Shown here piece after piece: positions 1-64,000 of a DNA stretch of 64,000 nt. Position 1 is the stretch's first letter. Every line of letters begins with the position of its first letter. A model generated the notes under the pieces. The model was given only the letters and a program-made list of their open reading frames with translations, had not been told where the DNA came from and ran no database searches. This DNA is from Actinoplanes sp. M2I2 (GTDB taxonomy: Bacteria > Actinomycetota > Actinomycetes > Mycobacteriales > Micromonosporaceae): contig NZ_JALPVJ010000027.1 of the NCBI RefSeq assembly GCF_023544445.1, forward strand, positions 1 to 64,000, written 5' to 3'. The position numbers and the translations under genes are program-made.

Positions 1-235
1 ACGCCACGTCCGGTGAGTGCACGAGCACCTCCCGGCCGGAGTCGACAGATCCCAGGCAAGACCCGAAGTCAGTGGGAGGGTGGGTCAAACCCCGGCGGGA
101 GGTGCTCATCACCATCCTCTCTGTGGGTGGGGGAGGCGGTGGCACCCCGGAAGATCACGCGGGGTTCGACGGTGTTGGTCCGGTTTTCGTGCGGACGCCG
201 CCTGGTGTTGCGGTGCGCCCGACATATTGACCCGC

Positions 236-2038
236 GTGGAACGAAGGAATCTTCTCCGGGCGGCCGTCGCCGCCCCCGCCGCGACCCTTGTCACGACCGC
301 CGCCGGCGCCGCACCCGCTCAGGCCGCGGCCGGCCGTTTCGACGCCGACAGCCCCCGCTTCGCGATCGCGGTGCTGCCCGACACCCAATATCTGTTCGAC
401 GCCGACAGCGCCGACCCCGCGCCCCTGCGGGAGACCTTCGGCTATCTGCTGGAGCAGCGGGCCGAGGACAACATCGCCTTCCTGACGCATCTGGGCGACG
501 TCACCGAGCACGGCACCGAGCAGGAGATCGTGCTGGCCGGTCAGACGTTCACCAAGATCGACGGCAAGCTGCCGTACAGCGTGCTCGCGGGCAACCACGA
601 CGTCAACGGCTCGACCGACGACCAGCGCGGCCCCAGCGCGTACCTGTCGACCTTCGGCCCGCAGCGTCAGCGCAAGTCGCGGACGTTCCTGGGCGCCTCC
701 AAGGACGGCTACAACAGCGCGCACCTGATCGAGGCGGCCGGTCGCCAGTGGCTGATCCTCGCGCTCGACTGGCGCATCTCGGACGGCGGGCTGGCCTGGG
801 CCCGCGAGACGCTCAAGAACCACCCGGTCCCCGCGATCGTCACGACGCACGACCTCGCCTACGCCGACGACGCCGGGAAGGCGTACCTCTCGGGCAACGG
901 GCAGCGGCTCTGGGACCAGCTGGTCAAGGGCAACGACCAGATCTTCCTGACGTTGAACGGGCACTACTGGCCGCCCGGCCGCGCGGTCCTGACCAACGAC
1001 GCCGGCCACGACGTCCACGTGCACATCACCAACTACCAGGACCGCTACTACGGCGGCGCCGGCATGATCCGGCTCTACCGCTTCGACCTGGTGCGCAACC
1101 GCATCGACGTCGAGACGTTCGCGCCCTGGTTCCTGGCGCGTGATCCGAGCAAGCGCACCCCGCTCGAGGCCGAGACGATCGAGCTGACCAGCGATGTCGA
1201 CCGCTTCAGCCTCGACTTCGACTTCGGGCGGCGCTTCCCGCTCGCCGCGCCGGCTCCCCGACCGGCCGCCCAGGTGGTCGACCGGCACACCGCCGCCTAC
1301 TGGCGGTTCGACGGCAACGGCCAGTCGGTGGCCGACGGCGCTACCGTCCGGGACCTCTCCGGCAAGGGCAACCACCTCACCGTACGGCGTCTCGCCAACA
1401 GCACCGACCAGACGCTCACCGTTTCGGCGGAGCACCACGTCGGCGCCCCGGCCCACGCCAGCCTGCGTTTCGACGGCGGCAAGGGCCCCGACCGCGGCGC
1501 GATCCTGCACACCGCGGCCGACGCCCCGATCAACGGTGAGAAGTTCCTCGGCGGCTACACCATCGAGGCGTTCGTCAAGCTGCCCGAGCCGTTCGAGGGC
1601 GACCACGCCTGGATGGGCATCCTCAGCTGGGAGGGCCGGGCCGGCGACGCGGGCAAGCACAGCGGCTGGTCCGACCTTGAGCCCACCTGCAGCCTGAACA
1701 TCTCGGGCGAGCGGTTCCTGCAGTACGTGCTCTACTCCGAGATCGGCGACCACAACCCGACGTCGTGGAGCCACGCCCTGCCGACCGGCGTGTGGCAGCA
1801 CCTCGCGGTCGTCAACGACGGCAAACGCTCGATCGTCTACGTCAACGGTTCCAAGATCGCCCGGAACCCGACCCAGCCCGCGCAGGGCATCGCCACGCTG
1901 GGCCGTCCCTTCGTGCTCGGCGCGACGTCGTTCGACCTGAAGTACGGCCAGGGCTTCTACGGCTGGATCGGCGACGTGCGGATCACCGGGCGGGCGCTGC
2001 GCCCGGCCCAGTTCCTCCCGGGGGGCCACTACCGCTGA
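236..2038 (+). CDS. Exported calcineurin-like phosphoesterase with C-terminal LamG-like domain
   Basis: A 600-residue secreted metallophosphoesterase, probably acting outside the cell on a phosphoester that cannot be named. From the GTG start the N-terminus reads MERRNLLRAA and then an Ala-rich hydrophobic stretch, a Tat-like signal with paired arginines. Metal-binding motifs of the calcineurin fold follow: LPDTQ (about residue 49), HLGDV (about 88), GNHD (about 119-122) and later TTHD and NGHYW. The last motif departs from the usual GHxH. From about residue 350 onward the sequence looks like a concanavalin A/LamG fold, usually a carbohydrate- or surface-binding module. The start was chosen because it places the Tat motif at the N-terminus; the reading frame stays open upstream to base 17. 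No clear Shine-Dalgarno precedes it. Domain assignment is confident, substrate unknown. Confidence 0.85.
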   Translation: MERRNLLRAAVAAPAATLVTTAAGAAPAQAAAGRFDADSPRFAIAVLPDTQYLFDADSADPAPLRETFGYLLEQRAEDNIAFLTHLGDVTEHGTEQEIVLAGQTFTKIDGKLPYSVLAGNHDVNGSTDDQRGPSAYLSTFGPQRQRKSRTFLGASKDGYNSAHLIEAAGRQWLILALDWRISDGGLAWARETLKNHPVPAIVTTHDLAYADDAGKAYLSGNGQRLWDQLVKGNDQIFLTLNGHYWPPGRAVLTNDAGHDVHVHITNYQDRYYGGAGMIRLYRFDLVRNRIDVETFAPWFLARDPSKRTPLEAETIELTSDVDRFSLDFDFGRRFPLAAPAPRPAAQVVDRHTAAYWRFDGNGQSVADGATVRDLSGKGNHLTVRRLANSTDQTLTVSAEHHVGAPAHASLRFDGGKGPDRGAILHTAADAPINGEKFLGGYTIEAFVKLPEPFEGDHAWMGILSWEGRAGDAGKHSGWSDLEPTCSLNISGERFLQYVLYSEIGDHNPTSWSHALPTGVWQHLAVVNDGKRSIVYVNGSKIARNPTQPAQGIATLGRPFVLGATSFDLKYGQGFYGWIGDVRITGRALRPAQFLPGGHYR

Positions 2039-2065
2039 TCCTTGCCCAGCGCCCATGATCGGGGG

Positions 2066-3448
2066 ATGGACAGGAGGGCCCGGGGTCTCGCGCTGCTGGT
2101 CGCGGGCGCCTTCTTCATGGAGATCCTCGACGCGACGGTGATCGCCCCGGCGGCGCCGCACATCGCCGGCGACCTCGGGGTGCCGCCGGTCACCGTGAAC
2201 GTGGCGATCACCGCCTACCTGCTCACGCTGGCCGTCTTCATCCCGATCAGCGGCTGGCTGACCGAGCGGTTCGGCGCCCGCCGGGTCTTCACCGTCGCGA
2301 TCATCGTGTTCACGCTGGCCTCGGCCGGCTGCGCCGCCGCGGTCAACCTGCCGATGCTCGTCGGCACCCGGGTGCTGCAGGGCGTCGGCGGGGCCCTCAT
2401 GGTGCCGGTGGGCCGGCTGGTGGTCATCCGCACGACGGCCAAGACCGATCTGGTACGGGCCATCGCGTACCTGACCTGGCCCGCGCTCGCCGCTCCGCTG
2501 ATCGCCCCGGCGCTCGGCGGGCTCCTCAGCACGTACGCGTCCTGGCGCCTGATCTTCCTGGTCAACGTGCCGCTCGGCCTGCTCGCGCTGCCGCTGGCCC
2601 GCCGCCTGATCCCCGACGTGCGCGCCGACACACCGCGCCGCCTCGACCGGCGCGGCTTCCTGCTGGTCGCCACCGGCACGGCGGCCCTGGTGGCCGGCCT
2701 GGAGGGAATCGCCGATCAGAACCCCCGCTGGCCGCTCGCGGTCGCCCTGCTGTTCGGGGCGGCCACGGCGCTGATCCTGACCGTCGTTCACCTGCTGCGC
2801 GCCGCGAACCCCCTGGTCGACCTGCGCATCCTGCGTGTCCGCACCTACCGCGTGACCGCCCTCGGCGGTTCGGTCTTCCGCGCCGTCATGAACGCGATCC
2901 CGTTCCTGCTGCCCCTGCTCTTCCAGCTCGGCTTCGGCTGGACAGCCGCGCAGGCCGGCCTGGTCGTGATCGCCCTGTTCGCCGGCAACATCGGCATCAA
3001 GCCGGTCACCACCCCGCTGATGCGCCGCTTCGGCATGCGCCCGGTCATGGCCGGCGCCGTGCTGGCCTCGGCCGCCTGCCTGATCGCCCTGTCCTCGCTG
3101 ACCGGCTCCACGCCGCTGCCGCTCATCCTGCTCGTGCTGGCCCTCAGCGGCACCTTCCGCTCGATCGGCTTCACCACGTACAACACGCTGGCCTTCGCCG
3201 ATGTCCCACCCGAGCGCCTGACCGGCGCCAACACCCTGATGTCGACGGTCCAGGAACTCGGCGCGGGCCTGGGCGTGGCTTGCGGCGCCCTCCTCGTACG
3301 ACTGGGCGCCTCGTTCACCGAGGGTGCCGAGCCCCGCTTCCGCGTCGCCTTCCTCGCCCTCGCCGTCCTGCTGGTGGTCCCCGCCGTCGAGGCCTTCCGC
3401 CTGCCCGCGACGGCCGGAAACCTCATCGTCGGCCGCGCGAAGTCCTGA
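2066..3448 (+). CDS. MFS transporter, DHA2 (EmrB/QacA-like) family
   Basis: A 460-residue inner-membrane protein made almost entirely of hydrophobic helices. It opens with ARGLALLVAGAFFMEILDAT, matching the first helix of DHA2 drug:H+ antiporters, which carry an acidic residue and a D-A-T motif there. The conserved ITAYLLTLAVFIPISGWL segment (helix 2) and the motif GARRVF (loop 2-3) are visible. Length fits the 14-helix subgroup. Family knowledge predicts proton-driven efflux of a small toxic compound, but substrate cannot be read from sequence. The ATG at 2066 was preferred over a TTG at 2042 because it starts just before the first helix. It lies 27 bases after the phosphoesterase and may be cotranscribed. 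Confidence 0.88.
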   Translation: MDRRARGLALLVAGAFFMEILDATVIAPAAPHIAGDLGVPPVTVNVAITAYLLTLAVFIPISGWLTERFGARRVFTVAIIVFTLASAGCAAAVNLPMLVGTRVLQGVGGALMVPVGRLVVIRTTAKTDLVRAIAYLTWPALAAPLIAPALGGLLSTYASWRLIFLVNVPLGLLALPLARRLIPDVRADTPRRLDRRGFLLVATGTAALVAGLEGIADQNPRWPLAVALLFGAATALILTVVHLLRAANPLVDLRILRVRTYRVTALGGSVFRAVMNAIPFLLPLLFQLGFGWTAAQAGLVVIALFAGNIGIKPVTTPLMRRFGMRPVMAGAVLASAACLIALSSLTGSTPLPLILLVLALSGTFRSIGFTTYNTLAFADVPPERLTGANTLMSTVQELGAGLGVACGALLVRLGASFTEGAEPRFRVAFLALAVLLVVPAVEAFRLPATAGNLIVGRAKS

Positions 3449-3576
3449 CCCCCGGACGGCCCGATGTGCCCATGACGCCCGGTCCCACCCCGCCGGGCAG
3501 TTGCGGGTCCGGGCCCGCCGACCTACCCGAGCCGCCGACCACCTCGACCGCCGGCCCTCGGCCCCGGCGGCGGGCA

Positions 3577-3700
3577 CCCACGTGTTCATGGGCCACGGCC
3601 GATCTCCGCTGTGGCGCGAGCTGAAGAACTTCGTCGTCGACCGGCTCCACCTTCCCTACGACGAGTTCGCTCCCTGGTCGCTCGGCAGAACGAGGGTCTG
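3577..3700 (+). pseudogene. Remnant of a TIR-like nucleotide-binding domain gene
   Basis: One frame encodes THVFMGHGRSPLWRELKNFV followed by VDRLHLPYDEF, which closely resembles the conserved start of the TIR-like predicted nucleotide-binding domain (PF10137 type; family members read roughly F-I-G-H-G-R-S-x-x-W-R-E-L-K and L-P-x-D-E-F). After DEF the expected N-R-V-x-V-A-G continuation is absent; the frame runs about 26 further unrelated residues to a stop near 3758. Upstream, the frame is low-complexity Pro/Arg and has no clear start. About 40 residues of a domain that is normally well over 100 survive, so this is read as a decayed gene. Relatives act in anti-phage nucleotide signalling or NAD cleavage (family knowledge). 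The rest of the 318-base gap between the MFS gene and the FHA gene shows nothing else recognisable. Confidence 0.6.
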
Positions 3701-3766
3701 TCGTCGGGGGCCTGACTGCCCTACGGCGACCGGCACGGTCGAGCACGTCGGGGATTGATCGGGCGC

Positions 3767-4465
3767 TCAGCGCAGGCGCAGCGTCAGCGCCGTGCCGCCG
3801 ATCTCGATGAGGTCGCCGGGGCGCAGATCGACGGTGGCGATCGGGTGGCCGTTGACCCGGGTGCCGTTGTGCGAGCCGAGGTCGGTCAGGGTGATGCGGT
3901 CGTCGTGGACCTCGATGATCAGGTGGCGGCGGGACACGCCGGGGTCGCGCAGGCGTACCCCGGCCTCCCGGTCACGGCCCAGCACGGTCAGGCCCGGGGG
4001 CAGCCCCCACGCCTGGCCCTCGGCGCTGACCAGCGTCGCGCGGGCGTCGTCCGGGGGCGGCGCCGGACGCGGGGGAGGAGGGTCGGGCTCGAGCAGGGCG
4101 GCCACCCGGAAGGTGCCGGTGTCGAGGTCGTCGCCCTGGAACACCTGGACGGAGACGTCGCCGTAGACGATCCAGGCCTGCTCGGCGATCAGCGACGCCT
4201 GCAGGGTGGCCAGCTCCTGCGCCAGCCGGGCCGCGTGCGGGGCCCAGCGCCGGTGGTCGTAGGCGGAGAGCCCGACCGTGTAGTGGTTGGGCACCAGAGT
4301 CCGGCCGCCGGCCAGCAGCGCCTTGTGCCGCTCGGCCTCGCGCCGCATGGCGTCCAGGATGTCCGCCGGGCGCACCGCACCGGAGGGCTCGAGCCTCTCG
4401 AGCCCCAGGCGTTCGGGCGCAGCGGTCACGGCGTCATCCAGACGGGTCGTACGGCACGGCGGCAT
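3767..4465 (-). CDS. DUF3662-FHA domain protein (FhaA-like)
   Basis: A 232-residue cytoplasmic signalling adaptor. Residues about 15-130 match the DUF3662 module found at the N-terminus of actinobacterial FhaA proteins (ADILDAMRREAERHK, LVPNHYTVGLS). A Pro-rich linker (about 130-142) leads to a C-terminal FHA domain with the full phosphothreonine pocket: LGRD, SRRH, and SHNGTRVNG. FHA domains bind phosphothreonine on partners of Ser/Thr kinases. FhaA genes normally sit with pknA/pknB and cell-division genes. This copy stands alone, upstream of nothing recognisable and downstream of a glucosidase on the same strand. A kinase lies 17 kb away at 21.1-22.9 kb, with no evident link. Start ATG at 4465. 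Confidence 0.85.
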   Translation of the reverse strand: MPPCRTTRLDDAVTAAPERLGLERLEPSGAVRPADILDAMRREAERHKALLAGGRTLVPNHYTVGLSAYDHRRWAPHAARLAQELATLQASLIAEQAWIVYGDVSVQVFQGDDLDTGTFRVAALLEPDPPPPRPAPPPDDARATLVSAEGQAWGLPPGLTVLGRDREAGVRLRDPGVSRRHLIIEVHDDRITLTDLGSHNGTRVNGHPIATVDLRPGDLIEIGGTALTLRLR

Positions 4466-4561
4466 GACACGCCGCGCCGGAGTCGGCGCGGCGCCCGGAG
4501 GCCTTCGGCGGCATGCCAGGCAAGCTCAGCTGACGAGTATGCCAGGCGAGGGCCGCCGCGA

Positions 4562-6943
4562 TCAGGACACTGTCGCGCGGATGTCGCCCAGACCCCGTGC
4601 CACCAGGAACTTCCCGCCGTCGGCGAGCCGGTGCGTCCAGGTGTGCGACTCGGCGTCCCAGCGGCGCCACAGCCGGCGGTCGGCGTGCACGGTGACCCGC
4701 GCCGACTTGCCCGGCTCGACCGTCACGGAGGTCCACCCGACCAGGCGTACGGGTTCGTCACGCTCGACCGGGCGCAGGTAGACCTGCACGACCTCGCGGC
4801 TCTCGTGCCGGCCGACGTTGCGCACGGTCACCGTGATCGACGGCGCGTCGCCGGTCACCAGCCGCACGTCGGAGTACTCCCACTCGCCGTACCCGAGCCC
4901 GTGCCCCAGCCAGAACGCCGGCTCCGGCGCGTGGCCCGCGAAGTGCCCGCGGTAGCCGATGAACGTGCCCTCGCTGTATTCCAGCCGGCCGTCGACCGGT
5001 GTCACCGACCACGCGGGCGCGGCCCCGTCGGCCGCCGGGAACGTGGTGACCAGCCGTCCGGCCGGCTCGATGTCGCCCAGCAGGGCGGCCGCCACGGCGT
5101 GCCCGCCCTCCTGCCCGGGCAGGCCGGCCCAGAGCACCGCGTCGACCCGGGGCAGCCAGGGCATGAGCACCGGCGTGCCCGCGTTGACGACCACGACCGT
5201 CCGCCGGGCCGCGCCCGCCACCGCCTCGACCAGCGCGTCCTGGGCGCCGGGCAGCCGCAGCGTGGTCTTGTCGACCGCCTCCGTCTCCTGCTCCTCGGTG
5301 AGGCCGACGACCACCACGGCCACGTCCGCGCCGGCCGCCGCGCGGACGGCGTCGTCGATCACGTCGACCGTCTCGCGGGAGGCCCCGTTGCCGATCAGCC
5401 CGTAGAGCCCCATGCCGTCGATGGACACGGACGCCTCGAAGGTGCCCAGCCCCTCGGCGGTGATCACCCTGGTGGGCGGCGTGAGCACTTCCTCGCCCAT
5501 GCCGGAACCCGAGGTCCGCAGCTCGAACGACGACGACTGCTCCCCGGCGACGAGCTGCCAGGCGCCCACGCCGAGAACACCCAGCTCGGCCGGCCCGTCG
5601 GCGTGCACGTCGGCCACGAACCGGGCGGTGGCGACGGTGCCGGTGAAGGGGTCGTCCATCCCGATCATCGTCTTGGCCTGGGGGCAGAAGCGGCGCTCGA
5701 GTTCCGAGCCGGCCGCGTCGTACAGGATGACGTCGATGCCCGGCTGCCCGTTCGAGGGCGCGGTCAGGAAGCCGCCACGCGCGGGCACGGGACGGGTGCG
5801 CACGTCCACCCCGTCGACCACCGTCACCCGGTCGCCGAGCAGCGCGCTCAGCCCCTCGGCCACGCTGACCTGGTACGGCGGGTTCACCGCGGCCGAGCCG
5901 CCGCCCATGTCGATCGTCTCGAGGGCGTGCCGCCCGATCAGCGCCACGCCGGTCGAGCGGTTCAGCGGCAGCAGGTCGCTGTCGTTCTTGAGCACGGTGA
6001 TTCCGCTCGCCGCCAGCCGGGTCAACTGCTCCCGGCGTACGGGGGAGGTCGGCTCGGGAAGGTCGGCCGGGTAGTCCCGCGGCACGCCCAGGGCGCCGAC
6101 CCGCTGGGCCAGGCGCAGCAGCCGCGTGACGTGGTCGTCGATGGCCGTCTCGTCGACCTCGCCCGCCCGCACCGCGGCGACCAGCGCGTCACCCCACGGC
6201 CCGTCCGGTCCCGGCATCACCAGGTCGAGTCCGCCGGCGGCCGCCGGTCCGGCCGTCTTCGTGGCGAACCAGTCCGACATGATCAGCCCCGAGTAGCCCC
6301 AGGCTCCCTTGACGACCTCGTTGTTCACGTACTGCTGCTCGGTCGCCGGCACGCCGTTGACGTCGTTGTAGGCCGCCATGATCGACCACGCGTCGGCCTC
6401 GTCGACCGCGATCTCGAACGGCAGCAGGTAGAGCTCGTGCAGCGTCTTCTCGTCGACCACCGAGCTCATCGTGTTGCGCTCGGTCTCGCTCTCGTTGGCC
6501 ACCAGGTGTTTGAGGCACGCGCCCACGCCGTTGTCCTGCAGGCCGCGCACATAGGCGGCGGCCAGCCGGCCGGTGAGCAGCGGATCCTCCGAGTACGCCT
6601 CGAACAGGCGCCCGCCCAGCGCCGAGCGGTGCAGGTTGATCGTGGGGCCGAGCACGACGTGGATCTGCTGCGCCATCGCCTCCTCGGCGAGGAGCTGCCC
6701 GACCTCGTACGCCGTCCGCTCGTCCCACGCGGCGGCGAGCAGGGTGGCGTTCGGGAACAGGGTGACCACCCGGCCCCCGGTGAACTTCAGACCGCGTACG
6801 CCCGTGGGCCCGTCGGAGAAGCGCATCTCGCGCAACCCGATCGACGGTTCGTCCGCGAGGGTGAATGCGGTCGCGCCGGTGAGCAGGCGAACCTTGGCCG
6901 GGAGATCGAGCGACTTGACGAGGGCGGCGAGATCGGACGTCAT
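4562..6943 (-). CDS. Glycoside hydrolase family 3 beta-glucosidase
   Basis: A 793-residue enzyme expected to release terminal beta-linked sugars from oligosaccharides. No signal peptide is visible, so it probably acts in the cytoplasm on imported oligosaccharides. The N-terminal TIM barrel shows the substrate-binding KHLVANESETERN motif and the nucleophile aspartate in LIMSDWFATK (about residue 223). The alpha/beta sandwich domain follows, with an apparent PA14-like insertion (about residues 420-540) and a C-terminal fibronectin-III-like domain (about 690-780). The layout matches long bacterial GH3 glucosidases. The ATG at 6943 lies 11 bases from the palindrome shared with the divergent LacI gene. 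A -10-like TAACTAT ends about 7 bases before the ATG, so the transcript may be leaderless. Sugar specificity is not determinable. Confidence 0.92.
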   Translation of the reverse strand: MTSDLAALVKSLDLPAKVRLLTGATAFTLADEPSIGLREMRFSDGPTGVRGLKFTGGRVVTLFPNATLLAAAWDERTAYEVGQLLAEEAMAQQIHVVLGPTINLHRSALGGRLFEAYSEDPLLTGRLAAAYVRGLQDNGVGACLKHLVANESETERNTMSSVVDEKTLHELYLLPFEIAVDEADAWSIMAAYNDVNGVPATEQQYVNNEVVKGAWGYSGLIMSDWFATKTAGPAAAGGLDLVMPGPDGPWGDALVAAVRAGEVDETAIDDHVTRLLRLAQRVGALGVPRDYPADLPEPTSPVRREQLTRLAASGITVLKNDSDLLPLNRSTGVALIGRHALETIDMGGGSAAVNPPYQVSVAEGLSALLGDRVTVVDGVDVRTRPVPARGGFLTAPSNGQPGIDVILYDAAGSELERRFCPQAKTMIGMDDPFTGTVATARFVADVHADGPAELGVLGVGAWQLVAGEQSSSFELRTSGSGMGEEVLTPPTRVITAEGLGTFEASVSIDGMGLYGLIGNGASRETVDVIDDAVRAAAGADVAVVVVGLTEEQETEAVDKTTLRLPGAQDALVEAVAGAARRTVVVVNAGTPVLMPWLPRVDAVLWAGLPGQEGGHAVAAALLGDIEPAGRLVTTFPAADGAAPAWSVTPVDGRLEYSEGTFIGYRGHFAGHAPEPAFWLGHGLGYGEWEYSDVRLVTGDAPSITVTVRNVGRHESREVVQVYLRPVERDEPVRLVGWTSVTVEPGKSARVTVHADRRLWRRWDAESHTWTHRLADGGKFLVARGLGDIRATVS

Positions 6944-6953
6944 GGCCCCATAG

Positions 6954-6965
6954 TTACACGTGTAA
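6954..6965. promoter_or_regulatory. Operator palindrome between GH3 gene and lacI-type gene
   Basis: TTACACGTGTAA is a perfect 12-bp palindrome in the 33-base gap between the divergent start codons at 6943 and 6977. Its position close to both starts fits a LacI-family site that represses the glucosidase and the regulator together. Binding is inferred. Confidence 0.7.
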
Positions 6966-6976
6966 GTTGGGTTGTC

Positions 6977-7969
6977 ATGGCCGACTCCACGACCAGACGA
7001 GTCACCAGCGCCGACGTCGCCCGCCTGGCCGGGGTGTCCCGCGCGACGGTCAGCTACGTCCTCAACGACACGCCGCGCCAGACCATCTCGGCCGGCACCC
7101 GCGACCGGGTCCGCGAGGCGGCCGCCCGGCTCGGCTACTCGCCCTCGGCCGCCGCCCGCACCCTGCGCACCGGCCGCTCCGACGTGGTGCTCTGCCTGCT
7201 GCCCGACTGGCCGATCGGCACCGAGGTCGGCTCCAACCTCGGCCACCTGTCCGCCGCGCTGGCCCGGCACGGCCTGACGCTCGTCGTGCACCCCGGCAAC
7301 CACGCCGACCGCCCGATCGCCGAGTTGTGGAAGGCGATCACCCCGGCGGCCGTCATCGCGTACACCGCCTTCACCGACCCCGAGATCGCCGCGATGCGCT
7401 CGGCCGGGGTCGCCCTGATCGCCCTGTCGCGCCGCGACCGGGGGCACGAGCTGGCCGTCCCGCAGGAGCTCGTCGGGCGCCGCCAGGCCGAGCACCTCGC
7501 GCAGGCCGGGCACACCCGGCTCGGGTACGCCTACCCCGACGACCCGCGCGTGCGGTTCTTCGCCGAGCCGCGGCTGGCCGGCGTCCGGGCCGTGTGCGCC
7601 GCCCGCCGGCTCCCCACCCCGGTCGGCCTGACGGTCCCGCTCGACCCGGCGGCCGCGGCCGATGCCGTACGGCGGTGGCAGGCGACCGGGGTCACCGGCG
7701 TCTGCGCCTACAACGACGAGGTGGCGCTGGCCGTGCTGGCCGGCCTGCGCCGCGACAACCGGTCGGCGCCGGACGACCTGGCGGTGATCGGGGTCGACGA
7801 CATCCCGGCGGCCCGCCTGGCCGGCCCGCCGCTCACCACGGTGACCACCGATCAGGCCGTGGTCGGCGCGCACCTGGCGGCCACGGTCGTGGCCGCGATG
7901 CAGGGCCGGGCCGCCCCCACGCTGCCGGCCGCCGACATCGTCCGGGTGGTGCCCCGCGAGTCGGCATGA
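6977..7969 (+). CDS. LacI-family transcriptional regulator
   Basis: A 330-residue repressor. Residues about 9-55 form the LacI helix-turn-helix (VTSADVARLAGVSRATVSYV) with the hinge that follows. The rest is a periplasmic-binding-protein-like sensor domain that ends in VIGVDDIPAARLAGPPLTTV, the family's usual C-terminal signature. It is divergent from the GH3 beta-glucosidase across one palindrome, so it very likely controls that enzyme in response to a sugar and also itself. The ATG at 6977 lies 11 bases past the palindrome with no clear ribosome-binding site. Confidence 0.93.
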   Translation: MADSTTRRVTSADVARLAGVSRATVSYVLNDTPRQTISAGTRDRVREAAARLGYSPSAAARTLRTGRSDVVLCLLPDWPIGTEVGSNLGHLSAALARHGLTLVVHPGNHADRPIAELWKAITPAAVIAYTAFTDPEIAAMRSAGVALIALSRRDRGHELAVPQELVGRRQAEHLAQAGHTRLGYAYPDDPRVRFFAEPRLAGVRAVCAARRLPTPVGLTVPLDPAAAADAVRRWQATGVTGVCAYNDEVALAVLAGLRRDNRSAPDDLAVIGVDDIPAARLAGPPLTTVTTDQAVVGAHLAATVVAAMQGRAAPTLPAADIVRVVPRESA

Positions 7970-8083
7970 TCAGCCGGCGTCGATGAAGCTGACAACAAAC
8001 GCACAGGCGAGGCACATGGGCGGCTCAGCCGGCTGGCGAAGGGTGAGGGGGTGAGGACAGCCCGCCGAAGGGGGATGAGCGCC

Positions 8084-8557
8084 ATGCTCGTTTCGCTGAA
8101 CAGCAACCGTGGTCATCGCGACTTCACCGCCACCGCGACCGACCTCCCGATCAACCCGGCGAGCCTGCCCGCCGCCCCCGGCCCGCTGCCCGCGGTGGCC
8201 TACCTGGGTCATCCCGGCCGTGTCGCCGGCCTGCCGCAGCACCTGCCGCCCGGCTGGTCGCTGCGGCGCGCGACCGGCCTCGACGACCTGCGGCCCGACG
8301 AGCTCGTGCTGATCACCGCGGCCACCCCCGGCGACGTCGCCCGGGCCCGCCGCACCCTGCCGCCGGCCACGCTGATCGTCGCCCTGGTCGACGAGGAGGC
8401 GCCGGCCGAGCGGGTCGCCGGGGTGCTCACCGCCGGGGCCGACGCCTGCGTGCGGGGCGCTCAGCCCGAGATCCTGGCCGGCCACCTGGTCGCCTGCCGC
8501 CGCCGCGACCGGGCCGGCCGCTGGGCCCGGCTCAACGAGCAGGACAGGCGCTTCTGA
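8084..8557 (+). CDS. Hypothetical protein with receiver-like fold
   Basis: A 157-residue protein not recognised as a named family. The first 35 residues look unstructured. Residues about 40-140 alternate strands and helices (AVAYLGHP, DELVLITAATPG, TLIVALVDEE, AGADACVRGAQPEILAGHLV). That rhythm, and the G-A-D-A stretch near the last strand, resemble a response-regulator receiver or pseudo-receiver. The usual acidic pocket and phospho-acceptor aspartate are not evident. AAGGGG at 8069-8074 supports the ATG at 8084; an in-frame ATG at 8075 and a GTG at 8051 are alternatives. It lies alone and is followed by a terminator-like hairpin. Confidence 0.6.
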   Translation: MLVSLNSNRGHRDFTATATDLPINPASLPAAPGPLPAVAYLGHPGRVAGLPQHLPPGWSLRRATGLDDLRPDELVLITAATPGDVARARRTLPPATLIVALVDEEAPAERVAGVLTAGADACVRGAQPEILAGHLVACRRRDRAGRWARLNEQDRRF

Positions 8558-8560
8558 CCC

Positions 8561-8587
8561 CGGGCCGCCCGCGAAGCGTGCGGCCCG
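8561..8587. terminator. Hairpin between convergent genes
   Basis: CGGGCCGC (8561-8568) pairs with GCGGCCCG (8580-8587), with an inner CGC/GCG pair around a GAA loop. It lies between the convergent ends at 8557 and 8636. There is no T-run, as is common for GC-rich actinobacterial terminators. Confidence 0.55.
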
Positions 8588-8635
8588 CTCTCCGGGGAGC
8601 AGTGCGCGAGCGGTCGGGCGACGGTTCGCCGGTGC

Positions 8636-9562
8636 TCAGCCGGGCCACCCGCCAGGGGTCCAGGCATCGTCCGGGGCGGGAGTCCGGGCCTCGCCCAGAT
8701 ACCGGCGCAACGCGGTCAGGCTGGGATGCCGGTTGTCCGATCGGTATAGCAGGGAGTGCGGATAGACCGGCGTCGGGGTTCGGAGCGGGATGCGCCGCAG
8801 ATCGTGGCCGGCCGGCCAGGCGTACCGGTCACCGGCGCCGATCAGGGTGGCCAGCTCGGCGGACTCCGCGATGGCGTCCATCAGCGCCTCGGTGCCGAAG
8901 TTGGGGCCGATCCGGTCGATGCTCAGGGCGAAGTCGGCGGTCAGCTCCTGATAGAAGGCGGCCCATTCACTGCCCGGACTGATGCCGGGGATCCAGATGC
9001 GATGCCCGGCGAGCTCGGCCGGGCGCAGCGCGGGCGCGGCGGCGAGCGGGTGGCCGGGGCCGGCGAGCAGCTGGAGAGGATCGTGCAGAGCCGGTACGGC
9101 GGTGACGCCTGGGGGCAGCGGCCCCGGCACCGCGCGGAAGGTCGCGTCGATCTCCCCGGCCAGCAGGGCGCCGGCCGCCGTCGTCACGGTCGCGCCGGGC
9201 AGCGTCACCACGTCCAGGTCGATGCCCGGGGCAGCGCGATAGAACGCGCGCAGCGCCTGGGCCGGGGCGATGCGCAGATGCAGCACATCGACGCGCAGAG
9301 CCCGCTCGCCGGGCCGTACCGAAGCGGTGGCCCGGTCGACGGCGCGCAGCACTTCCCGGGCGTGCGGCAGGAACGCCCGGCCGTCCAGGGTGAGATGGGC
9401 GCCTCGAGCCGTACGGGTGAACAGCGTGGCGCCGAGGCCGTGCTCCAGCTTGGCGATCCGTTTGGAGACCGCTTGCTGGGTCAGGTGCAGCTCGACGGCC
9501 GCCTCCTGGAACTGCCCGGTGTCCGCGACGGCGAGGAACGTTCGTACAGTCTCGAGGTCCAC
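8636..9562 (-). CDS. LysR-family transcriptional regulator
   Basis: A 308-residue regulator. Residues 1-60 form the LysR winged helix (DLETVRTFLAVADTGQFQEA, LTQQAVSKRIAKLEHGLGAT). Residues about 90-290 form the periplasmic-binding-like effector domain. It is divergent from an MFS transporter that starts 73 bases away, a common arrangement in which the LysR protein activates or represses the exporter. The GTG start at 9562 puts the helix-turn-helix at the N-terminus; the frame is open to 9637 but that part looks non-coding. No ribosome-binding site is obvious. The inducer is unknown. Confidence 0.9.
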   Translation of the reverse strand: MDLETVRTFLAVADTGQFQEAAVELHLTQQAVSKRIAKLEHGLGATLFTRTARGAHLTLDGRAFLPHAREVLRAVDRATASVRPGERALRVDVLHLRIAPAQALRAFYRAAPGIDLDVVTLPGATVTTAAGALLAGEIDATFRAVPGPLPPGVTAVPALHDPLQLLAGPGHPLAAAPALRPAELAGHRIWIPGISPGSEWAAFYQELTADFALSIDRIGPNFGTEALMDAIAESAELATLIGAGDRYAWPAGHDLRRIPLRTPTPVYPHSLLYRSDNRHPSLTALRRYLGEARTPAPDDAWTPGGWPG

Positions 9563-9575
9563 AACCAACGGTTGT
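9561..9575. promoter_or_regulatory. Inverted repeat at the lysR start
   Basis: ACAACC-AAC-GGTTGT is a perfect 6-bp inverted repeat with a 3-base spacer. It overlaps the GTG start of the LysR gene and lies in the divergent region facing the MFS gene. It is a candidate LysR autoregulatory site, though shorter than the usual T-N11-A box. Confidence 0.4.
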
Positions 9576-9635
9576 ACCAGGACGATCAATTCGTTGTTGG
9601 ACCGCTGGTGGGCGCCCCTGATCGAATCCCTGGAC

Positions 9636-10859
9636 ATGGGTCAGGCATTCAATGGGTTGTGGGCTGCCTTCGTGGCTTCCACCGTGGGGACGTGGCTGGG
9701 CTTCGGGGCCTTTCCGCTCATCGCCATTCAGGTGCTGGGGGCCGGCCCGGCCGCCGTCTCCGCCCTCGCCGCCACGGGGCTGGCCGCGGGGGCGCTGCTC
9801 GCCCTGCCGCTGGGCCCGTGGGCCGAGCGGCACCGCAGACGGCCGGTCATGATCGCAACGGACATCGTGCGGTTCGGGGCCCTGCTCAGCATCCCGGTCG
9901 GCTACGGCCTCGGCCTGCTCAGCTACACCCACCTGGTGGTCGTGTCGGTGATCGGGGCGGCGGCGAACATCGCTTTCACCGCGGCGAGCGGGGCATATCT
10001 GAAGAGCGTCGTCGCGCCGGACCAGCTGCTGCCGGCCAACGCGCGCTTCGAATCCACCGCCTGGACGGCCATCGCGCTCGGTCCCGCACTGGGCGGTGCG
10101 GCCGTCAGCCTGCTCGGGCCGGTGGTGACCATCTACGCCAATGCCGCCGGATTCCTGCTTTCCGGGCTGGCGCTCGCGGCGATCCGGGTGCGGGAGACAC
10201 CCGTACGGACGAGGCCCGTCGAGCGGCTGCGCGCGGCCGCCCTGGCCGACGGCTGGCGGTTCATCAACGCCGATCGCCGGTTGCGAGACCTGTTCCGGAA
10301 CACGGTCGTCGTCAACGCCCTGATCATGGCGACCGAACCGCTGCTGGCCGTCCTGCTGCTCCGCGACCTCGGCTGGCCGGCCTGGCAGTACGGACTGGCC
10401 TTCAGCGTGCCCTGCGTCGGCGGCCTCCTCGGGGCGCGGCTGGCCACCCGGCTCGAGGCGCGTCACGGGCGGGCCCGCGTGCTGGCCGTGGCCGGGGTGC
10501 TGCGAGTCGTCAGCCCCCTGGGTCTCGTGCTCGCCACGCCTGGCCCGATCGGCTTCGGGCTGGTGGTCGTGGTGGAGTTCGTCGTGATCACGGGCATGGG
10601 CTTGTTCAACCCGCTGCTCGCCACCGAGCGCCTGCAGCGGGTGCCGGACGACCGGATCGGACGGGTGCTGACCGCCTGGACGGTGACCACCACGGGAGCG
10701 ATCGCGGTGGTGACCGCGCTGTGGGGCGTGCTGGCCGCCCTGACCAGCCCGCGGACCGCCATCGGGATCGCCGGCGTGCTCCTGCTGTTCACCCCGCTGC
10801 TGCTGCCGGACAGCGACCGCGCTCGTCGGCCCCGGCCATCCGCCGGTCCGGTCACGTGA
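9636..10859 (+). CDS. MFS transporter
   Basis: A 407-residue polytopic membrane protein of about 12 helices. It begins MGQAFNGLWAAFVASTVGTW, typical of the MFS_3/enterobactin-exporter-like group. The loop 2-3 motif appears as GPWAERHRRRPVMI. Substrate is unknown; drug or metabolite efflux is the usual role in this group. The ATG at 9636 is 73 bases from the divergent LysR start, so regulation by that protein is likely. The frame extends far upstream, but that part overlaps the LysR gene and is a shadow. Confidence 0.85.
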   Translation: MGQAFNGLWAAFVASTVGTWLGFGAFPLIAIQVLGAGPAAVSALAATGLAAGALLALPLGPWAERHRRRPVMIATDIVRFGALLSIPVGYGLGLLSYTHLVVVSVIGAAANIAFTAASGAYLKSVVAPDQLLPANARFESTAWTAIALGPALGGAAVSLLGPVVTIYANAAGFLLSGLALAAIRVRETPVRTRPVERLRAAALADGWRFINADRRLRDLFRNTVVVNALIMATEPLLAVLLLRDLGWPAWQYGLAFSVPCVGGLLGARLATRLEARHGRARVLAVAGVLRVVSPLGLVLATPGPIGFGLVVVVEFVVITGMGLFNPLLATERLQRVPDDRIGRVLTAWTVTTTGAIAVVTALWGVLAALTSPRTAIGIAGVLLLFTPLLLPDSDRARRPRPSAGPVT

Positions 10860-11026
10860 CGGTCCACGACGGATCGACGCCGATAACAGTCGCATAACGC
10901 CAGGCGATGGAGGCCATCCAGGGGATCGTCCGTTCCTGGTGATTTGCGGCGAAGGCCGTGGCCCGGTACAGCTGACTCCTCACAAGTTCATAGGCAATTC
11001 CTAGGCGGCGTTGATAGTCCTTCGAC

Positions 11027-11437
11027 GTGCTGACTGAGACCCGCCCCGCGACCGGCACCGCCCGAGTGCTGGTCGTCGATGACGAGCCCGCCATCTCCAC
11101 GCTGCTCAGCGCGACCCTGCGCCTCGTCGAGTTCGACGTGCGGGTGGCCGACACCGGTCACCGCGCGTTGCTCGCGGTCGAGGAGTTCGAGCCCGACCTG
11201 GTCCTGCTCGACGTGATGCTGCCCGACCTGAACGGCTTCGACGTGGCCCGGCGGCTGCGCGCCGCCGGCTCGCGGGTGCCGGTGCTCTTCCTGTCGGCCC
11301 GCCATGGCCTGGACGACCGCATCGTCGAGTCGGGCGTGTACCACCTGCGCCGCAAGATCGACAACGTCGGGCCGCCGCTCATCCACACCGTCCGCGGCGT
11401 CGGCTACGCGCTCCGGGTGCCCCGCGGCGATGACTGA
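11027..11437 (+). CDS. OmpR/PhoB-type response regulator with large internal deletion
   Basis: A 136-residue product, against about 230 for the family. Residues 12-97 are a normal receiver start: VLVVDDEPAI (acidic pocket), VLLDVMLPDLNGFDVARRL (phospho-acceptor Asp about residue 64) and VLFLSARHGLDDRI. The next residues, VESGVYHLRRKID and IHTVRGVGYALR, are the recognition helix and C-terminal hairpin of the winged-helix output domain. Missing in between are the receiver's conserved lysine and last strand/helix, the linker, and the first two thirds of the DNA-binding domain, roughly 90-100 residues. The join near base 11323 keeps frame. The downstream kinase overlaps its stop and looks intact. 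The product is probably non-functional or has a changed role; an assembly error is possible. GTG start. Confidence 0.8.
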   Translation: MLTETRPATGTARVLVVDDEPAISTLLSATLRLVEFDVRVADTGHRALLAVEEFEPDLVLLDVMLPDLNGFDVARRLRAAGSRVPVLFLSARHGLDDRIVESGVYHLRRKIDNVGPPLIHTVRGVGYALRVPRGDD

Positions 11438-12962
11438 GATGCCGTTCCGGCGCTGGCGGCACTGGACGCTGCGTTCCCGCCTCGTGCTGGTGGTCGCGGT
11501 GCTGACCGCGGTGGCGCTCGTGCTCGCCAACGTCGCCGGGCTGCTGCTCATCCGCAGCTACCTGATCGACCGCAGCGACGACCAGCTGCGCGGGATGGCC
11601 GGCCCGTTCGCCCATTCCCGGCCGGCCGGCCTCGCGATGCCGGGCCGGGTCCCGGTGTCCGGTCAGCACTACGACACGGGGGTGAGCCCGCGAAAACTGG
11701 TCGCCCGTCTCGGCCCCGACCACGTCGGCTTCGTCTACACCCCGGACGGGACCTTCGTTGCGTCGCAGAGCTCCGAGGTCGACGTCGCCCGTCCGGCGGT
11801 CCCGTCGCTGACCGAGATCGAGCTGCCCTACGGGGTCGGGGAGCCGTACACGGTCCGGGCCGGCGACGGCAGCGCCGACTGGCGGATGATCGCGGTGCGC
11901 AACAAGGTCACCGGGGCGACCGCCGTGATCGGCCTGTCCCTGTCCGAGGTGGATCAGACCACCGAGCGTCTGCTGATCATCGACTTCGCCGTGAGCCTGC
12001 TCGTGCTCGCCCTGCTGGGGCTGGGAGCCGCCTTTGTCGTACGGCTGGGGTTGCGGCCCTTGACCGACATGGAACGCCTGGCCACCGCCATCTCCGCCGG
12101 CAACCTGAGCGGCCGGGTGGCCGACACCGATCCGCACACCGAGCCGGGCCGGCTCGGGCGGGCGCTCAACTCCATGCTCGGCCGCATCGAGGCCGAGGTC
12201 GGCGCGCGTACCGCCTCCGAGGGCCGGATGCGGCAGTTCCTCGCGGACGCCTCGCACGAGCTGCGCACCCCGCTCACCTCCATCCGCGGCTTCGCCGAGC
12301 TGTACCGGCGGGGCGGCGTCCAGCCGGGCCCGGCGCTCGAACGCATCGAGTCGGAGGCCGGGCGGATGAGCGTGCTGGTCGAGGACATGCTGGTGCTGGC
12401 CCGGCTCGACCAGCAACGCCCGCTCGCCCGCCGCCCGGTCGACCTGCTCGCGGTCGCCGCCGACACGGTCCGCGACGCGCACGCCCGCGCCCAGGGGCGG
12501 GTGGTGCGGCTGGCCGGGCTGCGCGACGACGACGGGACCTTCGAGCCGGCCACCGTGCTCGGCGACGAGCACGCGCTGCGCCAGGTCGCCGCCAACCTCG
12601 TCGCCAACGCGCTCCAGCACACCCCGGCCGGGGCCGAGGTCACCGTGCGGGTCGGGGTACGGCCGGCCCGCCCGCCGGCGCCCGGCAGCGTGGTGTCCGA
12701 GCCCGTGTCGCCCGCCGGTGACGTCGCCGTCCTCGAGGTGGCCGACGACGGGCCGGGGATAGCCGCGGAGCACGCCCCACGGGTCTTCGAACGGCTCTAC
12801 CGTGCCGACGCGAGCCGCTTCCGCGGCAAGGGCGGCGGCTCGGGACTGGGCCTGTCGATCGCCGCCGCGTTCGTGCACGGCCACGGCGGCCGGGTCGAGC
12901 TCGAGTCGCCGCCGGGCGGGGGAGCCACCTTCCGCGTGGTGCTCCCGGCGACCGGGCTTTGA
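11430..12962 (+). CDS. Sensor histidine kinase
   Basis: A 510-residue membrane kinase. Transmembrane helix 1 is at about residues 18-38 and helix 2 at about 185-208, bracketing an extracellular sensor of about 145 residues. A HAMP domain follows (LRPLTDMERLATAISAGNLS). The dimerisation domain carries the phospho-accepting histidine in FLADASHELRTPLTSIRGFA (about residue 275). The ATP-binding domain has N (NLVANALQHTP), G1 (DDGPGIA), F (FERLYRAD) and G2 (GGSGLGLSIA) boxes. The ATG at 11430 overlaps the regulator's stop (ATGACTGA), so the pair is translationally coupled. Because the partner is truncated, the natural phosphorelay target is uncertain. Confidence 0.93.
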   Translation: MTEMPFRRWRHWTLRSRLVLVVAVLTAVALVLANVAGLLLIRSYLIDRSDDQLRGMAGPFAHSRPAGLAMPGRVPVSGQHYDTGVSPRKLVARLGPDHVGFVYTPDGTFVASQSSEVDVARPAVPSLTEIELPYGVGEPYTVRAGDGSADWRMIAVRNKVTGATAVIGLSLSEVDQTTERLLIIDFAVSLLVLALLGLGAAFVVRLGLRPLTDMERLATAISAGNLSGRVADTDPHTEPGRLGRALNSMLGRIEAEVGARTASEGRMRQFLADASHELRTPLTSIRGFAELYRRGGVQPGPALERIESEAGRMSVLVEDMLVLARLDQQRPLARRPVDLLAVAADTVRDAHARAQGRVVRLAGLRDDDGTFEPATVLGDEHALRQVAANLVANALQHTPAGAEVTVRVGVRPARPPAPGSVVSEPVSPAGDVAVLEVADDGPGIAAEHAPRVFERLYRADASRFRGKGGGSGLGLSIAAAFVHGHGGRVELESPPGGGATFRVVLPATGL

Positions 12963-13105
12963 GTGGAACATCACCGACGAGGACACCCGGCAGGTGAAAT
13001 CTCAGCTGGCCGAGCCGCCTTCGGTGCTGTACGCGCCGTTCGCCCGAGAAGCGAGGGGCCGCGCGCTCTCCCCACCGACGCCGTCCCGCTGACACAATGC
13101 GGGGC

Positions 13106-13300
13106 ATGGACGAAGCGACTCGAGAACGAGACGACTCCGTAACTGGTGAGCCGGGGATCAACCGGCGCGCGTTCTTCGGCCGGGCCCTGCTGCTGGCGGG
13201 CGGGGCGGCCACCGTGCTGACCCTGTCGGGCTGCCCGGGTGGCGGCGGCGGCGGCGACGACGATGACGATGACGATGACGGTGGCGACGACGACGATTAG
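13106..13300 (+). CDS. Tiny Tat-type lipoprotein with poly-aspartate tail
   Basis: A 64-residue protein from ATG 13106 (67 from 13097). The N-terminus has NRRAFFGRALLLAGG, a twin-arginine signal, leading into a hydrophobic stretch that ends LTLSGC, a usable lipobox. If cleaved there, the mature product is only about 21-22 residues: Cys-Pro, a run of Gly, then eight Asp, two Gly and four Asp. That would be a short acidic peptide anchored by lipid on the outer membrane face, possibly binding cations. The Asp run comes from GAC/GAT repeats. No named family is recognised. It stands between the two-component genes and the LAL regulator on the same strand. The call rests on the signal motifs and could be wrong if the frame is not translated. 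Confidence 0.6.
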   Translation: MDEATRERDDSVTGEPGINRRAFFGRALLLAGGAATVLTLSGCPGGGGGGDDDDDDDDGGDDDD

Positions 13301-13372
13301 CGCGGGGGCATCCCCGCGGTGATAGGTACCTGTTGGCATATGCGAACCTATTGATGTATGTGACTGCCGCTT

Positions 13373-13400
13373 CCTAGGCTGAGACCGATTCAGACCTAGG
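13373..13400. promoter_or_regulatory. Inverted repeat upstream of LAL regulator
   Basis: CCTAGGCTGA (from 13373) is matched by TCAG-A-CCTAGG (ending 13400), an imperfect inverted repeat with a 7-base centre. It ends 9 bases before the ATG at 13410. It may be an operator, or a leader hairpin affecting ribosome access. A second symmetry, TAGGT at 13323 with ACCTA at 13346, lies just upstream. Confidence 0.35.
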
Positions 13401-13409
13401 GGTGGCAGC

Positions 13410-16151
13410 ATGCACGGGCGCGACGAAGTGCTGGCGACGATCGAGAGCCGCCTGGTCACCGGGGGTGGCGTCGCCCTGTACGGTCCGGCCGGCATCGGCA
13501 AGACGGCGCTGCTCGACGCGGCGGCCTCGGCTGCGGGCGCGCGCGGCGAGCTCGTGGTGTGGTCGCGCCCGGCGCGCAGCGAGCGCCTGATCCCGTACGC
13601 GGGCCTGGCCGACCTGGTGGCGCAGCTCCCGCCGGCGGCCCGATCGGCGCTGCCGCCGGCCCAGCGGGCCGCTCTCGCCGCCCTGCGGCAGGGTCAGGTC
13701 CCGCGGGCCGGGGCCGCCGCGCTCGCCCGCCGCCTCGTGCTGCCGCTGATGCTGACGCACTGCGCCCGCGCGCGTCCTGTGCTGATCGTGCTGGACGACT
13801 GCCAGTGGCTGGACGCCGAATCGGCCGAGCTGATCGCCTTCGCCATGCGGCGGCGACCCGGCCCCCGGGTCCGCGTGCTGGCCGCGCAACGGCCTCCCGG
13901 CCCGGCCGGCCGTCGCCGCGCCACCCGGCTGTGCCCGGCCCCCGCGCTCGAGCTCGAGGTGCCGGCGCTGACGGCCGACGACCTGACCGAACTGCTCGAG
14001 TCCCGCGGCCTGCCGTGCCGTCTGGCCGGCCGCATGCACGAAGCCAGCGCCGGCAACCCGTTCCTGGCTCTCGCGCTCGGCGCCGCCCTGCCGCCGGGTC
14101 CGGCATGGCGTCCCGCGCCGCTGCCCGAGACGGCCCGTGAACTGCTGCGTGATCGGCTCGCCGGCCTGCCCGCCGAGACCGTCGGCACCCTGCTGGTGGC
14201 CGCGCTGGCGGCCGAGCCCACGATCACGGCGCTGCTGCGGGCCGGGCGCGAGGACGCCGTACGGGATCTGCGCCGCGCCGCCGCGGCCGGCGCCGTGACG
14301 GTCGACGGCGACCGGATCCGGTTCACCCCGCCCCCGCTCGCCACCGTGATCGCCGAGGACGCGCCGGCCCGCGACCGCACCGAGGCGCACACCGCTCTGG
14401 CCGCCGGGGCCGTCGACGAGATCGAGGCGCTGCGGCACCGGGCCCTGCGCAGCTCGGTGCCGGACGCCGCGGTCGCGCGGTCGCTGGCCGCCGCCGCGCA
14501 GAGCTGCGCGGCGCGGGGAGCCGGCCGCGCCGCCGCCGAGCTGTTCCTGCTGGCCGCCGACCGCTGCCCACCCACCTGCACCGCCCACCGCCTCGACTGG
14601 CTGGTGGCCGCGGCGCGCAGCGGGCTCAGCGCCGGGGCGGCCGCGCTGGCCGGCCGCGCGGCCGAGGCGGTGCTCGCGGCCGGCGCACCCGCCGGGCACC
14701 GGGTGCGCGCCCGGCTGGTGCTGATCGACCTGGCCGGGCAGGGGCTCGCCGAGATGGGGGAGATGGTCGCCGCCGCGCTCGAGGAGGCCGGCGACGACCC
14801 GGCCCTGCGCGCCCCGGTGCTGTTGCGGGTCACCTGGGCGTCGTTGCTGATCGGCGAACCGGACCGGGCGGCGGACGAGGCGGCGCGCACCGCGCTGGCC
14901 GCCCGCCGGGCCGGCGACCCGACCACCGAGGCGATGGCGCTGAGCGTGCTGGCCCAGATCGAGCGGCTGCGCGGCGACCCCGGCTGGTCCGACACCCTGA
15001 CCGAGGCGCTGGTCCTGCCGGCCGCGCCCGCACCCGACTGGCTGCACTACGGCCCGCGCTATGTCGCGGCGCGCTTCGCCATGATGGACGACCGCCTCGA
15101 CGAGGCCCGGGCCGCGCTGCTGAGCCTGCTGGCCGTGGCCGGGCAGGACCGGATCGGGGAGGCCCGGGTGGGGGTGCTGCGCAGCCTGTCCGAGGTGGCC
15201 ACCCGGGCCGGCCGCTGCCGCGAGGCGCTGAGCTACGCCCACGAGGCCGCCCGGGCCGCGCAACGGGCCGGGCTGAGCCCCGGGCCCACCTCGTACACGG
15301 CGGCGATGGCCGAGCTGGCCGGGGGCAGCCTGGCCTCGGCCGCGGGGTTCGCCCGCCGGGGCGTGCGCGCCTCCGAACAGGAGGGCGACACTCTCTACCT
15401 GCGGCGCAACCTGCACGCGCTGGGCCAGGCGGAGCTGCGGGCGGGCCGCACCCGCGACGGCGTGGCGGCGTTGCGCCGGCTGCGCGACCTGGAGGCCGGT
15501 TCGGGCGGGGGCGACCCGATGATCGTGCGCTGGCACGGCGACCTGGCCGGGGGCCTGGCCGCGCTGGGGGAGCACGCCGAGGCCACCGCGACGCTCGCCA
15601 CCGCCCGGGCCGCGGCCGGGCGGCTCGGCGACAACCCGGGCCTGCTCGGCTATCTGGATCGGGCGGCGGCGGTGGTGCTCTCCGAGAGCGGCCAGGCCGA
15701 CTCGGCCGTACGGCTTTCGGCCTCGGCGGCGCAGCACTTCGAGCAACTGCACCAGCCGATCGAGCAGGCCCACGCGCTGCTGGTGCAGGGCGGTGCCGAG
15801 CGGCGCCGCCGGCGGTACGCGGCCGCCCGGCTGGCGATCGGCGCCGCGCTCGCGATCTTCCTGGCCGCCGACGCCAAGCCGTGGGCCGAGCAGACCGAAC
15901 GGGCGCTGGCCGGCACGACGGCGGCCGGCACGACCCCGTTCGACCTTCCCCTGACCTCGACCGAGCTGCGCATCGCGGCCCTGGTGCGCGACGGCGCCAG
16001 CAACCGCGAGATCGCTGGCCGGCTCTATCTGAGCGTCAAGACGGTGGAGGCGACGCTGACCCGGATCTACCGCAAACTCGGGGTGCGGTCACGCACCCAG
16101 TTGTCGTCGCGGCTGACCACTGTGGTGTCCGAAGTCACGAGGAGTGCCTGA
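13410..16151 (+). CDS. LuxR-family ATPase regulator (LAL type)
   Basis: A 913-residue transcriptional activator. An N-terminal AAA/NACHT-like ATPase has Walker A GPAGIGKTAL (about residues 26-35) and Walker B-like PVLIVLDDCQWLD. A long alpha-helical, TPR-like region spans about 350-830. The C-terminal LuxR helix-turn-helix (about 845-905) contains LTSTELRIAALVRDGASNRE and LSVKTVEATLTRIYRKLGVR. LAL proteins usually control secondary metabolism or carbon-source genes in actinomycetes (family knowledge). No adjacent biosynthetic cluster is visible, so the target is unknown. Start ATG 13410 with AGGGGTGG a few bases upstream. Confidence 0.92.
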   Translation: MHGRDEVLATIESRLVTGGGVALYGPAGIGKTALLDAAASAAGARGELVVWSRPARSERLIPYAGLADLVAQLPPAARSALPPAQRAALAALRQGQVPRAGAAALARRLVLPLMLTHCARARPVLIVLDDCQWLDAESAELIAFAMRRRPGPRVRVLAAQRPPGPAGRRRATRLCPAPALELEVPALTADDLTELLESRGLPCRLAGRMHEASAGNPFLALALGAALPPGPAWRPAPLPETARELLRDRLAGLPAETVGTLLVAALAAEPTITALLRAGREDAVRDLRRAAAAGAVTVDGDRIRFTPPPLATVIAEDAPARDRTEAHTALAAGAVDEIEALRHRALRSSVPDAAVARSLAAAAQSCAARGAGRAAAELFLLAADRCPPTCTAHRLDWLVAAARSGLSAGAAALAGRAAEAVLAAGAPAGHRVRARLVLIDLAGQGLAEMGEMVAAALEEAGDDPALRAPVLLRVTWASLLIGEPDRAADEAARTALAARRAGDPTTEAMALSVLAQIERLRGDPGWSDTLTEALVLPAAPAPDWLHYGPRYVAARFAMMDDRLDEARAALLSLLAVAGQDRIGEARVGVLRSLSEVATRAGRCREALSYAHEAARAAQRAGLSPGPTSYTAAMAELAGGSLASAAGFARRGVRASEQEGDTLYLRRNLHALGQAELRAGRTRDGVAALRRLRDLEAGSGGGDPMIVRWHGDLAGGLAALGEHAEATATLATARAAAGRLGDNPGLLGYLDRAAAVVLSESGQADSAVRLSASAAQHFEQLHQPIEQAHALLVQGGAERRRRRYAAARLAIGAALAIFLAADAKPWAEQTERALAGTTAAGTTPFDLPLTSTELRIAALVRDGASNREIAGRLYLSVKTVEATLTRIYRKLGVRSRTQLSSRLTTVVSEVTRSA

Positions 16152-16321
16152 CCAGCCACTTCGCCACGGAGAGTGATCCCGGCTACAGGATTCCAGTGGT
16201 CGCCGTCACCTTTATCTTCCATCTTTTACCTGCTTGATTTGGGTATGAAGCGCGCGGCCCGGATGGTTGTACAGGAAGGCGACGAGGCCTATCGCCATCA
16301 CTATCCGTTAAGGAGACGGCC

Positions 16322-16579
16322 ATGCAGATCACGACCAAGCTTCGCGACGTGCGCACGGCGCTGGCGAACCGCCGCACCATGCGCGTCGCCCACCGCAAGC
16401 TCGCCGGCGAGCTCGCGTCGTTCCGCACCACCGCCGAGCGTGCCGAGCTCGACCAGCTTCTCTCTCGTCACAGCAACGAGGAGACCGAGGTCATCCGCGA
16501 GATCCTCTACCGTCAGGACACGGTGCGCCTGCAGACCAGCGGCCGCCAGACCGCCGGTATGGGCGGGTTCGTGGGCTGA
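16322..16579 (+). CDS. Small conserved-looking hypothetical protein
   Basis: An 85-residue, highly charged, probably alpha-helical protein (RTMRVAHRKLAGELASFRTT, AERAELDQLLSRHSNEETEV) with a Gly-rich end (GMGGFVG). No family is recognised. It is very likely real: TAAGGAGA is a strong ribosome-binding site 6 bases before the ATG, and a classic intrinsic terminator starts 15 bases after the stop. It therefore forms its own transcription unit between the LAL regulator and the convergent terC gene. The preceding 170 bases are relatively AT-rich and presumably hold its promoter. Function unknown. Confidence 0.75.
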   Translation: MQITTKLRDVRTALANRRTMRVAHRKLAGELASFRTTAERAELDQLLSRHSNEETEVIREILYRQDTVRLQTSGRQTAGMGGFVG

Positions 16580-16593
16580 CCTTCGAGCAGCTG

Positions 16594-16625
16594 AAAGCCG
16601 GCCGGGATGACCCGGCCGGCTTTTT
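16594..16625 (+). terminator. Intrinsic terminator
   Basis: AAAGCCGGCCGGG (16594-16606) pairs perfectly with CCCGGCCGGCTTT (16611-16623) around an ATGA loop, ending in a five-T run. The symmetry with an A-run on the other side lets it also serve the convergent terC gene. Confidence 0.95.
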
Positions 16626-16643
16626 CGTGTCCGCAGCCGAGGA

Positions 16644-17657
16644 TCAGCGGCCCCGGTGCTCCTGGTCGCCCGTCTTGGATCGGGCCCGCAGGCTGCCGGC
16701 GTGGGCCTTGGAGTCCGGGTCCTTCTTCGACTTCATCAGGCTGGCGACGGTCGTGATGGCCAGGACCCCGATGATGACGACCAGCGAGAGCGGTGTCGGG
16801 ATCTCGGGCACCGAGGTGTTGATGTCGACGTGCAGCCAGTGCAGCACCAGCTTGACGCCGATGAAGGCCAGGATGACGGCCAGGCCCGCGGAGAGGTAGA
16901 CCAGACGGTCGAGCAGCCCCTTCACCAGGAAGAACAGGGCGCGTAGCCCCAGCAGCGCGAAGGCGTTGGCCGCGAAGACGATGAAGGCCTCGTCGGTGAC
17001 ACCGAAGACCGCCGGGATGGAGTCGAGCGCGAAGAGCAGGTCGGAGCTGCCGATGGCGATCAGCACGACGAACATCGGGGTGACCACCCGGCGGCCGTCC
17101 ACCTTGGTGATCATCTTGCCGCCGATGTAGTCGTCCGTCACCGGCAGCAGCCGCTTGGTCGCCTTGACCAGAGCGTTGTCCTCGACGTCGGGATCCTCGT
17201 CGCGGTGCCGGAACAGCTGCACCGCCGTGAAGATCAGCAGCAGCCCGAAGATCAGGAACATGAACGAGAAGAGGTTGAGCAGCGTCGCGCCGAGCGCGAT
17301 GAAGATGACCCGCATGATCAGCGCGATGATGATGCCGAAGGTCAGGACCTCCTGCTGGTATTTCTCGGGCACCGCGAACGTGCTCATGATGATCACGAAG
17401 ACGAAGAGGTTGTCGACCGACAGGCTCTTCTCGACGATGTAGCCGGCGAAGTACTGCGCGCCGAAATCCCAGCCGGCGACCTGACCGAAGACGACACCGA
17501 ACGCGACCGCGACGGCGATGTAGAAGACCGACCAGACCGCCGCTTCGCGGAAACCGACGGCGTGCGGCCGGAACACGCCGACGGACAGGTCGAGGGCGAG
17601 CAGGGCGACGATGACCCCGATGGTCAGCGTCCAGCCGAGCGCGGTGACCTCAAGCAT
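16644..17657 (-). CDS. TerC-family integral membrane protein
   Basis: A 337-residue polytopic membrane protein. It contains the TerC/Alx signature FAGYIVEKSLSVDNLFVFVI (about residues 68-87) with conserved acidic residues inside a helix, and later FALDSIPAVFGVTDEAFIVF, also family-diagnostic. Relatives are linked to tellurite resistance and, for Alx and related proteins, to manganese export and metal loading of secreted proteins (family knowledge). The C-terminal tail (SKKDPDSKAHAGSL) is charged and cytoplasmic. The gene is preceded by a long leader and shares an intrinsic terminator with the small gene on the other strand. AGGAGG-type GGAGG lies about 9 bases before the ATG. Confidence 0.93.
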   Translation of the reverse strand: MLEVTALGWTLTIGVIVALLALDLSVGVFRPHAVGFREAAVWSVFYIAVAVAFGVVFGQVAGWDFGAQYFAGYIVEKSLSVDNLFVFVIIMSTFAVPEKYQQEVLTFGIIIALIMRVIFIALGATLLNLFSFMFLIFGLLLIFTAVQLFRHRDEDPDVEDNALVKATKRLLPVTDDYIGGKMITKVDGRRVVTPMFVVLIAIGSSDLLFALDSIPAVFGVTDEAFIVFAANAFALLGLRALFFLVKGLLDRLVYLSAGLAVILAFIGVKLVLHWLHVDINTSVPEIPTPLSLVVIIGVLAITTVASLMKSKKDPDSKAHAGSLRARSKTGDQEHRGR

Positions 17658-18193
17658 GGGAAAGAAACCTCCGGGCAGTAAGCGGGGCGGTTACCGATCA
17701 ATGGTCCCCGGTTCGCCTGGGAGCTTGCTGAACGACGGCCCGCCTACCAGCGACTTTACCGGCGTCGAGGGAACCCGAGGCTGCTTCGCGGCCCTCTCTT
17801 TCCATCGTTACTTTCCGTAGAGAAGCGAGCGGGTGGGCACTCTGCGTCATGCGAGCGGAAGGTCATCGGCGGTTCTCGATCGGGGTACGCCAAATGCATA
17901 GATAGACGTGTATTAAAACGTTAACTCTGCTTTACGGGCAGGTCGGTGCGTCGGAGTTTCTGCAGCTCTGCGCGTTACTGCAGGATGCATCGTCGCTCAC
18001 CCCACATCGGACGGAAAACTCGTCCCATGAGGACATTGCGCTGAGTTGACCACGCTGGCATGCTACGCGATGTCGTTCTGGGGGGCGCACACCGTAACGT
18101 TTGCTACACGCAGCGACCGTTACTTTCGGTAATCACCGGGCGGGGAGAGCCGAAGTTACCCCGCGTGACACCGAAGTGGAGAGGAGACGTGCC
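17658..18193. other. Long divergent intergenic region between terC and the GPP34 gene
   Basis: This 536-base gap has no convincing gene. Bases 17658-17820 would be transcribed as the terC leader and show paired segments, for example GGTTC near 17709 with GAACC near 17780, suggesting a folded RNA. Bases 17885-17960 are distinctly AT-rich (ATAGATAGACGTGTATTAAA), a likely promoter zone. A sequence CGTTACTTTC-x-GTA occurs near 17806 and again near 18117, where it forms TTAC-TTTCG-GTAA. GGAGAGGAGA just before 18194 is the ribosome-binding site of the GPP34 gene. Confidence 0.6.
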
Positions 18194-18844
18194 GTGACCG
18201 CATCGGCACAACTACCCCTCGCCGATGACTTGTTTCTCACCGCCCATGACACCGTCAAGGGCAAGTGCCTGCTCTCCCCGGCGACGCTGGGGCTCGGCAT
18301 GGCGTCCGCGCTCATCGGCGAACTGGTGCTCTGGCGCCGCGTCGACATCGTGGACGGCAAGATTCAGATCATCGACGACCGCCCGACCGGCGACCCCGCC
18401 GCCACCGCCGTGCTCGACCAGTTGCTGCGCGAGGGACACCACCGCGCCGTCCGGGACTGGATCTCGTTCCTGGCCACCGGCGTCGCCACCGACCTGGTCG
18501 AGCGTCGCCTGGCCCGGTCCGCCCTCGTGCAACGGCAGGAGAAGCGCGGCCTGTTCGGCGCCAAGGTCTCCTTCGTGCCGTCCGACTCGATGATCGCCGG
18601 CTGGCCGGCCACCCGGATCCGTACGTTCATCGGCCGCGGCGAACTGCTCGACATCCCCGACCTGGTCCTCGCCGGCCTGATCCTCGCCACCGGCCTCGAC
18701 CAGCACGTCTTCGTGACCCTCGAGGCCCGCGGCCGCGGGCAGCTGTTCGACCAGCTCAAGCGTCGGCTCCCGGCCATGCTGCTGGAGCTGGTGGGTCAGG
18801 CCGAGGCGGCGGTGGGCGACGCCGTCATGGCCCGGCGCGCCTGA
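18194..18844 (+). CDS. GPP34 family protein (bacterial GOLPH3-like)
   Basis: A 216-residue cytoplasmic, helix-rich protein. The N-terminus PLADDLFLTAHDTVKGKCLL and the following GLGMASALIGELVLWRRV match the GPP34/Golgi phosphoprotein 3 domain, which spans the whole protein. In eukaryotes this domain binds phosphatidylinositol 4-phosphate; actinobacteria carry many copies whose role is not established. GTG start with GGAGAGGAGA upstream; the frame is open to 18101 but that part lacks coding character. The next gene, an APC permease, begins 52 bases later on the same strand. Confidence 0.88.
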   Translation: MTASAQLPLADDLFLTAHDTVKGKCLLSPATLGLGMASALIGELVLWRRVDIVDGKIQIIDDRPTGDPAATAVLDQLLREGHHRAVRDWISFLATGVATDLVERRLARSALVQRQEKRGLFGAKVSFVPSDSMIAGWPATRIRTFIGRGELLDIPDLVLAGLILATGLDQHVFVTLEARGRGQLFDQLKRRLPAMLLELVGQAEAAVGDAVMARRA

Positions 18845-18896
18845 CCCCGCACCTCTCACCACACACCCCCTTCCCAACCCCCTCATGGAGAAACGC

Positions 18897-20411
18897 GTGT
18901 CCTCGACCGCAACAAAACCCCCGCAGAGCCAGCTGTCGACCGCGCTGGCCCGCGACCGTCTCGGCGTGGCCGCGGTGGTCTTCTTCGTCATGTCCGCCGC
19001 CGCGCCCCTCACCGTCGTCGCCGGTGTCGTGCCCACCGGTATCGCCGTCACCGAGCTGACCAGCATCTCGATCGCGTTCGTGGCGGTTGCCGTCGTCCTC
19101 GCGATCTTCGCGGTCGGGTACGTCGCCATGGCCCGGCACATCGCCAACGCGGGCGCCTTCTACGCGTACATCGCGCAGGGGATCGGCCGGCCCTTCGGGG
19201 TCGGCGCCTCCTGGGTGGCGCTGCTGGCCTACAACATGTTCCAGATCGCCGCGTACGGCGGCTTCGGGGCCATCGCGTCACCGCTGTTCGACAAGTGGTT
19301 CGGGCTCGACATCAGCTGGTGGGTCCTGGCCCTGGTGGTCTGGGCCCTGACCGCGGTCCTCGGCGTCCGCGACGTGGCGGTCAACGGCAAGGTGCTGGCC
19401 ACCCTCCTGGTCGCCGAGATCGTCGTGGTCTTCGCGTTCAGCATCGCCGACCTGTTCTCGCCGAACTTCACCGCGTCGTCCGCCCCGGTCGACGTGACCA
19501 GCCTGGCCGGCGCCGGCTCGGGCGCGCTGCTGGCCATGGCCATCACCGGCTTCGTGGGCTTCGAGCAGTCCGTGGTGTTCAGCGAGGAGTCCCGCGACCC
19601 GCGCCGGACCGTGCCCCGGGCCACCTACATCGCCATCTCGCTGATCGCCGTGCTCTACGGCTTCGCCGCCTGGGCGATGATCTCGGGCGCCGGGCCCGAC
19701 GTCGTCGGCCGGGCCGGCACGGAAGGCCCCGACCTGTTCTTCAACGTCGCCTCCGACCAGCTCGGCGGCCGCGCTGTCGACCTCGGGTACGCGCTGTTCC
19801 TGACCTCGCTGATCGCCGCGATGATCTCGTTCCACAACATCATCGCCCGGTACATGTTCTCGCTCGGCCGCGAAGGCGTGCTGCCCCGCGCGTTCGGCCG
19901 CACGGTGCCCGGCACCGGCGCCCCCAAGAACGGCTCGCTCGTGCAGAGCGCCCTCGGCCTGCTGGTCATCATCGTCTACGCCATCGCCGGCTGGGACCCG
20001 CTGGTCAACCTGTTCTTCTGGGGCGGCAGCGGCGGTGGCATCGGCGTCCTGCTGCTGATCACCCTGACCTCGTTCGCGGTCATCCGCTACTTCGTGCGGC
20101 ACCCCGAGGGCGAGGACTTCTGGCACCGCCTCGGCGCCCCCGTGCTCGGCTCGGTCCTGCTGCTCGTGATGTCGTACCTGGCGATCAGCAACATCGCCAC
20201 GCTGTTCGGCGTCGAGCCCGGCAGCAAGCCGACCTGGGTGGTGCCGCTCGCCTTCGGCGTCCTGCTCGTCGCCGGCATCGCCTGGGCGCTGATCCTGCGC
20301 AGCAGCCGCCCGCACGTCTACGCCGGCATCGGCCTGGGCGCGCGCAGCGCCTCCTCCGTGGGTGGATTCTCCGCCGCCCTCTCCTCCCTCGACGAGAAGG
20401 ACAAAGCGTGA
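18897..20411 (+). CDS. APC-family amino acid permease
   Basis: A 504-residue membrane protein with about 12 helices. The first helices (GVAAVVFFVMSAAAPLTVVA and IANAGAFYAYIAQGIGRPFG) match amino acid/polyamine/organocation permeases, including the GxG-containing helix 1. The family imports amino acids or amines by proton symport; the substrate is unclear. GTG 18897 was preferred because GGAG lies 6 bases upstream; an ATG at 18885 in frame is the alternative. Its stop overlaps the GTG of the following acetyltransferase (GTGA), so the two are translationally coupled and probably act on the same compound. Confidence 0.9.
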   Translation: MSSTATKPPQSQLSTALARDRLGVAAVVFFVMSAAAPLTVVAGVVPTGIAVTELTSISIAFVAVAVVLAIFAVGYVAMARHIANAGAFYAYIAQGIGRPFGVGASWVALLAYNMFQIAAYGGFGAIASPLFDKWFGLDISWWVLALVVWALTAVLGVRDVAVNGKVLATLLVAEIVVVFAFSIADLFSPNFTASSAPVDVTSLAGAGSGALLAMAITGFVGFEQSVVFSEESRDPRRTVPRATYIAISLIAVLYGFAAWAMISGAGPDVVGRAGTEGPDLFFNVASDQLGGRAVDLGYALFLTSLIAAMISFHNIIARYMFSLGREGVLPRAFGRTVPGTGAPKNGSLVQSALGLLVIIVYAIAGWDPLVNLFFWGGSGGGIGVLLLITLTSFAVIRYFVRHPEGEDFWHRLGAPVLGSVLLLVMSYLAISNIATLFGVEPGSKPTWVVPLAFGVLLVAGIAWALILRSSRPHVYAGIGLGARSASSVGGFSAALSSLDEKDKA

Positions 20412-21007
20412 CGTTCCCCGAGATCCGTTCCGCCCGTGACGAGGAGATCCCCGCGATCGGGCACCTGATCAGCCACTCGTTCTTCCACCTCGACGCGAAC
20501 GCCTACCTGGTGCCGCCGCTCGAGGACCGTCTCACGGTGATGGCCGACTTCTTCACGCTGCTGACCGAGCACGCGCAGAAGTACGGCCGGGTCGACGCCA
20601 TCGATCTGCCCGACGGGAGCGGCCTGGTCGCTACCGCCGTGTGGTTCGACTACACCAAGGAGGCGCCCGACCCGGAGGCGTACGACGAGCGGCTGCGGTC
20701 GCTGGCCGGCGACTACCACGAGCGGTTCGTCGCGCTCGACCAGCTCTTCGAGAAGCACCACCCGCACGACGCGCACTGGCACCTGGCGTTCCTGGCCGTG
20801 CACCCCGACCACCAGCACCACGGTCTGGGCGGCAAGCTCATGAGCCACACCCACGCCGAGCTCGACGCGACCGGCGTCCCGGCGTACCTGGAGGCGACGA
20901 ACGAGAACAACGTGCGCCTCTACCGCCGCGCGGGATATGTCGACATGGACCCGTTCGAGATGCTGCTCCCCGACGGCACGCCCTTCTTCCGGATGTGGCG
21001 CGCCTGA
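20408..21007 (+). CDS. GNAT-family N-acetyltransferase
   Basis: A 199-residue acetyl-CoA-dependent acyltransferase. The core motif A is seen as AFLAVHPDHQHHGLGGKLMS (about residues 128-147), including the Q/H-x-x-G-x-G pyrophosphate loop, followed by EATNENNVRLYRRAGYVDMD, the motif B end of the fold. The acceptor is unknown. Tight GTGA overlap with the upstream APC permease suggests it acetylates the imported amine or amino acid. A double hairpin follows the stop. Confidence 0.88.
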   Translation: MTFPEIRSARDEEIPAIGHLISHSFFHLDANAYLVPPLEDRLTVMADFFTLLTEHAQKYGRVDAIDLPDGSGLVATAVWFDYTKEAPDPEAYDERLRSLAGDYHERFVALDQLFEKHHPHDAHWHLAFLAVHPDHQHHGLGGKLMSHTHAELDATGVPAYLEATNENNVRLYRRAGYVDMDPFEMLLPDGTPFFRMWRA

Positions 21008-21022
21008 GGTTCCCGGCGGGTC

Positions 21023-21091
21023 GAGCGCCGGTTCCACCGTTTCGGTCGGACCGGCGCTCGCGAGGGGGCGCGGCCACCGTCCGGCCGCGCC
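21023..21091. terminator. Double hairpin between convergent genes
   Basis: GAGCGCCGGT (21023-21032) pairs with ACCGGCGCTC (21050-21059), and GGCGCGGCC (21067-21075) pairs with GGCCGCGCC (21083-21091). The two stem-loops lie between the convergent ends at 21007 and 21098 and probably stop transcription from both sides. Confidence 0.65.
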
Positions 21092-21097
21092 TCCCCC

Positions 21098-22894
21098 TCA
21101 CCACGTGAACACCGGGCCGCGGGCCTTGCCACCGGGCAGCAGCGGTCGTTGCGTGTACTCCCACGTCTGCACCAGCACGAGCTCGCGGCCGTGCGGCGGA
21201 CGCAGGTCGACCGGCCCGCAGCTCTGCTTCAGGGCGAAATCCGTGAACATCACACCCTTGCAGCTGTACGGGCCGGCGACCACGTCGTCGCTGTCGGCGT
21301 CCCGCAGCGTCAGCACGATGTCGGCCTGCACGCCCGGCATGGCCTCCATCTCGCCCATCACCCGCACGTTCTCGCCGAGCGAGTGGCACGGGCGAGTCAG
21401 CACGGGATGGCCGATCTGCCAGTCGTACGCGTCGCCGCACTGCCACGGGCCGAACGCCTCTTCCTGAGGGCCGCCCGGACCGGGCGAAGCGCCCGCCCCC
21501 ACCGGTGCTGTCCCGGACGTCGGCCGGATCGCGCCCGGCGTGGCAGCGCGGCCGGTCGGCGCGACACTCGGCCGGGCCCCGGGACCGGGTAGCCGGGCGC
21601 TCGACCCGACCGGCAGGTGCGCGGCCGAACCGCCGATCGCACCGCCGCTCGAACCGCCGTTCGCACCACTGGGCGGTGGCACCCCGGCGGCCGGTAAGCC
21701 GGCCGCCGGGGCCCCGTCGCTGGGGTTCAGTCCACCGGGCCCGCCCGGCGACGCCAGAGCCTGCGGGGCGGCGGCGGCCGGCTCGTCGCCGGCGTCGAGC
21801 AGCTGCCACGCGTTGAAGCCGCCCACCCCGGACAGGGCCACGGTGCCGGCCAGCAACGCGACCATCGCCCACGGGCGGCGCCACATCCACGACCGCGGGC
21901 CGTTCCGCGGACGCTTGCGGGAGGACGCCGGGCGGCCGGACGGATGAGAGACGGCGCGCAGGCCGACCTCGGCGGTGCCACCGGTCACGACGGTGACGTC
22001 ACCGGGCGCGACCAGGGCGGGCACCCCGGCGGTCCGGCGCGACAACTCCCGCAGAGCGGCCCCCAGCTCGGCGGTGGACGGGCGCTGAGCCGGATCCTTG
22101 GCGAGACACCAGACCACCAGGTCCCAAACCGCCTGCGGCATGCCGTCGGGGCGTTGCGGGGTCTCGTCGAGGTGCCCGCGCAGCACGGCGAGAGGTTCCC
22201 CGGCGTACGGGGGGCGGCCGGTCAGCAACTCGTAGAGCACGATGCCGGCGGAATACACATCGGACGCCGGAACGGCCTCGCCCTGGATCGCCTCCGGAGC
22301 CATGTAGTGCGGCGTGCCGACGATGGCCTGCGGAGTGGTCAGGCCGGCGGTGTCGAGCACCCGGGCGATGCCGAAGTCGGTCAGGCGCACCTCCAGGCGG
22401 CCGCCGTTGTCCTGCAACAGGATGTTGTCGGGCTTGACGTCGCGGTGGACCACGCCGAGCTCATGGGCCTGGGCCAGGGCGGCGGCGACCTGGGCGAGCA
22501 GGTCGGCGGCGTCCGACGGGGGGAGGGTGCCCTCGGCGTGCAGATGGCCGCGCAGGCTGCCGCCGGCGACATAATCCATCACGAGGGCGAGCGAGCCGCC
22601 GACGCTGAACAGGTCACGCACGCCGACGATGTTCTCGTGGCGCATCATCATCAGGATCGTGCGCTCCTGGACGAAGCGGATGACGAGCTTCGGCTGACGG
22701 AGCAGGCCCTCGTGCAACAGTTTGACGGCGACGTCGGCGCCGGTGGAGCGATCGATGCCGCGCCAGACGGTGCCGGTGGCGCCGTGGCCCACGGGGCAGA
22801 CCAGGACGTACGAATTGCCGACACAGCGGCCGCTCAGGTCGGCGGTGGCAGCTTCGGCGGGGAGGCTGCCGGTCAGGGAGGGGTATGACTGCAC
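21098..22894 (-). CDS. Membrane Ser/Thr protein kinase with extracellular domain
   Basis: A 598-residue receptor-like kinase of the PknB type. The cytoplasmic kinase domain (about residues 25-285) has a glycine loop (GHGATGTVW), the ATP-binding lysine (VAVKLL), the catalytic loop HRDVKPDNILL, DFGIA and APE. A basic linker precedes one transmembrane helix (MVALLAGTVALSGVGGF, about 375-392). A Pro/Gly/Ala-rich segment (about 400-480) leads to an extracellular C-terminal domain with cysteines (WQCGDAYDW, PCHSL, YSCKGV, QSCGP), likely disulfide-bonded. No PASTA repeats are seen, so the sensed signal differs from PknB. GTG 22894 has AGGAAGG about 12 bases upstream. Confidence 0.92.
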   Translation of the reverse strand: MQSYPSLTGSLPAEAATADLSGRCVGNSYVLVCPVGHGATGTVWRGIDRSTGADVAVKLLHEGLLRQPKLVIRFVQERTILMMMRHENIVGVRDLFSVGGSLALVMDYVAGGSLRGHLHAEGTLPPSDAADLLAQVAAALAQAHELGVVHRDVKPDNILLQDNGGRLEVRLTDFGIARVLDTAGLTTPQAIVGTPHYMAPEAIQGEAVPASDVYSAGIVLYELLTGRPPYAGEPLAVLRGHLDETPQRPDGMPQAVWDLVVWCLAKDPAQRPSTAELGAALRELSRRTAGVPALVAPGDVTVVTGGTAEVGLRAVSHPSGRPASSRKRPRNGPRSWMWRRPWAMVALLAGTVALSGVGGFNAWQLLDAGDEPAAAAPQALASPGGPGGLNPSDGAPAAGLPAAGVPPPSGANGGSSGGAIGGSAAHLPVGSSARLPGPGARPSVAPTGRAATPGAIRPTSGTAPVGAGASPGPGGPQEEAFGPWQCGDAYDWQIGHPVLTRPCHSLGENVRVMGEMEAMPGVQADIVLTLRDADSDDVVAGPYSCKGVMFTDFALKQSCGPVDLRPPHGRELVLVQTWEYTQRPLLPGGKARGPVFTW

Positions 22895-23492
22895 GCTTCG
22901 TCGAAACCTTCCTATCGGAACCGTGGGTAACCGGATCGCGACGCTGATCGTCCGGATCGATCCCGATAAGGGCAATGGTGTGATGCCGTTTCTGTCATGG
23001 ACGGCTAGTCCTCGGTTTTCGGCGTTACCTCCCTCGCGCGTGGTTCGTTCGTTTCTTACCGGTTCTTCGGTTCTGCTTGGTGGGTTGGACTTTCTTGCGG
23101 TGGACGGCTGGGGCCGAGGGTGACCAAGCTCGGACGGTAAGGCATCTATGTCTGAGCTTGGTCACCCTCGGCCCCAGCCTTGGGGGCGAGCCGGTTCCGG
23201 GCTTGATCTTGGTCGCCGGCCGGTGGGTGCCTGAGGGGGCTGAGCGGTCACCTGGCGGGTGAGGGGTCTGGCTGCCGCGTTGTGGTCGACGGACCGGGAG
23301 TCGGCTCGGGCGGGCGGGCCTGGGTGGGGGGTCAAGGGGGCCGGACCGTGCCGGTTGCGGTCAGCAACTCGCGGCTGGGTGGTGGGGGACGGCTCTTGCT
23401 GGGTGGCGGGGCTTGGTGATCAGGTCGCGCTGGTGGGTGGGCGGGGAGAAGAGTGGGTGCTGGTGGCATGGCGAGCTTTGTGGGGGAGTGGC
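22895..23492. other. Divergent intergenic region with a long perfect hairpin
   Basis: This 598-base stretch lies between the kinase (leftward) and the MazG-like gene (rightward). The frame of the latter stays open back to 23259, so part of it could be coding if an earlier start is used, but that extension (Gly/Trp/Arg-rich) matches nothing. Its main feature is the inverted repeat at 23106-23179, listed separately. From about 23040 the plus strand becomes strikingly G/T-rich compared with flanking genes. Confidence 0.5.
23106..23179. repeat. 26-bp perfect inverted repeat, 22-base loop
   Basis: The arm at 23106-23131 (begins GGCTGGGGCCGAGGG) is the exact reverse complement of 23154-23179 (ends CCCTCGGCCCCAGCC). 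The 22 bases between are less GC-rich. It lies upstream of both neighbouring genes, so an ordinary terminator role is not expected. It could be a leader hairpin of the rightward gene, a regulatory site, or a small mobile-element remnant. Confidence 0.9.
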
Positions 23493-23864
23493 GTGGGGGC
23501 TGAGTCGGTCTGGGATGGGGTTTTGGAGGCTCGGCGGTGGTTGGACGGTGTCAATGGGACGGCGCCGTTGGAGGTGACTTGCCGGATCTTGAAGGTCACG
23601 GAGGAGGCGGGGGAGGCGGCTCAGGCCTGGATCGGGCTGTTGGGGCAGAACCCCCGTAAGGGAGTTACGCACAGCCGGGAGGAGGTGGCGGCCGAGCTGG
23701 CTGATGTGGCGTTCACGGCGATGGTGGCGATCGCCAGCCTGGGGATCGATCCTCGGGGGGCGTTGGAGGCTTGTGCGGGGAAGGTTCGGGTGCGGCTTGC
23801 CGGCGAGGTGGACGGCGAGGGGGGCGGGGAGGGGGAGGTGGAGGGTGGCGCTGGAGGTTGCTGA
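23493..23864 (+). CDS. MazG-like nucleotide pyrophosphohydrolase
   Basis: A 123-residue protein from GTG 23493. It contains the all-alpha NTP pyrophosphatase pattern: ILKVTEEAGEAAQAWIG supplies the E-E-x-x-E metal-binding helix, and REEVAAELADVAFTAMVAIA supplies the second E-x-x-D helix. QNPRKGVTH between them is typical of actinobacterial MazG-like proteins. The expected activity is hydrolysis of a nucleoside triphosphate to monophosphate and pyrophosphate, often for pool sanitation. The C-terminus is an unusual Gly/Glu-rich tail. The start was chosen from family alignment and GGGGAG upstream; the frame is open to 23259. Codons end in G far more than in the neighbours, which prefer C. It overlaps the next gene by 20 bases. 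Confidence 0.8.
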   Translation: MGAESVWDGVLEARRWLDGVNGTAPLEVTCRILKVTEEAGEAAQAWIGLLGQNPRKGVTHSREEVAAELADVAFTAMVAIASLGIDPRGALEACAGKVRVRLAGEVDGEGGGEGEVEGGAGGC

Positions 23865-24426
23865 GGAGCTTTCTGCTGCGGCGTGGCTTTCTGTGGCTGA
23901 GGTCGGGTGGATGCGGGTGGTCACGTTCGGGCCGGCTTCGTTCTCTGCGTACGCGCGTCTTCGGTACCTGCCTGATCCGGTGCGTCCGGGCATGCGCGAG
24001 TCGGAGGTGCGGCTGCCGGCTCGCTGGACCACCGAGATCGACATGGCCCGGGCGGCGTTGGAGGCGCTCGCCGGGTACAGCTCCTCCACGCGCGATTGCC
24101 ATGTCTGCGTGTGGGAGGGCGGGGCGGCGTTCCGGAGTGCCGCTTTGACCCGCGGAGCCATGGTGGACCTGGGGCACCGGCGATACGTCTTGTTCACCGG
24201 CACTCTGGACGACTTGGCGGGGTGGGGCGACCTGTTCGACTCCGCGGTCTGCTCGGCGCCGGCCTTCGTCTGGCCGGCGGATCATGCGTGGTGCTTCGCC
24301 AGTGACGTCGACCCTCATTGGGCGGGCATCGGAGCTGACCGGGGGGTTGTCGACCGCCTTGTCGCGGACAGGAACCTCGACGTCGTGCGTGCGGACCCGG
24401 ACGAGCCGCAGCCGACGTATTACTGA
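23845..24426 (+). CDS. Hypothetical protein paired with MazG-like gene
   Basis: A 193-residue soluble protein of no family I can name. Features seen: an aromatic-rich C-terminal third (GWGDLFDSAVCSAPAFVWPA, DHAWCFASDVDPHWAGIG), and DCHVCVWEGG in the middle. The acidic/aromatic DVDPHW block looks conserved and could be functional. The GTG at 23845 overlaps the end of the MazG-like gene, implying translational coupling and joint function. It shares that gene's G-rich third codon positions in its first half. Start choice is moderate; the frame is open upstream inside the MazG-like gene. Confidence 0.65.
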   Translation: MALEVAEELSAAAWLSVAEVGWMRVVTFGPASFSAYARLRYLPDPVRPGMRESEVRLPARWTTEIDMARAALEALAGYSSSTRDCHVCVWEGGAAFRSAALTRGAMVDLGHRRYVLFTGTLDDLAGWGDLFDSAVCSAPAFVWPADHAWCFASDVDPHWAGIGADRGVVDRLVADRNLDVVRADPDEPQPTYY

Positions 24427-24454
24427 GCGACCGTACGGGTGGCGGTGGTCGGGG

Positions 24455-25219
24455 TCAGCCGGCGCTGAGGTTCAGTTCGAAGCTGTAGCGGCTGGCTCGG
24501 TAGACGTGGCTGCCGTACTCCAGGGCTCGGCCGCCGGCGTCCCAGGCGGTGCGGGTCATGGTGAGCAGGGAGGCGCCGCGCTTCTCGTCGAGGGTCTTGG
24601 CCTCGGCTGCGGTGGCTGAGCGGGCGCCGATCACCTGGGTGGCTATGCGCGGGGTCAGGCCGTTGCGGCGGAGCAGCTCGTAGAGGCCGTGCGCGGCGAG
24701 GGTCTCGCGGGTGAGCGGCAGGACGTCCACGGGGATCGCGTTGTGCATCAGCGCCAAGGGCTCGCCGCCGGCGTAGCGCAGCCGTTCGATCCAGGTGACC
24801 GCGGTGCCGGGGGCCACCTCCAGCGCGGTGGCGATCGCGTCGGGGGCGGGCATCACCTCCAGGCGCAGGACCTCGGTGCGCGGGGCGCGGTCGCCGGCCA
24901 CCAGGTCGTCGTAGAGGCTGGACAGCTCGACCGGGCGGCGGACCTTGGGGTGCACCACCTGCGTGCCGACGCCGCGCTTGCGCACCAGCATGCCCCGTTC
25001 GACCAGGTACTGGATGGCGCGGCGGGTGGTGGGGCGCGAGACGCCCAGACGTTCGGCCAGGTCGACCTCGTTCTCGATGCGGGCGCCGACGCCGATCTCG
25101 CCCTTCTCGATCAGCTCCTGCAGTCGCGTGGCGACCTGGAAATACAGGGGTACGGGGCTGGTCCGGTCCACTTCGACCGGACGGAGCAGACCCTGCGGGG
25201 TGGACAGCTCGGACGTCAC
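24455..25219 (-). CDS. GntR-family (HutC subfamily) repressor of the inositol operon
   Basis: A 254-residue regulator. The winged helix-turn-helix (about residues 20-90) includes PLYFQVATRLQELIEKGEIG and VSRPTTRRAIQYLVERGMLV. The UTRA effector domain (about 95-245) includes TAVTWIERLRYAGGEPLALM. It is divergent from the inositol operon across a perfect palindrome, as iolR is in Corynebacterium glutamicum. Family knowledge suggests that an inositol catabolite releases it. The GTG start at 25219 puts the operator about 20 bases upstream of its own gene, so autoregulation is likely. Confidence 0.9.
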   Translation of the reverse strand: MTSELSTPQGLLRPVEVDRTSPVPLYFQVATRLQELIEKGEIGVGARIENEVDLAERLGVSRPTTRRAIQYLVERGMLVRKRGVGTQVVHPKVRRPVELSSLYDDLVAGDRAPRTEVLRLEVMPAPDAIATALEVAPGTAVTWIERLRYAGGEPLALMHNAIPVDVLPLTRETLAAHGLYELLRRNGLTPRIATQVIGARSATAAEAKTLDEKRGASLLTMTRTAWDAGGRALEYGSHVYRASRYSFELNLSAG

Positions 25220-25239
25220 CGTGAACCTCGCTCCTGGAG

Positions 25240-25253
25240 TTTGTCATGACAAA
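25240..25253. promoter_or_regulatory. GntR operator palindrome
   Basis: TTTGTCATGACAAA is a perfect 14-bp palindrome placed between the GntR start and the inositol operon promoter, ending 3 bases before the -35-like TTGACG. Length and AT-ends fit GntR-family operators. Confidence 0.75.
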
Positions 25254-25256
25254 GTA

Positions 25257-25285
25257 TTGACGTACGCCGCTCCAAGTTATTACAT
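25257..25285 (+). promoter_or_regulatory. Probable promoter of the inositol operon
   Basis: TTGACG (25257-25262) and TTACAT (25280-25285) are separated by 17 bases, a reasonable sigma-70-type pair in this GC-rich setting. The GntR palindrome abuts it. About 140 bases of leader follow before iolC, in which I see no further signal except the GGAGG ribosome-binding site. Confidence 0.5.
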
Positions 25286-25425
25286 CGAAGGCAGCAAACC
25301 TAGGGTCGCCGGCCCGCTACCGACGGCTACACCCTCTTTTCACCGCGCCGTAACGAGCACGGCATCCGGTGCGCCGCCGCGCGCCCCCATCCCCCCACCT
25401 GGCACCGAAGGCCGGAGGCTGAGGC

Positions 25426-26376
25426 ATGCCCGCCGACGAAGTACTGACAATGGGACGCATAGGCGTCGACCTGTATCCGCAACAGGTCGGGGTGTCGCTG
25501 CGGGAGGTCCGCACCTTTGCCAAGTTCCTCGGCGGCAGCGCGACCAATGTGGCCGTCGCCGCGGCCCGCTACGGCCGGCGGTCGGCGGTGATCACGCGCA
25601 CCGGGGACGACCCGTTCGGCGCGTTCCTGCACGACGCGCTGCGCGGCTTCGGGGTCGACGACCGGTTCGTCACGCCGGTCGCGGGCCTGCCGACGCCGGT
25701 GACGTTCTGCGAGATATTTCCGCCCGACGACTTCCCGCTGTACTTCTACCGGTTCCCCAAGGCGCCGGATCTCGAGATCTACCCGTCCGAGCTGGACCAC
25801 GACGCGATCCGTGACGCCGACATCTTCTGGGTCACCGGCACGGGGCTGTCCCAGGAGCCGTCCCGTACGGCCACTCTCGACGCGCTGAAGCACCGCGGCA
25901 AGTCGGGGATCACCGTCTTCGACCTCGACTACCGGCCGATGTTCTGGTCGTCCCGTGAGGAGGCCCGCCGGTGGTATGCCGAGGCGCTTCCGTACGCGAC
26001 GGTGGCGGTGGGCAACCTCGACGAGGCGGACACCGCCGTCAACCAGCGCAAACCGGCCGAGGCGGCCGCCGCCCTGCACGACGCCGGCATCGACCTGGCC
26101 GTGGTCAAGCAGGGCCCGGCCGGCGTGCTCGCCTCCCGCGGCGGCATCCAGGTCGAGGTGCCGCCGGTCCCGGTCGAGGTGGTCAACGGGCTGGGAGCCG
26201 GGGACGCCTTCGGCGGGGCGCTCTGCCACGGGCTGCTGGCCGGCTGGGAGCTCGAGACGACGATGCGCTTCGCCAACGCCGCCGGAGCCATCGTCGCCTC
26301 GCGACTGTCCTGCGCCGACGCCATGCCCAGCGAAAGCGAAGTCCGCGCCCTGCTCGGAGAGGCCCAGCATGCCTGA
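25426..26376 (+). CDS. iolC: 5-dehydro-2-deoxygluconokinase
   Basis: A 316-residue PfkB/ribokinase-type sugar kinase that phosphorylates 5-dehydro-2-deoxy-D-gluconate in inositol breakdown. The N-terminal signature FAKFLGGSATNVAVAAARYG and the C-terminal anion-hole motif VVNGLGAGDAFGGALCHGLL, with the catalytic Asp, are both intact. GRIGVDLYPQQ near the start is typical of IolC. GGAGG lies 9 bases before the ATG. It is the first gene of an eleven-gene operon, and its end overlaps the following aldolase gene. Confidence 0.93.
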   Translation: MPADEVLTMGRIGVDLYPQQVGVSLREVRTFAKFLGGSATNVAVAAARYGRRSAVITRTGDDPFGAFLHDALRGFGVDDRFVTPVAGLPTPVTFCEIFPPDDFPLYFYRFPKAPDLEIYPSELDHDAIRDADIFWVTGTGLSQEPSRTATLDALKHRGKSGITVFDLDYRPMFWSSREEARRWYAEALPYATVAVGNLDEADTAVNQRKPAEAAAALHDAGIDLAVVKQGPAGVLASRGGIQVEVPPVPVEVVNGLGAGDAFGGALCHGLLAGWELETTMRFANAAGAIVASRLSCADAMPSESEVRALLGEAQHA

Positions 26377-27226
26377 TCTCGACGACCTCCTCGACATCCG
26401 CACCCGTCGCCCGGCGGCGATCGCGGCGGCCGCCACCGCGCGGCGCCGGCCGGCGAGCCTCTTCGGCCCGCACGGCAAACTGATGATCATCGCGGCCGAT
26501 CACCCGGCCCGCGGCGCCCTGCGGGCCGGCGACGACCCCCTCGCGATGGGCAACCGGGCCGACCTGCTCGACCGCATCCGGACGGCCCTGGGCCGCCCCG
26601 GCGTCAACGGCGTGCTCGGCACGCCCGACATCCTGGAAGACCTGCTGCTGCTGGGCGCGCTCGACGACAAGGTCGTGATCGGCTCGATGAACCGCGGCGG
26701 TCTGGCCGGCACGTCGTTCGAGATGGACGACCGGTTCACCGCGTACGACGCGGAGAGCATAACGACGGCCGGCTTCGAGGGCGGCAAGATGCTGCTGCGG
26801 ATCGACCCCGACGACGCGGCCACGGTGGCGACCCTGCAGTCCTGCGGCGTCGCCGTGAGCGAGCTGGCCGCGCGCCGCCGGATGGCGATGGTCGAGCCGT
26901 TCATCTCGCACCGGGTCGACGGCCGGGTCCGCAACGAGCTGACCACCGAGGCGATGATCCGCGCGATGACGGTCGCGGCCGGGCTGGGCACGACCTCCGC
27001 GTACACCTGGCTCAAGGTGCCGGTCGTCCACGACATGGAGAAGGTCATGGCCGCGACCACTCTGCCCGCGCTCATCCTCGGCGGCGAGGGCGAGGCCGCG
27101 TACGGCGAATGGCGCAAGGCCCTTGACCTGCCCACCGTGCAGGGACTGGTCATCGGCCGCTCGCTGCTCTATCCGGCGAGCGGCTCGGTGGCCGACGCGG
27201 TGGACCGGGCGGTGAGCCTGCTGTGA
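26369..27226 (+). CDS. Cgl0158-type (beta/alpha)8-barrel aldolase of the inositol cluster
   Basis: A 285-residue TIM-barrel protein. The segment GKLMIIAADHPARGALRAGD near residue 35 and the later VPVVHDMEKVMAATTLPALI match a family that accompanies iolC in actinobacteria (the equivalent of cg0198 in C. glutamicum). The expected role is cleavage of 5-dehydro-2-deoxygluconate 6-phosphate to malonic semialdehyde and dihydroxyacetone phosphate, the IolJ step; this is an inference from place and fold. The ATG at 26369 overlaps the iolC stop by 8 bases. Confidence 0.8.
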   Translation: MPDLDDLLDIRTRRPAAIAAAATARRRPASLFGPHGKLMIIAADHPARGALRAGDDPLAMGNRADLLDRIRTALGRPGVNGVLGTPDILEDLLLLGALDDKVVIGSMNRGGLAGTSFEMDDRFTAYDAESITTAGFEGGKMLLRIDPDDAATVATLQSCGVAVSELAARRRMAMVEPFISHRVDGRVRNELTTEAMIRAMTVAAGLGTTSAYTWLKVPVVHDMEKVMAATTLPALILGGEGEAAYGEWRKALDLPTVQGLVIGRSLLYPASGSVADAVDRAVSLL

Positions 27227-28113
27227 GCACCCGAGTCAACCCGATCATGCCCTGCGGCAGCACCGCCGAGAAGCCGTTCGACGTGGTGGTGACGCCCGAG
27301 AACGCCGGCTGGAACTACAGCGGGCTGCGCGTGCTCGACCTGCCGGTGGGCGCCCGGGTCACGTTCGCGACCGGCGACGACGAGATGCTGGTGCTGCCGC
27401 TGTCCGGTGGCTGCGACGTCACCTGCGACGACGAGCGCCTGACGCTGACCGGCCGGCGCTCGGTCTTCACCCGGGTGACCGACTTCGCCTATGTGCCCCG
27501 CGATTCCACGGTCACCGTGCGGGCGCCCAACGGCGGGCGCTTCGCGCTGCCGGCGGCCCGCGCGAGCCGGCGGCTGCCGTTCCGCTACGGCTCGGCCGAC
27601 GATGTGGCGGTCGAGTTGCGCGGCGCCGGGCAGGCCAGCCGGCAGGTCAACAACTTCTGCACGCCGGAGCGCTTCGAGGCCGACCGGCTGATCGCCTGTG
27701 AGGTGCTGACCCCGGGCGGCAACTGGTCGTCCTACCCGCCGCACAAGCACGACGAGCAGGCCGAGGGGGAGTCCTCCCTCGAGGAGATCTACTACTACGA
27801 GGTCGAGGCTTCGCCGGCGGGCACCGCGGGCAGCGCCTACCAGCGGGTGTACGGGCACCCCGACCGGCCGATCGAGGTGTGCGCCGAGGTCCGCACCGGC
27901 GACGTCGTGCTCATCCCGTACGGCTGGCACGGCCCGTCGATGGCCGCGCCCGGCTACGACCTCTACTACCTCAACGTGATGGCCGGCCCGGGCGAGCGCG
28001 AGTGGCTCGTCCGCGACGACCCGGCGCACGGGTGGGTGCGCGCCTCCTGGGACGGCGTGCCCGTCGACCCGCGCCTGCCGCTGACGACCCGCAACGAGAG
28101 GACGCGATCGTGA
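27223..28113 (+). CDS. iolB: 5-deoxy-glucuronate isomerase
   Basis: A 296-residue cupin enzyme converting 5-deoxy-D-glucuronate to 5-dehydro-2-deoxy-D-gluconate. The metal-binding cupin motif is seen as SSYPPHKHDE, with the downstream EEIYYYEV and the second half VVLIPYGWHGPSMAAPGYDL; all are typical of IolB. GTG start overlaps the aldolase stop (GTGA), and its own end overlaps iolD in the same way, giving tight translational coupling. Confidence 0.95.
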   Translation: MSTRVNPIMPCGSTAEKPFDVVVTPENAGWNYSGLRVLDLPVGARVTFATGDDEMLVLPLSGGCDVTCDDERLTLTGRRSVFTRVTDFAYVPRDSTVTVRAPNGGRFALPAARASRRLPFRYGSADDVAVELRGAGQASRQVNNFCTPERFEADRLIACEVLTPGGNWSSYPPHKHDEQAEGESSLEEIYYYEVEASPAGTAGSAYQRVYGHPDRPIEVCAEVRTGDVVLIPYGWHGPSMAAPGYDLYYLNVMAGPGEREWLVRDDPAHGWVRASWDGVPVDPRLPLTTRNERTRS

Positions 28114-29963
28114 GACTCACCGTCGGTCAGGCCGTGGTGCGGTTCCTGGCCAGCCAGTGGACCGAACGGGACGGCGTCGAGCGCCGGGCGGTCGCGGGCT
28201 GCCTGGGCATCTTCGGGCACGGCAACGTCGCCGGCCTCGGCCAGGCCCTGCTGCAGGCCCAGCGCACCGGCGAGGCCGATCTGCCGTACCGGCTGGCCCG
28301 CAACGAACAGGCCATGGTGCACACCGCGGCCGGGTTCGCGCGGATGAGCAACCGGCTGTCGACGTACGCCTGCACCGCGTCGATCGGCCCCGGCTCGACG
28401 AACATGCTCACCGGCGCCGCGCTGGCGACGGTGAACCGGCTGCCCGTGCTGCTGCTGCCGTCCGACATCTTCGCCACCCGGGCCGCGTCGCCGGTGCTGC
28501 AGGAGCTGGAGGACCCGGGCGGCTACGACGTGTCGGTCAACGACGCGTTCCGCCCGCTGTCGCGCTTCTTCGACCGGGTGTGGCGTCCCGAGCAGCTGCC
28601 GTCGGCCCTGCTCGGCGCGATGCGGGTGCTGACCGACCCGGTCGAGACCGGCGCGGTCACCATCTGCCTTCCCCAGGATCTGCAGGCCGAGGCGTACGAG
28701 TTCCCCGACGCGTTGTTCGCCAAGCGGGTCTGGCACGTGGCGCGCCCGCCGGCCGAACCGGCCTTCGTGGAGCGGGCCGCCCGGGTGCTCAAGGCCGCGC
28801 GGCGCCCCTTGCTCATCGCGGGCGGCGGCGCCGTCTACGGCGAGGCGTCCGGGGAGCTCGACCGGTTCGCCCGCGAGACCGGCATCCCGGTGGCCGACAC
28901 CCAGGCCGGCAAGGGCGCGCTGAGCTGGGACCACCCGAACGCGGTGGGCGGCGTCGGCTCGACCGGCACCCCGGTGGCCAACCGGCTGGCTCGCGAGGCC
29001 GACGTGATCATCGGCGTCGGCACCCGCTACAGCGACTTCACCACTGCCTCCCGGACGGCGTTCCAGAACCCGGACGTGAAGTTCGTGAACATCAACGTGG
29101 CCGCGTTCGACGCCGTCAAGGAGTCGGCGTTCCCGATCGTGGCCGACGCCCGGGCCGGCCTGACGGCGCTGCTGGCGGCGCTGGACGGGCAGCGCTACGA
29201 GACCGGCTACGAGGCCGAGGTCGGCCGGTGGCAGGCCACGGTCGACCACGCGTACCACCTGGGACACGGACCCCTGCCCGCCCAGACCGAGGTGATCGGG
29301 GCGGTGAACGAAGCGTGCGGAGCACGCGACGTCGTCGTGCAGGCGGCCGGAAGCCTGCCCGGCGACCTGCAGATGCTGTGGCGCGCGGGGGATCCGAAGC
29401 AGTACCACGTCGAGTACGGCTTCTCGTGCATGGGTTTCGAGATCGCCGGCGCGCTCGGCATCAAGCTGGCCGACCCCGGGCGCGAGGTCTTCGCGATGGT
29501 CGGCGACGGCTCCTACCTGATGATGGCGCAGGAGATCGTCACCGCCGTGGCCGAGGGCATCAAGCTCATCGTCGTCCTGGTGCAGAACCACGGCTTCGCG
29601 TCGATCGGCGCGCTGTCGGAGTCGCTGGGATCCCAGCGATTCGGCACCAGCTACCGCTACCGCGGGGCGAACGGCGACTACAACGGCGGCCACCTGCCGG
29701 TCGACCTGGCGGCGAACGCGGAGAGCCTCGGCGCCCACGTGATCCGCTGCCGCACGATCGCCGATCTGGCCGACGGCCTCAAACGCGCGCGGGAGGCCGA
29801 CCGCCTGACCGTCGTGCACATCGAGACCGATCCGCTCGCCCCGGTGCCGTCCCCCGAGTCGTGGTGGGACGTGCCGGTGCCGGAGACCTCCGCGCTGGAG
29901 AGCACCCGCGAGGCCCGCACCGCCTACGAGGCCGCCAAGCGCGGTCAACGCCTCTATCTCTAA
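28110..29963 (+). CDS. iolD: 3D-(3,5/4)-trihydroxycyclohexane-1,2-dione hydrolase
   Basis: A 617-residue thiamine-diphosphate enzyme that opens the inositol ring. The N-terminal domain carries the catalytic glutamate region RLARNEQAMVHTAAGFARM, with IFGHGNVAGLGQAL before it. The C-terminal domain carries the ThDP/Mg motif MVGDGSYLMMAQEIVTAVAE with the later QNHGFASIG. Length fits the family. GTG start overlaps the iolB stop. The large same-strand frame extending upstream is a shadow of iolB. Confidence 0.95.
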   Translation: MRLTVGQAVVRFLASQWTERDGVERRAVAGCLGIFGHGNVAGLGQALLQAQRTGEADLPYRLARNEQAMVHTAAGFARMSNRLSTYACTASIGPGSTNMLTGAALATVNRLPVLLLPSDIFATRAASPVLQELEDPGGYDVSVNDAFRPLSRFFDRVWRPEQLPSALLGAMRVLTDPVETGAVTICLPQDLQAEAYEFPDALFAKRVWHVARPPAEPAFVERAARVLKAARRPLLIAGGGAVYGEASGELDRFARETGIPVADTQAGKGALSWDHPNAVGGVGSTGTPVANRLAREADVIIGVGTRYSDFTTASRTAFQNPDVKFVNINVAAFDAVKESAFPIVADARAGLTALLAALDGQRYETGYEAEVGRWQATVDHAYHLGHGPLPAQTEVIGAVNEACGARDVVVQAAGSLPGDLQMLWRAGDPKQYHVEYGFSCMGFEIAGALGIKLADPGREVFAMVGDGSYLMMAQEIVTAVAEGIKLIVVLVQNHGFASIGALSESLGSQRFGTSYRYRGANGDYNGGHLPVDLAANAESLGAHVIRCRTIADLADGLKRAREADRLTVVHIETDPLAPVPSPESWWDVPVPETSALESTREARTAYEAAKRGQRLYL

Positions 29964-29972
29964 GGAATTTTC

Positions 29973-31469
<1,497 letters not shown>

Positions 31470-31485
31470 TCTCTGGAGCCCGCAC

Positions 31486-32433
31486 ATGGACATTCGTCAC
31501 CTGCAACTCGGAAGCTGCCCGGACTCGTGGGGCGTCTGGTTCGCCGACGACCCCCGGCAGACCCCGTGGAACCGTTTCCTGGACGAGATGGTCGCGTCCG
31601 GCTACTCCTGGCTGGAGCTCGGGCCGTACGGCTATCTGCCCACCGACGCCGCGCAACTCGGCGACGAGCTGGCCGCGCGGAACCTCAGCGTCGCCGGCGG
31701 CACGGTGGCCGGCGCGGGCGGTCCGCACAAGAACTTCGACGCGGTGCTGGCCGAGACGCGCAAGGTCGCGGAACTGACGGCCGCGGTCGGCGGCAAGAAC
31801 GTCGTCTTCGTCCCCGTGCCGGGCTATCGCGACGACGTGACCAACGCCTACCTCGAGGCCGCCGAGCTCGACGCCGACGCCTGGCAGGCCCTGGTCCGCA
31901 ACAGCAACACGCTGGGCCGGGTCCTGCTCGAGGAGTACGGGGTCCACATGCGCTTCCACCCGCACGCGGACTACCAGGTGGAGACGCAGGCGCAGACCGA
32001 GCGTTTCCTGCAGGACACCGACCCCCGCTACGTCTCGCTCTGCCTCGACACCGGGCATCTGGCCTACCGCAAGGCCGACGTGCCGGGCATCATCCGGGCC
32101 TACCCTGATCGCATCGGCTATGTGCACATCAAGCAGATGGACCCCGTGATCGCCGAACGCGCCGTCAAGGAGGACCTGGCCTTCGGCAAGGCCGTCGCCC
32201 AGGGCGCGAGCGTCGAGCCGCCGGCGGGCGAGCCGGACGTGCCGGCCGTGCTGGACGCCCTGAGCGAGCTCGACGCCGAACTGTTCGTCGTCGTCGAACA
32301 GGACATGTATCCCGTCGACTTCGACGTGCCGCTGCCCATCGCCCAGCGCACCCGCACCTATCTGAACTCCGTCGGCCTCCACTCCCGGGCCGCCGCCGAC
32401 AGTCCCCGTCCAGCCCTAGGAGAGACGATATGA
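31486..32433 (+). CDS. Sugar phosphate isomerase/epimerase-type protein (IolE-like)
   Basis: A 315-residue xylose-isomerase-like TIM barrel. Visible metal-site segments are WLELGPYGYLP, MRFHPHADYQVE, LCLDTGHLAYRK and the final FVVVEQDMYP, giving the His/Asp/Glu set of the AP2Ec superfamily. In the inositol pathway this fold supplies IolE (inosose dehydratase) and IolH or inosose isomerases. Because a clear IolH-like protein is encoded at 36341, this one most likely fills the IolE step. Start ATG 31486 with CTGGAG upstream; the stop overlaps the next gene (ATGA). Confidence 0.82.
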   Translation: MDIRHLQLGSCPDSWGVWFADDPRQTPWNRFLDEMVASGYSWLELGPYGYLPTDAAQLGDELAARNLSVAGGTVAGAGGPHKNFDAVLAETRKVAELTAAVGGKNVVFVPVPGYRDDVTNAYLEAAELDADAWQALVRNSNTLGRVLLEEYGVHMRFHPHADYQVETQAQTERFLQDTDPRYVSLCLDTGHLAYRKADVPGIIRAYPDRIGYVHIKQMDPVIAERAVKEDLAFGKAVAQGASVEPPAGEPDVPAVLDALSELDAELFVVVEQDMYPVDFDVPLPIAQRTRTYLNSVGLHSRAAADSPRPALGETI

Positions 32434-33422
32434 CCGCTCGGACACGAACCTTCCGGATGCTCGCCGCAGGCGCGGCGGTGCTGCTCGGCGCCGCCGCGTG
32501 CAGCGGTGGCGGCCGTGAGAAGACGGACGAGGCCGACTCGGGCGGCGGCAACGCGGCCGGGAGCTCGGGTTTCACGATCGCCTTCATCACGCATGAGACC
32601 CCCGGCGACACCTTCTGGGACAAGGTCAAGAACGGAGCGCAGCAGGCCGCCAAGGACACCGGCGTCACGCTCAAGTACTCCAACGACCCCGAGGCGCCCA
32701 AGCAGGCCGTGCTGATCCAGAACGCGGTCGACTCCAAGGTCAACGGCATCGCCACCACGCTGGTCACCCCGGACGCGCTGGCCGGCTCGGTCAAGGCCGC
32801 GACCGACGCGGGCATCCCGGTGGTCGGCTTCAACTCCGGCCTCGACCAGTACCAGAAGCTCGGGGCGCTGATGTACTTCGGTTCCGACGAGACGCTCGCC
32901 GGGACGACCGCGGGCAAGCGGCTCGCCGAGCAGGGCGCCAAGCACCCGCTCTGCGTGATCCAGCAGACCGGTTCGGTGGCCCTCGAGGCCCGCTGCGCCG
33001 GCGTGAAGAGCGCGGTTCCCGGCACCGAGAACATCCAGGTCAACGGGGCCGACGACGCGGCCGTGACCACGACGCTGCAGTCCAAGCTGACGCAGGACAA
33101 GTCGATCGACGCGATCGTGACGCTGGGCGCCCCGCAGGCCCTCGACGCGATCAAGGCCAAGGAGCAGGCCGGCAGCGAGGCCAAGCTGGTCACCTTCGAC
33201 CTCAACGAGCAGGCCGCGCAGGAGATCAAGGACGGCAACATCGTCTTCTCGATCGACCAGCAGCCGTACGTCCAGGGCTACATGGCCGTGACGTCGCTCT
33301 ACCTGAACCTGAAGAACGGCAACGACATCGGCGGTGGCAAGGCGGTGCTCACCGGCCCGTCCTTCGTGGACACGTCGAACATCGAAAAGATCATTCCGTT
33401 CACCAAGAACAACACGCGGTAG
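32430..33422 (+). CDS. Sugar ABC transporter substrate-binding lipoprotein
   Basis: A 330-residue exported binding protein. The signal peptide ends in LLGAAACS, with the lipid-attached Cys at residue 24, followed by a Gly/Ser linker. The rest is a type I periplasmic-binding domain of the ribose/inositol group (ITHETPGDTFWDKVKNGAQQ, GIATTLVTPDALAGSVKAAT, FDLNEQAAQEIKDGNIVFSI). It delivers ligand to the permease encoded next. Operon context makes myo-inositol the likely ligand. Confidence 0.92.
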   Translation: MTARTRTFRMLAAGAAVLLGAAACSGGGREKTDEADSGGGNAAGSSGFTIAFITHETPGDTFWDKVKNGAQQAAKDTGVTLKYSNDPEAPKQAVLIQNAVDSKVNGIATTLVTPDALAGSVKAATDAGIPVVGFNSGLDQYQKLGALMYFGSDETLAGTTAGKRLAEQGAKHPLCVIQQTGSVALEARCAGVKSAVPGTENIQVNGADDAAVTTTLQSKLTQDKSIDAIVTLGAPQALDAIKAKEQAGSEAKLVTFDLNEQAAQEIKDGNIVFSIDQQPYVQGYMAVTSLYLNLKNGNDIGGGKAVLTGPSFVDTSNIEKIIPFTKNNTR

Positions 33423-33435
33423 CGGGGGCGACGTC

Positions 33436-34503
33436 ATGAGTCAGACGATCGAGGCCGCGCCCACCCCGGCGCCGTCGCCCCAGCCGTCCGGTCAGGTGCG
33501 CCCGGGCCTGCCCAGCCGCCTGCTGGGCCGTCCCGAGATCGGCGCCCTCGTCGCGGCGATCATCATCTTCATCTTCTTCCTGGCGCTCGCGCCGTCGTTC
33601 CGCTCGGCCGAGTCGTTCTTCACCGTCCTCTACCAGTCCTCCGTGATCGGCATCGTCGCGGTCGGGGTCGGCCTGCTGATGATCGGCGGCGAGTTCGACC
33701 TGTCGGCCGGGGTCATCGTCTACACCGCCGGCCTGGCGGCCTCGATGTTCTGCTGGTATTTCGGCGTCAACCTGTGGGTCGGCGCGCTGCTGTCGCTGGC
33801 GTTCTGCCTGCTGATCGGCTTCCTCAACGGCTATCTGGTGATGCGGACCGGCATCCCCAGCTTCCTCATCACGCTGGGCACCTTCTTCGTCCTGCAGGGC
33901 GCGAACCTCGGCGTCACCAAGCTCGTCACCGAGACCGTCTCCTCGCCCGACATCAGCCGGATCGCCGGGTTCGACTCGCTCGGCGCGGTCTTCTCGTCCA
34001 GCTTCAAGATCGGGCCGGTCACGGTCTGGACGTCGGTGCTGTGGTGGATCCTGTTCGTCGCGGTCGCCGCCTGGACTCTGCAGCGCACCCGGATCGGCAA
34101 CTGGATCTTCGCGGTCGGCGGCAACCCGGACAGCGCCCGCGCGGTCGGGGTGCCCGTGGTCCGTACGAAGATCGGGCTCTTCATGGTCGTGTCGTTCCTG
34201 GGCTGGTTCGTCGGCATGCACCAGCTCTTCCGGTTCAACACGCTGCAGGCCGGCGGTGGCGTCGGCAACGAGTTCCTCTACATCATCGCCGCGGTGGTGG
34301 GCGGCACGCTGCTCACCGGCGGCTTCGGCAACGCGATCGGCGTCGCGATCGGCGCGTTCATCTTCGGCATGACCAGCCTCGGCATCATCTACGCGGGCTG
34401 GGACCCGAACTGGTTCAAGGCCTTCCTCGGCGTGATGCTCCTGCTCGCCGTGCTGGTCAACCTGTACGTGAAGAAGATGTCCACCGCACGGAAGGTGGGA
34501 TAG
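33436..34503 (+). CDS. Sugar ABC transporter permease
   Basis: A 355-residue membrane protein of the RbsC/BPD_transp_2 family with about 8-10 helices. The family segments GLLMIGGEFDLSAGVIVYTA and GLNP-like FAVGGNPDSARAVGVPVVRT (the ATPase coupling region) are visible. It presumably forms a homodimeric channel with the neighbouring ATPase. The ATG at 33436 lies 14 bases after the binding-protein gene. The first 30 residues are Pro-rich and cytoplasmic. Confidence 0.92.
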   Translation: MSQTIEAAPTPAPSPQPSGQVRPGLPSRLLGRPEIGALVAAIIIFIFFLALAPSFRSAESFFTVLYQSSVIGIVAVGVGLLMIGGEFDLSAGVIVYTAGLAASMFCWYFGVNLWVGALLSLAFCLLIGFLNGYLVMRTGIPSFLITLGTFFVLQGANLGVTKLVTETVSSPDISRIAGFDSLGAVFSSSFKIGPVTVWTSVLWWILFVAVAAWTLQRTRIGNWIFAVGGNPDSARAVGVPVVRTKIGLFMVVSFLGWFVGMHQLFRFNTLQAGGGVGNEFLYIIAAVVGGTLLTGGFGNAIGVAIGAFIFGMTSLGIIYAGWDPNWFKAFLGVMLLLAVLVNLYVKKMSTARKVG

Positions 34504-34506
34504 GCG

Positions 34507-35318
<812 letters not shown>

Positions 35319-35322
<4 letters not shown>

Positions 35323-36344
35323 CGCGGATGCTTCAGGTCGGCGTCATCGGCACCGGGATGATCGGGCAGGACCACATCCGGCGCATGACCTCGGTGCTGG
35401 CCGGGGTGCGGGTCACGGCGGTGTCCGACGTGGACATGGCCGTGGCCGCCTCGGCCGGCGCGCGGGTCGGCGCCCCCGCCTTCGAGTCGGGCGAGGCGCT
35501 CATCGAGGACCCCTCGGTCGACGCGGTCGTGGTCTGCTCGTGGGGGCCGACCCACGAGCAGTACGTGCTGGCCGCGATTGCCGCGGGCAAGCCGGTCTTC
35601 TGCGAGAAGCCGCTGGCCACCACGCAGGAGGCGTGCCTGCGCATCATCGAGGCGGAGGCGGCCCACGGCGGCCGGCTCGTGCAGGTCGGCTACATGCGGC
35701 GCTACGACGCGTCGTACCGGGCTCTCAAGGCGGTGCTCGGCACGGGCCAGATCGGGGCGCCGCTGATGATGCACTGCGCCCACCGCAACGCGAGCGTGCC
35801 CGGCTTCTACGAGAAGGAAATGGCGATCACGGACACCGCGGTGCACGAGATCGACATGGTCCGCTGGATGTTCGACGACGAGATCACGGCGGTGCGCGTC
35901 CTGACGCCGCGCCGCAGCAGCCTCGGCGGTCAGCTGCAGGACCCGTTGATGCTGCTGTTCGAGCTGTCCTCCGGGGTGCTGGTCGACGTCGAGACCTCGG
36001 TCAACATCCGGTACGGCTACGACATCCGGGGAGAGATCGTGGGGGAGGAGGGGACGGCGTCGCTGGGCTCGCAGAGTCCCGTGCACGTGCGGCGGGCCGG
36101 GCTGTCCTCCGATCTGGTGCCGGCCGACTGGCGGGAGCGCTTCCTGCAGGCGTACGACGTCGAGTTCCAGGAGTGGATCGACGCGCTGCGCGCCACCGGG
36201 CAGCCCGCCGGCCCCTCGGCCTGGGACGGCTACGCGGCCGCCGCGGTGTCCGACGCGGGCGTCGCGGCGTTACGAACAGGCGAACGCATCCCGGTGGTGC
36301 TGACCGAGCGCCCCAAGCTGTACGCCGCGGAGGTCGCCGCATGA
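35319..36344 (+). CDS. iolG: Gfo/Idh/MocA oxidoreductase, probable inositol 2-dehydrogenase
   Basis: A 341-residue NAD(P)-dependent dehydrogenase. The Rossmann start [15 protein letters not shown], the conserved CEKPLA motif (about residue 95) and the catalytic-site segment [16 protein letters not shown] (Asp/His) match IolG. It would oxidise myo-inositol to scyllo-inosose, the first step of the pathway, and no other such gene occurs in this operon. GTG 35319 overlaps the ATPase stop; an ATG at 35328 is the alternative. It overlaps the following gene by 4 bases. Confidence 0.88.
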
Positions 36345-37201
36345 AGATCGCCCTCGACCCCTACATGCTGCGCCGGGTCCCGTTGCTCGAGTTGCCCCGG
36401 ACGGTGGCCGGCCTGGGCTACCACCACATCGAACTCTCGCCGCGCGACGACTTCCTGCCCTTCTTCCTCCATCCGCGGGTCGACAAGGCCGGGGTGGCGG
36501 CGTTCCGCAAGGCCCTGACCGAGGCGGAAGTCACCGTGGCGTCGGTGCTGCCGCTCTACCGGTGGTCGGGCCCGGACGAGGACGAGCGGCAGGCGGCCGT
36601 CCGCTACTGGAAGCGGGCCATCGAGATCACCGTCGACCTCGGTGTGGACGTCATGAACTCGGAATTCAACGGCCGCCCGGAGCACGCGGCCGAAAGCGAG
36701 GCCCAGTTCTGGCGCTCGATGGAAGAGTTGCTGCCCGTCTTCGAGCGGGAAGGCGTCCGCCTGGTCCTCGAACCACACCCCGACGACTTCATCGAGGACG
36801 GCATCGAGGCGGTCAACCTGATCCGCGGCATCAACAGCGACCTGGTCTCGTTCCTCTACTGCTGCCCGCACACGTTCCACCAGGGCGGCAACCTGGCCGA
36901 GATCATCCGCTACGCCGGCCCGCTGCTCACCCAGCTGCACCTGGCCGACTCGTTCGACTTCCGCGCCTCGTCGGGCCTGCGCTACATCGTCAACCCGCCC
37001 GGCTCGGCCGCCCGCATCCACCAGCACCTCGACATCGGTCAGGGCGAAGTCGACTGGGACCTGTTCTTCACGACCCTGGCCGACGTCGGGTTCGACGGCA
37101 TCGCCACCGTCTGCGTCTTCGCCTGGGAGGAACGGGCCGAGGACAGCGCCCGCTTCAACCTGTCCGAGATCACCCGATACACCGAGAAGATCGCCACCTG
37201 A
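36341..37201 (+). CDS. iolH: IolH-like sugar phosphate isomerase/epimerase
   Basis: A 286-residue TIM-barrel protein of the xylose-isomerase-like superfamily. [20 protein letters not shown] at the start, VMNSEFNGRPEHAAESEAQF and LVLEPHPDDFIEDGIEAVNL match IolH from inositol clusters, whose precise reaction is not settled. It ends the operon and is followed within 4 bases by a strong hairpin. The ATG overlaps the iolG stop (ATGA). Confidence 0.85.
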   Translation: MKIALDPYMLRRVPLLELPRTVAGLGYHHIELSPRDDFLPFFLHPRVDKAGVAAFRKALTEAEVTVASVLPLYRWSGPDEDERQAAVRYWKRAIEITVDLGVDVMNSEFNGRPEHAAESEAQFWRSMEELLPVFEREGVRLVLEPHPDDFIEDGIEAVNLIRGINSDLVSFLYCCPHTFHQGGNLAEIIRYAGPLLTQLHLADSFDFRASSGLRYIVNPPGSAARIHQHLDIGQGEVDWDLFFTTLADVGFDGIATVCVFAWEERAEDSARFNLSEITRYTEKIAT

Positions 37202-37204
37202 CGC

Positions 37205-37257
37205 CCTCCGATCCACCGCGGCCAGGCCCACTCGGACCTGGCCGCCGTGGTCGGAGG
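37205..37257 (+). terminator. Terminator of the inositol operon
   Basis: CCTCCGA...GCGGCCAGG on the left pairs with CCTGGCCGC...TCGGAGG on the right, a stem of about 21 positions with two small mismatches and a 10-base loop. It starts 4 bases after the iolH stop, between convergent genes. Confidence 0.8.
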
Positions 37258-37286
37258 TGCTGCGGGACTCTCGGCCGCGCCGCACC

Positions 37287-37397
37287 CGCTGTGGCCGACC
37301 CGCGCGGATTGTGCTGAGCCCCCGCTCGCTGTGGCCCGATCCGCGCGGGTTGTGCTGAGCCTCGCTCGCTGTGGCCCGACCCGCTCGGGTTGTCCGG
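37287..37397. repeat. Three tandem copies of a 40-bp unit
   Basis: Copies start at 37287, 37327 and 37367, exactly 40 bases apart. Each begins CGCTGTGGCC and contains a GCGGRTTGT- or CGGGTTGT-like segment; the third copy is cut short. They lie between the inositol operon terminator and a convergent gene end at 37409. Confidence 0.85.
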
Positions 37398-37408
37398 CGG
37401 CGCGGCGG

Positions 37409-37921
37409 TCAGGTGAGGGCGAGCCGGCGACCGAGAGCGCCGACGTCGACCGGCCCGTCGGTGGTCACCCGCACGACGGCGCCCAGCGCCAGTGGCTCGG
37501 CCCGGGCCGCCCACGTGGGCCACGACTCCGTCAGGTGCCGCTGATCCTCGTAGAAGGCGGGCCGATTCCGGCGGACGTAGCGTTCCCGAGCAACCTCAGC
37601 CGGCACGTCACACCACACCTCGACCACCTCGCGCGCGCCCGCGCGCAGCAGACCGGCCCGGGCGTATTCAAGATCCCGCGGCCGGAACCACCAGGACTCC
37701 AGCAGCACGGCGCCATCGACGGCGGCGGCCAGCGTCCACAGGGTCTCCGACGCCGCACGCCCGAGAGCAGCGGCCGGAACCCGCGGGGCGACCACCGCCA
37801 GCGCCTCCTTGAGCGCGTCCTTCGACATCAGCGGCACCCCGGTGGCGTCGGCCAACGCGCTCGCGAGCGTCGACTTCCCCGAACCCGGCAGCCCGTTGAT
37901 CAGAATGACGCGCTCGGCCAC
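37409..37921 (-). CDS. P-loop kinase-like AAA protein
   Basis: A 170-residue nucleotide-binding protein. ILINGLPGSGKSTLA at the N-terminus is a Walker A loop of the small-molecule kinase/zeta-toxin-like group. VLLESWWF and a basic lid region (RERYVRRNRPAFYEDQRH) follow. The substrate is unknown; relatives phosphorylate antibiotics, sugars or nucleotides. GTG 37921 gives the natural start of the P-loop fold; the upstream open frame is a shadow. It lies 7 bases after the end of the SRPBCC gene on the same strand. Confidence 0.8.
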   Translation of the reverse strand: MAERVILINGLPGSGKSTLASALADATGVPLMSKDALKEALAVVAPRVPAAALGRAASETLWTLAAAVDGAVLLESWWFRPRDLEYARAGLLRAGAREVVEVWCDVPAEVARERYVRRNRPAFYEDQRHLTESWPTWAARAEPLALGAVVRVTTDGPVDVGALGRRLALT

Positions 37922-37928
37922 ACCACGA

Positions 37929-38429
37929 TCATGCCAACCGCCCGCCCTCCTCCCCGTCCGGCAGGAGCTCCGCGAAGCGGTTGAGGTAGAGCGGCCAGCC
38001 CTGGTCGTTGCCGAGTTCGTCGATGAGCGACTCCCACCCGGGACCGTGGCGATCGAGGAGGCGGTGTTCGAGCTCGACCCGCGTGACGCCGGGAGCCTCG
38101 GCGATGAACCGGACCTCGACCTCGCTGGTGTTCGCGAGGTCCTTCTCGAGCTCCCACTGCACGCCGATGTCCCAGCTGAAGACGATGCGGTTCGGCGGCT
38201 CGTAGGCCAGGATGCGCGCCCAGGCACACTCGGTGCCGTCCTCAGCGCGGTCGTAGATGCGCCCGCCCACCCGCGGCTCGAGCACCGTCTCGGCGATCGG
38301 TGAGCTCATCAGGTTGTGGTCGCGGGGCTTGATGTCCCCGAACTGCCGCGTGAACACCTCGAACGCCCGCTCCAGCGGCGCCCGCACGACAACCTGCCGC
38401 TGAACCGCCTCGGTTGCTGCCTCAGTCAC
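37929..38429 (-). CDS. SRPBCC (AHSA1-like) domain protein
   Basis: A 166-residue START/Bet v1-like fold protein of the activator-of-Hsp90 homologue group. VRAPLERAFEVFTRQFGDIK near the start and VGGRIYDRAEDGTECAWARI match this group, as does the C-terminal helix GWPLYLNRFAELL. In bacteria these are commonly encoded next to an ArsR regulator, as here, and may bind a hydrophobic ligand. The GTG start overlaps the ArsR stop (GTGA). Confidence 0.88.
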   Translation of the reverse strand: MTEAATEAVQRQVVVRAPLERAFEVFTRQFGDIKPRDHNLMSSPIAETVLEPRVGGRIYDRAEDGTECAWARILAYEPPNRIVFSWDIGVQWELEKDLANTSEVEVRFIAEAPGVTRVELEHRLLDRHGPGWESLIDELGNDQGWPLYLNRFAELLPDGEEGGRLA

Positions 38430-38749
38430 GACTCCTCCTCGTCCTCTTGTCCGACGATCTCTTGAAAGCCCTGCAGGGTCCGCTTCCAGAACATGTCGAG
38501 CTGGTCGCGAAGCGCGGACACCCCGGCGGGATTGAGCCGGTAGACCCGTCGCGTGCCCGCCGCCTCGTCGTCGACGAGCCCGGCGTCCTTGAGCACGCGC
38601 AGGTGCTGCGACACCGCCGGCCGGCTGATCGGCAGCTCGTCGGCCAGCTCGCCGACCGCACGAGGCCGCACAGCCAGGCATTCCACGATGGCGCGCCGGC
38701 TCGGATCGCCCAGAATCTCCCACCCGTCGGGCTCTCGGTAAGTGACCAC
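38426..38749 (-). CDS. ArsR-family regulator
   Basis: A 107-residue winged-helix repressor. GDPSRRAIVECLAVRPRAVG and ISRPAVSQHLRVLKDAGLVD form the DNA-binding domain, with the wing AAGTRRVYRLNPAGV. No metal-binding cysteine cluster is seen, so it belongs to the ArsR/AHSA1-paired subgroup and probably does not sense metals. A TAGCTT -10-like hexamer ends 7 bases before the GTG, so the transcript may be leaderless. A 10-bp inverted repeat spans the start. Confidence 0.88.
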   Translation of the reverse strand: MVTYREPDGWEILGDPSRRAIVECLAVRPRAVGELADELPISRPAVSQHLRVLKDAGLVDDEAAGTRRVYRLNPAGVSALRDQLDMFWKRTLQGFQEIVGQEDEEES

Positions 38750-38774
38750 GAACCGTAAGCTACGACTTACCGAG
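38734..38774. promoter_or_regulatory. ArsR operator candidate spanning the start codon
   Basis: CTCGGTAAGT (38734-38743) is exactly repeated in inverse as ACTTACCGAG (38765-38774), 21 bases apart, two helical turns centre to centre being plausible. The left arm is inside codons 3-6 of the ArsR gene and the right arm covers its promoter. Confidence 0.5.
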
Positions 38775-38821
38775 CCACCCCGTCAACCCCGGACACCACG
38801 GCTCGAGGAGTGCGCAGGCGG

Positions 38822-39823
38822 TCAGATGCCGGCCTTGCGACCGGCGGCGATCAAGTTCTCGGCGGCCAGGCGCAGGCCCTCGATCTGGTCGAGTTCGGTG
38901 TCCTCGTGTTCGATGTTGACGGCCATGTCGGGGTCGATCTCGTGCAGCGCCTGCAGGAACGGCACCCAGAAGTCGTCGCCGTGGCCGCGGCCGACGGCCA
39001 CGAACTGCCAGGCGGGCTTCTCGGGCCACTGATTGAGCGTGTTGTCGCCGCCGAGGCTGAGCGGGTTGCGGTCGGCCGGGGTGCGGGTGAAGCGGTCGTC
39101 GAGCACACCGAAGAGGCGGTTGTTCTCCTCGTTGATGCGGGTGTCCTTGGCCGCGGCGTGGAAAACCCGGTCGCCCAGATGCCTGATCGCGGCCACCGGG
39201 TCGATGCCTTGCCAGAACAGGTGGCTCGGGTCCATCTCGGCGCCGACGTGGGTGGCGTCGGTCTGCTCGATCAGACGCAGCAGCGTGGGCGGGTTGAAGA
39301 CCAGGTTCTGCGGGTGCATCTCGATGCACACCTTGACGTCGGCGTCGGCGGCCCGGGCCTGGATGTCGCGCCAGAACGGGACGGCCACCTCCTGCCACTG
39401 GTAGTCCAGGACGTCGAGGAACTGGCTGTCCCAGGGGTTCACCACCCAGTTGGCCACGGCGGCGCGCGCGTCGCTGCCGGGCAGGCCCGACATGGTGACC
39501 ACCCGTTTCACGCCGAGCAGGGCGGCCAGCTCGATGCTGCGCCGCAGATCGTCGGCGTGCCGGGGGCCGACGCGGGGGTCGGGGTTGAGCGGGTTGCCGT
39601 TGCAGTTCAGGCCGGTGAGGGTGATGCCGGCCTGGGCGTAGCGGCCCAGGTAGTCCTCACGGGCGCCGGCGCTGACGAGCAGGTCGTCGATGGGAATGTG
39701 CGGCGCGGCGATGAAGCCGCCCGTGTTGATCTCGGCGCTGGTCAGACCGAGCTCGCCGAGGATCTTGAGAGTTTCGTCGAGGGAGCGGTCGTGCAGGCAG
39801 GCCGTGTAGGCACCGAGGCGCAT
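38822..39823 (-). CDS. Sugar phosphate isomerase/epimerase
   Basis: A 333-residue xylose-isomerase-like TIM barrel. Metal and substrate segments include SAEINTGGF, KVCIEMHPQNLVFNP, GAEMDPSHLFWQG, FHAAAKDTRINEEN and the final NIEHEDTELDQIEGL. This is a longer subgroup often paired with Gfo/Idh/MocA dehydrogenases in sugar or inositol utilisation loci. It lies 10 bases after the dehydrogenase gene on the same strand and is likely coregulated by the LacI protein at 41101. Substrate unknown. Confidence 0.88.
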   Translation of the reverse strand: MRLGAYTACLHDRSLDETLKILGELGLTSAEINTGGFIAAPHIPIDDLLVSAGAREDYLGRYAQAGITLTGLNCNGNPLNPDPRVGPRHADDLRRSIELAALLGVKRVVTMSGLPGSDARAAVANWVVNPWDSQFLDVLDYQWQEVAVPFWRDIQARAADADVKVCIEMHPQNLVFNPPTLLRLIEQTDATHVGAEMDPSHLFWQGIDPVAAIRHLGDRVFHAAAKDTRINEENNRLFGVLDDRFTRTPADRNPLSLGGDNTLNQWPEKPAWQFVAVGRGHGDDFWVPFLQALHEIDPDMAVNIEHEDTELDQIEGLRLAAENLIAAGRKAGI

Positions 39824-39833
39824 GGCAGTCCTC

Positions 39834-40994
39834 TCAGAGGTGGGACGGTTGGTCGGTGGCCGACACGACGGCTTCCAGGACGCGCAGGTTGTGCAGGCCG
39901 TGGGCCAGGTCGGGGCAGGGCGGCAGACCTTTGGCGCCGGCGATCTGATCGAGGAACGCGCGGGCCTGGTAGACGAAGAAGTCGTTCTGGCCGTGACCGA
40001 CCGTGGGGAAGTCCATCGGCAGACCGCGGGCCACATAGGGATGCCACGGTCCGATGAACACGGTGCGGGCGCCGTTGACGGACACCTCGGGGCCGTCGTC
40101 GATGATGCTGAACTCGGCCGGGCGGGTCATGTCGAACGAGGCGGTGCCCCGCTCGCAGAACAGGTCGACGCGCAGTGTGTTGGCGTGGCCGAAAGCGACC
40201 CGGGACAGGGAGAAGGTGCCGACGGCTCCACTCGCGTAGCTGGTCGTGAAGGTGCACACGTCCTCGTTCTCGACCGGGACGAGCTCGTCGCTCACCTGGA
40301 CACCGCCGGCGTGACCCACGGCGACGCCCAGCGCCCGGGGTCGTTCGCGCACCAGCGTGGCCATCGTCGTGCCGCGGACCCCGCTGGTCGGGCCGCAGAA
40401 GAACTCCGCCAGATCGGTCAGGTGGCTGCCGATGTCGGCCAGCACTCCCGAGCCGGGCCCACCCTGATAGCGCCAGCTCATCGGGCGCCGGGGATCGAAG
40501 CCGTAGTCGCACCAGTAGTTGCCGACGAACTGGCGCACGGGGCCGAGAGCGCCCTCGACCTGCTCCTTCATGGCGTTGAGCGCGGGGGAGCGGCGGAAGG
40601 TGAAGCCGACCGCGCCGACCTGGCCGGGAGCCGCGGCGGCCGCGGCGGCCATCGCCTCGCCGTCGGTGACGCTCGGTGCCAGGGGTTTCTCGCAGAGGAC
40701 GTGCTTGCCGGCGGCCAGCGCGGCCTCGACGACCTCGCGGTGCAGGCTGTTGGCCACGGCGACGCTCACGGCGTCGACGTCGGGCGCCTCGATGACCGCA
40801 CGCCAGTCGCTCTCGGCCCGGGCGTAGCCGTAGCGCGCCGCGGCGTCGGCGGCGAACGGCTCATGGAGGTCGGCGATGGCGACCAGGCGCGGGGCGGGCT
40901 GATCCAGGCCGAAGACGGTGGCGGCCTGACGGTAGGCGTTGGCATGCGCACGGCCGACCATGCCGGCGCCGATCACGGCGACTCCAACTGTCAT
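39834..40994 (-). CDS. Gfo/Idh/MocA family oxidoreductase
   Basis: A 386-residue NAD(P)-dependent dehydrogenase. GVAVIGAGMVGRAHANAY is the dinucleotide site, VLCEKPLAPSV the family lysine motif, and GGPGSGVLADIGSHLTDLAE the catalytic segment. It starts near a LacI-type operator and runs divergently from the LacI gene. Together with the downstream isomerase it would oxidise and isomerise a sugar or cyclitol. It differs clearly from the IolG-like protein at 35319, so it is not a recent duplicate. Confidence 0.9.
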   Translation of the reverse strand: MTVGVAVIGAGMVGRAHANAYRQAATVFGLDQPAPRLVAIADLHEPFAADAAARYGYARAESDWRAVIEAPDVDAVSVAVANSLHREVVEAALAAGKHVLCEKPLAPSVTDGEAMAAAAAAAPGQVGAVGFTFRRSPALNAMKEQVEGALGPVRQFVGNYWCDYGFDPRRPMSWRYQGGPGSGVLADIGSHLTDLAEFFCGPTSGVRGTTMATLVRERPRALGVAVGHAGGVQVSDELVPVENEDVCTFTTSYASGAVGTFSLSRVAFGHANTLRVDLFCERGTASFDMTRPAEFSIIDDGPEVSVNGARTVFIGPWHPYVARGLPMDFPTVGHGQNDFFVYQARAFLDQIAGAKGLPPCPDLAHGLHNLRVLEAVVSATDQPSHL

Positions 40995-41025
40995 AGCGAC
41001 CTGCCTCAGGTGAGGGATGCGCTCT

Positions 41026-41039
41026 TTAAAGCGCTTTAA
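41026..41039. promoter_or_regulatory. LacI-family operator palindrome
   Basis: TTAAAGCGCTTTAA is a perfect 14-bp palindrome with the central CG step typical of LacI-family sites. It lies between the divergent starts at 40994 and 41101 and so can control both the dehydrogenase/isomerase pair and the regulator. Confidence 0.8.
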
Positions 41040-41100
41040 GACCCCTGTACTATCGATGTTGATCTCGCTGGGTGTCAAGGCGTGCACGAGGAGTGATTCG

Positions 41101-42120
41101 GTGGATCAGCGACCGCGACTGTCCGACGTGGCCGCCCGGGTCGGCGTCTCACCGGCGTCGGTCTCGCTCGTGCTGCGCGGCGCTCCCGGCCCCAGCGCCG
41201 AGACCCGTGAGCGCGTGCTCGCGGCCGCCGCCGAGCTGGGCTATCGGGCCGACCGCACGGCCAGCCTGCTCGCCCGGCGCCGGCGGCACCTGCTCGGCCT
41301 GCTGCTCGACGTGCGCAACCCGTTCCACGCCGAGCTGGCCGAGGAGATCCACGTCCAGGCCGACCGGGCGGGCTACGAGGTGGTGCTGTCGACGCTGACC
41401 CGCGACCGCGACGAGCCCCGGGCCATCGAGACCCTGCTCGACTTCCGCTGCGAGGCGCTGCTCCTGCTCGGCCCGGACGCGTCGGCCGACGAGCTGGGCA
41501 AGCTCGCCGGGCAGGTTCCGTGCGTGGTGGTCGGCCGGATGGTGCGCGGCGCCGACGTCGACGTGGTGCGCCCGGCCGACGACGTCGGTGTCGACGCCGC
41601 GCTCGACCATCTGATCGGTCTCGGACACTCCCGGATCGCCTTCGTCGACGGTGGCCGGGGCGCGGTGGCCGCCGCCCGGCGCCAGGGCTATCGGCGGGCG
41701 ATGCGCCGGGCCGGCCTGCCCGCGCACGTGCTGCCCGGCGACCACACCGAGGAGGGCGGCATACGGACAGGGCGCCGGCTCGCCGCCGAGGGCGAGCTGC
41801 CCACCGCCGTGGTCACCTCCAACGATCGCCTCGCGGTGGGCCTGATGGACGCGTTCGTCCGGGCCGGCATCGACGTCCCGGGCCGGGTGTCGGTGGTCGG
41901 CTACGACGACAGCACGCTGGCTCACCTGGCCCACATCGACCTGACCTCGGTCAATCAGGACGCTCCGGCGCAGGCGCGCGAGGCCGTGCTGGCCGCCGTC
42001 TCCCGCCTCGACGGCGGTCGCACGATGGCGAGCGAGATCGTGCTCGTCCCGCGATTGATCGTGCGAGGCAGCACCGCCCCGCCGGAAGATGTCGTACCCC
42101 TGGAGCAGAGTCCGCCGTGA
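41101..42120 (+). CDS. LacI-family transcriptional regulator
   Basis: A 339-residue repressor. The N-terminal helix-turn-helix reads RLSDVAARVGVSPASVSLVL; the sensor domain includes GLLLDVRNPFHAELAEEIHV and ends VSVVGYDDSTLAHLAHIDLT. It is divergent from the dehydrogenase/isomerase pair across the TTAAAGCGCTTTAA palindrome. GTG 41101 has ACGAGGAG 6 bases upstream; upstream in-frame sequence to 41017 overlaps the operator and is not expected to be translated. Confidence 0.93.
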   Translation: MDQRPRLSDVAARVGVSPASVSLVLRGAPGPSAETRERVLAAAAELGYRADRTASLLARRRRHLLGLLLDVRNPFHAELAEEIHVQADRAGYEVVLSTLTRDRDEPRAIETLLDFRCEALLLLGPDASADELGKLAGQVPCVVVGRMVRGADVDVVRPADDVGVDAALDHLIGLGHSRIAFVDGGRGAVAAARRQGYRRAMRRAGLPAHVLPGDHTEEGGIRTGRRLAAEGELPTAVVTSNDRLAVGLMDAFVRAGIDVPGRVSVVGYDDSTLAHLAHIDLTSVNQDAPAQAREAVLAAVSRLDGGRTMASEIVLVPRLIVRGSTAPPEDVVPLEQSPP

Positions 42121-42194
42121 CCGACGAGAGGGGGTCCAGGGTGAGAGTCGAATCCTGATGGCCGGCTCCGGCCGGGGGCCGGTAGCATCATCGG

Positions 42195-42463
42195 CGCGAG
42201 GCGCTGATGGGGACGAGTACGGTCGCACGCAGCCTGGAGCGACCCGGGGACGGTGGAAGCCCGGGGGCGTGCGCGATCGGAAGATCACCCCGGAGCCGTC
42301 GGAGGAAAGGTCGCGCGAGCGGCTGAGTAGAACCGACTGCAACCACTTCGAGTGGACCGTGGCCGATGACGCCGCGGTCAAAGAGGGTGGTACCGCGGGG
42401 CCTTCGTGACCTCGTCCCTCTGTTGATGACGTACACGTACGACACGTCCGACGGAGGAACTCC
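42195..42463 (+). promoter_or_regulatory. T-box leader of ileS
   Basis: The leader contains the T-box core AGGGTGGTACCGCGG at 42384-42398, whose UGGU bulge pairs with the 3' end of uncharged tRNA. GAGTAGAACCG (from about 42323) and the structured GC-rich segment before it fit the rest of the element. Candidate isoleucine specifier codons are ATC at 42276-42278 and 42284-42286. The element ends close to the ribosome-binding site at 42453, and there is no T-run, so control is more likely at translation initiation, as known for actinobacterial ileS. The 5' boundary is approximate. Confidence 0.88.
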
Positions 42464-45400
42464 TTGTACAGCCAGGTGCCCGCGCAGGTCGACCTGCCCG
42501 CGCTCGACCACGACGTCCTGCGTTTCTGGCAGGAGAAGCACATCTTCGCGCGCACCCTCGAGCAGTCCGCGGGCCGCCCCGAGTGGGTGTTCTACGAGGG
42601 CCCGCCCACCGCCAACGGCATGCCCGGCGCCCACCACATCGAGGCCCGCGTCTTCAAGGACGTCTTTCCGCGCTACCGCACGATGAAGGGCTTCCACGTC
42701 GCCCGCAAGGCCGGCTGGGACTGCCACGGCCTGCCGGTCGAGCTCGCCGTCGAGAAGGAGCTCGGCTTCAGCGGCAAGCCCGACATCGAGGCGTACGGGG
42801 TGGCGGCCTTCAACGACCGCTGCCGCGCGTCCGTCACCCGGCACACCGACGCGTTCGCCGAACTGACCGAGCGCATGGGCTACTGGGTCGACATGGACGA
42901 CGCCTACCGCACGATGGACCCCGACTACATCCAGTCGGTCTGGTGGTCGCTCAAGCAGATCTTCGACAAGGGTCTGCTCGTCGAGGACTTCCGGGTCGCG
43001 CCGTGGTGCCCGCGCGACCAGACCACCCTCTCCGACCACGAGCTGGCCCAGGGCTACGAGACCGACGTCGACCCGGCGGTCTACGTCCGCTTCCCGCTCA
43101 CCTCCGGCCCGCTCGCCGGTGAGGCCTCGCTGCTGGTCTGGACGACCACGCCGTGGACCCTGGTCTCCAACACCGCCGTCGCGGTCAACCCCGACGTCAC
43201 ATACGTCGTGGCCACCGACGGAAAGGAACGGCTCGTCGTGGCCGAGCCGCTGATGGGCCAGGCGCTGGGGGACGAGTGGCACGCGACCGGCGACTCGTTC
43301 ACCGGCAAGCAGCTCGAGCGGTGGACCTACCGCCCCCCGTTCGACCTGGTCGAGGTGCCGGACGCGCACATCGTCATCCTGGCCGGCTACGTCACCACCG
43401 AAAGCGGCACCGGCCTGGTGCACCAGTCACCCGCGTTCGGCGCGGACGACCTGGCCAGCTGCCGGGCCTACGGGCTGCCCATGGTCAACCCGGTGTTGCG
43501 CGACGGCACGTTCGAGCCGGAGCTCCCGCTGGTCGGCGGTCTTTTCTTCCGTACGGCGAACGAGCCGCTCGTCGAGGAGCTGCGGCGCACCGGCCTGTTG
43601 TTCCGTCTCGACCCGTACGAGCACCAGTACCCGCACTGCTGGCGCTGCCACACCGCGCTGATCTACTACGCCCAGCCCTCGTGGTACGTGCGGACCACGG
43701 CCGTCCGCGACCGGATGCTGCGCGAGAACGAGAAGACGACCTGGCAGCCCGAGACCGTCAAGCACGGCCGCTACGGCGACTGGCTGACCAACAACGTCGA
43801 CTGGGCGCTGTCGCGCAACCGCTACTGGGGCACCCCGCTGCCCATCTGGCGGTGCGACGACGGCCACCTGACCTGCATCGGCTCGCTCGCCGAGCTGGGT
43901 GAACGGGCCGGCCGCGACCTGTCCGGGCTCGACCCGCACCGCCCCTACATCGACGAGGTCACCTTCGACTGCCCGCAGTGCGCCCGGACGGCGACCCGCG
44001 TCCCGGAGGTCATCGACGCCTGGTACGACTCGGGTTCCATGCCGTTCGCCCAGTTCGGCTACCCGTACAAGAACAAGGAGCTCTTCGAGAAGCGCTTCCC
44101 GGCGCAGTTCATCTCCGAGGCGATCGACCAGACCCGCGGCTGGTTCTACACGTTGATGGCGGTCAGCACGCTGGTGTTCGACCGCTCGTCCTACGAGACC
44201 GTCGTCTGCCTGGGCCACATCCTCGCCGAGGACGGGCGCAAGATGTCCAAGCACCTCGGCAACATCCTCGAGCCGATCCCGCTGATGGACACGCACGGCG
44301 CCGACGCGGTCCGCTGGTTCATGGCCTGCGTCGGCTCGCCCTGGTCGGCCCGCCGGGTCGGCCCCACCACGCTGCAGGAGGTCGTGCGCAAGACCCTGCT
44401 GACCTACTGGAACACGGTCGCCTTCCAGGCGCTCTACGGCCGGGCCGCGGGCTGGGCCCCGTCCGCCGCCGATCCGGCCCCGGCCGACCGTCCGCTGCTC
44501 GACCGCTGGGTCCTCTCCGAGCTCAACCTCCTGGTCGGCAAGGTCGACGCCGCGTTCGCGGCCTTCGACACCCAGGAGGCGGGCCGCCTGCTCGCCGGCT
44601 TCGTCGACGACCTGTCCAACTGGTACGTGCGCCGCAGCCGCCGCCGCTTCTGGCGCGGTGACCCGGCCGCGCTGGCGACCCTGCACGAGGCCCTGCGCAC
44701 GGTGACCCTGCTGATGGCGCCGCTCACGCCGTTCGTCACCGAGCGCGTCTGGGGCGACCTGGTCGCCGCGGTCGACCCGGACGCGACCGAGTCCGTGCAT
44801 CTGGCCGCGTTCCCCACGCCCGACGAGTCGCTGGTCGACCCGGTCCTGTCGAAGCAGATGGCGCTGGTCCGCCGGCTCGTCGAGCTGGGCCGGGCGGCCC
44901 GCGCCGAGTCGGGCCAGAAGGTGCGCCAGCCGCTGTCCCGCGCCCTGGCCTCAGCCGCCGGCTTCGACGACCTGCCGGCCGATCTGCTCGCCGAGATCGC
45001 CGCCGAGCTCAACGTCGGCGAGGTCGGCCCGGTGGCCGGCTCGTTCGTCGACACGACGGCCAAGGCCAACTTCCGGACGCTGGGCCGGCGCTTCGGCAAG
45101 AAGGTGCAGCTCGTCGCCCAGGCGATCGCCGCCGCCGACGCCGCCGAGCTCAAGGAGGCGCTGCGCGCGTCCGGGACGGCGTCGCTCGAGGTCGACGGGG
45201 AGCCGGTCGCTCTCGGCCCCGACGAGGTCGTCATCACCGAGACCCCGCGGGCCGGCTGGGCGGTGTCGTCCGATGCGGGCGCCACCGTGGCCCTCGACCT
45301 CTCGCTGACCCCGGAGCTGCGCCGGGCCGGCATCGCGCGCGACGCCGTGCGCCAGATCCAGGAGGCCCGCAAGGCCAGCGGCCTCGAGGTGTCCGACCGC

Positions 45401-45580
45401 ATCGAGCTGCGCTGGTCGGCCGAGGGCGAGACGGCGCGGGCGATGACCGAGCACGCGGGTCTGGTCGCCGACGAGGTCCTCGCCACGTCCTACGAGTCCG
45501 GCGCGGCGACGTGGCCCGACGCCCGCGAGTTCACCGACGAGTCGATCGGGCTGACGTTCGGGCTGCGCAAGGCGGAGTGA
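42464..45580 (+). CDS. ileS: Isoleucine--tRNA ligase
   Basis: A 1038-residue class I aminoacyl-tRNA synthetase charging tRNA-Ile. The HIGH-type motif appears as PPTANGMPGAHH (about residue 47-58), the KMSKS-type loop as GRKMSKHLGN (about 591-600). The editing domain (about 190-390) contains LVWTTTPWTLVSNTAVAVNP. Length and the GxxNGMPGAHH variant indicate the eukaryote-like IleS type found in many actinobacteria, which is often less sensitive to mupirocin (family knowledge). TTG start with GGAGGA upstream, just after the T-box. Confidence 0.96.
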   Translation: MYSQVPAQVDLPALDHDVLRFWQEKHIFARTLEQSAGRPEWVFYEGPPTANGMPGAHHIEARVFKDVFPRYRTMKGFHVARKAGWDCHGLPVELAVEKELGFSGKPDIEAYGVAAFNDRCRASVTRHTDAFAELTERMGYWVDMDDAYRTMDPDYIQSVWWSLKQIFDKGLLVEDFRVAPWCPRDQTTLSDHELAQGYETDVDPAVYVRFPLTSGPLAGEASLLVWTTTPWTLVSNTAVAVNPDVTYVVATDGKERLVVAEPLMGQALGDEWHATGDSFTGKQLERWTYRPPFDLVEVPDAHIVILAGYVTTESGTGLVHQSPAFGADDLASCRAYGLPMVNPVLRDGTFEPELPLVGGLFFRTANEPLVEELRRTGLLFRLDPYEHQYPHCWRCHTALIYYAQPSWYVRTTAVRDRMLRENEKTTWQPETVKHGRYGDWLTNNVDWALSRNRYWGTPLPIWRCDDGHLTCIGSLAELGERAGRDLSGLDPHRPYIDEVTFDCPQCARTATRVPEVIDAWYDSGSMPFAQFGYPYKNKELFEKRFPAQFISEAIDQTRGWFYTLMAVSTLVFDRSSYETVVCLGHILAEDGRKMSKHLGNILEPIPLMDTHGADAVRWFMACVGSPWSARRVGPTTLQEVVRKTLLTYWNTVAFQALYGRAAGWAPSAADPAPADRPLLDRWVLSELNLLVGKVDAAFAAFDTQEAGRLLAGFVDDLSNWYVRRSRRRFWRGDPAALATLHEALRTVTLLMAPLTPFVTERVWGDLVAAVDPDATESVHLAAFPTPDESLVDPVLSKQMALVRRLVELGRAARAESGQKVRQPLSRALASAAGFDDLPADLLAEIAAELNVGEVGPVAGSFVDTTAKANFRTLGRRFGKKVQLVAQAIAAADAAELKEALRASGTASLEVDGEPVALGPDEVVITETPRAGWAVSSDAGATVALDLSLTPELRRAGIARDAVRQIQEARKASGLEVSDRIELRWSAEGETARAMTEHAGLVADEVLATSYESGAATWPDAREFTDESIGLTFGLRKAE

Positions 45581-45589
45581 CTCACCGGG

Positions 45590-45638
45590 CCGGCCGGGCG
45601 GCTCCCGACGACTCTCGAGGGTGTCGTCGCCCGGCCGG
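45590..45638. terminator. Hairpin between convergent ileS and GH3 lipoprotein genes
   Basis: CCGGCCGGGCG (45590-45600) pairs perfectly with CGCCCGGCCGG (45628-45638); inside, CGACGAC also pairs with GTCGTCG. It lies between the convergent stops at 45580 and 45667 and likely works in both directions. Confidence 0.75.
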
Positions 45639-45666
45639 TCACCGGGGGGACCCGTCTGGGAGGGGG

Positions 45667-46884
45667 TCAGCGGCAGCGGAGCAGGCCCGCTTGGGCCTTG
45701 GCCTGCAGGACGTGGCGGGCGGCGTCGTCGACGCGGGCGCGGAACGACTGATCAGTTTCGGCCTTGTCGATGAGGGCGCCGGCCATGGGGGCGGCGTCGG
45801 AAGGCACGATCGTGAGCACCAGGTCGCCGCCGGCGGCGACGAAGCGTACGGCTCGCTGAGCGGGTGGGTAGGCGGTGACCGCCCGCGCGGCGCCCAGGTC
45901 GTCGGAGACCACCAGGCCGCGGAACCCGATCCTCTCGCGCAGCAGACCGGTGATCACCGGCTTGGAGAAGGCGGCGACCGCGCTGGGATCGATCTTCGGA
46001 TAGCGGGCCGACGAGATCATCACGGCGGCCGAGCCGGACGTGATCCCGGCCTTGAACGGGGCCAGATACGGGTCGTCGACCGTGGCGACAGTGTCGGTGG
46101 CGCCGGTGGAGACGTCGGTGTTGACCCGGACACGGCCCAGGCCCGGGAAGTGCTTCAAGGTGGTGAGGACCCCGGCGTCCTGCGACGCGGGCACGACCGT
46201 GCGGATGGCCGCGGCGACACGGGCCGGGTCGGAGCCGAACTCGCGGCGGAAGGCCCCGATCGGCGGGTTGCCGGTGCCGATGTTCGTGGGCACCGTGTCG
46301 GCCACCGGCGCGAGGTTGAGATTCACACCGATGCCTTTGAGGCGACGGGCGCTGTCACGAGTGGTGTCGCGCAGCGTCGCGGCCGGGCCCGCGCCGAGCC
46401 GGTAGGCCGACGCCAGCCTCGGGAAGTCCGGGCCCTTGAGCGTCTGCACGCTGCCGCCCTCCTGGTCGACGGCCACCAGCATCGGCAGGGCCGCGTTCCT
46501 CTGCAGCGCGGCGACGTCCGACTTGAGCTGGGCGGCGCGGTGGGTGCTGCGGCCGCGCAGGAAGACGCCGCCCAGGTGATAGCGGCGGACGGTGTCGCCG
46601 AGACCGCTGGGCGCGTTCACCGCGGCGCCGATCATGAGCAGCTGACCGACCCGCTCGGGCAGGTCCAGGCCCTCGAGAGTCGTGCTGACGCAGTCGGCCG
46701 GCGGTGCCGAGGACGGCCCGGCCGACGGGACGGCGGACGGCGGGACGGCCGACGGGACGTCGCTGGGAACGGGCGCGCCGGAGGAGGGCGCGGGGGCCGC
46801 CTCGGGTGCGTCGTCGGTGGTGCACGAGCTCACCGAGCCGGCCAGGGTGATCGCGACCGCGACGGCGGCCAGGCTTCGCTTCAT
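45667..46884 (-). CDS. GH3 (NagZ-like) lipoprotein with altered catalytic motifs
   Basis: A 405-residue exported lipoprotein: the signal ends SVSSCTT, followed by a long Pro/Ser/Ala-rich linker (to about residue 62). The domain resembles glycoside hydrolase family 3 beta-N-acetylhexosaminidases (LPMLVAVDQEGGSVQTLKGP, LNLAPVADTVPTN, LLRERIGFRGLVVSDDLGAA). The nucleophile Asp in VSDD is kept. The usual KHFPGHG-x-x-x-x-D-S-H loop, which provides the His/Asp acid-base dyad of NagZ, reads KHFPGLGRVRVNTD, losing the two histidines. It may be inactive or altered and act in peptidoglycan binding. ATG start; no operon partner. Confidence 0.85.
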   Translation of the reverse strand: MKRSLAAVAVAITLAGSVSSCTTDDAPEAAPAPSSGAPVPSDVPSAVPPSAVPSAGPSSAPPADCVSTTLEGLDLPERVGQLLMIGAAVNAPSGLGDTVRRYHLGGVFLRGRSTHRAAQLKSDVAALQRNAALPMLVAVDQEGGSVQTLKGPDFPRLASAYRLGAGPAATLRDTTRDSARRLKGIGVNLNLAPVADTVPTNIGTGNPPIGAFRREFGSDPARVAAAIRTVVPASQDAGVLTTLKHFPGLGRVRVNTDVSTGATDTVATVDDPYLAPFKAGITSGSAAVMISSARYPKIDPSAVAAFSKPVITGLLRERIGFRGLVVSDDLGAARAVTAYPPAQRAVRFVAAGGDLVLTIVPSDAAPMAGALIDKAETDQSFRARVDDAARHVLQAKAQAGLLRCR

Positions 46885-46963
46885 CGGCGATCACGCTAGC
46901 CAATCGGGGCGGACACGCAACCGGGCGTGCCCCGTTGGTGAACGCCTTGGGGAGATGTTGTGA

Positions 46964-47602
46964 TCAGTCCTGCGGGTGGGCCCGCAGACCCTCGAAGGCC
47001 AGCGTGGTCACGGCGTCGGCGATCGACTCGGCGCCGCCGGGGCGAGGGCGATACCACTCGGTGAGCGAGTTGACCATGCCGAGGAGCAGGCGGGCGGCCG
47101 TGGCCGGATCGACATCGGGGCGTACGCCGCCCTCCGCCTGGGCCTGCTTGACCAGCTCGGTGACCAGGATGTCGAACTCGCGCCGCCGGTCGAGCGCGTG
47201 CTGCTCGACCTCGGTGTTGCCGCGCACGCGCAGCAGGACGGTGACGTACTCGAACCGGTCGGACAGCACGATCACGCTGCGGCGGATCAACTGCACGAGC
47301 CTTTCCAGGGCCGGTACGTCGAGGGCCCGCACCTCGTCGGCCGCCTCGAAGAGGCCGTCGAGTGCCCGGTCCATCGCCATCTGAAGGAGCTGTTCCTTGC
47401 CGCTGATGTGGTGGTACACGCTCGATTTGGTGATTCCGAGGGCCACGGCGATGTCGAACATGCTGGTGTAGTCGTAGCCGCGCTCGTTGAACAGCCGCAC
47501 GGCGGCGGCCAGCACGGCATCCTGGTCATGCCCGGGACGCCCGCGCCGGCGGGGTTCTCCCGCGCGGCTTTCTCGGGGGCGGCGCTCCTGTGGAGGTGCC
47601 AT
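46964..47602 (-). CDS. TetR-family regulator, probable repressor of phenylacetate genes
   Basis: A 212-residue repressor. The helix-turn-helix VLAAAVRLFNERGYDYTSMF and ITKSSVYHHISGKEQLLQMA is intact; the C-terminal ligand domain resembles the PaaR/KstR2-like group. It is divergent from paaN, with a near-palindrome between them that sits inside the paaN promoter. A CoA thioester such as phenylacetyl-CoA is the expected inducer (family knowledge of PaaR). The first 25 residues are very Arg/Pro-rich. ATG at 47602. Confidence 0.9.
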   Translation of the reverse strand: MAPPQERRPRESRAGEPRRRGRPGHDQDAVLAAAVRLFNERGYDYTSMFDIAVALGITKSSVYHHISGKEQLLQMAMDRALDGLFEAADEVRALDVPALERLVQLIRRSVIVLSDRFEYVTVLLRVRGNTEVEQHALDRRREFDILVTELVKQAQAEGGVRPDVDPATAARLLLGMVNSLTEWYRPRPGGAESIADAVTTLAFEGLRAHPQD

Positions 47603-47618
47603 TGTCTCTCCCGGGGCT

Positions 47619-47648
47619 TGATTACCGACCGACCGGACGGTAGATAAT
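47619..47648 (+). promoter_or_regulatory. paaN promoter with embedded TetR operator
   Basis: TTGATT (47619-47624) and GATAAT (47643-47648) form a -35/-10 pair with an 18-base spacer. The spacer is filled by TACCG...CGGTA (47623-47642), a near-palindrome, so bound repressor would block RNA polymerase directly. The paaN start is 29 bases downstream. Confidence 0.65.
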
Positions 47649-47677
47649 AATGGCACGCGAGCGCAAGGGAGCGCAGG

Positions 47678-49348
47678 ATGACCACCCCCGCCGGGTTCTA
47701 CGAGACGCATGCCGAGCTGCTCGACCAGGCTGTCCGGGCGACGACCGCCCGCGACTACTGGTCGGCCTTCCCCGAGTCGCCGAGCAAGTCGGTCTACGGC
47801 GAGCAGGCCGCCCCCGACGGCGAGCGCGCGTTCCAGGCGCTGCTGGGCCGGCCGTTCCCGATCGAGGTGCCCGGCGCCGTCGGCACCGTCTCCACCGAGC
47901 GATCCCCCTGGGGTCTCGAGCTGGGCGTCAGTTATCCCAAGGCTGATCCCCTCGCCCTGGTCGCCGCTGCTCGCGCCGCCACCCCGGCCTGGCGCGCGGT
48001 CGGTCCGCAGGGTCGCGCCGGCGTCGCCGTCGAGATCATCAAGCGCATCAACGCCCGCTCCTTCGAGCTGGCCCACGCGGTGCAGCACACCACCGGCCAG
48101 GCGTTCGTGATGGCCTTCCAGGCCGGTGGGCCGCACGCTCAGGACCGCGCGCTCGAGGCCGTGGCCTACGCGCTGGCCGCCACCACCCGCATCCCGGCCA
48201 CCTCCGAGTGGAGCAAGCCGCAGCGGGGCGGTGACGCCCTGCGCCTGGCCAAGACGAGCACGGTCGTGGGCCGCGGCGTCGGCCTCGTGATCGGCTGCAC
48301 CACGTTCCCGACCTGGAACAGCTATCCCGGTCTGTTCGCCAGCCTGGTGACCGGCAACCCGGTGATCGTCAAGCCGCACCCGGGCGCCGTCCTGCCGCTG
48401 GCCATCACCGTGCAGATCTGCCGCGAGGTGCTCGCCGAGGCCGGCCAGGGCCCCGACCTGGTGACCCTGGCCGCCGAGGAGCCGGGCGACGGTGTCGCCG
48501 CCACGCTGGCCACCCACCCCGACGTCCGCATCGTCGACTTCACCGGTTCGAGCGAGTTCGGCAACTGGCTGGAGGCGAACGCGCGCCAGGCCGTCGTCTA
48601 CACCGAGAAGGCCGGTCTCAACACGGTCGTCGTCGACTCCACGGACGACTACAAGGGTCTGCTGCGCAACCTGGCGTTCTCGCTCTCCCTCTACAGCGGC
48701 CAGATGTGCACCACCCCGCAGAACATCCTGGTCCCGCTGGCCGGCATCGAGACCGACGCCGGGCACCGCAGCGCCGACGAGTTCGGCGCCGACCTCTCCG
48801 CCGCGCTCGACAAGCTGCTCGGCGACCCGGCCCGTGCCGCCGGCACGCTCGGCGCGATCGCCAACGACAGCGTCCTGGCCCGGCTCACCGAGGCCGACAA
48901 CGCGGCCAGCGTCATCCACCCGACCACCGCCGTGACCGACGAGCACCATCCGGGCGCCACGATCCGCACGCCGGTCGTCGTCCGGCTCGACGCCGCCGAC
49001 GAGAAGGCGTACACCCGGGAGTGGTTCGGCCCGGTCTCCTTCGTCATCGCCACCGATTCGACCGAGCACAGCCTGCGCATCCTGGTCGAGACCGTCCGGG
49101 CCCACGGCGCGCTCACCGCTCTGGTCCACTCGACGAGCCCCGAGGTTCTCGCAGCCGCGCGCGAGGCCGCGCTCGACGCGGGCGTGCACCTGGCCGAGAA
49201 CCTCACCGGCGGGGTCTTCGTCAACCAGACCGCCGCGTTCAGCGATCTGCACGGCTCCGGCGCCAACCCGGCCGCGACCGCCTCGCTGACCGACGACTAC
49301 TTCGTCACCGGCCGGTTCTTCACCCTCCAGTCCCGTCACCACGTCTGA
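47678..49348 (+). CDS. paaN: Phenylacetic acid degradation protein PaaN (aldehyde dehydrogenase)
   Basis: A 556-residue aldehyde dehydrogenase of the PaaN type. [20 protein letters not shown] near the start is typical; the NAD site [15 protein letters not shown] and the catalytic cysteine in [11 protein letters not shown] are present. It would oxidise the open-chain semialdehyde formed after ring cleavage, the role of the dehydrogenase half of PaaZ in proteobacteria. No MaoC-like hydratase half is fused here. First gene of the paa operon; AAGGGAG lies 7 bases before the ATG. Confidence 0.92.
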
Positions 49349-49364
49349 GCTCCGGAGGTTCACC

Positions 49365-50567
49365 ATGGCCGAGGCCTACCTCGTCGGCGGCGTCCGCACC
49401 CCCCAGGGCAAGTACGGCGGGGCGCTCGCCGGCATCCGTCCCGACGACCTCGCCGGGCTCGTCGTCCGTGAGGCGGTCGGCCGGGCCGGCGTGCCCGCCG
49501 AGGCGATCGACGAGGTGATCCTCGGCGCGGCCAACCAGGCGGGCGAGGACAACCGCAACGTCGCCCGCATGGCCGTGCTGCTCTCCGGCCTGCCCGACAC
49601 CGTCCCGGGCTACACGGTCAACCGGCTGTGCGCCAGCGGCCTCACGGCGATCGTGTCGGCGGCCAACCAGATCCGCGCCGGCGAGGCCGACCTCGTCGTG
49701 GCCGGCGGCGTCGAGTCGATGACCCGGGCGCCCTGGGTGATGCAGAAACCCGGCACCCCGTGGGCGCGTCCCGGCGAGGTCGTCGACACGTCGCTGGGCT
49801 GGCGCTTCACCAATCCCCTGTTCAAGGAGCACGACAAGTCGGCCGGCACCGGCCCGGAAGACCGGCGGGTCACGCTCAGCATGGGCGAGACCGCCGAGGA
49901 GATCGCCGCGCTCGACGGCATCACCCGGGCCGAGAGCGACGCGTTCGCGTTGCGCAGCCACGAGCGGGCGATCGCGGCGATCGACGGCGGACGCTTCGAC
50001 GGCGAGATCGTGCCGGTGGGCGAGGTGACCACCGACGAGATCCCGCGCCGCGGGTCCACCCTGGAAAAGCTGGGCGGCCTGCGGCCGGTCTTCCGCTCCG
50101 GCGGCGTGGTCACGGCTGCTTCTTCGTCCCCGCTCAGCGACGGCGCCGCTGCCCTGGTCGTCGCGAGCAAGGAAGCGGTCGAGAGGTACGGGCTGACCCC
50201 GCGCGCCCGCATCGTCACGGCGGCCAGCGCCGGTGTCCCGCCCCAGATCATGGGGCTCGGCCCGGTGCCCGCCACCGAGAAGGCGCTGGCCCGGGCCGGG
50301 TGGGGCGCCGGCGACCTCGACGCGGTCGAGCTGAACGAGGCGTTCGCGGTGCAGTCGCTGGCCGTGATCCGGCGGCTCAAGCTGGACGAGGAGCGGGTCA
50401 ACGCCGACGGCGGCGCGATCGCGCTGGGCCACCCGCTGGGCTGCTCCGGCGCCCGCCTCACGGTGACCCTGCTGGGCCGCATGGAGCGGGAGAACGCCCG
50501 TCGCGCCCTCGCCACCCTCTGCGTCGGCGTCGGTCAGGGCGTCGCGATGCTGGTGGAGCGCCCATGA
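49365..50567 (+). CDS. paaJ: Acetyl-CoA acetyltransferase / 3-oxoadipyl-CoA thiolase
   Basis: A 400-residue thiolase. The acyl-accepting cysteine is in [14 protein letters not shown] (about residue 90), and the C-terminal motifs [24 protein letters not shown] and CVGVGQG contain the other catalytic His and Cys. In this locus it would cleave 3-oxoadipyl-CoA to succinyl-CoA and acetyl-CoA. GGAGG precedes the ATG. Its stop overlaps a micro-ORF start (ATGA). Confidence 0.92.
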
Positions 50568-50638
50568 GCGCCCGGCGCCCGGCGGCGCGCCCGCGTGGCC
50601 GCTCGGCGCGGATCCGACCCGACGCGAGCCGGTCGTGA
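50564..50638 (+). CDS. Micro-ORF coupling thiolase and enoyl-CoA hydratase genes
   Basis: A possible 24-residue Arg-rich peptide beginning [12 protein letters not shown]. Its ATG overlaps the thiolase stop (ATGA) and its stop overlaps the GTG of the next gene (GTGA), so a ribosome could pass through without leaving the message. The first 13 bases are identical to those of a second micro-ORF at 51360. Whether it is translated or merely a spacer is unknown. Confidence 0.35.
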
Positions 50639-51363
50639 ACACGCTCACGGTCGAGGAGCTCGACGACCGCGTCGTGGTCACGCTGCGCCGTCCCGAGGCT
50701 CGCAACGCGATCAACGCGGCGATGGTCGCGGAGCTGCACGACGTGTGCGCCGCGCTCGAGGAGCAACCCCGGCTGTTGCTGATCACCGGTGCGGACGGCA
50801 CGTTCGCGGCCGGCGCCGACATCGGCGAACTCCGTGAGCGCGGCCGAGAGCAGGCGCTGCGGGGCATCAACAGCCGGCTGTTCGACCGGATCGCCCGGCT
50901 GCCGCTGCCCACCGTGGCCGCGGTCGACGGTTACGCCCTGGGTGGGGGCGCCGAGTTGGCCTACGCGTGCGACGTACGCCTGGCCACGCCGGCCGCCGTG
51001 TTCGGCAACCCGGAGCCCGGACTCGGCATCCTCGCTGCCGCCGGGGCCTGCTGGCGGCTGCGCGAGCTGGTCGGCGCGTCCGTCGCCAAACAGGTGCTGC
51101 TGGCCGGGCGCCGGCTCGACGCCGACGACGCGCTGCGGTTCGGTCTGGTCGCCGAGATCGTGCCGGCCGGCGAGGTGCTGAAGCGCGCTCATGGGCTGCT
51201 CGACCGGATGGCTCGGTCGGGAGTGCTCGCCCTGCGCCTGACCAAGCTGGTCACCGACGGCGGCGGTCACCCGCTCACCGACGACCTGGCCCAGGCGATC
51301 CTGTTCGAGTCCGAGGACAAGCGCGTACGCATGGACGCCTTCCTCGCCGGTGGCCGCTCATGA
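50635..51363 (+). CDS. paaF: Enoyl-CoA hydratase/isomerase family protein
   Basis: A 242-residue crotonase-fold enzyme. The oxyanion-hole segments FAAGADIGELRER and YALGGGAELAYACDVRLATP, and GNPEPGLGILAAAGACWRLR, are present, giving the hydratase pattern. It probably hydrates 2,3-dehydroadipyl-CoA (PaaF); the PaaG isomerase role cannot be excluded, and only one crotonase is encoded here. GTG start inside the tail of the micro-ORF; its stop overlaps the second micro-ORF (ATGA). Shorter than the usual 255-260 residues. Confidence 0.85.
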   Translation: MNTLTVEELDDRVVVTLRRPEARNAINAAMVAELHDVCAALEEQPRLLLITGADGTFAAGADIGELRERGREQALRGINSRLFDRIARLPLPTVAAVDGYALGGGAELAYACDVRLATPAAVFGNPEPGLGILAAAGACWRLRELVGASVAKQVLLAGRRLDADDALRFGLVAEIVPAGEVLKRAHGLLDRMARSGVLALRLTKLVTDGGGHPLTDDLAQAILFESEDKRVRMDAFLAGGRS

Positions 51364-51422
51364 GCGCCCGGCAAGCCGTGGTCGGTCAGGGCTCGGCTCT
51401 GGCCGGCGGGGGTGGCTCGTGA
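51360..51422 (+). CDS. Micro-ORF coupling enoyl-CoA hydratase and hydroxyacyl-CoA dehydrogenase genes
   Basis: A possible 20-residue peptide starting MSARQAVVGQ and ending in a run of glycines. Start overlaps the upstream stop (ATGA) and stop overlaps the downstream GTG (GTGA), the same design as at 50564, with the same first 13 bases. Translation is plausible but unproven. Confidence 0.35.
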   Translation: MSARQAVVGQGSALAGGGGS

Positions 51423-52291
51423 GCGCGCCGACGCCGGCCGTGCCGAAACTGGTCGCGGTCATCGGGGGCGGGCGGATGGGGGCCGGCATAGCCCAGGTCT
51501 TCGCCGTCGCTGGCTCGGTGGTCTGCCTCGTCGAGCGTGACCCGGCGGCCGCCGCGGCGGCTCGTGACCGGGTGGCGATGGGTCTGCTCCGCGCGGCCGA
51601 GAAGGGGGCGCTCGCCGAGTCGGCCGATCTGGTGCTCGAGCGGCTGGTGCTCGTCGACGACGCCGCGGGGCTGAGCGCCGACACCGACCTGGTCGTCGAG
51701 GCCGTACCCGAGGAAGCAACCCTCAAGGTCAGCGTGCTGGCCGCGGCCGAGCGGGCCGTCGGCGACGGCGCCGTGCTGGCCAGCAACACGAGCTCGTTGT
51801 CGATCACCGGACTGGCCGAAGGGCTGCGGCGGCCCGAGCGGTTCGTCGGCCTGCACTTCTTCAACCCGGTGCCGGCCAGCAAGCTCGTCGAGATCGTGAC
51901 CGGCCCGCAGACCGGCGACGCCGTTCGCGAGACCGCCCGGGCCTGGGTGGCCGGGCTGGGCAAGAGCGAGGTCCTCGTCCGGGACTCGCCCGGGTTCGCC
52001 ACCAGCCGGCTCGGCGTGCTGCTCGGCCTAGAGGCCATCCGCATGCTCGAGGAGGGCGTGGCCGACGCGGCCGCGATCGACCGCGCCATGGAACTGGGCT
52101 ATCGGCATCCGATGGGCCCGCTGCGCTCCACCGACCTGGTCGGCCTCGACGTGCGTCTGGCCATCGCCGACCATCTGCACCGCGAGCTGGGGGAGCGGTT
52201 CGCCCCGCCCCGGCTGCTGCGTGACAAGGTGGCCCGCGGCGAGGTGGGCCGCAAGGCCGGACAGGGCTTCTACACCTGGGAGGCGTCATGA
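51419..52291 (+). CDS. paaH: 3-hydroxyacyl-CoA dehydrogenase
   Basis: A 290-residue NAD-dependent enzyme. The Rossmann motif [20 protein letters not shown], the [13 protein letters not shown] segment, the catalytic region [19 protein letters not shown] (His) and [12 protein letters not shown] in the C-terminal domain are intact. It oxidises 3-hydroxyadipyl-CoA to 3-oxoadipyl-CoA in phenylacetate breakdown. GTG start overlaps the micro-ORF stop; its stop overlaps the paaA start (ATGA). Confidence 0.92.
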
Positions 52292-53232
52292 GCGACCGGA
52301 TCCCCGCCGAGGCGGAGCGGGTCTTCACCACGACGATCGAGAAGGACCAGCGCGTCGAGCCGCGCGACTGGATGCCCGATGGCTACCGCAAGACGATGAT
52401 CCGGCAGATCGCCCAGCACGCGCACTCCGAGATCATCGGCATGCAGCCGGAGGGCGCCTGGATCACGCGGGCGCCGTCGCTCCGGCGCAAGGCGATCCTG
52501 CTGGCCAAGGTGCAGGACGAGGCCGGCCACGGGCTCTACCTCTACTCGGCGGCCGAGACACTCGGCGCCGACCGGGGCGACCTGACCCGCCGGCTCATCG
52601 AGGGCCGCCAGAAGTACTCCTCGATCTTCAACTACCCGACGCTGACGTTCGCCGACGTCGGCGTGATCGGGTGGCTCGTCGACGGCGCGGCGATCTGCAA
52701 TCAGGTGCCGCTCTGCCGGAGCTCGTTCGGGCCGTACGCGCGGGCGATGATCCGCATCTGCAAGGAGGAGTCGTTCCACCAGCGGCAGGGTTACGAGCTG
52801 CTGATGACGATGATGCGCGGCACCGAGGCTCAGCGCGAGATGGTGCAGGACGCGGTCGACCGCTGGTGGTGGCCGTCTCTGATGATGTTCGGCCCGCCCG
52901 ACGCGGAATCGCCGAACACGGCCCAGTCGATGGCCTGGAAGATCAAGCGCCACACCAACGACGAGCTGCGGCAGCGTTTCGTGGACATGAGCGTGCCCCA
53001 GGCCGAGGCCCTCGGCGTCACCCTGCCCGACCCGGACCTGCGCTGGAACGCCGACCGCGGGCACCACGACTTCGGTGAGATCGACTGGACCGAGCTCAAG
53101 CGGGTGATCTCCGGCGACGGGCCGATGAACGCGGAGCGCCTCGCGCACCGGCGCCGGGCCGACGAGGACGGCGCCTGGGTCCGTGAGGCGGCCGCGGCCC
53201 ACGCGGCCAAGCGACAGGGGGTGCCCGCGTGA
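52288..53232 (+). CDS. paaA: 1,2-phenylacetyl-CoA epoxidase subunit A
   Basis: The 314-residue catalytic subunit of the ring-epoxidising di-iron monooxygenase. Di-iron ligands are visible as [25 protein letters not shown] (E-x-x-H) and [16 protein letters not shown] (E-x-x-x-H helix). Length and [20 protein letters not shown] fit PaaA. It works with PaaB, PaaC and the reductase PaaE, all encoded next in order. Overlaps paaB by 4 bases. Confidence 0.96.
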
Positions 53233-53525
53233 GCGGCGAGATCAAGCACGAGTGGCCGCTGTTCGAGGTGTTCGTCCGGGCCAAGCGGGGTCTCAACCAC
53301 GTGCACGTGGGGTCGCTGCGGGCGGCGGACCACGAGATGGCCCTGCACCACGCCCGCGACCTCTACACGCGGCGCAACGAGGGCGTCAGCATCTGGGTGG
53401 TGCGCTCCGACGACGTCGTGGCCTCGGGTCCGGACGACAAGGACGCCTTCTTCGCGCCCAGCGGCGACAAGGTCTACCGGCACCCGACGCACTACGCCAT
53501 TCCCGACTCGGTTCCGCACATCTGA
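53229..53525 (+). CDS. paaB: 1,2-phenylacetyl-CoA epoxidase subunit B
   Basis: A 98-residue structural subunit. [20 protein letters not shown] and [20 protein letters not shown] are typical PaaB sequences. It bridges PaaAC pairs in the epoxidase. GTG start overlaps paaA; paaC follows 7 bases later. Confidence 0.95.
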
Positions 53526-53532
53526 GGCCGCC

Positions 53533-54471
53533 ATGTCCTTCGACGACGCCTATCAGGCCCTCACCGATCACGACGACGATGCCCGCTGGGCGTACGGCAC
53601 GGGGTTCGCCGACCCGCTCGCCGGGGTGCCCACCGCCCTTCCCGACGGTGTCGACGGCGCCGACCTGGCGGCGTACTGCCTGATGATCGGGGACGACGCG
53701 CTGATCCTGTCGCACCGGCTCCAGCAGTGGGTGACCCGCGCGCCCGAGCTCGAGGACGAGATGGCGATCGCGAACATCGGCCTCGACCTGCTCGGCCAGG
53801 CCCGGCTCCTGCTGACCCGGGCCGGGGAGGCCGAGGGCACCGGCCGCGACGAGGACGACCTGGCCTACCTGCGCGACCCGGCGGACTTCCGGCATGTGCG
53901 GCTCGTCGAGCGCGACGACACCGACTTCGGTCAGCTGATCGCGCGGTTGCTCGTCTTCTCGACGTGGCGGCTGGCGCTGCTCGACCGGCTGGCGACCAGC
54001 CGCGACCCGGTGCTGGCGGCGATCGGCGCCAAGGGGGTCAAGGAGGTCGCCTATCACCGGGAGTACGCGGCCGGCTGGGCGGTGCGCCTCGGTGACGGCA
54101 CCGAGCTGTCGCACCGGCGCATGCAGGACGCGGTCGACGCGGTCTGGCCGTTGCTCGGCGAGTTGTTCACGCCGCACGACGTCGAAGTGCGCCTGGCCGC
54201 CGCCGGCGTGGCCGTCGACCCGGCCTCGCTGCGCCCCGAGTTCGACACCGTCCTGACCGAGGTGCTCCGCGCGGCCACGCTGGACATGCCGGCCGCCGAC
54301 ACAGCGGAGGCGGGCGGAATCGTGCCGGTGGGCGCGACTTCGCCGGCGAGCGGCGCCGTGTCGGCGGGCGGGGGAACCGGGGGCCGCGACGGCCGTCACG
54401 GCGATGAGCTGGCCGCGATCCTGGCCGAGCTGCAGGGGCTGGCCCGCGCCACGCCGGGCGGTGTGTGGTGA
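53533..54471 (+). CDS. paaC: 1,2-phenylacetyl-CoA epoxidase subunit C
   Basis: A 312-residue helical ferritin-like partner of PaaA without a functional metal centre. CLMIGDDALILSHRLQQWVT, NIGLDLLGQARLLLTRAGEA and KEVAYHREYAAGWAVRLGDG match PaaC. Near the C-terminus (about residues 257-290) there is a Gly/Ala/Ser-rich insertion before the final conserved helix DELAAILAELQGLAR, which makes it about 40-50 residues longer than typical. Its stop overlaps paaD. Confidence 0.93.
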   Translation: MSFDDAYQALTDHDDDARWAYGTGFADPLAGVPTALPDGVDGADLAAYCLMIGDDALILSHRLQQWVTRAPELEDEMAIANIGLDLLGQARLLLTRAGEAEGTGRDEDDLAYLRDPADFRHVRLVERDDTDFGQLIARLLVFSTWRLALLDRLATSRDPVLAAIGAKGVKEVAYHREYAAGWAVRLGDGTELSHRRMQDAVDAVWPLLGELFTPHDVEVRLAAAGVAVDPASLRPEFDTVLTEVLRAATLDMPAADTAEAGGIVPVGATSPASGAVSAGGGTGGRDGRHGDELAAILAELQGLARATPGGVW

Positions 54472-54956
54472 GCGCGGCCGAGGTGGCGGCGACGGTGACC
54501 GACCCCGAGCTGCCCATGGTCACGCTGGCCGAGCTGGGGATCCTGCGTGACGTGCGGGAGACCGACGACGGCGTCGAGGTGACGATCACGCCGACCTACT
54601 CCGGGTGCCCGGCCATGGAGGCAATTCAGGCCGACCTGGTGCGGGCGCTGCGCACCGCCGGCTACGCGCGGGCGCGGGTGCGGACGCTGCTGGCCCCGGC
54701 CTGGACCACCGACTGGATCACCGAGTCGGGCAAGGCCAAGCTGTTCGCGGCCGGCATCGCGCCGCCCGGGCCGGCTCCGCGCCGGGCCGCCGGGCCGGTG
54801 CCGCTGGTGCTCGGCGTGCGTGATGAGCGGGTCGCCTGCCCGCGCTGCGGGGAGGAGTCGACCGAGCGGCTGGCCGCGTTCGGGGCGACCGCCTGCCGGG
54901 AGCTGCGGCGGTGCCCGGCCTGCCGGGAGCCCTTCGAGCACGTGAAGGAGATCTGA
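54468..54956 (+). CDS. paaD: Phenylacetate-CoA oxygenase maturation protein PaaD
   Basis: A 162-residue protein. The N-terminal MIP18/DUF59-like domain (VTDPELPMVTLAELGILRDV, ITPTYSGCPAMEAIQADLVR) is followed by a C-terminal zinc-ribbon-like segment with CPRCG and CPAC pairs. PaaD is thought to help assemble the iron centres of the epoxidase system. GTG 54468 overlaps the paaC stop; another GTG directly upstream (54465) is equally possible. Confidence 0.92.
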   Translation: MSAAEVAATVTDPELPMVTLAELGILRDVRETDDGVEVTITPTYSGCPAMEAIQADLVRALRTAGYARARVRTLLAPAWTTDWITESGKAKLFAAGIAPPGPAPRRAAGPVPLVLGVRDERVACPRCGEESTERLAAFGATACRELRRCPACREPFEHVKEI

Positions 54957-54957
54957 C

Positions 54958-56004
54958 GTGCGGGACTTCAACGCGTTGCGCGTGGCCGAGGTCGAGCGGC
55001 TCTGCCCCGACGCGGTCGCCGTGACCTTCGACGTGCCGGAGGACCTGGCCGAGTTCTACGCCTTCCGGCCGGGACAGTCGCTCACCGTTCGACGCCCGGG
55101 TGACGAGCGGGACGAGCGGCGGTCCTATTCGATCTGCGCTCCCGCCGGCGCCCGGCCGCGGATCGGCGTGCGCGAGGTGCCGGGCGGTGTGGTCTCCGGC
55201 TGGCTGGTGCACGAGCTGCGGGTGGGCGACGCGGTCGAGGTCGCGCCGCCGTCGGGCACGTTCACGCCCGATCTCGAGGCCGGCGGGCGGCACGTGATGA
55301 TCGCGGCGGGCTCGGGCATCACGCCTGTGCTGTCGATCGCGACGTCGCTGCTGCGCAACCCGAAGGCGGAGGTGGCCGTTCTCTACGGCAACCGGCGGGC
55401 CGACACCGTGATGTTCGCCGAGGAGCTCGCCGATCTGAAGGACAGGCACCCGTCGCGGGTCGAGCTGGTGCACCTGCTGTCCCGCGAGGCGCGCGAGGTC
55501 GACCTGCTGAGCGGCCGGCTCGACGGCGAGAAACTGCGCGCGTTGCTGCCCCGGCTGCTCGACCTGACCGGGGTCGACCACTGGTGGCTGTGCGGACCGT
55601 ACGGGATGGTCGTCGACGCCACCGAGGTGCTCGCCGAGGCGGGGGTGGCACCCGAGCGGATCCACCGTGAGCTGTTCTGGGTCGACGAGGTGCCGCCCGA
55701 GCCCGTACGGGAGACGGGGTTGACCGAAGGCAGCGAGGTGACGGTGCTGCTCGACGGCCGGTCGACGACCGTGACCGTCGCCGAGGGCAGCACGGTGCTC
55801 GACGGCGCCCAGCGCTCGCGGCCGGACCTGCCGTTCGCGTGCAAGGGCGGGGTGTGCGGCACGTGCCGGGCCCGGGTGGTCGAGGGCGAGGTGACCATGC
55901 GGCGCAACTTCGCGCTGGAGCCGGCCGAGGTGGCGGCCGGGTTCGTCCTGACCTGCCAGGCGACCCCGGCGTCGTCGAAGGTGACCGTCACCTTCGACGA
56001 CTGA
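54958..56004 (+). CDS. paaE: 1,2-phenylacetyl-CoA epoxidase reductase PaaE
   Basis: A 348-residue reductase that passes NADPH electrons to PaaABC. FAD-binding segment RRSYSICAPAG, NAD-binding IAAGSGITPVLSIATSLL, and a C-terminal plant-type 2Fe-2S domain with FACKGGVCGTCRARV and the last ligand in LTCQA. It ends the paa operon. GTG start 1 base after paaD. No T-rich terminator follows, only the repeat-rich spacer. Confidence 0.95.
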   Translation: MRDFNALRVAEVERLCPDAVAVTFDVPEDLAEFYAFRPGQSLTVRRPGDERDERRSYSICAPAGARPRIGVREVPGGVVSGWLVHELRVGDAVEVAPPSGTFTPDLEAGGRHVMIAAGSGITPVLSIATSLLRNPKAEVAVLYGNRRADTVMFAEELADLKDRHPSRVELVHLLSREAREVDLLSGRLDGEKLRALLPRLLDLTGVDHWWLCGPYGMVVDATEVLAEAGVAPERIHRELFWVDEVPPEPVRETGLTEGSEVTVLLDGRSTTVTVAEGSTVLDGAQRSRPDLPFACKGGVCGTCRARVVEGEVTMRRNFALEPAEVAAGFVLTCQATPASSKVTVTFDD

Positions 56005-56059
56005 GCCGAGGGCCACCGCATTCACGGCGACACGACTGCGACCGGCACCCAGCCGCGTC

Positions 56060-56212
56060 GGCGCTGCAGCGCGCCAGCATTGGAGCGTGCCGGCACCAAC
56101 CGCGCCGGCAATGCAGCGTGCCGGCGCCGGAACGCGCCGGCACCGGATCGCTCGGCACCGGAACGCGCCGGCACCGGATCGCCCGGCACTGAGCCGCGCC
56201 GGTGCCGGGACG
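56060..56212. repeat. Degenerate tandem repeats after paaE
   Basis: Bases 56129-56159 and 56160-56190 are near-identical 31-bp units starting GGAACGCGCCGGCACCGGAT. Shorter relatives with GCGCCGGCA or GTGCCGGC occur before and after. Located between convergent paaE and the methyltransferase gene; may also act as a stem-forming transcription end. Confidence 0.75.
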
Positions 56213-56216
56213 GGGG

Positions 56217-56819
56217 TCAGGCGGGCTTTTGGGCGAGGGCGAAGATTTGGCTCTCCTCCGGTCCGTCGGCCGGGGTGAACGTGACCGTCTCGATGCTGAC
56301 CACGGTGAAGCCGTGCGCCTCGAGGACGGCGGCCAAGTCTCCCTCCAGGTAGCCGGAAACGGTCACCGGCACGCCCATGAAGTCGAACGGCAGGCTGTCG
56401 CCGTCGAAGTTGACCATGCCGATGCCGAGGTAGCCCTGCGGCTCCAGCCATCCGTAGGTCTTCTTGAGGGTGCGCTCGATGTCGGCCTTGCTCAGCATCA
56501 GCAGCGAGAAGAACGCGGTCACCGCCCCGAAGCGGCCGAACTCGTCGGCCAGTTCCTTGAAGTCGGCGTGCACGAACTCGGCCGCCGGCACCTGCTCACG
56601 GGCCAGCCGCAGCATCCCTTCGGAGATGTCGACGCCGACCACCCGGTGATCCGACTCGGTCAGCAATTTCGCGGTCGGGACGCCCGTGCCGCAGCCGAGG
56701 TCGAGCACCCCGGCCCCGGACGGGAGCAGCGCGGCGATCCGTTCGATCAGCGCGGCCTGGAAGGGATTGTGACTGTGTTCGCCCTGGTACTGCTCGGCGA
56801 GTTGATCGAAGACCTCCAT
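56217..56819 (-). CDS. Class I SAM-dependent methyltransferase
   Basis: A 200-residue methyltransferase. VLDLGCGTGVPTAKLL is the SAM-binding motif I and VVGVDISEGMLRLAR motif post-I; FGAVTAFFSLLMLSKADIER covers the later core strands. The acceptor is unknown. The ATG at 56819 is favoured as the fold starts there; an in-frame ATG at 56846 is possible, and neither has a clear ribosome-binding site. Confidence 0.88.
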   Translation of the reverse strand: MEVFDQLAEQYQGEHSHNPFQAALIERIAALLPSGAGVLDLGCGTGVPTAKLLTESDHRVVGVDISEGMLRLAREQVPAAEFVHADFKELADEFGRFGAVTAFFSLLMLSKADIERTLKKTYGWLEPQGYLGIGMVNFDGDSLPFDFMGVPVTVSGYLEGDLAAVLEAHGFTVVSIETVTFTPADGPEESQIFALAQKPA

Positions 56820-56945
56820 GCGCGGCAGGCTACCGGCAGGATGCATCGATCTCCATGAGGTGATCGTCCGCAGTGGACAAGCTCATCGGCCGGTACCGGA
56901 GATCCGCTCGACGGGCACGACCCCGGGCTCGGCCGGCTCGGAGAC

Positions 56946-57115
56946 CTGCCCGGATCCAAGCTGCCTGGGACGAGCTGCCTGGGACGAGCTGCCCGGATCC
57001 AAGCTGCCTGGGACGAGCTGCCTGGGACGAGCTGCCGGATCCAAGCTGCCTGGGACGAGCTGCCTGGGACGAGCTGCCTGGGACGAGCTGGCTGGGAGGA
57101 GCTGCCCGGGAAGAC
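56946..57115. repeat. Tandem array of 14-bp units (VNTR-like)
   Basis: The unit CTGCCTGGGACGAG is repeated many times, broken at intervals by GGATCCAAG, which gives a higher-order unit of roughly 43-45 bases (GGATCC at about 56952, 56995 and 57037). The 14-base period is not a multiple of three, so a coding role is unlikely even though frames stay open. It fills the 305-base gap between the TIGR03089 gene end and the methyltransferase start. Confidence 0.88.
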
Positions 57116-57124
57116 CCGGCGGAA

Positions 57125-57832
57125 TCACCGGAGGACGACCGTGACGCCTTCCTTGTCGATCCGCTGCTCGAGGCGGGACGCGTCGAGGTTGGCGCAGAGG
57201 ACGATCGACGCGCCGGCCGACAGCGGGGCCAGCAGCCAGATCAACGGATGCTCCTGGAGGGCCGTGTCGACCAGCACACGGTCGCCCGGACCGATGCCGT
57301 GCTGCTCGGCAACGTCGGCCGCCGTCCGCGCGTACTCCTGATAGGTCGTGCCGTCGACGACCGCCGGGCGCAGCTCGTCGATCTCGTGGCGCGGCGGATG
57401 GGCGCCGAGGTAGGGGCGCAGCGCGGTGGTGTAGTCGCGGTAGCCCTTGGGCACGTCGCCGGTCGCGGCGCCGTGCGGGGCCAGGCCGAGCACGAACTGA
57501 TGCCGGCCGGTGGGAACCTCGTCCAGCCAGTTGCCGATCCGGCGGTGTTCCACGAAGGTCACGTCGAGGGGGTCACCGGCGGGGGACAGGCCGGCCCCCG
57601 CCCAGTCGCGGATCGACAGTTCGAGACCGGCCGACCAGGCGCCGAGCAGTACGGCGGCCGTCTGCCAGTGGGGCGGCAGCAGCACCGCGGCGGTGTCGCC
57701 CGGGCCGAGCCCGCACCCCTCGGTGAGCAGCGCCGTCGTCGCCGACGTCCAGCCACCGAGCTCGCCCGCGGTCAGCCCGAACCGTTCGCCGGTCGCGTCG
57801 TCGTAGTACGTGATCAGGTCACCCGACGTCAT
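57125..57832 (-). CDS. TIGR03089 family protein
   Basis: A 235-residue protein resembling the N-terminal part of AMP-binding (acyl-CoA synthetase-like) enzymes. ITYYDDATGERFGLTAGELG and LGPGDTAAVLLPPHWQTAAV match this short actinobacterial family, and VLVDTALQEHPLIWLLAPLS near the end corresponds to a later core segment. The C-terminal ATP-handling domain is missing by design in this family, so adenylation is not expected. Function unknown. The tail ends 10 bases from the 14-bp repeat array. Confidence 0.82.
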   Translation of the reverse strand: MTSGDLITYYDDATGERFGLTAGELGGWTSATTALLTEGCGLGPGDTAAVLLPPHWQTAAVLLGAWSAGLELSIRDWAGAGLSPAGDPLDVTFVEHRRIGNWLDEVPTGRHQFVLGLAPHGAATGDVPKGYRDYTTALRPYLGAHPPRHEIDELRPAVVDGTTYQEYARTAADVAEQHGIGPGDRVLVDTALQEHPLIWLLAPLSAGASIVLCANLDASRLEQRIDKEGVTVVLR

Positions 57833-57919
57833 GCCTGAGACTTTAGGGCGGGTGGCCACCAGCACCGGGCTGCGGCCCGGCGTGATCGGCCGCGCCGATC
57901 GTGAGGTCGGACGGACCGG

Positions 57920-58198
57920 CTACGCCGCGAGGTCGCGCTGCCAGGCGCGCCGGTCCATCGCGTACCGGTTGAGGACGTGGACGGTGCGCGGGCCGGCGAC
58001 GCCGTCGGTGGTCAGACCGGCGCGGGCCTGGAAAGCCCGTACGGCCGTGGTGAGCTCGTCGTCCGTCTCGCCGGCGGGGCGGCCGATCTCGGCGAGCAGC
58101 GCGCGGACCACGGCGGGGTCCGCCGGCGGGGGAGCGTTCCAGCCGATCACGGCGCCGACCGCGGAGCCGACCACCGTGAGCATTCCTCGTGCGGACAT
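57920..58198 (-). CDS. Small peptidoglycan-binding-like protein
   Basis: A 92-residue protein. A hydrophobic N-terminus (LTVVGSAVGAVIGW) may be a signal or anchor. Residues about 30-80 resemble a peptidoglycan-binding domain 1 fold: TAVRAFQARAGLTTDGVAGP followed by RTVHVLNRY, the usual F-Q-x-x-x-G-L-x-x-D-G-x-x-G-P-x-T core. Only one copy and no catalytic domain. AGGAGG lies 7 bases before the ATG, a strong start. Confidence 0.75.
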   Translation of the reverse strand: MSARGMLTVVGSAVGAVIGWNAPPPADPAVVRALLAEIGRPAGETDDELTTAVRAFQARAGLTTDGVAGPRTVHVLNRYAMDRRAWQRDLAA

Positions 58199-58467
58199 CT
58201 CGTGCCTCCTGCTGGTGTCGGGGGATGACTCCAGCATCCGGCGGCCGCCTGTGCGCGGCATCGGACCGGCGTCTCGGAACGCCGGCCGCCGATGCAACTT
58301 TCGGCTGATGACGGAGTGCGACCAGGTGGGGCGACCGGCGGAAACAGGGGCCGGACCGGGCTGCGCCGGGGTGCCGCCGCGTACAGGGAACCCACAGACG
58401 CCTCACCGGTTTCCGACAAGGTCGCGGGTCACTGTTGGCTCATCAGCCAACGAAGCGAGGCGTCGCC

Positions 58468-59376
58468 ATGACCGACCTGATGACCCGGCCCACCCAGCCC
58501 GACCACTCCGGTGGCGACCACGACGATGTGACGCCGCCGCCTCCGCCCGGGCCCCCGTTCGTACCGTCGGACGGCGGCCGCCGGTGGCCGCGCCGGGTGG
58601 CCGGTGGGGCCGCGGTGCTGGCGCTGATCGGCGCCGGCGGCACAGCGGGCGGCGTGGTCGCCGAGCGGTACCTGATCGACCAACCGGCCACGACCGCGGC
58701 AACCGCGGCCACGGCGAGCAGCACCAGGACCGTCACCGAGGACGCCGACCTGGCCGCGATCGTCAAGCAGGTGCAGCCGAGCGTCGTCACCGTCCTGGTC
58801 GACTCCGACCAGTCGTCGTCGCTCGGCTCGGGCGTGGTGCTCCGCTCGGACGGGCTCATCCTCACCAACAACCACGTCGTCGAGGGCGGCGGCACCGTCA
58901 GCGTGCGCCTGTCCTCGGGCCGGACCGTGCCCGCCCGGGTCGTCACCACCGACACCACCCACGACCTTGCTCTCGTGCAGGCTTCCGGGTTGTCGGGGCT
59001 GAACCCGGTCACGTTCGGCACCGACGACAGCGTCGCCGTGGGGGACACGGTGCTGGCCTTCGGGGCGCCGCTCGGCCTCGAGAACACGGTGACCTCGGGC
59101 ATCGTCTCGGCCCTGGACCGCAGCATCGACACCGCCACGGAGTCGGCCACCGGCGGCGGCAGCGAGAAGCTGACCGGTCTGCTGCAGACCGACGCCGCCA
59201 TCAACCAGGGCAACTCCGGCGGCGCGCTGGTCGATCTCTCCGGTCACGTCGTCGGCATCAACGTGGCGATCGCCACCGCGAGCCAGTCCGACTCGGGCAG
59301 CATCGGCGTCGGCTTCGCCATCCCGGCCGACACCGTCGTGGCCGCCGTCCAGCAGATGGAAGCCCGGAGCAGCTGA
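58468..59376 (+). CDS. Membrane-anchored trypsin-like serine protease without PDZ domain
   Basis: A 302-residue protein. A Pro-rich cytoplasmic start is followed by one transmembrane helix (VAGGAAVLALIGAGGTAGGV, about residues 43-62), placing the protease outside. The catalytic triad is intact: His in TNNHVVEGGG, Asp in TTHDLALVQ, Ser in QGNSGGALVD, as in DegP/HtrA proteases. HtrA proteins normally carry a C-terminal PDZ domain; this protein stops right after the protease fold (QQMEARSS). The final codons are part of a repeat that continues beyond the stop. Likely role: surface protein quality control or processing. Confidence 0.88.
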   Translation: MTDLMTRPTQPDHSGGDHDDVTPPPPPGPPFVPSDGGRRWPRRVAGGAAVLALIGAGGTAGGVVAERYLIDQPATTAATAATASSTRTVTEDADLAAIVKQVQPSVVTVLVDSDQSSSLGSGVVLRSDGLILTNNHVVEGGGTVSVRLSSGRTVPARVVTTDTTHDLALVQASGLSGLNPVTFGTDDSVAVGDTVLAFGAPLGLENTVTSGIVSALDRSIDTATESATGGGSEKLTGLLQTDAAINQGNSGGALVDLSGHVVGINVAIATASQSDSGSIGVGFAIPADTVVAAVQQMEARSS

Positions 59377-59481
59377 GCGAGCCGTCAGACGGCTGGAAGC
59401 CCGGAGCAGCTGAGCTGCCTTGACGGTTGCGAGCCCGGAGCAGCCGAGCGGTCGATCAGGCAGAAGCCCGGAGCACCTCGG
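59357..59481. repeat. Four direct repeats overlapping the protease gene end
   Basis: A roughly 21-base motif (GAAGCCCGGAGCAGCTGAGC, degenerate) occurs at 59357, 59394, 59429 and 59461, spaced about 33-37 bases. The first copy encodes the last residues and stop of the protease gene; the others lie in the 200-base spacer before the next gene. Confidence 0.8.
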
Positions 59482-59580
59482 ATGTCCAGCGGGTGAAGCC
59501 GGGCCGCCCCGGACGAGTCTTGATCCAAATGTGGCCGATCGGGTCTGCCGTCGGCGGTTACCGGCCCGTACGGTGCGTCC

Positions 59581-60627
59581 GTGACTTCGGCTGCTGCCCT
59601 GCACCCCTCCGTACCGCCCCCGGCCGCGCCACCTGCGCGGCCGTCGGTGGTCACCCTCGCCGTGTGGTTCCAGGTGGCGCTGGTGGGGCTGCTGGTGCTG
59701 GTCGTCGGGGTGATGATCGCCGAGGCCATCCACTACGACGGGCTGATCGACGAGGCCGCCCGGTTCGGCGACGCGGACCCGTCGGAAGTGTCGGGCGAGC
59801 GGGACGGCAACGTGGCCTTCGTGCTCCTGTTCGGCCTGCCGATGGTCGTGCTCGCGCTGTGGCTGGGGCTGACCGTCGCCTGGCTGCGCCGGGGCAGCCA
59901 CGTCGCGCGCGTGCTGACCTGGGTCGGGCTGGGGGCGCCGGTCGGGCTCTTCGTGCTGTCGTGCTTGTTCGGCGGGATGATCGGACTGTTCGGCCTGCTG
60001 GCCTTCAGTTCCCTCGACGAGCCGGTCCCGGGCGAGGAGGACTACTCGTTCGAGGACGGCGACGTCATGACGCCCGAGGACGCCGGCTTCTACGACCGTC
60101 TCTACGACCTCGACAGCGGCGGTTGGTCGATCGCTTACGACGCCGTCCTGGCCTGCGCAGTGGCGGCCGCAGTCCTGCTGGCGATCGCGACCGCCGTGCT
60201 CCTGCTGACCGGCCCGGCCGACCGTTTCTTCCGCCCGGGTCGCCACTTTCCCCAAGGACCCCAACCCTTCCGGTACGCGGGAGCGCCGCCCAGTTATCCG
60301 GACGGCTTCTGGTATCCCGCCCCGCCGCCTCCGCCGCCGATGTGGGCGTCGCAGCCGCAGCCGCCGTGGGGGCCGCAGTATCAGCACCCGGCGGTATCGC
60401 AGCCGCAGCCGCCGTGGGGGCCGCCATCCCAGCACCCCGGTGTACCGCAGCCGCAGCCGCCGTGGGGGATGCCACCCCAGCCCCCAGAGGCGTCGCAGCC
60501 TCAGGCGGCATGGGCGCCGCAGCCCCAGCCGCCGTGGGGGCTGCCACCCCAGCACCAAGGGCCGCTGCCCCAACAGCCGGCCGACCTCACGCCGCCGCCC
60601 GCGGACAAGCCACCCTCCCAGGGCTGA
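59581..60627 (+). CDS. Membrane protein with Pro/Gln-rich repeat tail
   Basis: A 348-residue protein. Four hydrophobic helices are seen (about residues 25-48, 80-103, 112-143 and 188-212), with an acidic loop between the third and fourth. The C-terminal ~110 residues are cytoplasmic or extracellular repeats of QPQPPWGP-type units separated by Q-H-P segments, about five copies. No family is recognised; similar Pro-rich tails occur in actinobacterial DUF-type membrane proteins. GTG start; a G/C-rich hairpin follows the stop. Confidence 0.75.
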   Translation: MTSAAALHPSVPPPAAPPARPSVVTLAVWFQVALVGLLVLVVGVMIAEAIHYDGLIDEAARFGDADPSEVSGERDGNVAFVLLFGLPMVVLALWLGLTVAWLRRGSHVARVLTWVGLGAPVGLFVLSCLFGGMIGLFGLLAFSSLDEPVPGEEDYSFEDGDVMTPEDAGFYDRLYDLDSGGWSIAYDAVLACAVAAAVLLAIATAVLLLTGPADRFFRPGRHFPQGPQPFRYAGAPPSYPDGFWYPAPPPPPPMWASQPQPPWGPQYQHPAVSQPQPPWGPPSQHPGVPQPQPPWGMPPQPPEASQPQAAWAPQPQPPWGLPPQHQGPLPQQPADLTPPPADKPPSQG

Positions 60628-60660
60628 GGCCGGAGCGGACCCCCCTCCCGCTCCGGCCTC
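60626..60660. terminator. Hairpin between convergent genes
   Basis: GAGGCCGGAGCGG (60626-60638) pairs perfectly with CCGCTCCGGCCTC (60648-60660) around a 9-base loop, beginning inside the stop region at 60627. It separates the convergent membrane-protein and ABC-exporter genes. Confidence 0.8.
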
Positions 60661-60673
60661 GGCCCGCCCCGGG

Positions 60674-63600
60674 TCAGCCTGCCAGGTGCCCCCAGCGGTC
60701 CTCCAGCTCCTGCCACGTGCCCTGGTCCTCGACCTTGCCGGCGATCAGCACGACCACCCGGTCGGCCTGGCTCAGCGCGGCCCGCTTCGACGTCGAGCCG
60801 ACCACCGTCACCCCGTGCGACCGCAGAGCCCGCCACAGTTCGAGCTCCGTGGTCACGTCCAGGGCCGACGACACGTCGTCGGCGATCAGCAGCTCCGTGC
60901 GGGGCGCGAGGGCCCGGGCCAGCGCCAGACGCTGCAACTGACCGCCGGACAGCCTCGTGCCCTTGTGCCCGATCAGCAGCTGCAGACCGCCGCCGGCCGC
61001 GGCCAGGTCGTGTTCCAGCTGGGCCGTCGACACCGCGTCGGCCGCGTCCACCTCGTGCCCCAGCTGAATGTTGTCGGCCACCGTGCCCGAGAGCACCCGG
61101 GGCAGCTGGGCCACGTAGCCCACCTGGTTGGGCCGCAGGAACACCTCCGGCTCGTTCACCGGTTCGCCGTTCCATCGCAGCTCACCGGCGTGGTGGACGA
61201 TGCCGGCGAGCGCCCGCAGCAGCGACGACTTGCCGGCGCCGACCGGCCCCACCACCAGGACCAGCTGGCCGCGCTCGACCGTGAGGTCCACGTCCTGGGC
61301 GCCGACCGTGCCGTTCTCGTGCACGGCGCTGAAGTGACGCAGTTCGAGCGTGCGCAACGGGTTGCGGGGCGCCGTCGGCGGGGCGGGGGCCGCGCCGGTC
61401 GCCAGGTCGACGCCGGGAACGTCCGCCGAGTAGCTGGTGACGCCGGTCATCGCCACCGTCCGGCGGGTCCAGACGCGGGCCGACGGGAACTGGGACACCA
61501 GCGACGCCGTGGTCCAGGCGAACCAGCGCGCGGCGCCCAGCGTCGCCACCGCGATGAGGGTGGCGGCGGCCGACAGGCTGCCGGACAGGTAGAGCCCCCA
61601 GGCGGCGATCGGCAGCAGGCCACTGGCGATCGACGGGGTGGAACGCGCCCACACCTGGATGGCGATCTCGCGCCGTTGCAGGTCGCTGCGCGCGGCGTCG
61701 AGCCGGGCCAGGTGGTCGAGCACCGGCGTGGTGGCGCCGGCCAGCTTGACCGTCCGGGCGGCCGACAGCGACGACACCAGCGACGTGGCGAACGCCGCCC
61801 GGGCCGCGACCGTGCGGCGGGCCGCCTTCTCGAGCCGGGGGCCGAACAGGGTGGCGGCCAGCCCGGAGATGATCATCGTGCCCAGGAAGAACATCGCGGG
61901 CACGAAGGACTGGGCGGCCAGCGTCATCGCGACCACCATCACCAGGCTGGTCGAGGTGTCGATGAGGTTGTCGGCCAGCATGACCACGCGCTCGGTGTCG
62001 CCGCCCTGGGCCACCACCTCGGCCGGGGTGTGCTTGCTGACCCGGCGCGGCCCGATCTGCCCGTGCACCAGGCGCAGGCTGATCCGCAGCATCTGGCGGA
62101 CCCACCACTCCGGGAACCACGCGCCGGTGTAGTAGAGCGTCGGGATCGCGACGATCAGACCGGCCGCGATGCCCACCGCCGGGTAGAGCGGGCTGCCGGC
62201 CCCGTCGACGACGTTGGCCCACAGCAGCGGCAGGATCGCGCCGTCCAGCCCGAGCAGCACGAGGACCACGAACAGTCCGACCGCGCCCAGCCCGTACCTC
62301 TTGTCGTTCAGCGTGAGCCGGGCGATCTCGCGCATCGTGCGCGCGGGCGGCTCGTCGGGCAGCGGAGGCGGCTCGACCGGCGGCAGCTTGTTGGCCAGGG
62401 CCTCGGCCCCGAGCTCGACCTGCGCCGCCGTGTCCCAGTCGTGCTCGTCGACGAGCACGGCGCCGCCACCGGAGGTCGCGGCCGGGACGGCCAGGTTGCT
62501 GCTCGCCATCAGCTCGGCGAAGCGCCGCGACTCGCGCAGCGGACCGGATTCGAGCACCTCACCGTCGGCCAGCACGACGACCTCGTCGCAGCGCTGCACG
62601 GACGACAACCGGTGCGCGACGATCACGCCGATGCGGCCGGTGAGCAACCGGTCGGTGGCGCGCTGCACCCACGACTCGGTCACCGGGTCCATCCGGGCGG
62701 TGGCCTCGTCGAGGATCACCACGTGCGGGTCGCGCACCAGGATGCGGGCGAACGCGACGAGCTGTTCCTGCCCGGCCGACAGCTTGTAGCCGCCCTCGCC
62801 CAGCTTGGTGCCGAGGCCCTCGGGCAGGCCGGCCGCCCACGGGGTGAGTCCCAGCTCGTCGAGCGCCGCGGCGGCCTTCGGCAGCAACACCGGATCGAAG
62901 AGGGCGATGTTCTCGGCCAGGGTTCCGGCCAGGATCTCCGTACGCTGCGGGACGATCGCCGTCCAGCGGCGCAGACCCTCGACGGCCATGTCGTTCAGGT
63001 CGATGCCGCCCAGGAAGACCGTGCCCCGCGGCACGTCGACCGCCCGGGTCAGCACCTTGGCCAGCGTCGACTTGCCCGATCCGGTGCGCCCGATCAGGGC
63101 GTACGACCGACCGCGCGCGAAGGTGAGGCTGATGTTCCGCAGCGCCGGCGGGCGGCCGCTGTCGGTTTCGCCGTAGCGGAAGGTCAGATCGCGCACGACC
63201 AGGTCGCCGTCGACCGGGGGCACGCCCTCGGTGGGCTCCTGCGGGAGGTCCTGCAGCATTTGCACGCGGCTCCACGCGCCCAGCGCGTTCTGCAGCTCGG
63301 GCACCATCCGGGTGACGTGTTCGAGCGTGCCGCCGAAGCCGAGCGCGAGCAGCCACACCGCGGTCAGCCGGGCGCCGTCGATGTGCCCGTTGATCAGGGC
63401 CCAGGCGCCGACGACGACCAGGATCGCGATCAGCGTACGGGTGATGGTGCCGGCGCCCATGGTGATGCGCGCCGACGAACGCCAGACCAGACGTCCCCGC
63501 CGCAGCACCTCGGCCGCACGCTGGGCGTAGAGCCGGCGGACGTACGGGGCGGCCAGGCTGGTCCGCACGTCGTCCTGACCGTGGATGGACTCCTCCATGA

Positions 63601-64000
63601 CGGCGGCCAGGTCGGACCAGGACTCCTCCTCCGAGATGCGCAGCGGGGAGATGCGCTGGATCGGCTTGTTGAGCGCGACGAACAGCAGAGCCGACACGAT
63701 GACCATGCCGACCCCCGCGGGCCACCACACGAAGAACGCGGTGATGATCGAGAACACGGCGACGGCCACGGACTGCGCGATCCGTACGCCGCTGCCGCGC
63801 AACTGGGCGCCGACCTCGTAGACATCGGAGTCGATGCGGTCGAGCAGTTCGCCGACCGGGGTGTTCTCGAGCGCGGGCAGGTCCTGCCCGAAGGCGACCC
63901 GGTTGAGCCCGCGGCGCAGCCGGGCGGTCCAGTCGGCGGTCAGCCGCGCCGCGACGAGGCTGACGAAGACGTCGCTGAGCACGGACGCCACCAGCGCGGC
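60674..64000 (-). CDS. Fused two-unit ABC exporter (TMD-NBD-TMD-NBD), 5' end outside window
   Basis: At least 1108 residues; the gene continues beyond the window edge. The order is membrane domain 1 (partial), ATPase 1, membrane domain 2, ATPase 2. ATPase 1 has Walker A IGRTGSGKSTLAKVL, signature LSAGQEQLVAFARI, Walker B with catalytic Glu in VVILDEATA, and the H-switch in VAHRLSS. ATPase 2 has Walker A VGPVGAGKSSLLRAL and signature LSGGQLQRLALARA, but Walker B reads LLIADDVSS (Asp instead of Glu) and the switch reads VGSTSKRA (no His). So only one hydrolytic site looks canonical, as in asymmetric exporters. Probable role: drug, lipid or peptide export. Confidence 0.92.
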   Translation of the reverse strand, partial: AALVASVLSDVFVSLVAARLTADWTARLRRGLNRVAFGQDLPALENTPVGELLDRIDSDVYEVGAQLRGSGVRIAQSVAVAVFSIITAFFVWWPAGVGMVIVSALLFVALNKPIQRISPLRISEEESWSDLAAVMEESIHGQDDVRTSLAAPYVRRLYAQRAAEVLRRGRLVWRSSARITMGAGTITRTLIAILVVVGAWALINGHIDGARLTAVWLLALGFGGTLEHVTRMVPELQNALGAWSRVQMLQDLPQEPTEGVPPVDGDLVVRDLTFRYGETDSGRPPALRNISLTFARGRSYALIGRTGSGKSTLAKVLTRAVDVPRGTVFLGGIDLNDMAVEGLRRWTAIVPQRTEILAGTLAENIALFDPVLLPKAAAALDELGLTPWAAGLPEGLGTKLGEGGYKLSAGQEQLVAFARILVRDPHVVILDEATARMDPVTESWVQRATDRLLTGRIGVIVAHRLSSVQRCDEVVVLADGEVLESGPLRESRRFAELMASSNLAVPAATSGGGAVLVDEHDWDTAAQVELGAEALANKLPPVEPPPLPDEPPARTMREIARLTLNDKRYGLGAVGLFVVLVLLGLDGAILPLLWANVVDGAGSPLYPAVGIAAGLIVAIPTLYYTGAWFPEWWVRQMLRISLRLVHGQIGPRRVSKHTPAEVVAQGGDTERVVMLADNLIDTSTSLVMVVAMTLAAQSFVPAMFFLGTMIISGLAATLFGPRLEKAARRTVAARAAFATSLVSSLSAARTVKLAGATTPVLDHLARLDAARSDLQRREIAIQVWARSTPSIASGLLPIAAWGLYLSGSLSAAATLIAVATLGAARWFAWTTASLVSQFPSARVWTRRTVAMTGVTSYSADVPGVDLATGAAPAPPTAPRNPLRTLELRHFSAVHENGTVGAQDVDLTVERGQLVLVVGPVGAGKSSLLRALAGIVHHAGELRWNGEPVNEPEVFLRPNQVGYVAQLPRVLSGTVADNIQLGHEVDAADAVSTAQLEHDLAAAGGGLQLLIGHKGTRLSGGQLQRLALARALAPRTELLIADDVSSALDVTTELELWRALRSHGVTVVGSTSKRAALSQADRVVVLIAGKVEDQGTWQELEDRWGHLAG

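Follow-up and report, generated by a model that had tools for sequence, protein, structure and literature searches.

A 136-codon open reading frame in the genome of Actinoplanes sp. M2I2 begins and ends as a PhoP-like response regulator with its middle missing, and it stands directly before the gene for an intact sensor histidine kinase. The locus lies within a 64,000-nucleotide stretch of contig NZ_JALPVJ010000027.1 that was analysed as a whole and is referred to here as the window. The question it raises is whether the fusion is a new kind of regulator, an error of the assembly, or a gene that is being lost. It looks like ordinary gene loss, with a signalling module caught decaying, rather than a new kind of regulator; at a probability of roughly 0.84, we favor an apparently recent, single-lineage, loss-of-function deletion in the regulator, in a module whose exporter is also lost. 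The features discussed below are collected in Table 1.

Table 1. Features at the truncated two-component locus, in window coordinates.
Feature	Position	Strand	Remarks
LysR-family regulator gene, part of the replacement of the HlyD adaptor	8636..9637	-	Read by eye from the sequence
MFS transporter gene, other part of the replacement of the HlyD adaptor	9639..10859	+	Pfam MFS_1
Possible 3' remnant of the upstream HlyD-family adaptor gene	10922..10942	+	Reads ..IVRSW-stop like the adaptor end of relatives; weak
Conserved stretch before the regulator	10967..11026	+	Kept in the window; read as promoter/operator
Internally deleted PhoP-like (OmpR/PhoB-type) response regulator gene	11027..11437	+	GTG start, open, 136 codons
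Deletion junction CGCATC	11318..11323	+	Join can be placed anywhere within the hexamer
Intact sensor histidine kinase, cognate by position	11430..12962	+	ATG at 11430, stop at 12960-12962; Pfam HAMP-HisKA-HATPase_c
Site of about 3.7 kb absent relative to relatives	12956-13077	+	In relatives: HlyD, ABC ATPase, MacB-like permease, DUF5666-like protein

Per Pfam searches, residues 14-98 of the 136-aa product match positions 1-85 of the 111 in the Response_reg profile (E 1.2e-19), and residues 95-129 match positions 41-77 of the 77 in Trans_reg_C (E 9.2e-08); together with the orthologues described below, these matches make both remaining pieces homologous to the OmpR/PhoB-type response regulator family. 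The phosphorylatable aspartate of LLDVM is present, but the receiver, which in full would have an acidic pocket and a conserved lysine along with the phospho-aspartate, is incomplete, as is the winged-helix DNA-binding domain, of which only the Trans_reg_C part just given is found. The stretch that is lost holds the lysine of the KPF motif, receiver beta5 and alpha5, the linker and the first half of the DNA-binding domain, and the KPF lysine and other residues within it are invariant in all 31 aligned full-length relatives. The first-pass annotation had described an in-frame deletion joining the start of a receiver to a recognition helix, with both the frame and the coupled kinase intact. The reading frame is indeed open and a stretch is indeed missing from it, but what is retained is most of the receiver, from beta1 to beta4, and not its start alone. 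The intact kinase was borne out as well, since HAMP, HisKA and HATPase_c stand in one open frame as in an orthodox membrane histidine kinase, and this frame overlaps the regulator's stop by 8 bases.

A search of 60 relatives with the kinase as the query gave 28 loci in the same genus (L010-L037) whose kinase orthologue is full length. In all 28, the regulator is full length and carries both retained pieces in one frame; as these orthologues align with the window before and after the gap, the homology is far beyond chance. Between the two anchors they hold 104-109 codons that the window does not, and the three nearest (L010, L011 and L012) hold 106, or 318 bp; the 90-100 missing residues given in the first-pass annotation were therefore too few. 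Full-length regulators are also the rule among 49 loci from the genome collection, whose genomes are partly shared with the 28, where a near-full-length regulator precedes the kinase match in 46, a partial match in one and none in two, and a locus from another family of the order (L038) likewise has the full-length form. Judged against its orthologues, the gene has lost essential parts, as a pseudogene would. The idea that the short form might be a feature of the clade was rejected, as none of the 28 same-genus orthologues shares it, and the fused form was seen in one genome only. We also rejected a move of the missing stretch to another place in the genome: a search of the host's own genome found no close copy and yielded paralogues only, the best match (67% identity) lying in another regulator. 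Of the options that had been offered for this gene, a deletion is the one well supported, by the 28 full-length orthologues and by a short direct repeat, the hexamer CGCATC, which stands at both breakpoints in four (L010, L011, L042 and L044) of the six near relatives compared and not in the other two (L012 and L045). As a separate observation, in G031, a genome in an assembly of about 560 contigs, the kinase and regulator matches (L098, G031:C391) are each split in two, with about 218 bp between the regulator pieces, which may be real or may reflect poor sequence; this genome is outside the 28 orthologue loci, and the genome profile below scores it as having both kinase and exporter.

The kinase is 59-75% identical to its 28 same-genus orthologues. 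Its closest named relatives are those of P. maris, P. pyxinae, P. polyasparticus, P. aksuensis and A. solisilvae, and in the kinase tree the window falls within a supported set of ten rows (100/99) made up of these five, P. bogorensis, P. lichenicola, P. ovalisporus and G034. Judged from these sequence relationships, the host belongs to the Actinoplanes/Paractinoplanes group.

For the fusion, an AlphaFold2 model has block-mean pLDDT values of 87-97 over residues 11-90 and of 51-72 over residues 91-136 (overall mean 79.0, pTM 0.62). A control model of the natural P. maris regulator reached a similar overall confidence (mean 80.1, pTM 0.55). Its confidence likewise drops just past beta4 (61-76 over residues 91-130) and in two loops, but over residues 201-240, the recognition helix and wing, it reaches 79-92, versus 51-72 for the equivalent residues of the fusion. 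By E-value, the top PDB matches of the fusion model are full-length PhoP chains spread over both pieces at an rmsd of about 10, and receiver-only matches with an rmsd near 3 align about 91-97 columns.

Divergence of the retained codons was measured against 25 outgroup rows, with the ten near rows and the fast-changing L026 and L027 set aside. Over all retained codons, the amino-acid divergence of the window regulator is 0.134 versus 0.080-0.103 in the ten near rows (bootstrap 0.0015 against their mean, 0.062 against the largest). With the codons near the join removed, the values are 0.120 versus 0.090-0.110 (bootstrap 0.10 and 0.51, respectively). Synonymous divergence of the regulator is ordinary and the amino-acid divergence of the kinase is not raised (0.220 versus 0.178-0.255). 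A general decay of the retained regulator is thereby weakened as a candidate, with the amino-acid excess concentrated within 8-9 codons of the junction; since there is no significant excess away from the junction and none in the kinase, decay past the deletion itself is not demonstrated.

Private residues were counted in an alignment with 37 relatives, namely L010-L037 and nine named loci; the other named loci among L039-L057 were omitted, most because they repeat included genomes and two (L055 and L056, Micromonospora) because they are of another genus. Over the columns in which the remaining rows are unanimous, the window regulator carries 4 private residues out of 69, L026 has 5 and each other row at most one, and the window kinase has an ordinary 2 of 160 (the largest for any row is 3). 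Two tyrosines just past the join, invariant in the 37 relatives, are G and H in the window. At the nucleotide level, 13 of 390 bases are private to the window regulator, and these cluster on both sides of the join (11300-11345), with 6 of 48 lying within 24 nt of it versus 7 of 342 elsewhere (Fisher p 0.002). We would like to note that this clustering was looked for after the alignment had been seen; taken as the largest over six half-widths, it has a permutation p of 0.003 (pool of 429 positions, 390 of them eligible). Such a cluster would be expected if a recent deletion came with mutations close by, or if the sequence is poor at this point, and is not a sign of prolonged decay.

Outside the regulator, collinearity with P. 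maris (L039) holds on both sides of the pair and breaks twice, per blastn. Upstream, window 8567-10966 corresponds to L039 2590-5210, an interval that in P. maris holds an HlyD-family adaptor together with an ORF that matches no Pfam family and in the window holds the LysR and MFS genes. The LysR gene was not found in loci L010-L087 within their limited flanks, and the nearest MFS homologues (76-77%) lie in two relatives on contigs other than that of the two-component pair. The possible adaptor remnant matches the adaptor end of L044 at 17 of 21 bases, and blastn of this region against six loci gave one 17-bp match (94%, to L057:5202-5218, E 0.085); on the LysR side the same comparison gave four short matches of 20-38 bp, those to L044 and L039 in reverse orientation. 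Downstream, one blastn block ends at window 12955 (L039 7517) and the next begins at window 13078 (L039 11283). No exporter remnant was found there by blastn against the six loci, as the matches merely extend the next collinear block in L039, L044 and L041. With tblastx, the matches listed at the three break regions include many that are short and weak. Just beyond the downstream break, a small 64-residue ORF (13106-13300, plus strand) was noted. By eye, its start (RRAFFG..LSGC) resembles a twin-arginine/lipobox signal and its tail is rich in aspartate; in P. maris, a stretch that looks much the same by eye lies between the exporter and the LuxR gene.

Across the Actinoplanes relatives (L039:3528-11184 and L040-L057), the order of genes is conserved as HlyD, PhoP-like regulator, kinase, HlyD, ABC ATPase, MacB permease and DUF5666-like protein, the last assigned at 24.2 bits, under the Pfam cut-off of 27. 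Together, the genes from HlyD to the DUF5666-like one may form a single exporter module under common regulation. The pair has an HlyD gene on either side in 27 of the 28 same-genus loci, the exception being L026 (from G018), and in all 19 named loci L039-L057 (two of them Micromonospora, and several from genomes shared with the 28); MacB is present in 18 of these 19, with the contig of L046 ending before the MacB position. In the more distant loci L058-L087, HlyD genes of the exporter kind were not found at E 1e-5 despite a full-length regulator in most, which makes the link between pair and exporter a feature of this clade. The loss of these flanking genes from the window had gone unremarked in the first-pass annotation. 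In the host's own genome the exporter genes have distant relatives only, the best matches being 39% for MacB, 31% for the upstream HlyD, 31% for the downstream HlyD and 56% for the ABC ATPase, whereas near relatives share 83-94% in MacB and ABC. Each searched exporter gene finds its best match at C5:228453-231606, which looks like a paralogous HlyD-ABC-MacB set that might take over the exporter's role; many of the relatives with the true orthologue likewise have MacB paralogues listed at 38-42%.

We profiled 36 same-genus genomes, including the host's own, for presence of the kinase and MacB by searches with each. A MacB orthologue is present in 29, of which 28 also have the kinase, and absent in seven, of which two, the window genome and G018, have the kinase (Fisher p 0.0003 with genomes treated as unrelated, that is, uncorrected for phylogeny). 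The tendency of pair and exporter to travel together in the genus supports, and does not prove, the exporter as the target of the pair. The exporter-less G018 has a regulator that is full length but fast-changing; as this genome and the distant loci L058-L087 keep their pairs without these HlyD genes, such a pair can persist without this exporter. In G005 (L101, G005:C50:9000-20000), the exporter and a full-length regulator have no kinase match beside them, a loss of the kind complementary to that in the window.

The conserved stretch before the regulator contains a direct repeat, TTCATAG-GCAA-TTCCTAG (10987-11004), which is exact in the window and in L039. The same 18 bases are found in at least L010, L011, L012, L042 and L015, and many other rows of the upstream alignment carry variants, often ATTCAAAG in the second half; the upstream stretch of L052 did not align.

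Taken together, we propose that exporter genes were lost on both sides of a PhoP-like two-component pair and that about 318 bp were removed in frame from the regulator, probably from one copy of CGCATC to the other, which slipped replication or microhomology-mediated joining could have produced. The product keeps beta1 to beta4 and the aspartate; with the lysine, beta5-alpha5, the linker and half of the winged helix gone, neither switching nor DNA binding would be expected of it, and the regulator has thus probably lost its function. Retention of the frame, a one-in-three outcome by chance, counts against this. The kinase and the upstream stretch are still intact, which would leave the kinase without its neighbouring partner. 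If the exporter was the target of the pair, as we infer, its loss may have relaxed selection on the regulator, although the events may have come in either order.

The main alternative, though a very unlikely one, is an artefact of assembly or sequencing, by which 318 bp dropped out of a gene that the organism carries at full length. The genome is known from a single assembly of 68 contigs, with no second for the strain or species in the genome collection (from which records of the host's own genome were possibly omitted), and poor local sequence would also give private bases clustered near the join. A 6-bp repeat, however, is too short for the usual collapse of repeats in assembly. The reading frame is kept across the join and, given the two other losses at this locus, local loss of genes is the simpler explanation. 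The kinase, in turn, may have been kept because it drives another PhoP-like regulator, such as that at G000:C1:475611-476312, with the old regulator dispensable. The unraised kinase divergence and the presence in the same genome of paralogous regulators with up to 62% identity to the full-length P. maris regulator would agree with this, but the C1 regulator has a kinase of its own nearby (C1:474047-474748) and a recent deletion accounts equally well for an intact kinase. We regard redirection of the kinase as unlikely, while noting that it is compatible with a loss-of-function deletion and that both can be true together.

A further reading takes the fusion as a working mini-protein (a kinase-binding decoy, a phosphate sink or a small DNA-binding protein) kept for damping or redirecting the kinase. 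The open frame, the intact upstream stretch and overlapping kinase, the confident prediction of the beta1 to beta4 part, and the lack of a clear excess of change away from the junction are what such a protein would have. Nevertheless, it would have to do without residues invariant in 31 of 31 full-length relatives, including the KPF lysine, and without the two tyrosines after the join; its predicted C-terminal part is poor where that of the P. maris control is good, and it is known from one genome only. We give this little more than a slim chance, and the suggestion in the first-pass annotation of a tiny phospho-receiver with a retained DNA-recognition helix fares poorly on the same evidence, with the model confident for beta1 to beta4 alone. 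Slimmer still is the chance that selection has maintained the short form as a receiver fragment that docks on an otherwise orphaned PhoR-like kinase and shields or redirects it after exporter loss; if this were true, a kinase could be rewired to another regulator without cross-signalling.

With a loss-of-function deletion as the preferred reading, the locus is a snapshot in which the exporter is gone, the regulator is broken and the kinase and upstream stretch are intact. In this genus, the module is complete in most genomes, and in some both the kinase and the exporter are missing. The pattern of presence and absence ties an apparently uncharacterised PhoP-like pair to an HlyD-ABC-MacB exporter, and the window offers a natural case for asking what becomes of a kinase whose partner is lost. 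No paper was found that joins two-component systems, MacB, HlyD and Actinoplanes, and the available portions of the literature on natural regulator deletions or orphaned kinases yielded nothing on this locus.

The closest known systems include the full-length orthologues of the group, such as that of P. maris (L039:5271-5999), with which the window protein shares 85% identity over the aligned residues. The Actinoplanes/Paractinoplanes orthologues in general share with the window the conserved upstream stretch and the kinase gene just downstream, but unlike it are full length and have the HlyD-ABC-MacB exporter on their flanks. The same Pfam families as in the MacAB-type exporter (HlyD adaptor, ABC ATPase and MacB permease) flank the pair in relatives, whereas the orthologous exporter is absent from the window genome and the more distant paralogous set stays on C5. 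Among solved structures, Mycobacterium tuberculosis PhoP, of the OmpR/PhoB type, is one of the top matches both by sequence (9ji3 and 3r0j) and by fold (5ed4); the likeness covers both retained pieces, and relative to PhoP the window protein is without the receiver end, the linker and the first half of the winged helix. The available portion of PMC4832192 reports M. tuberculosis PhoP sites as 7-bp repeats with a 4-bp spacer, and the repeat at 10987-11004 has the same 7-4-7 direct arrangement before the gene, which would make it the putative box of the regulator itself.
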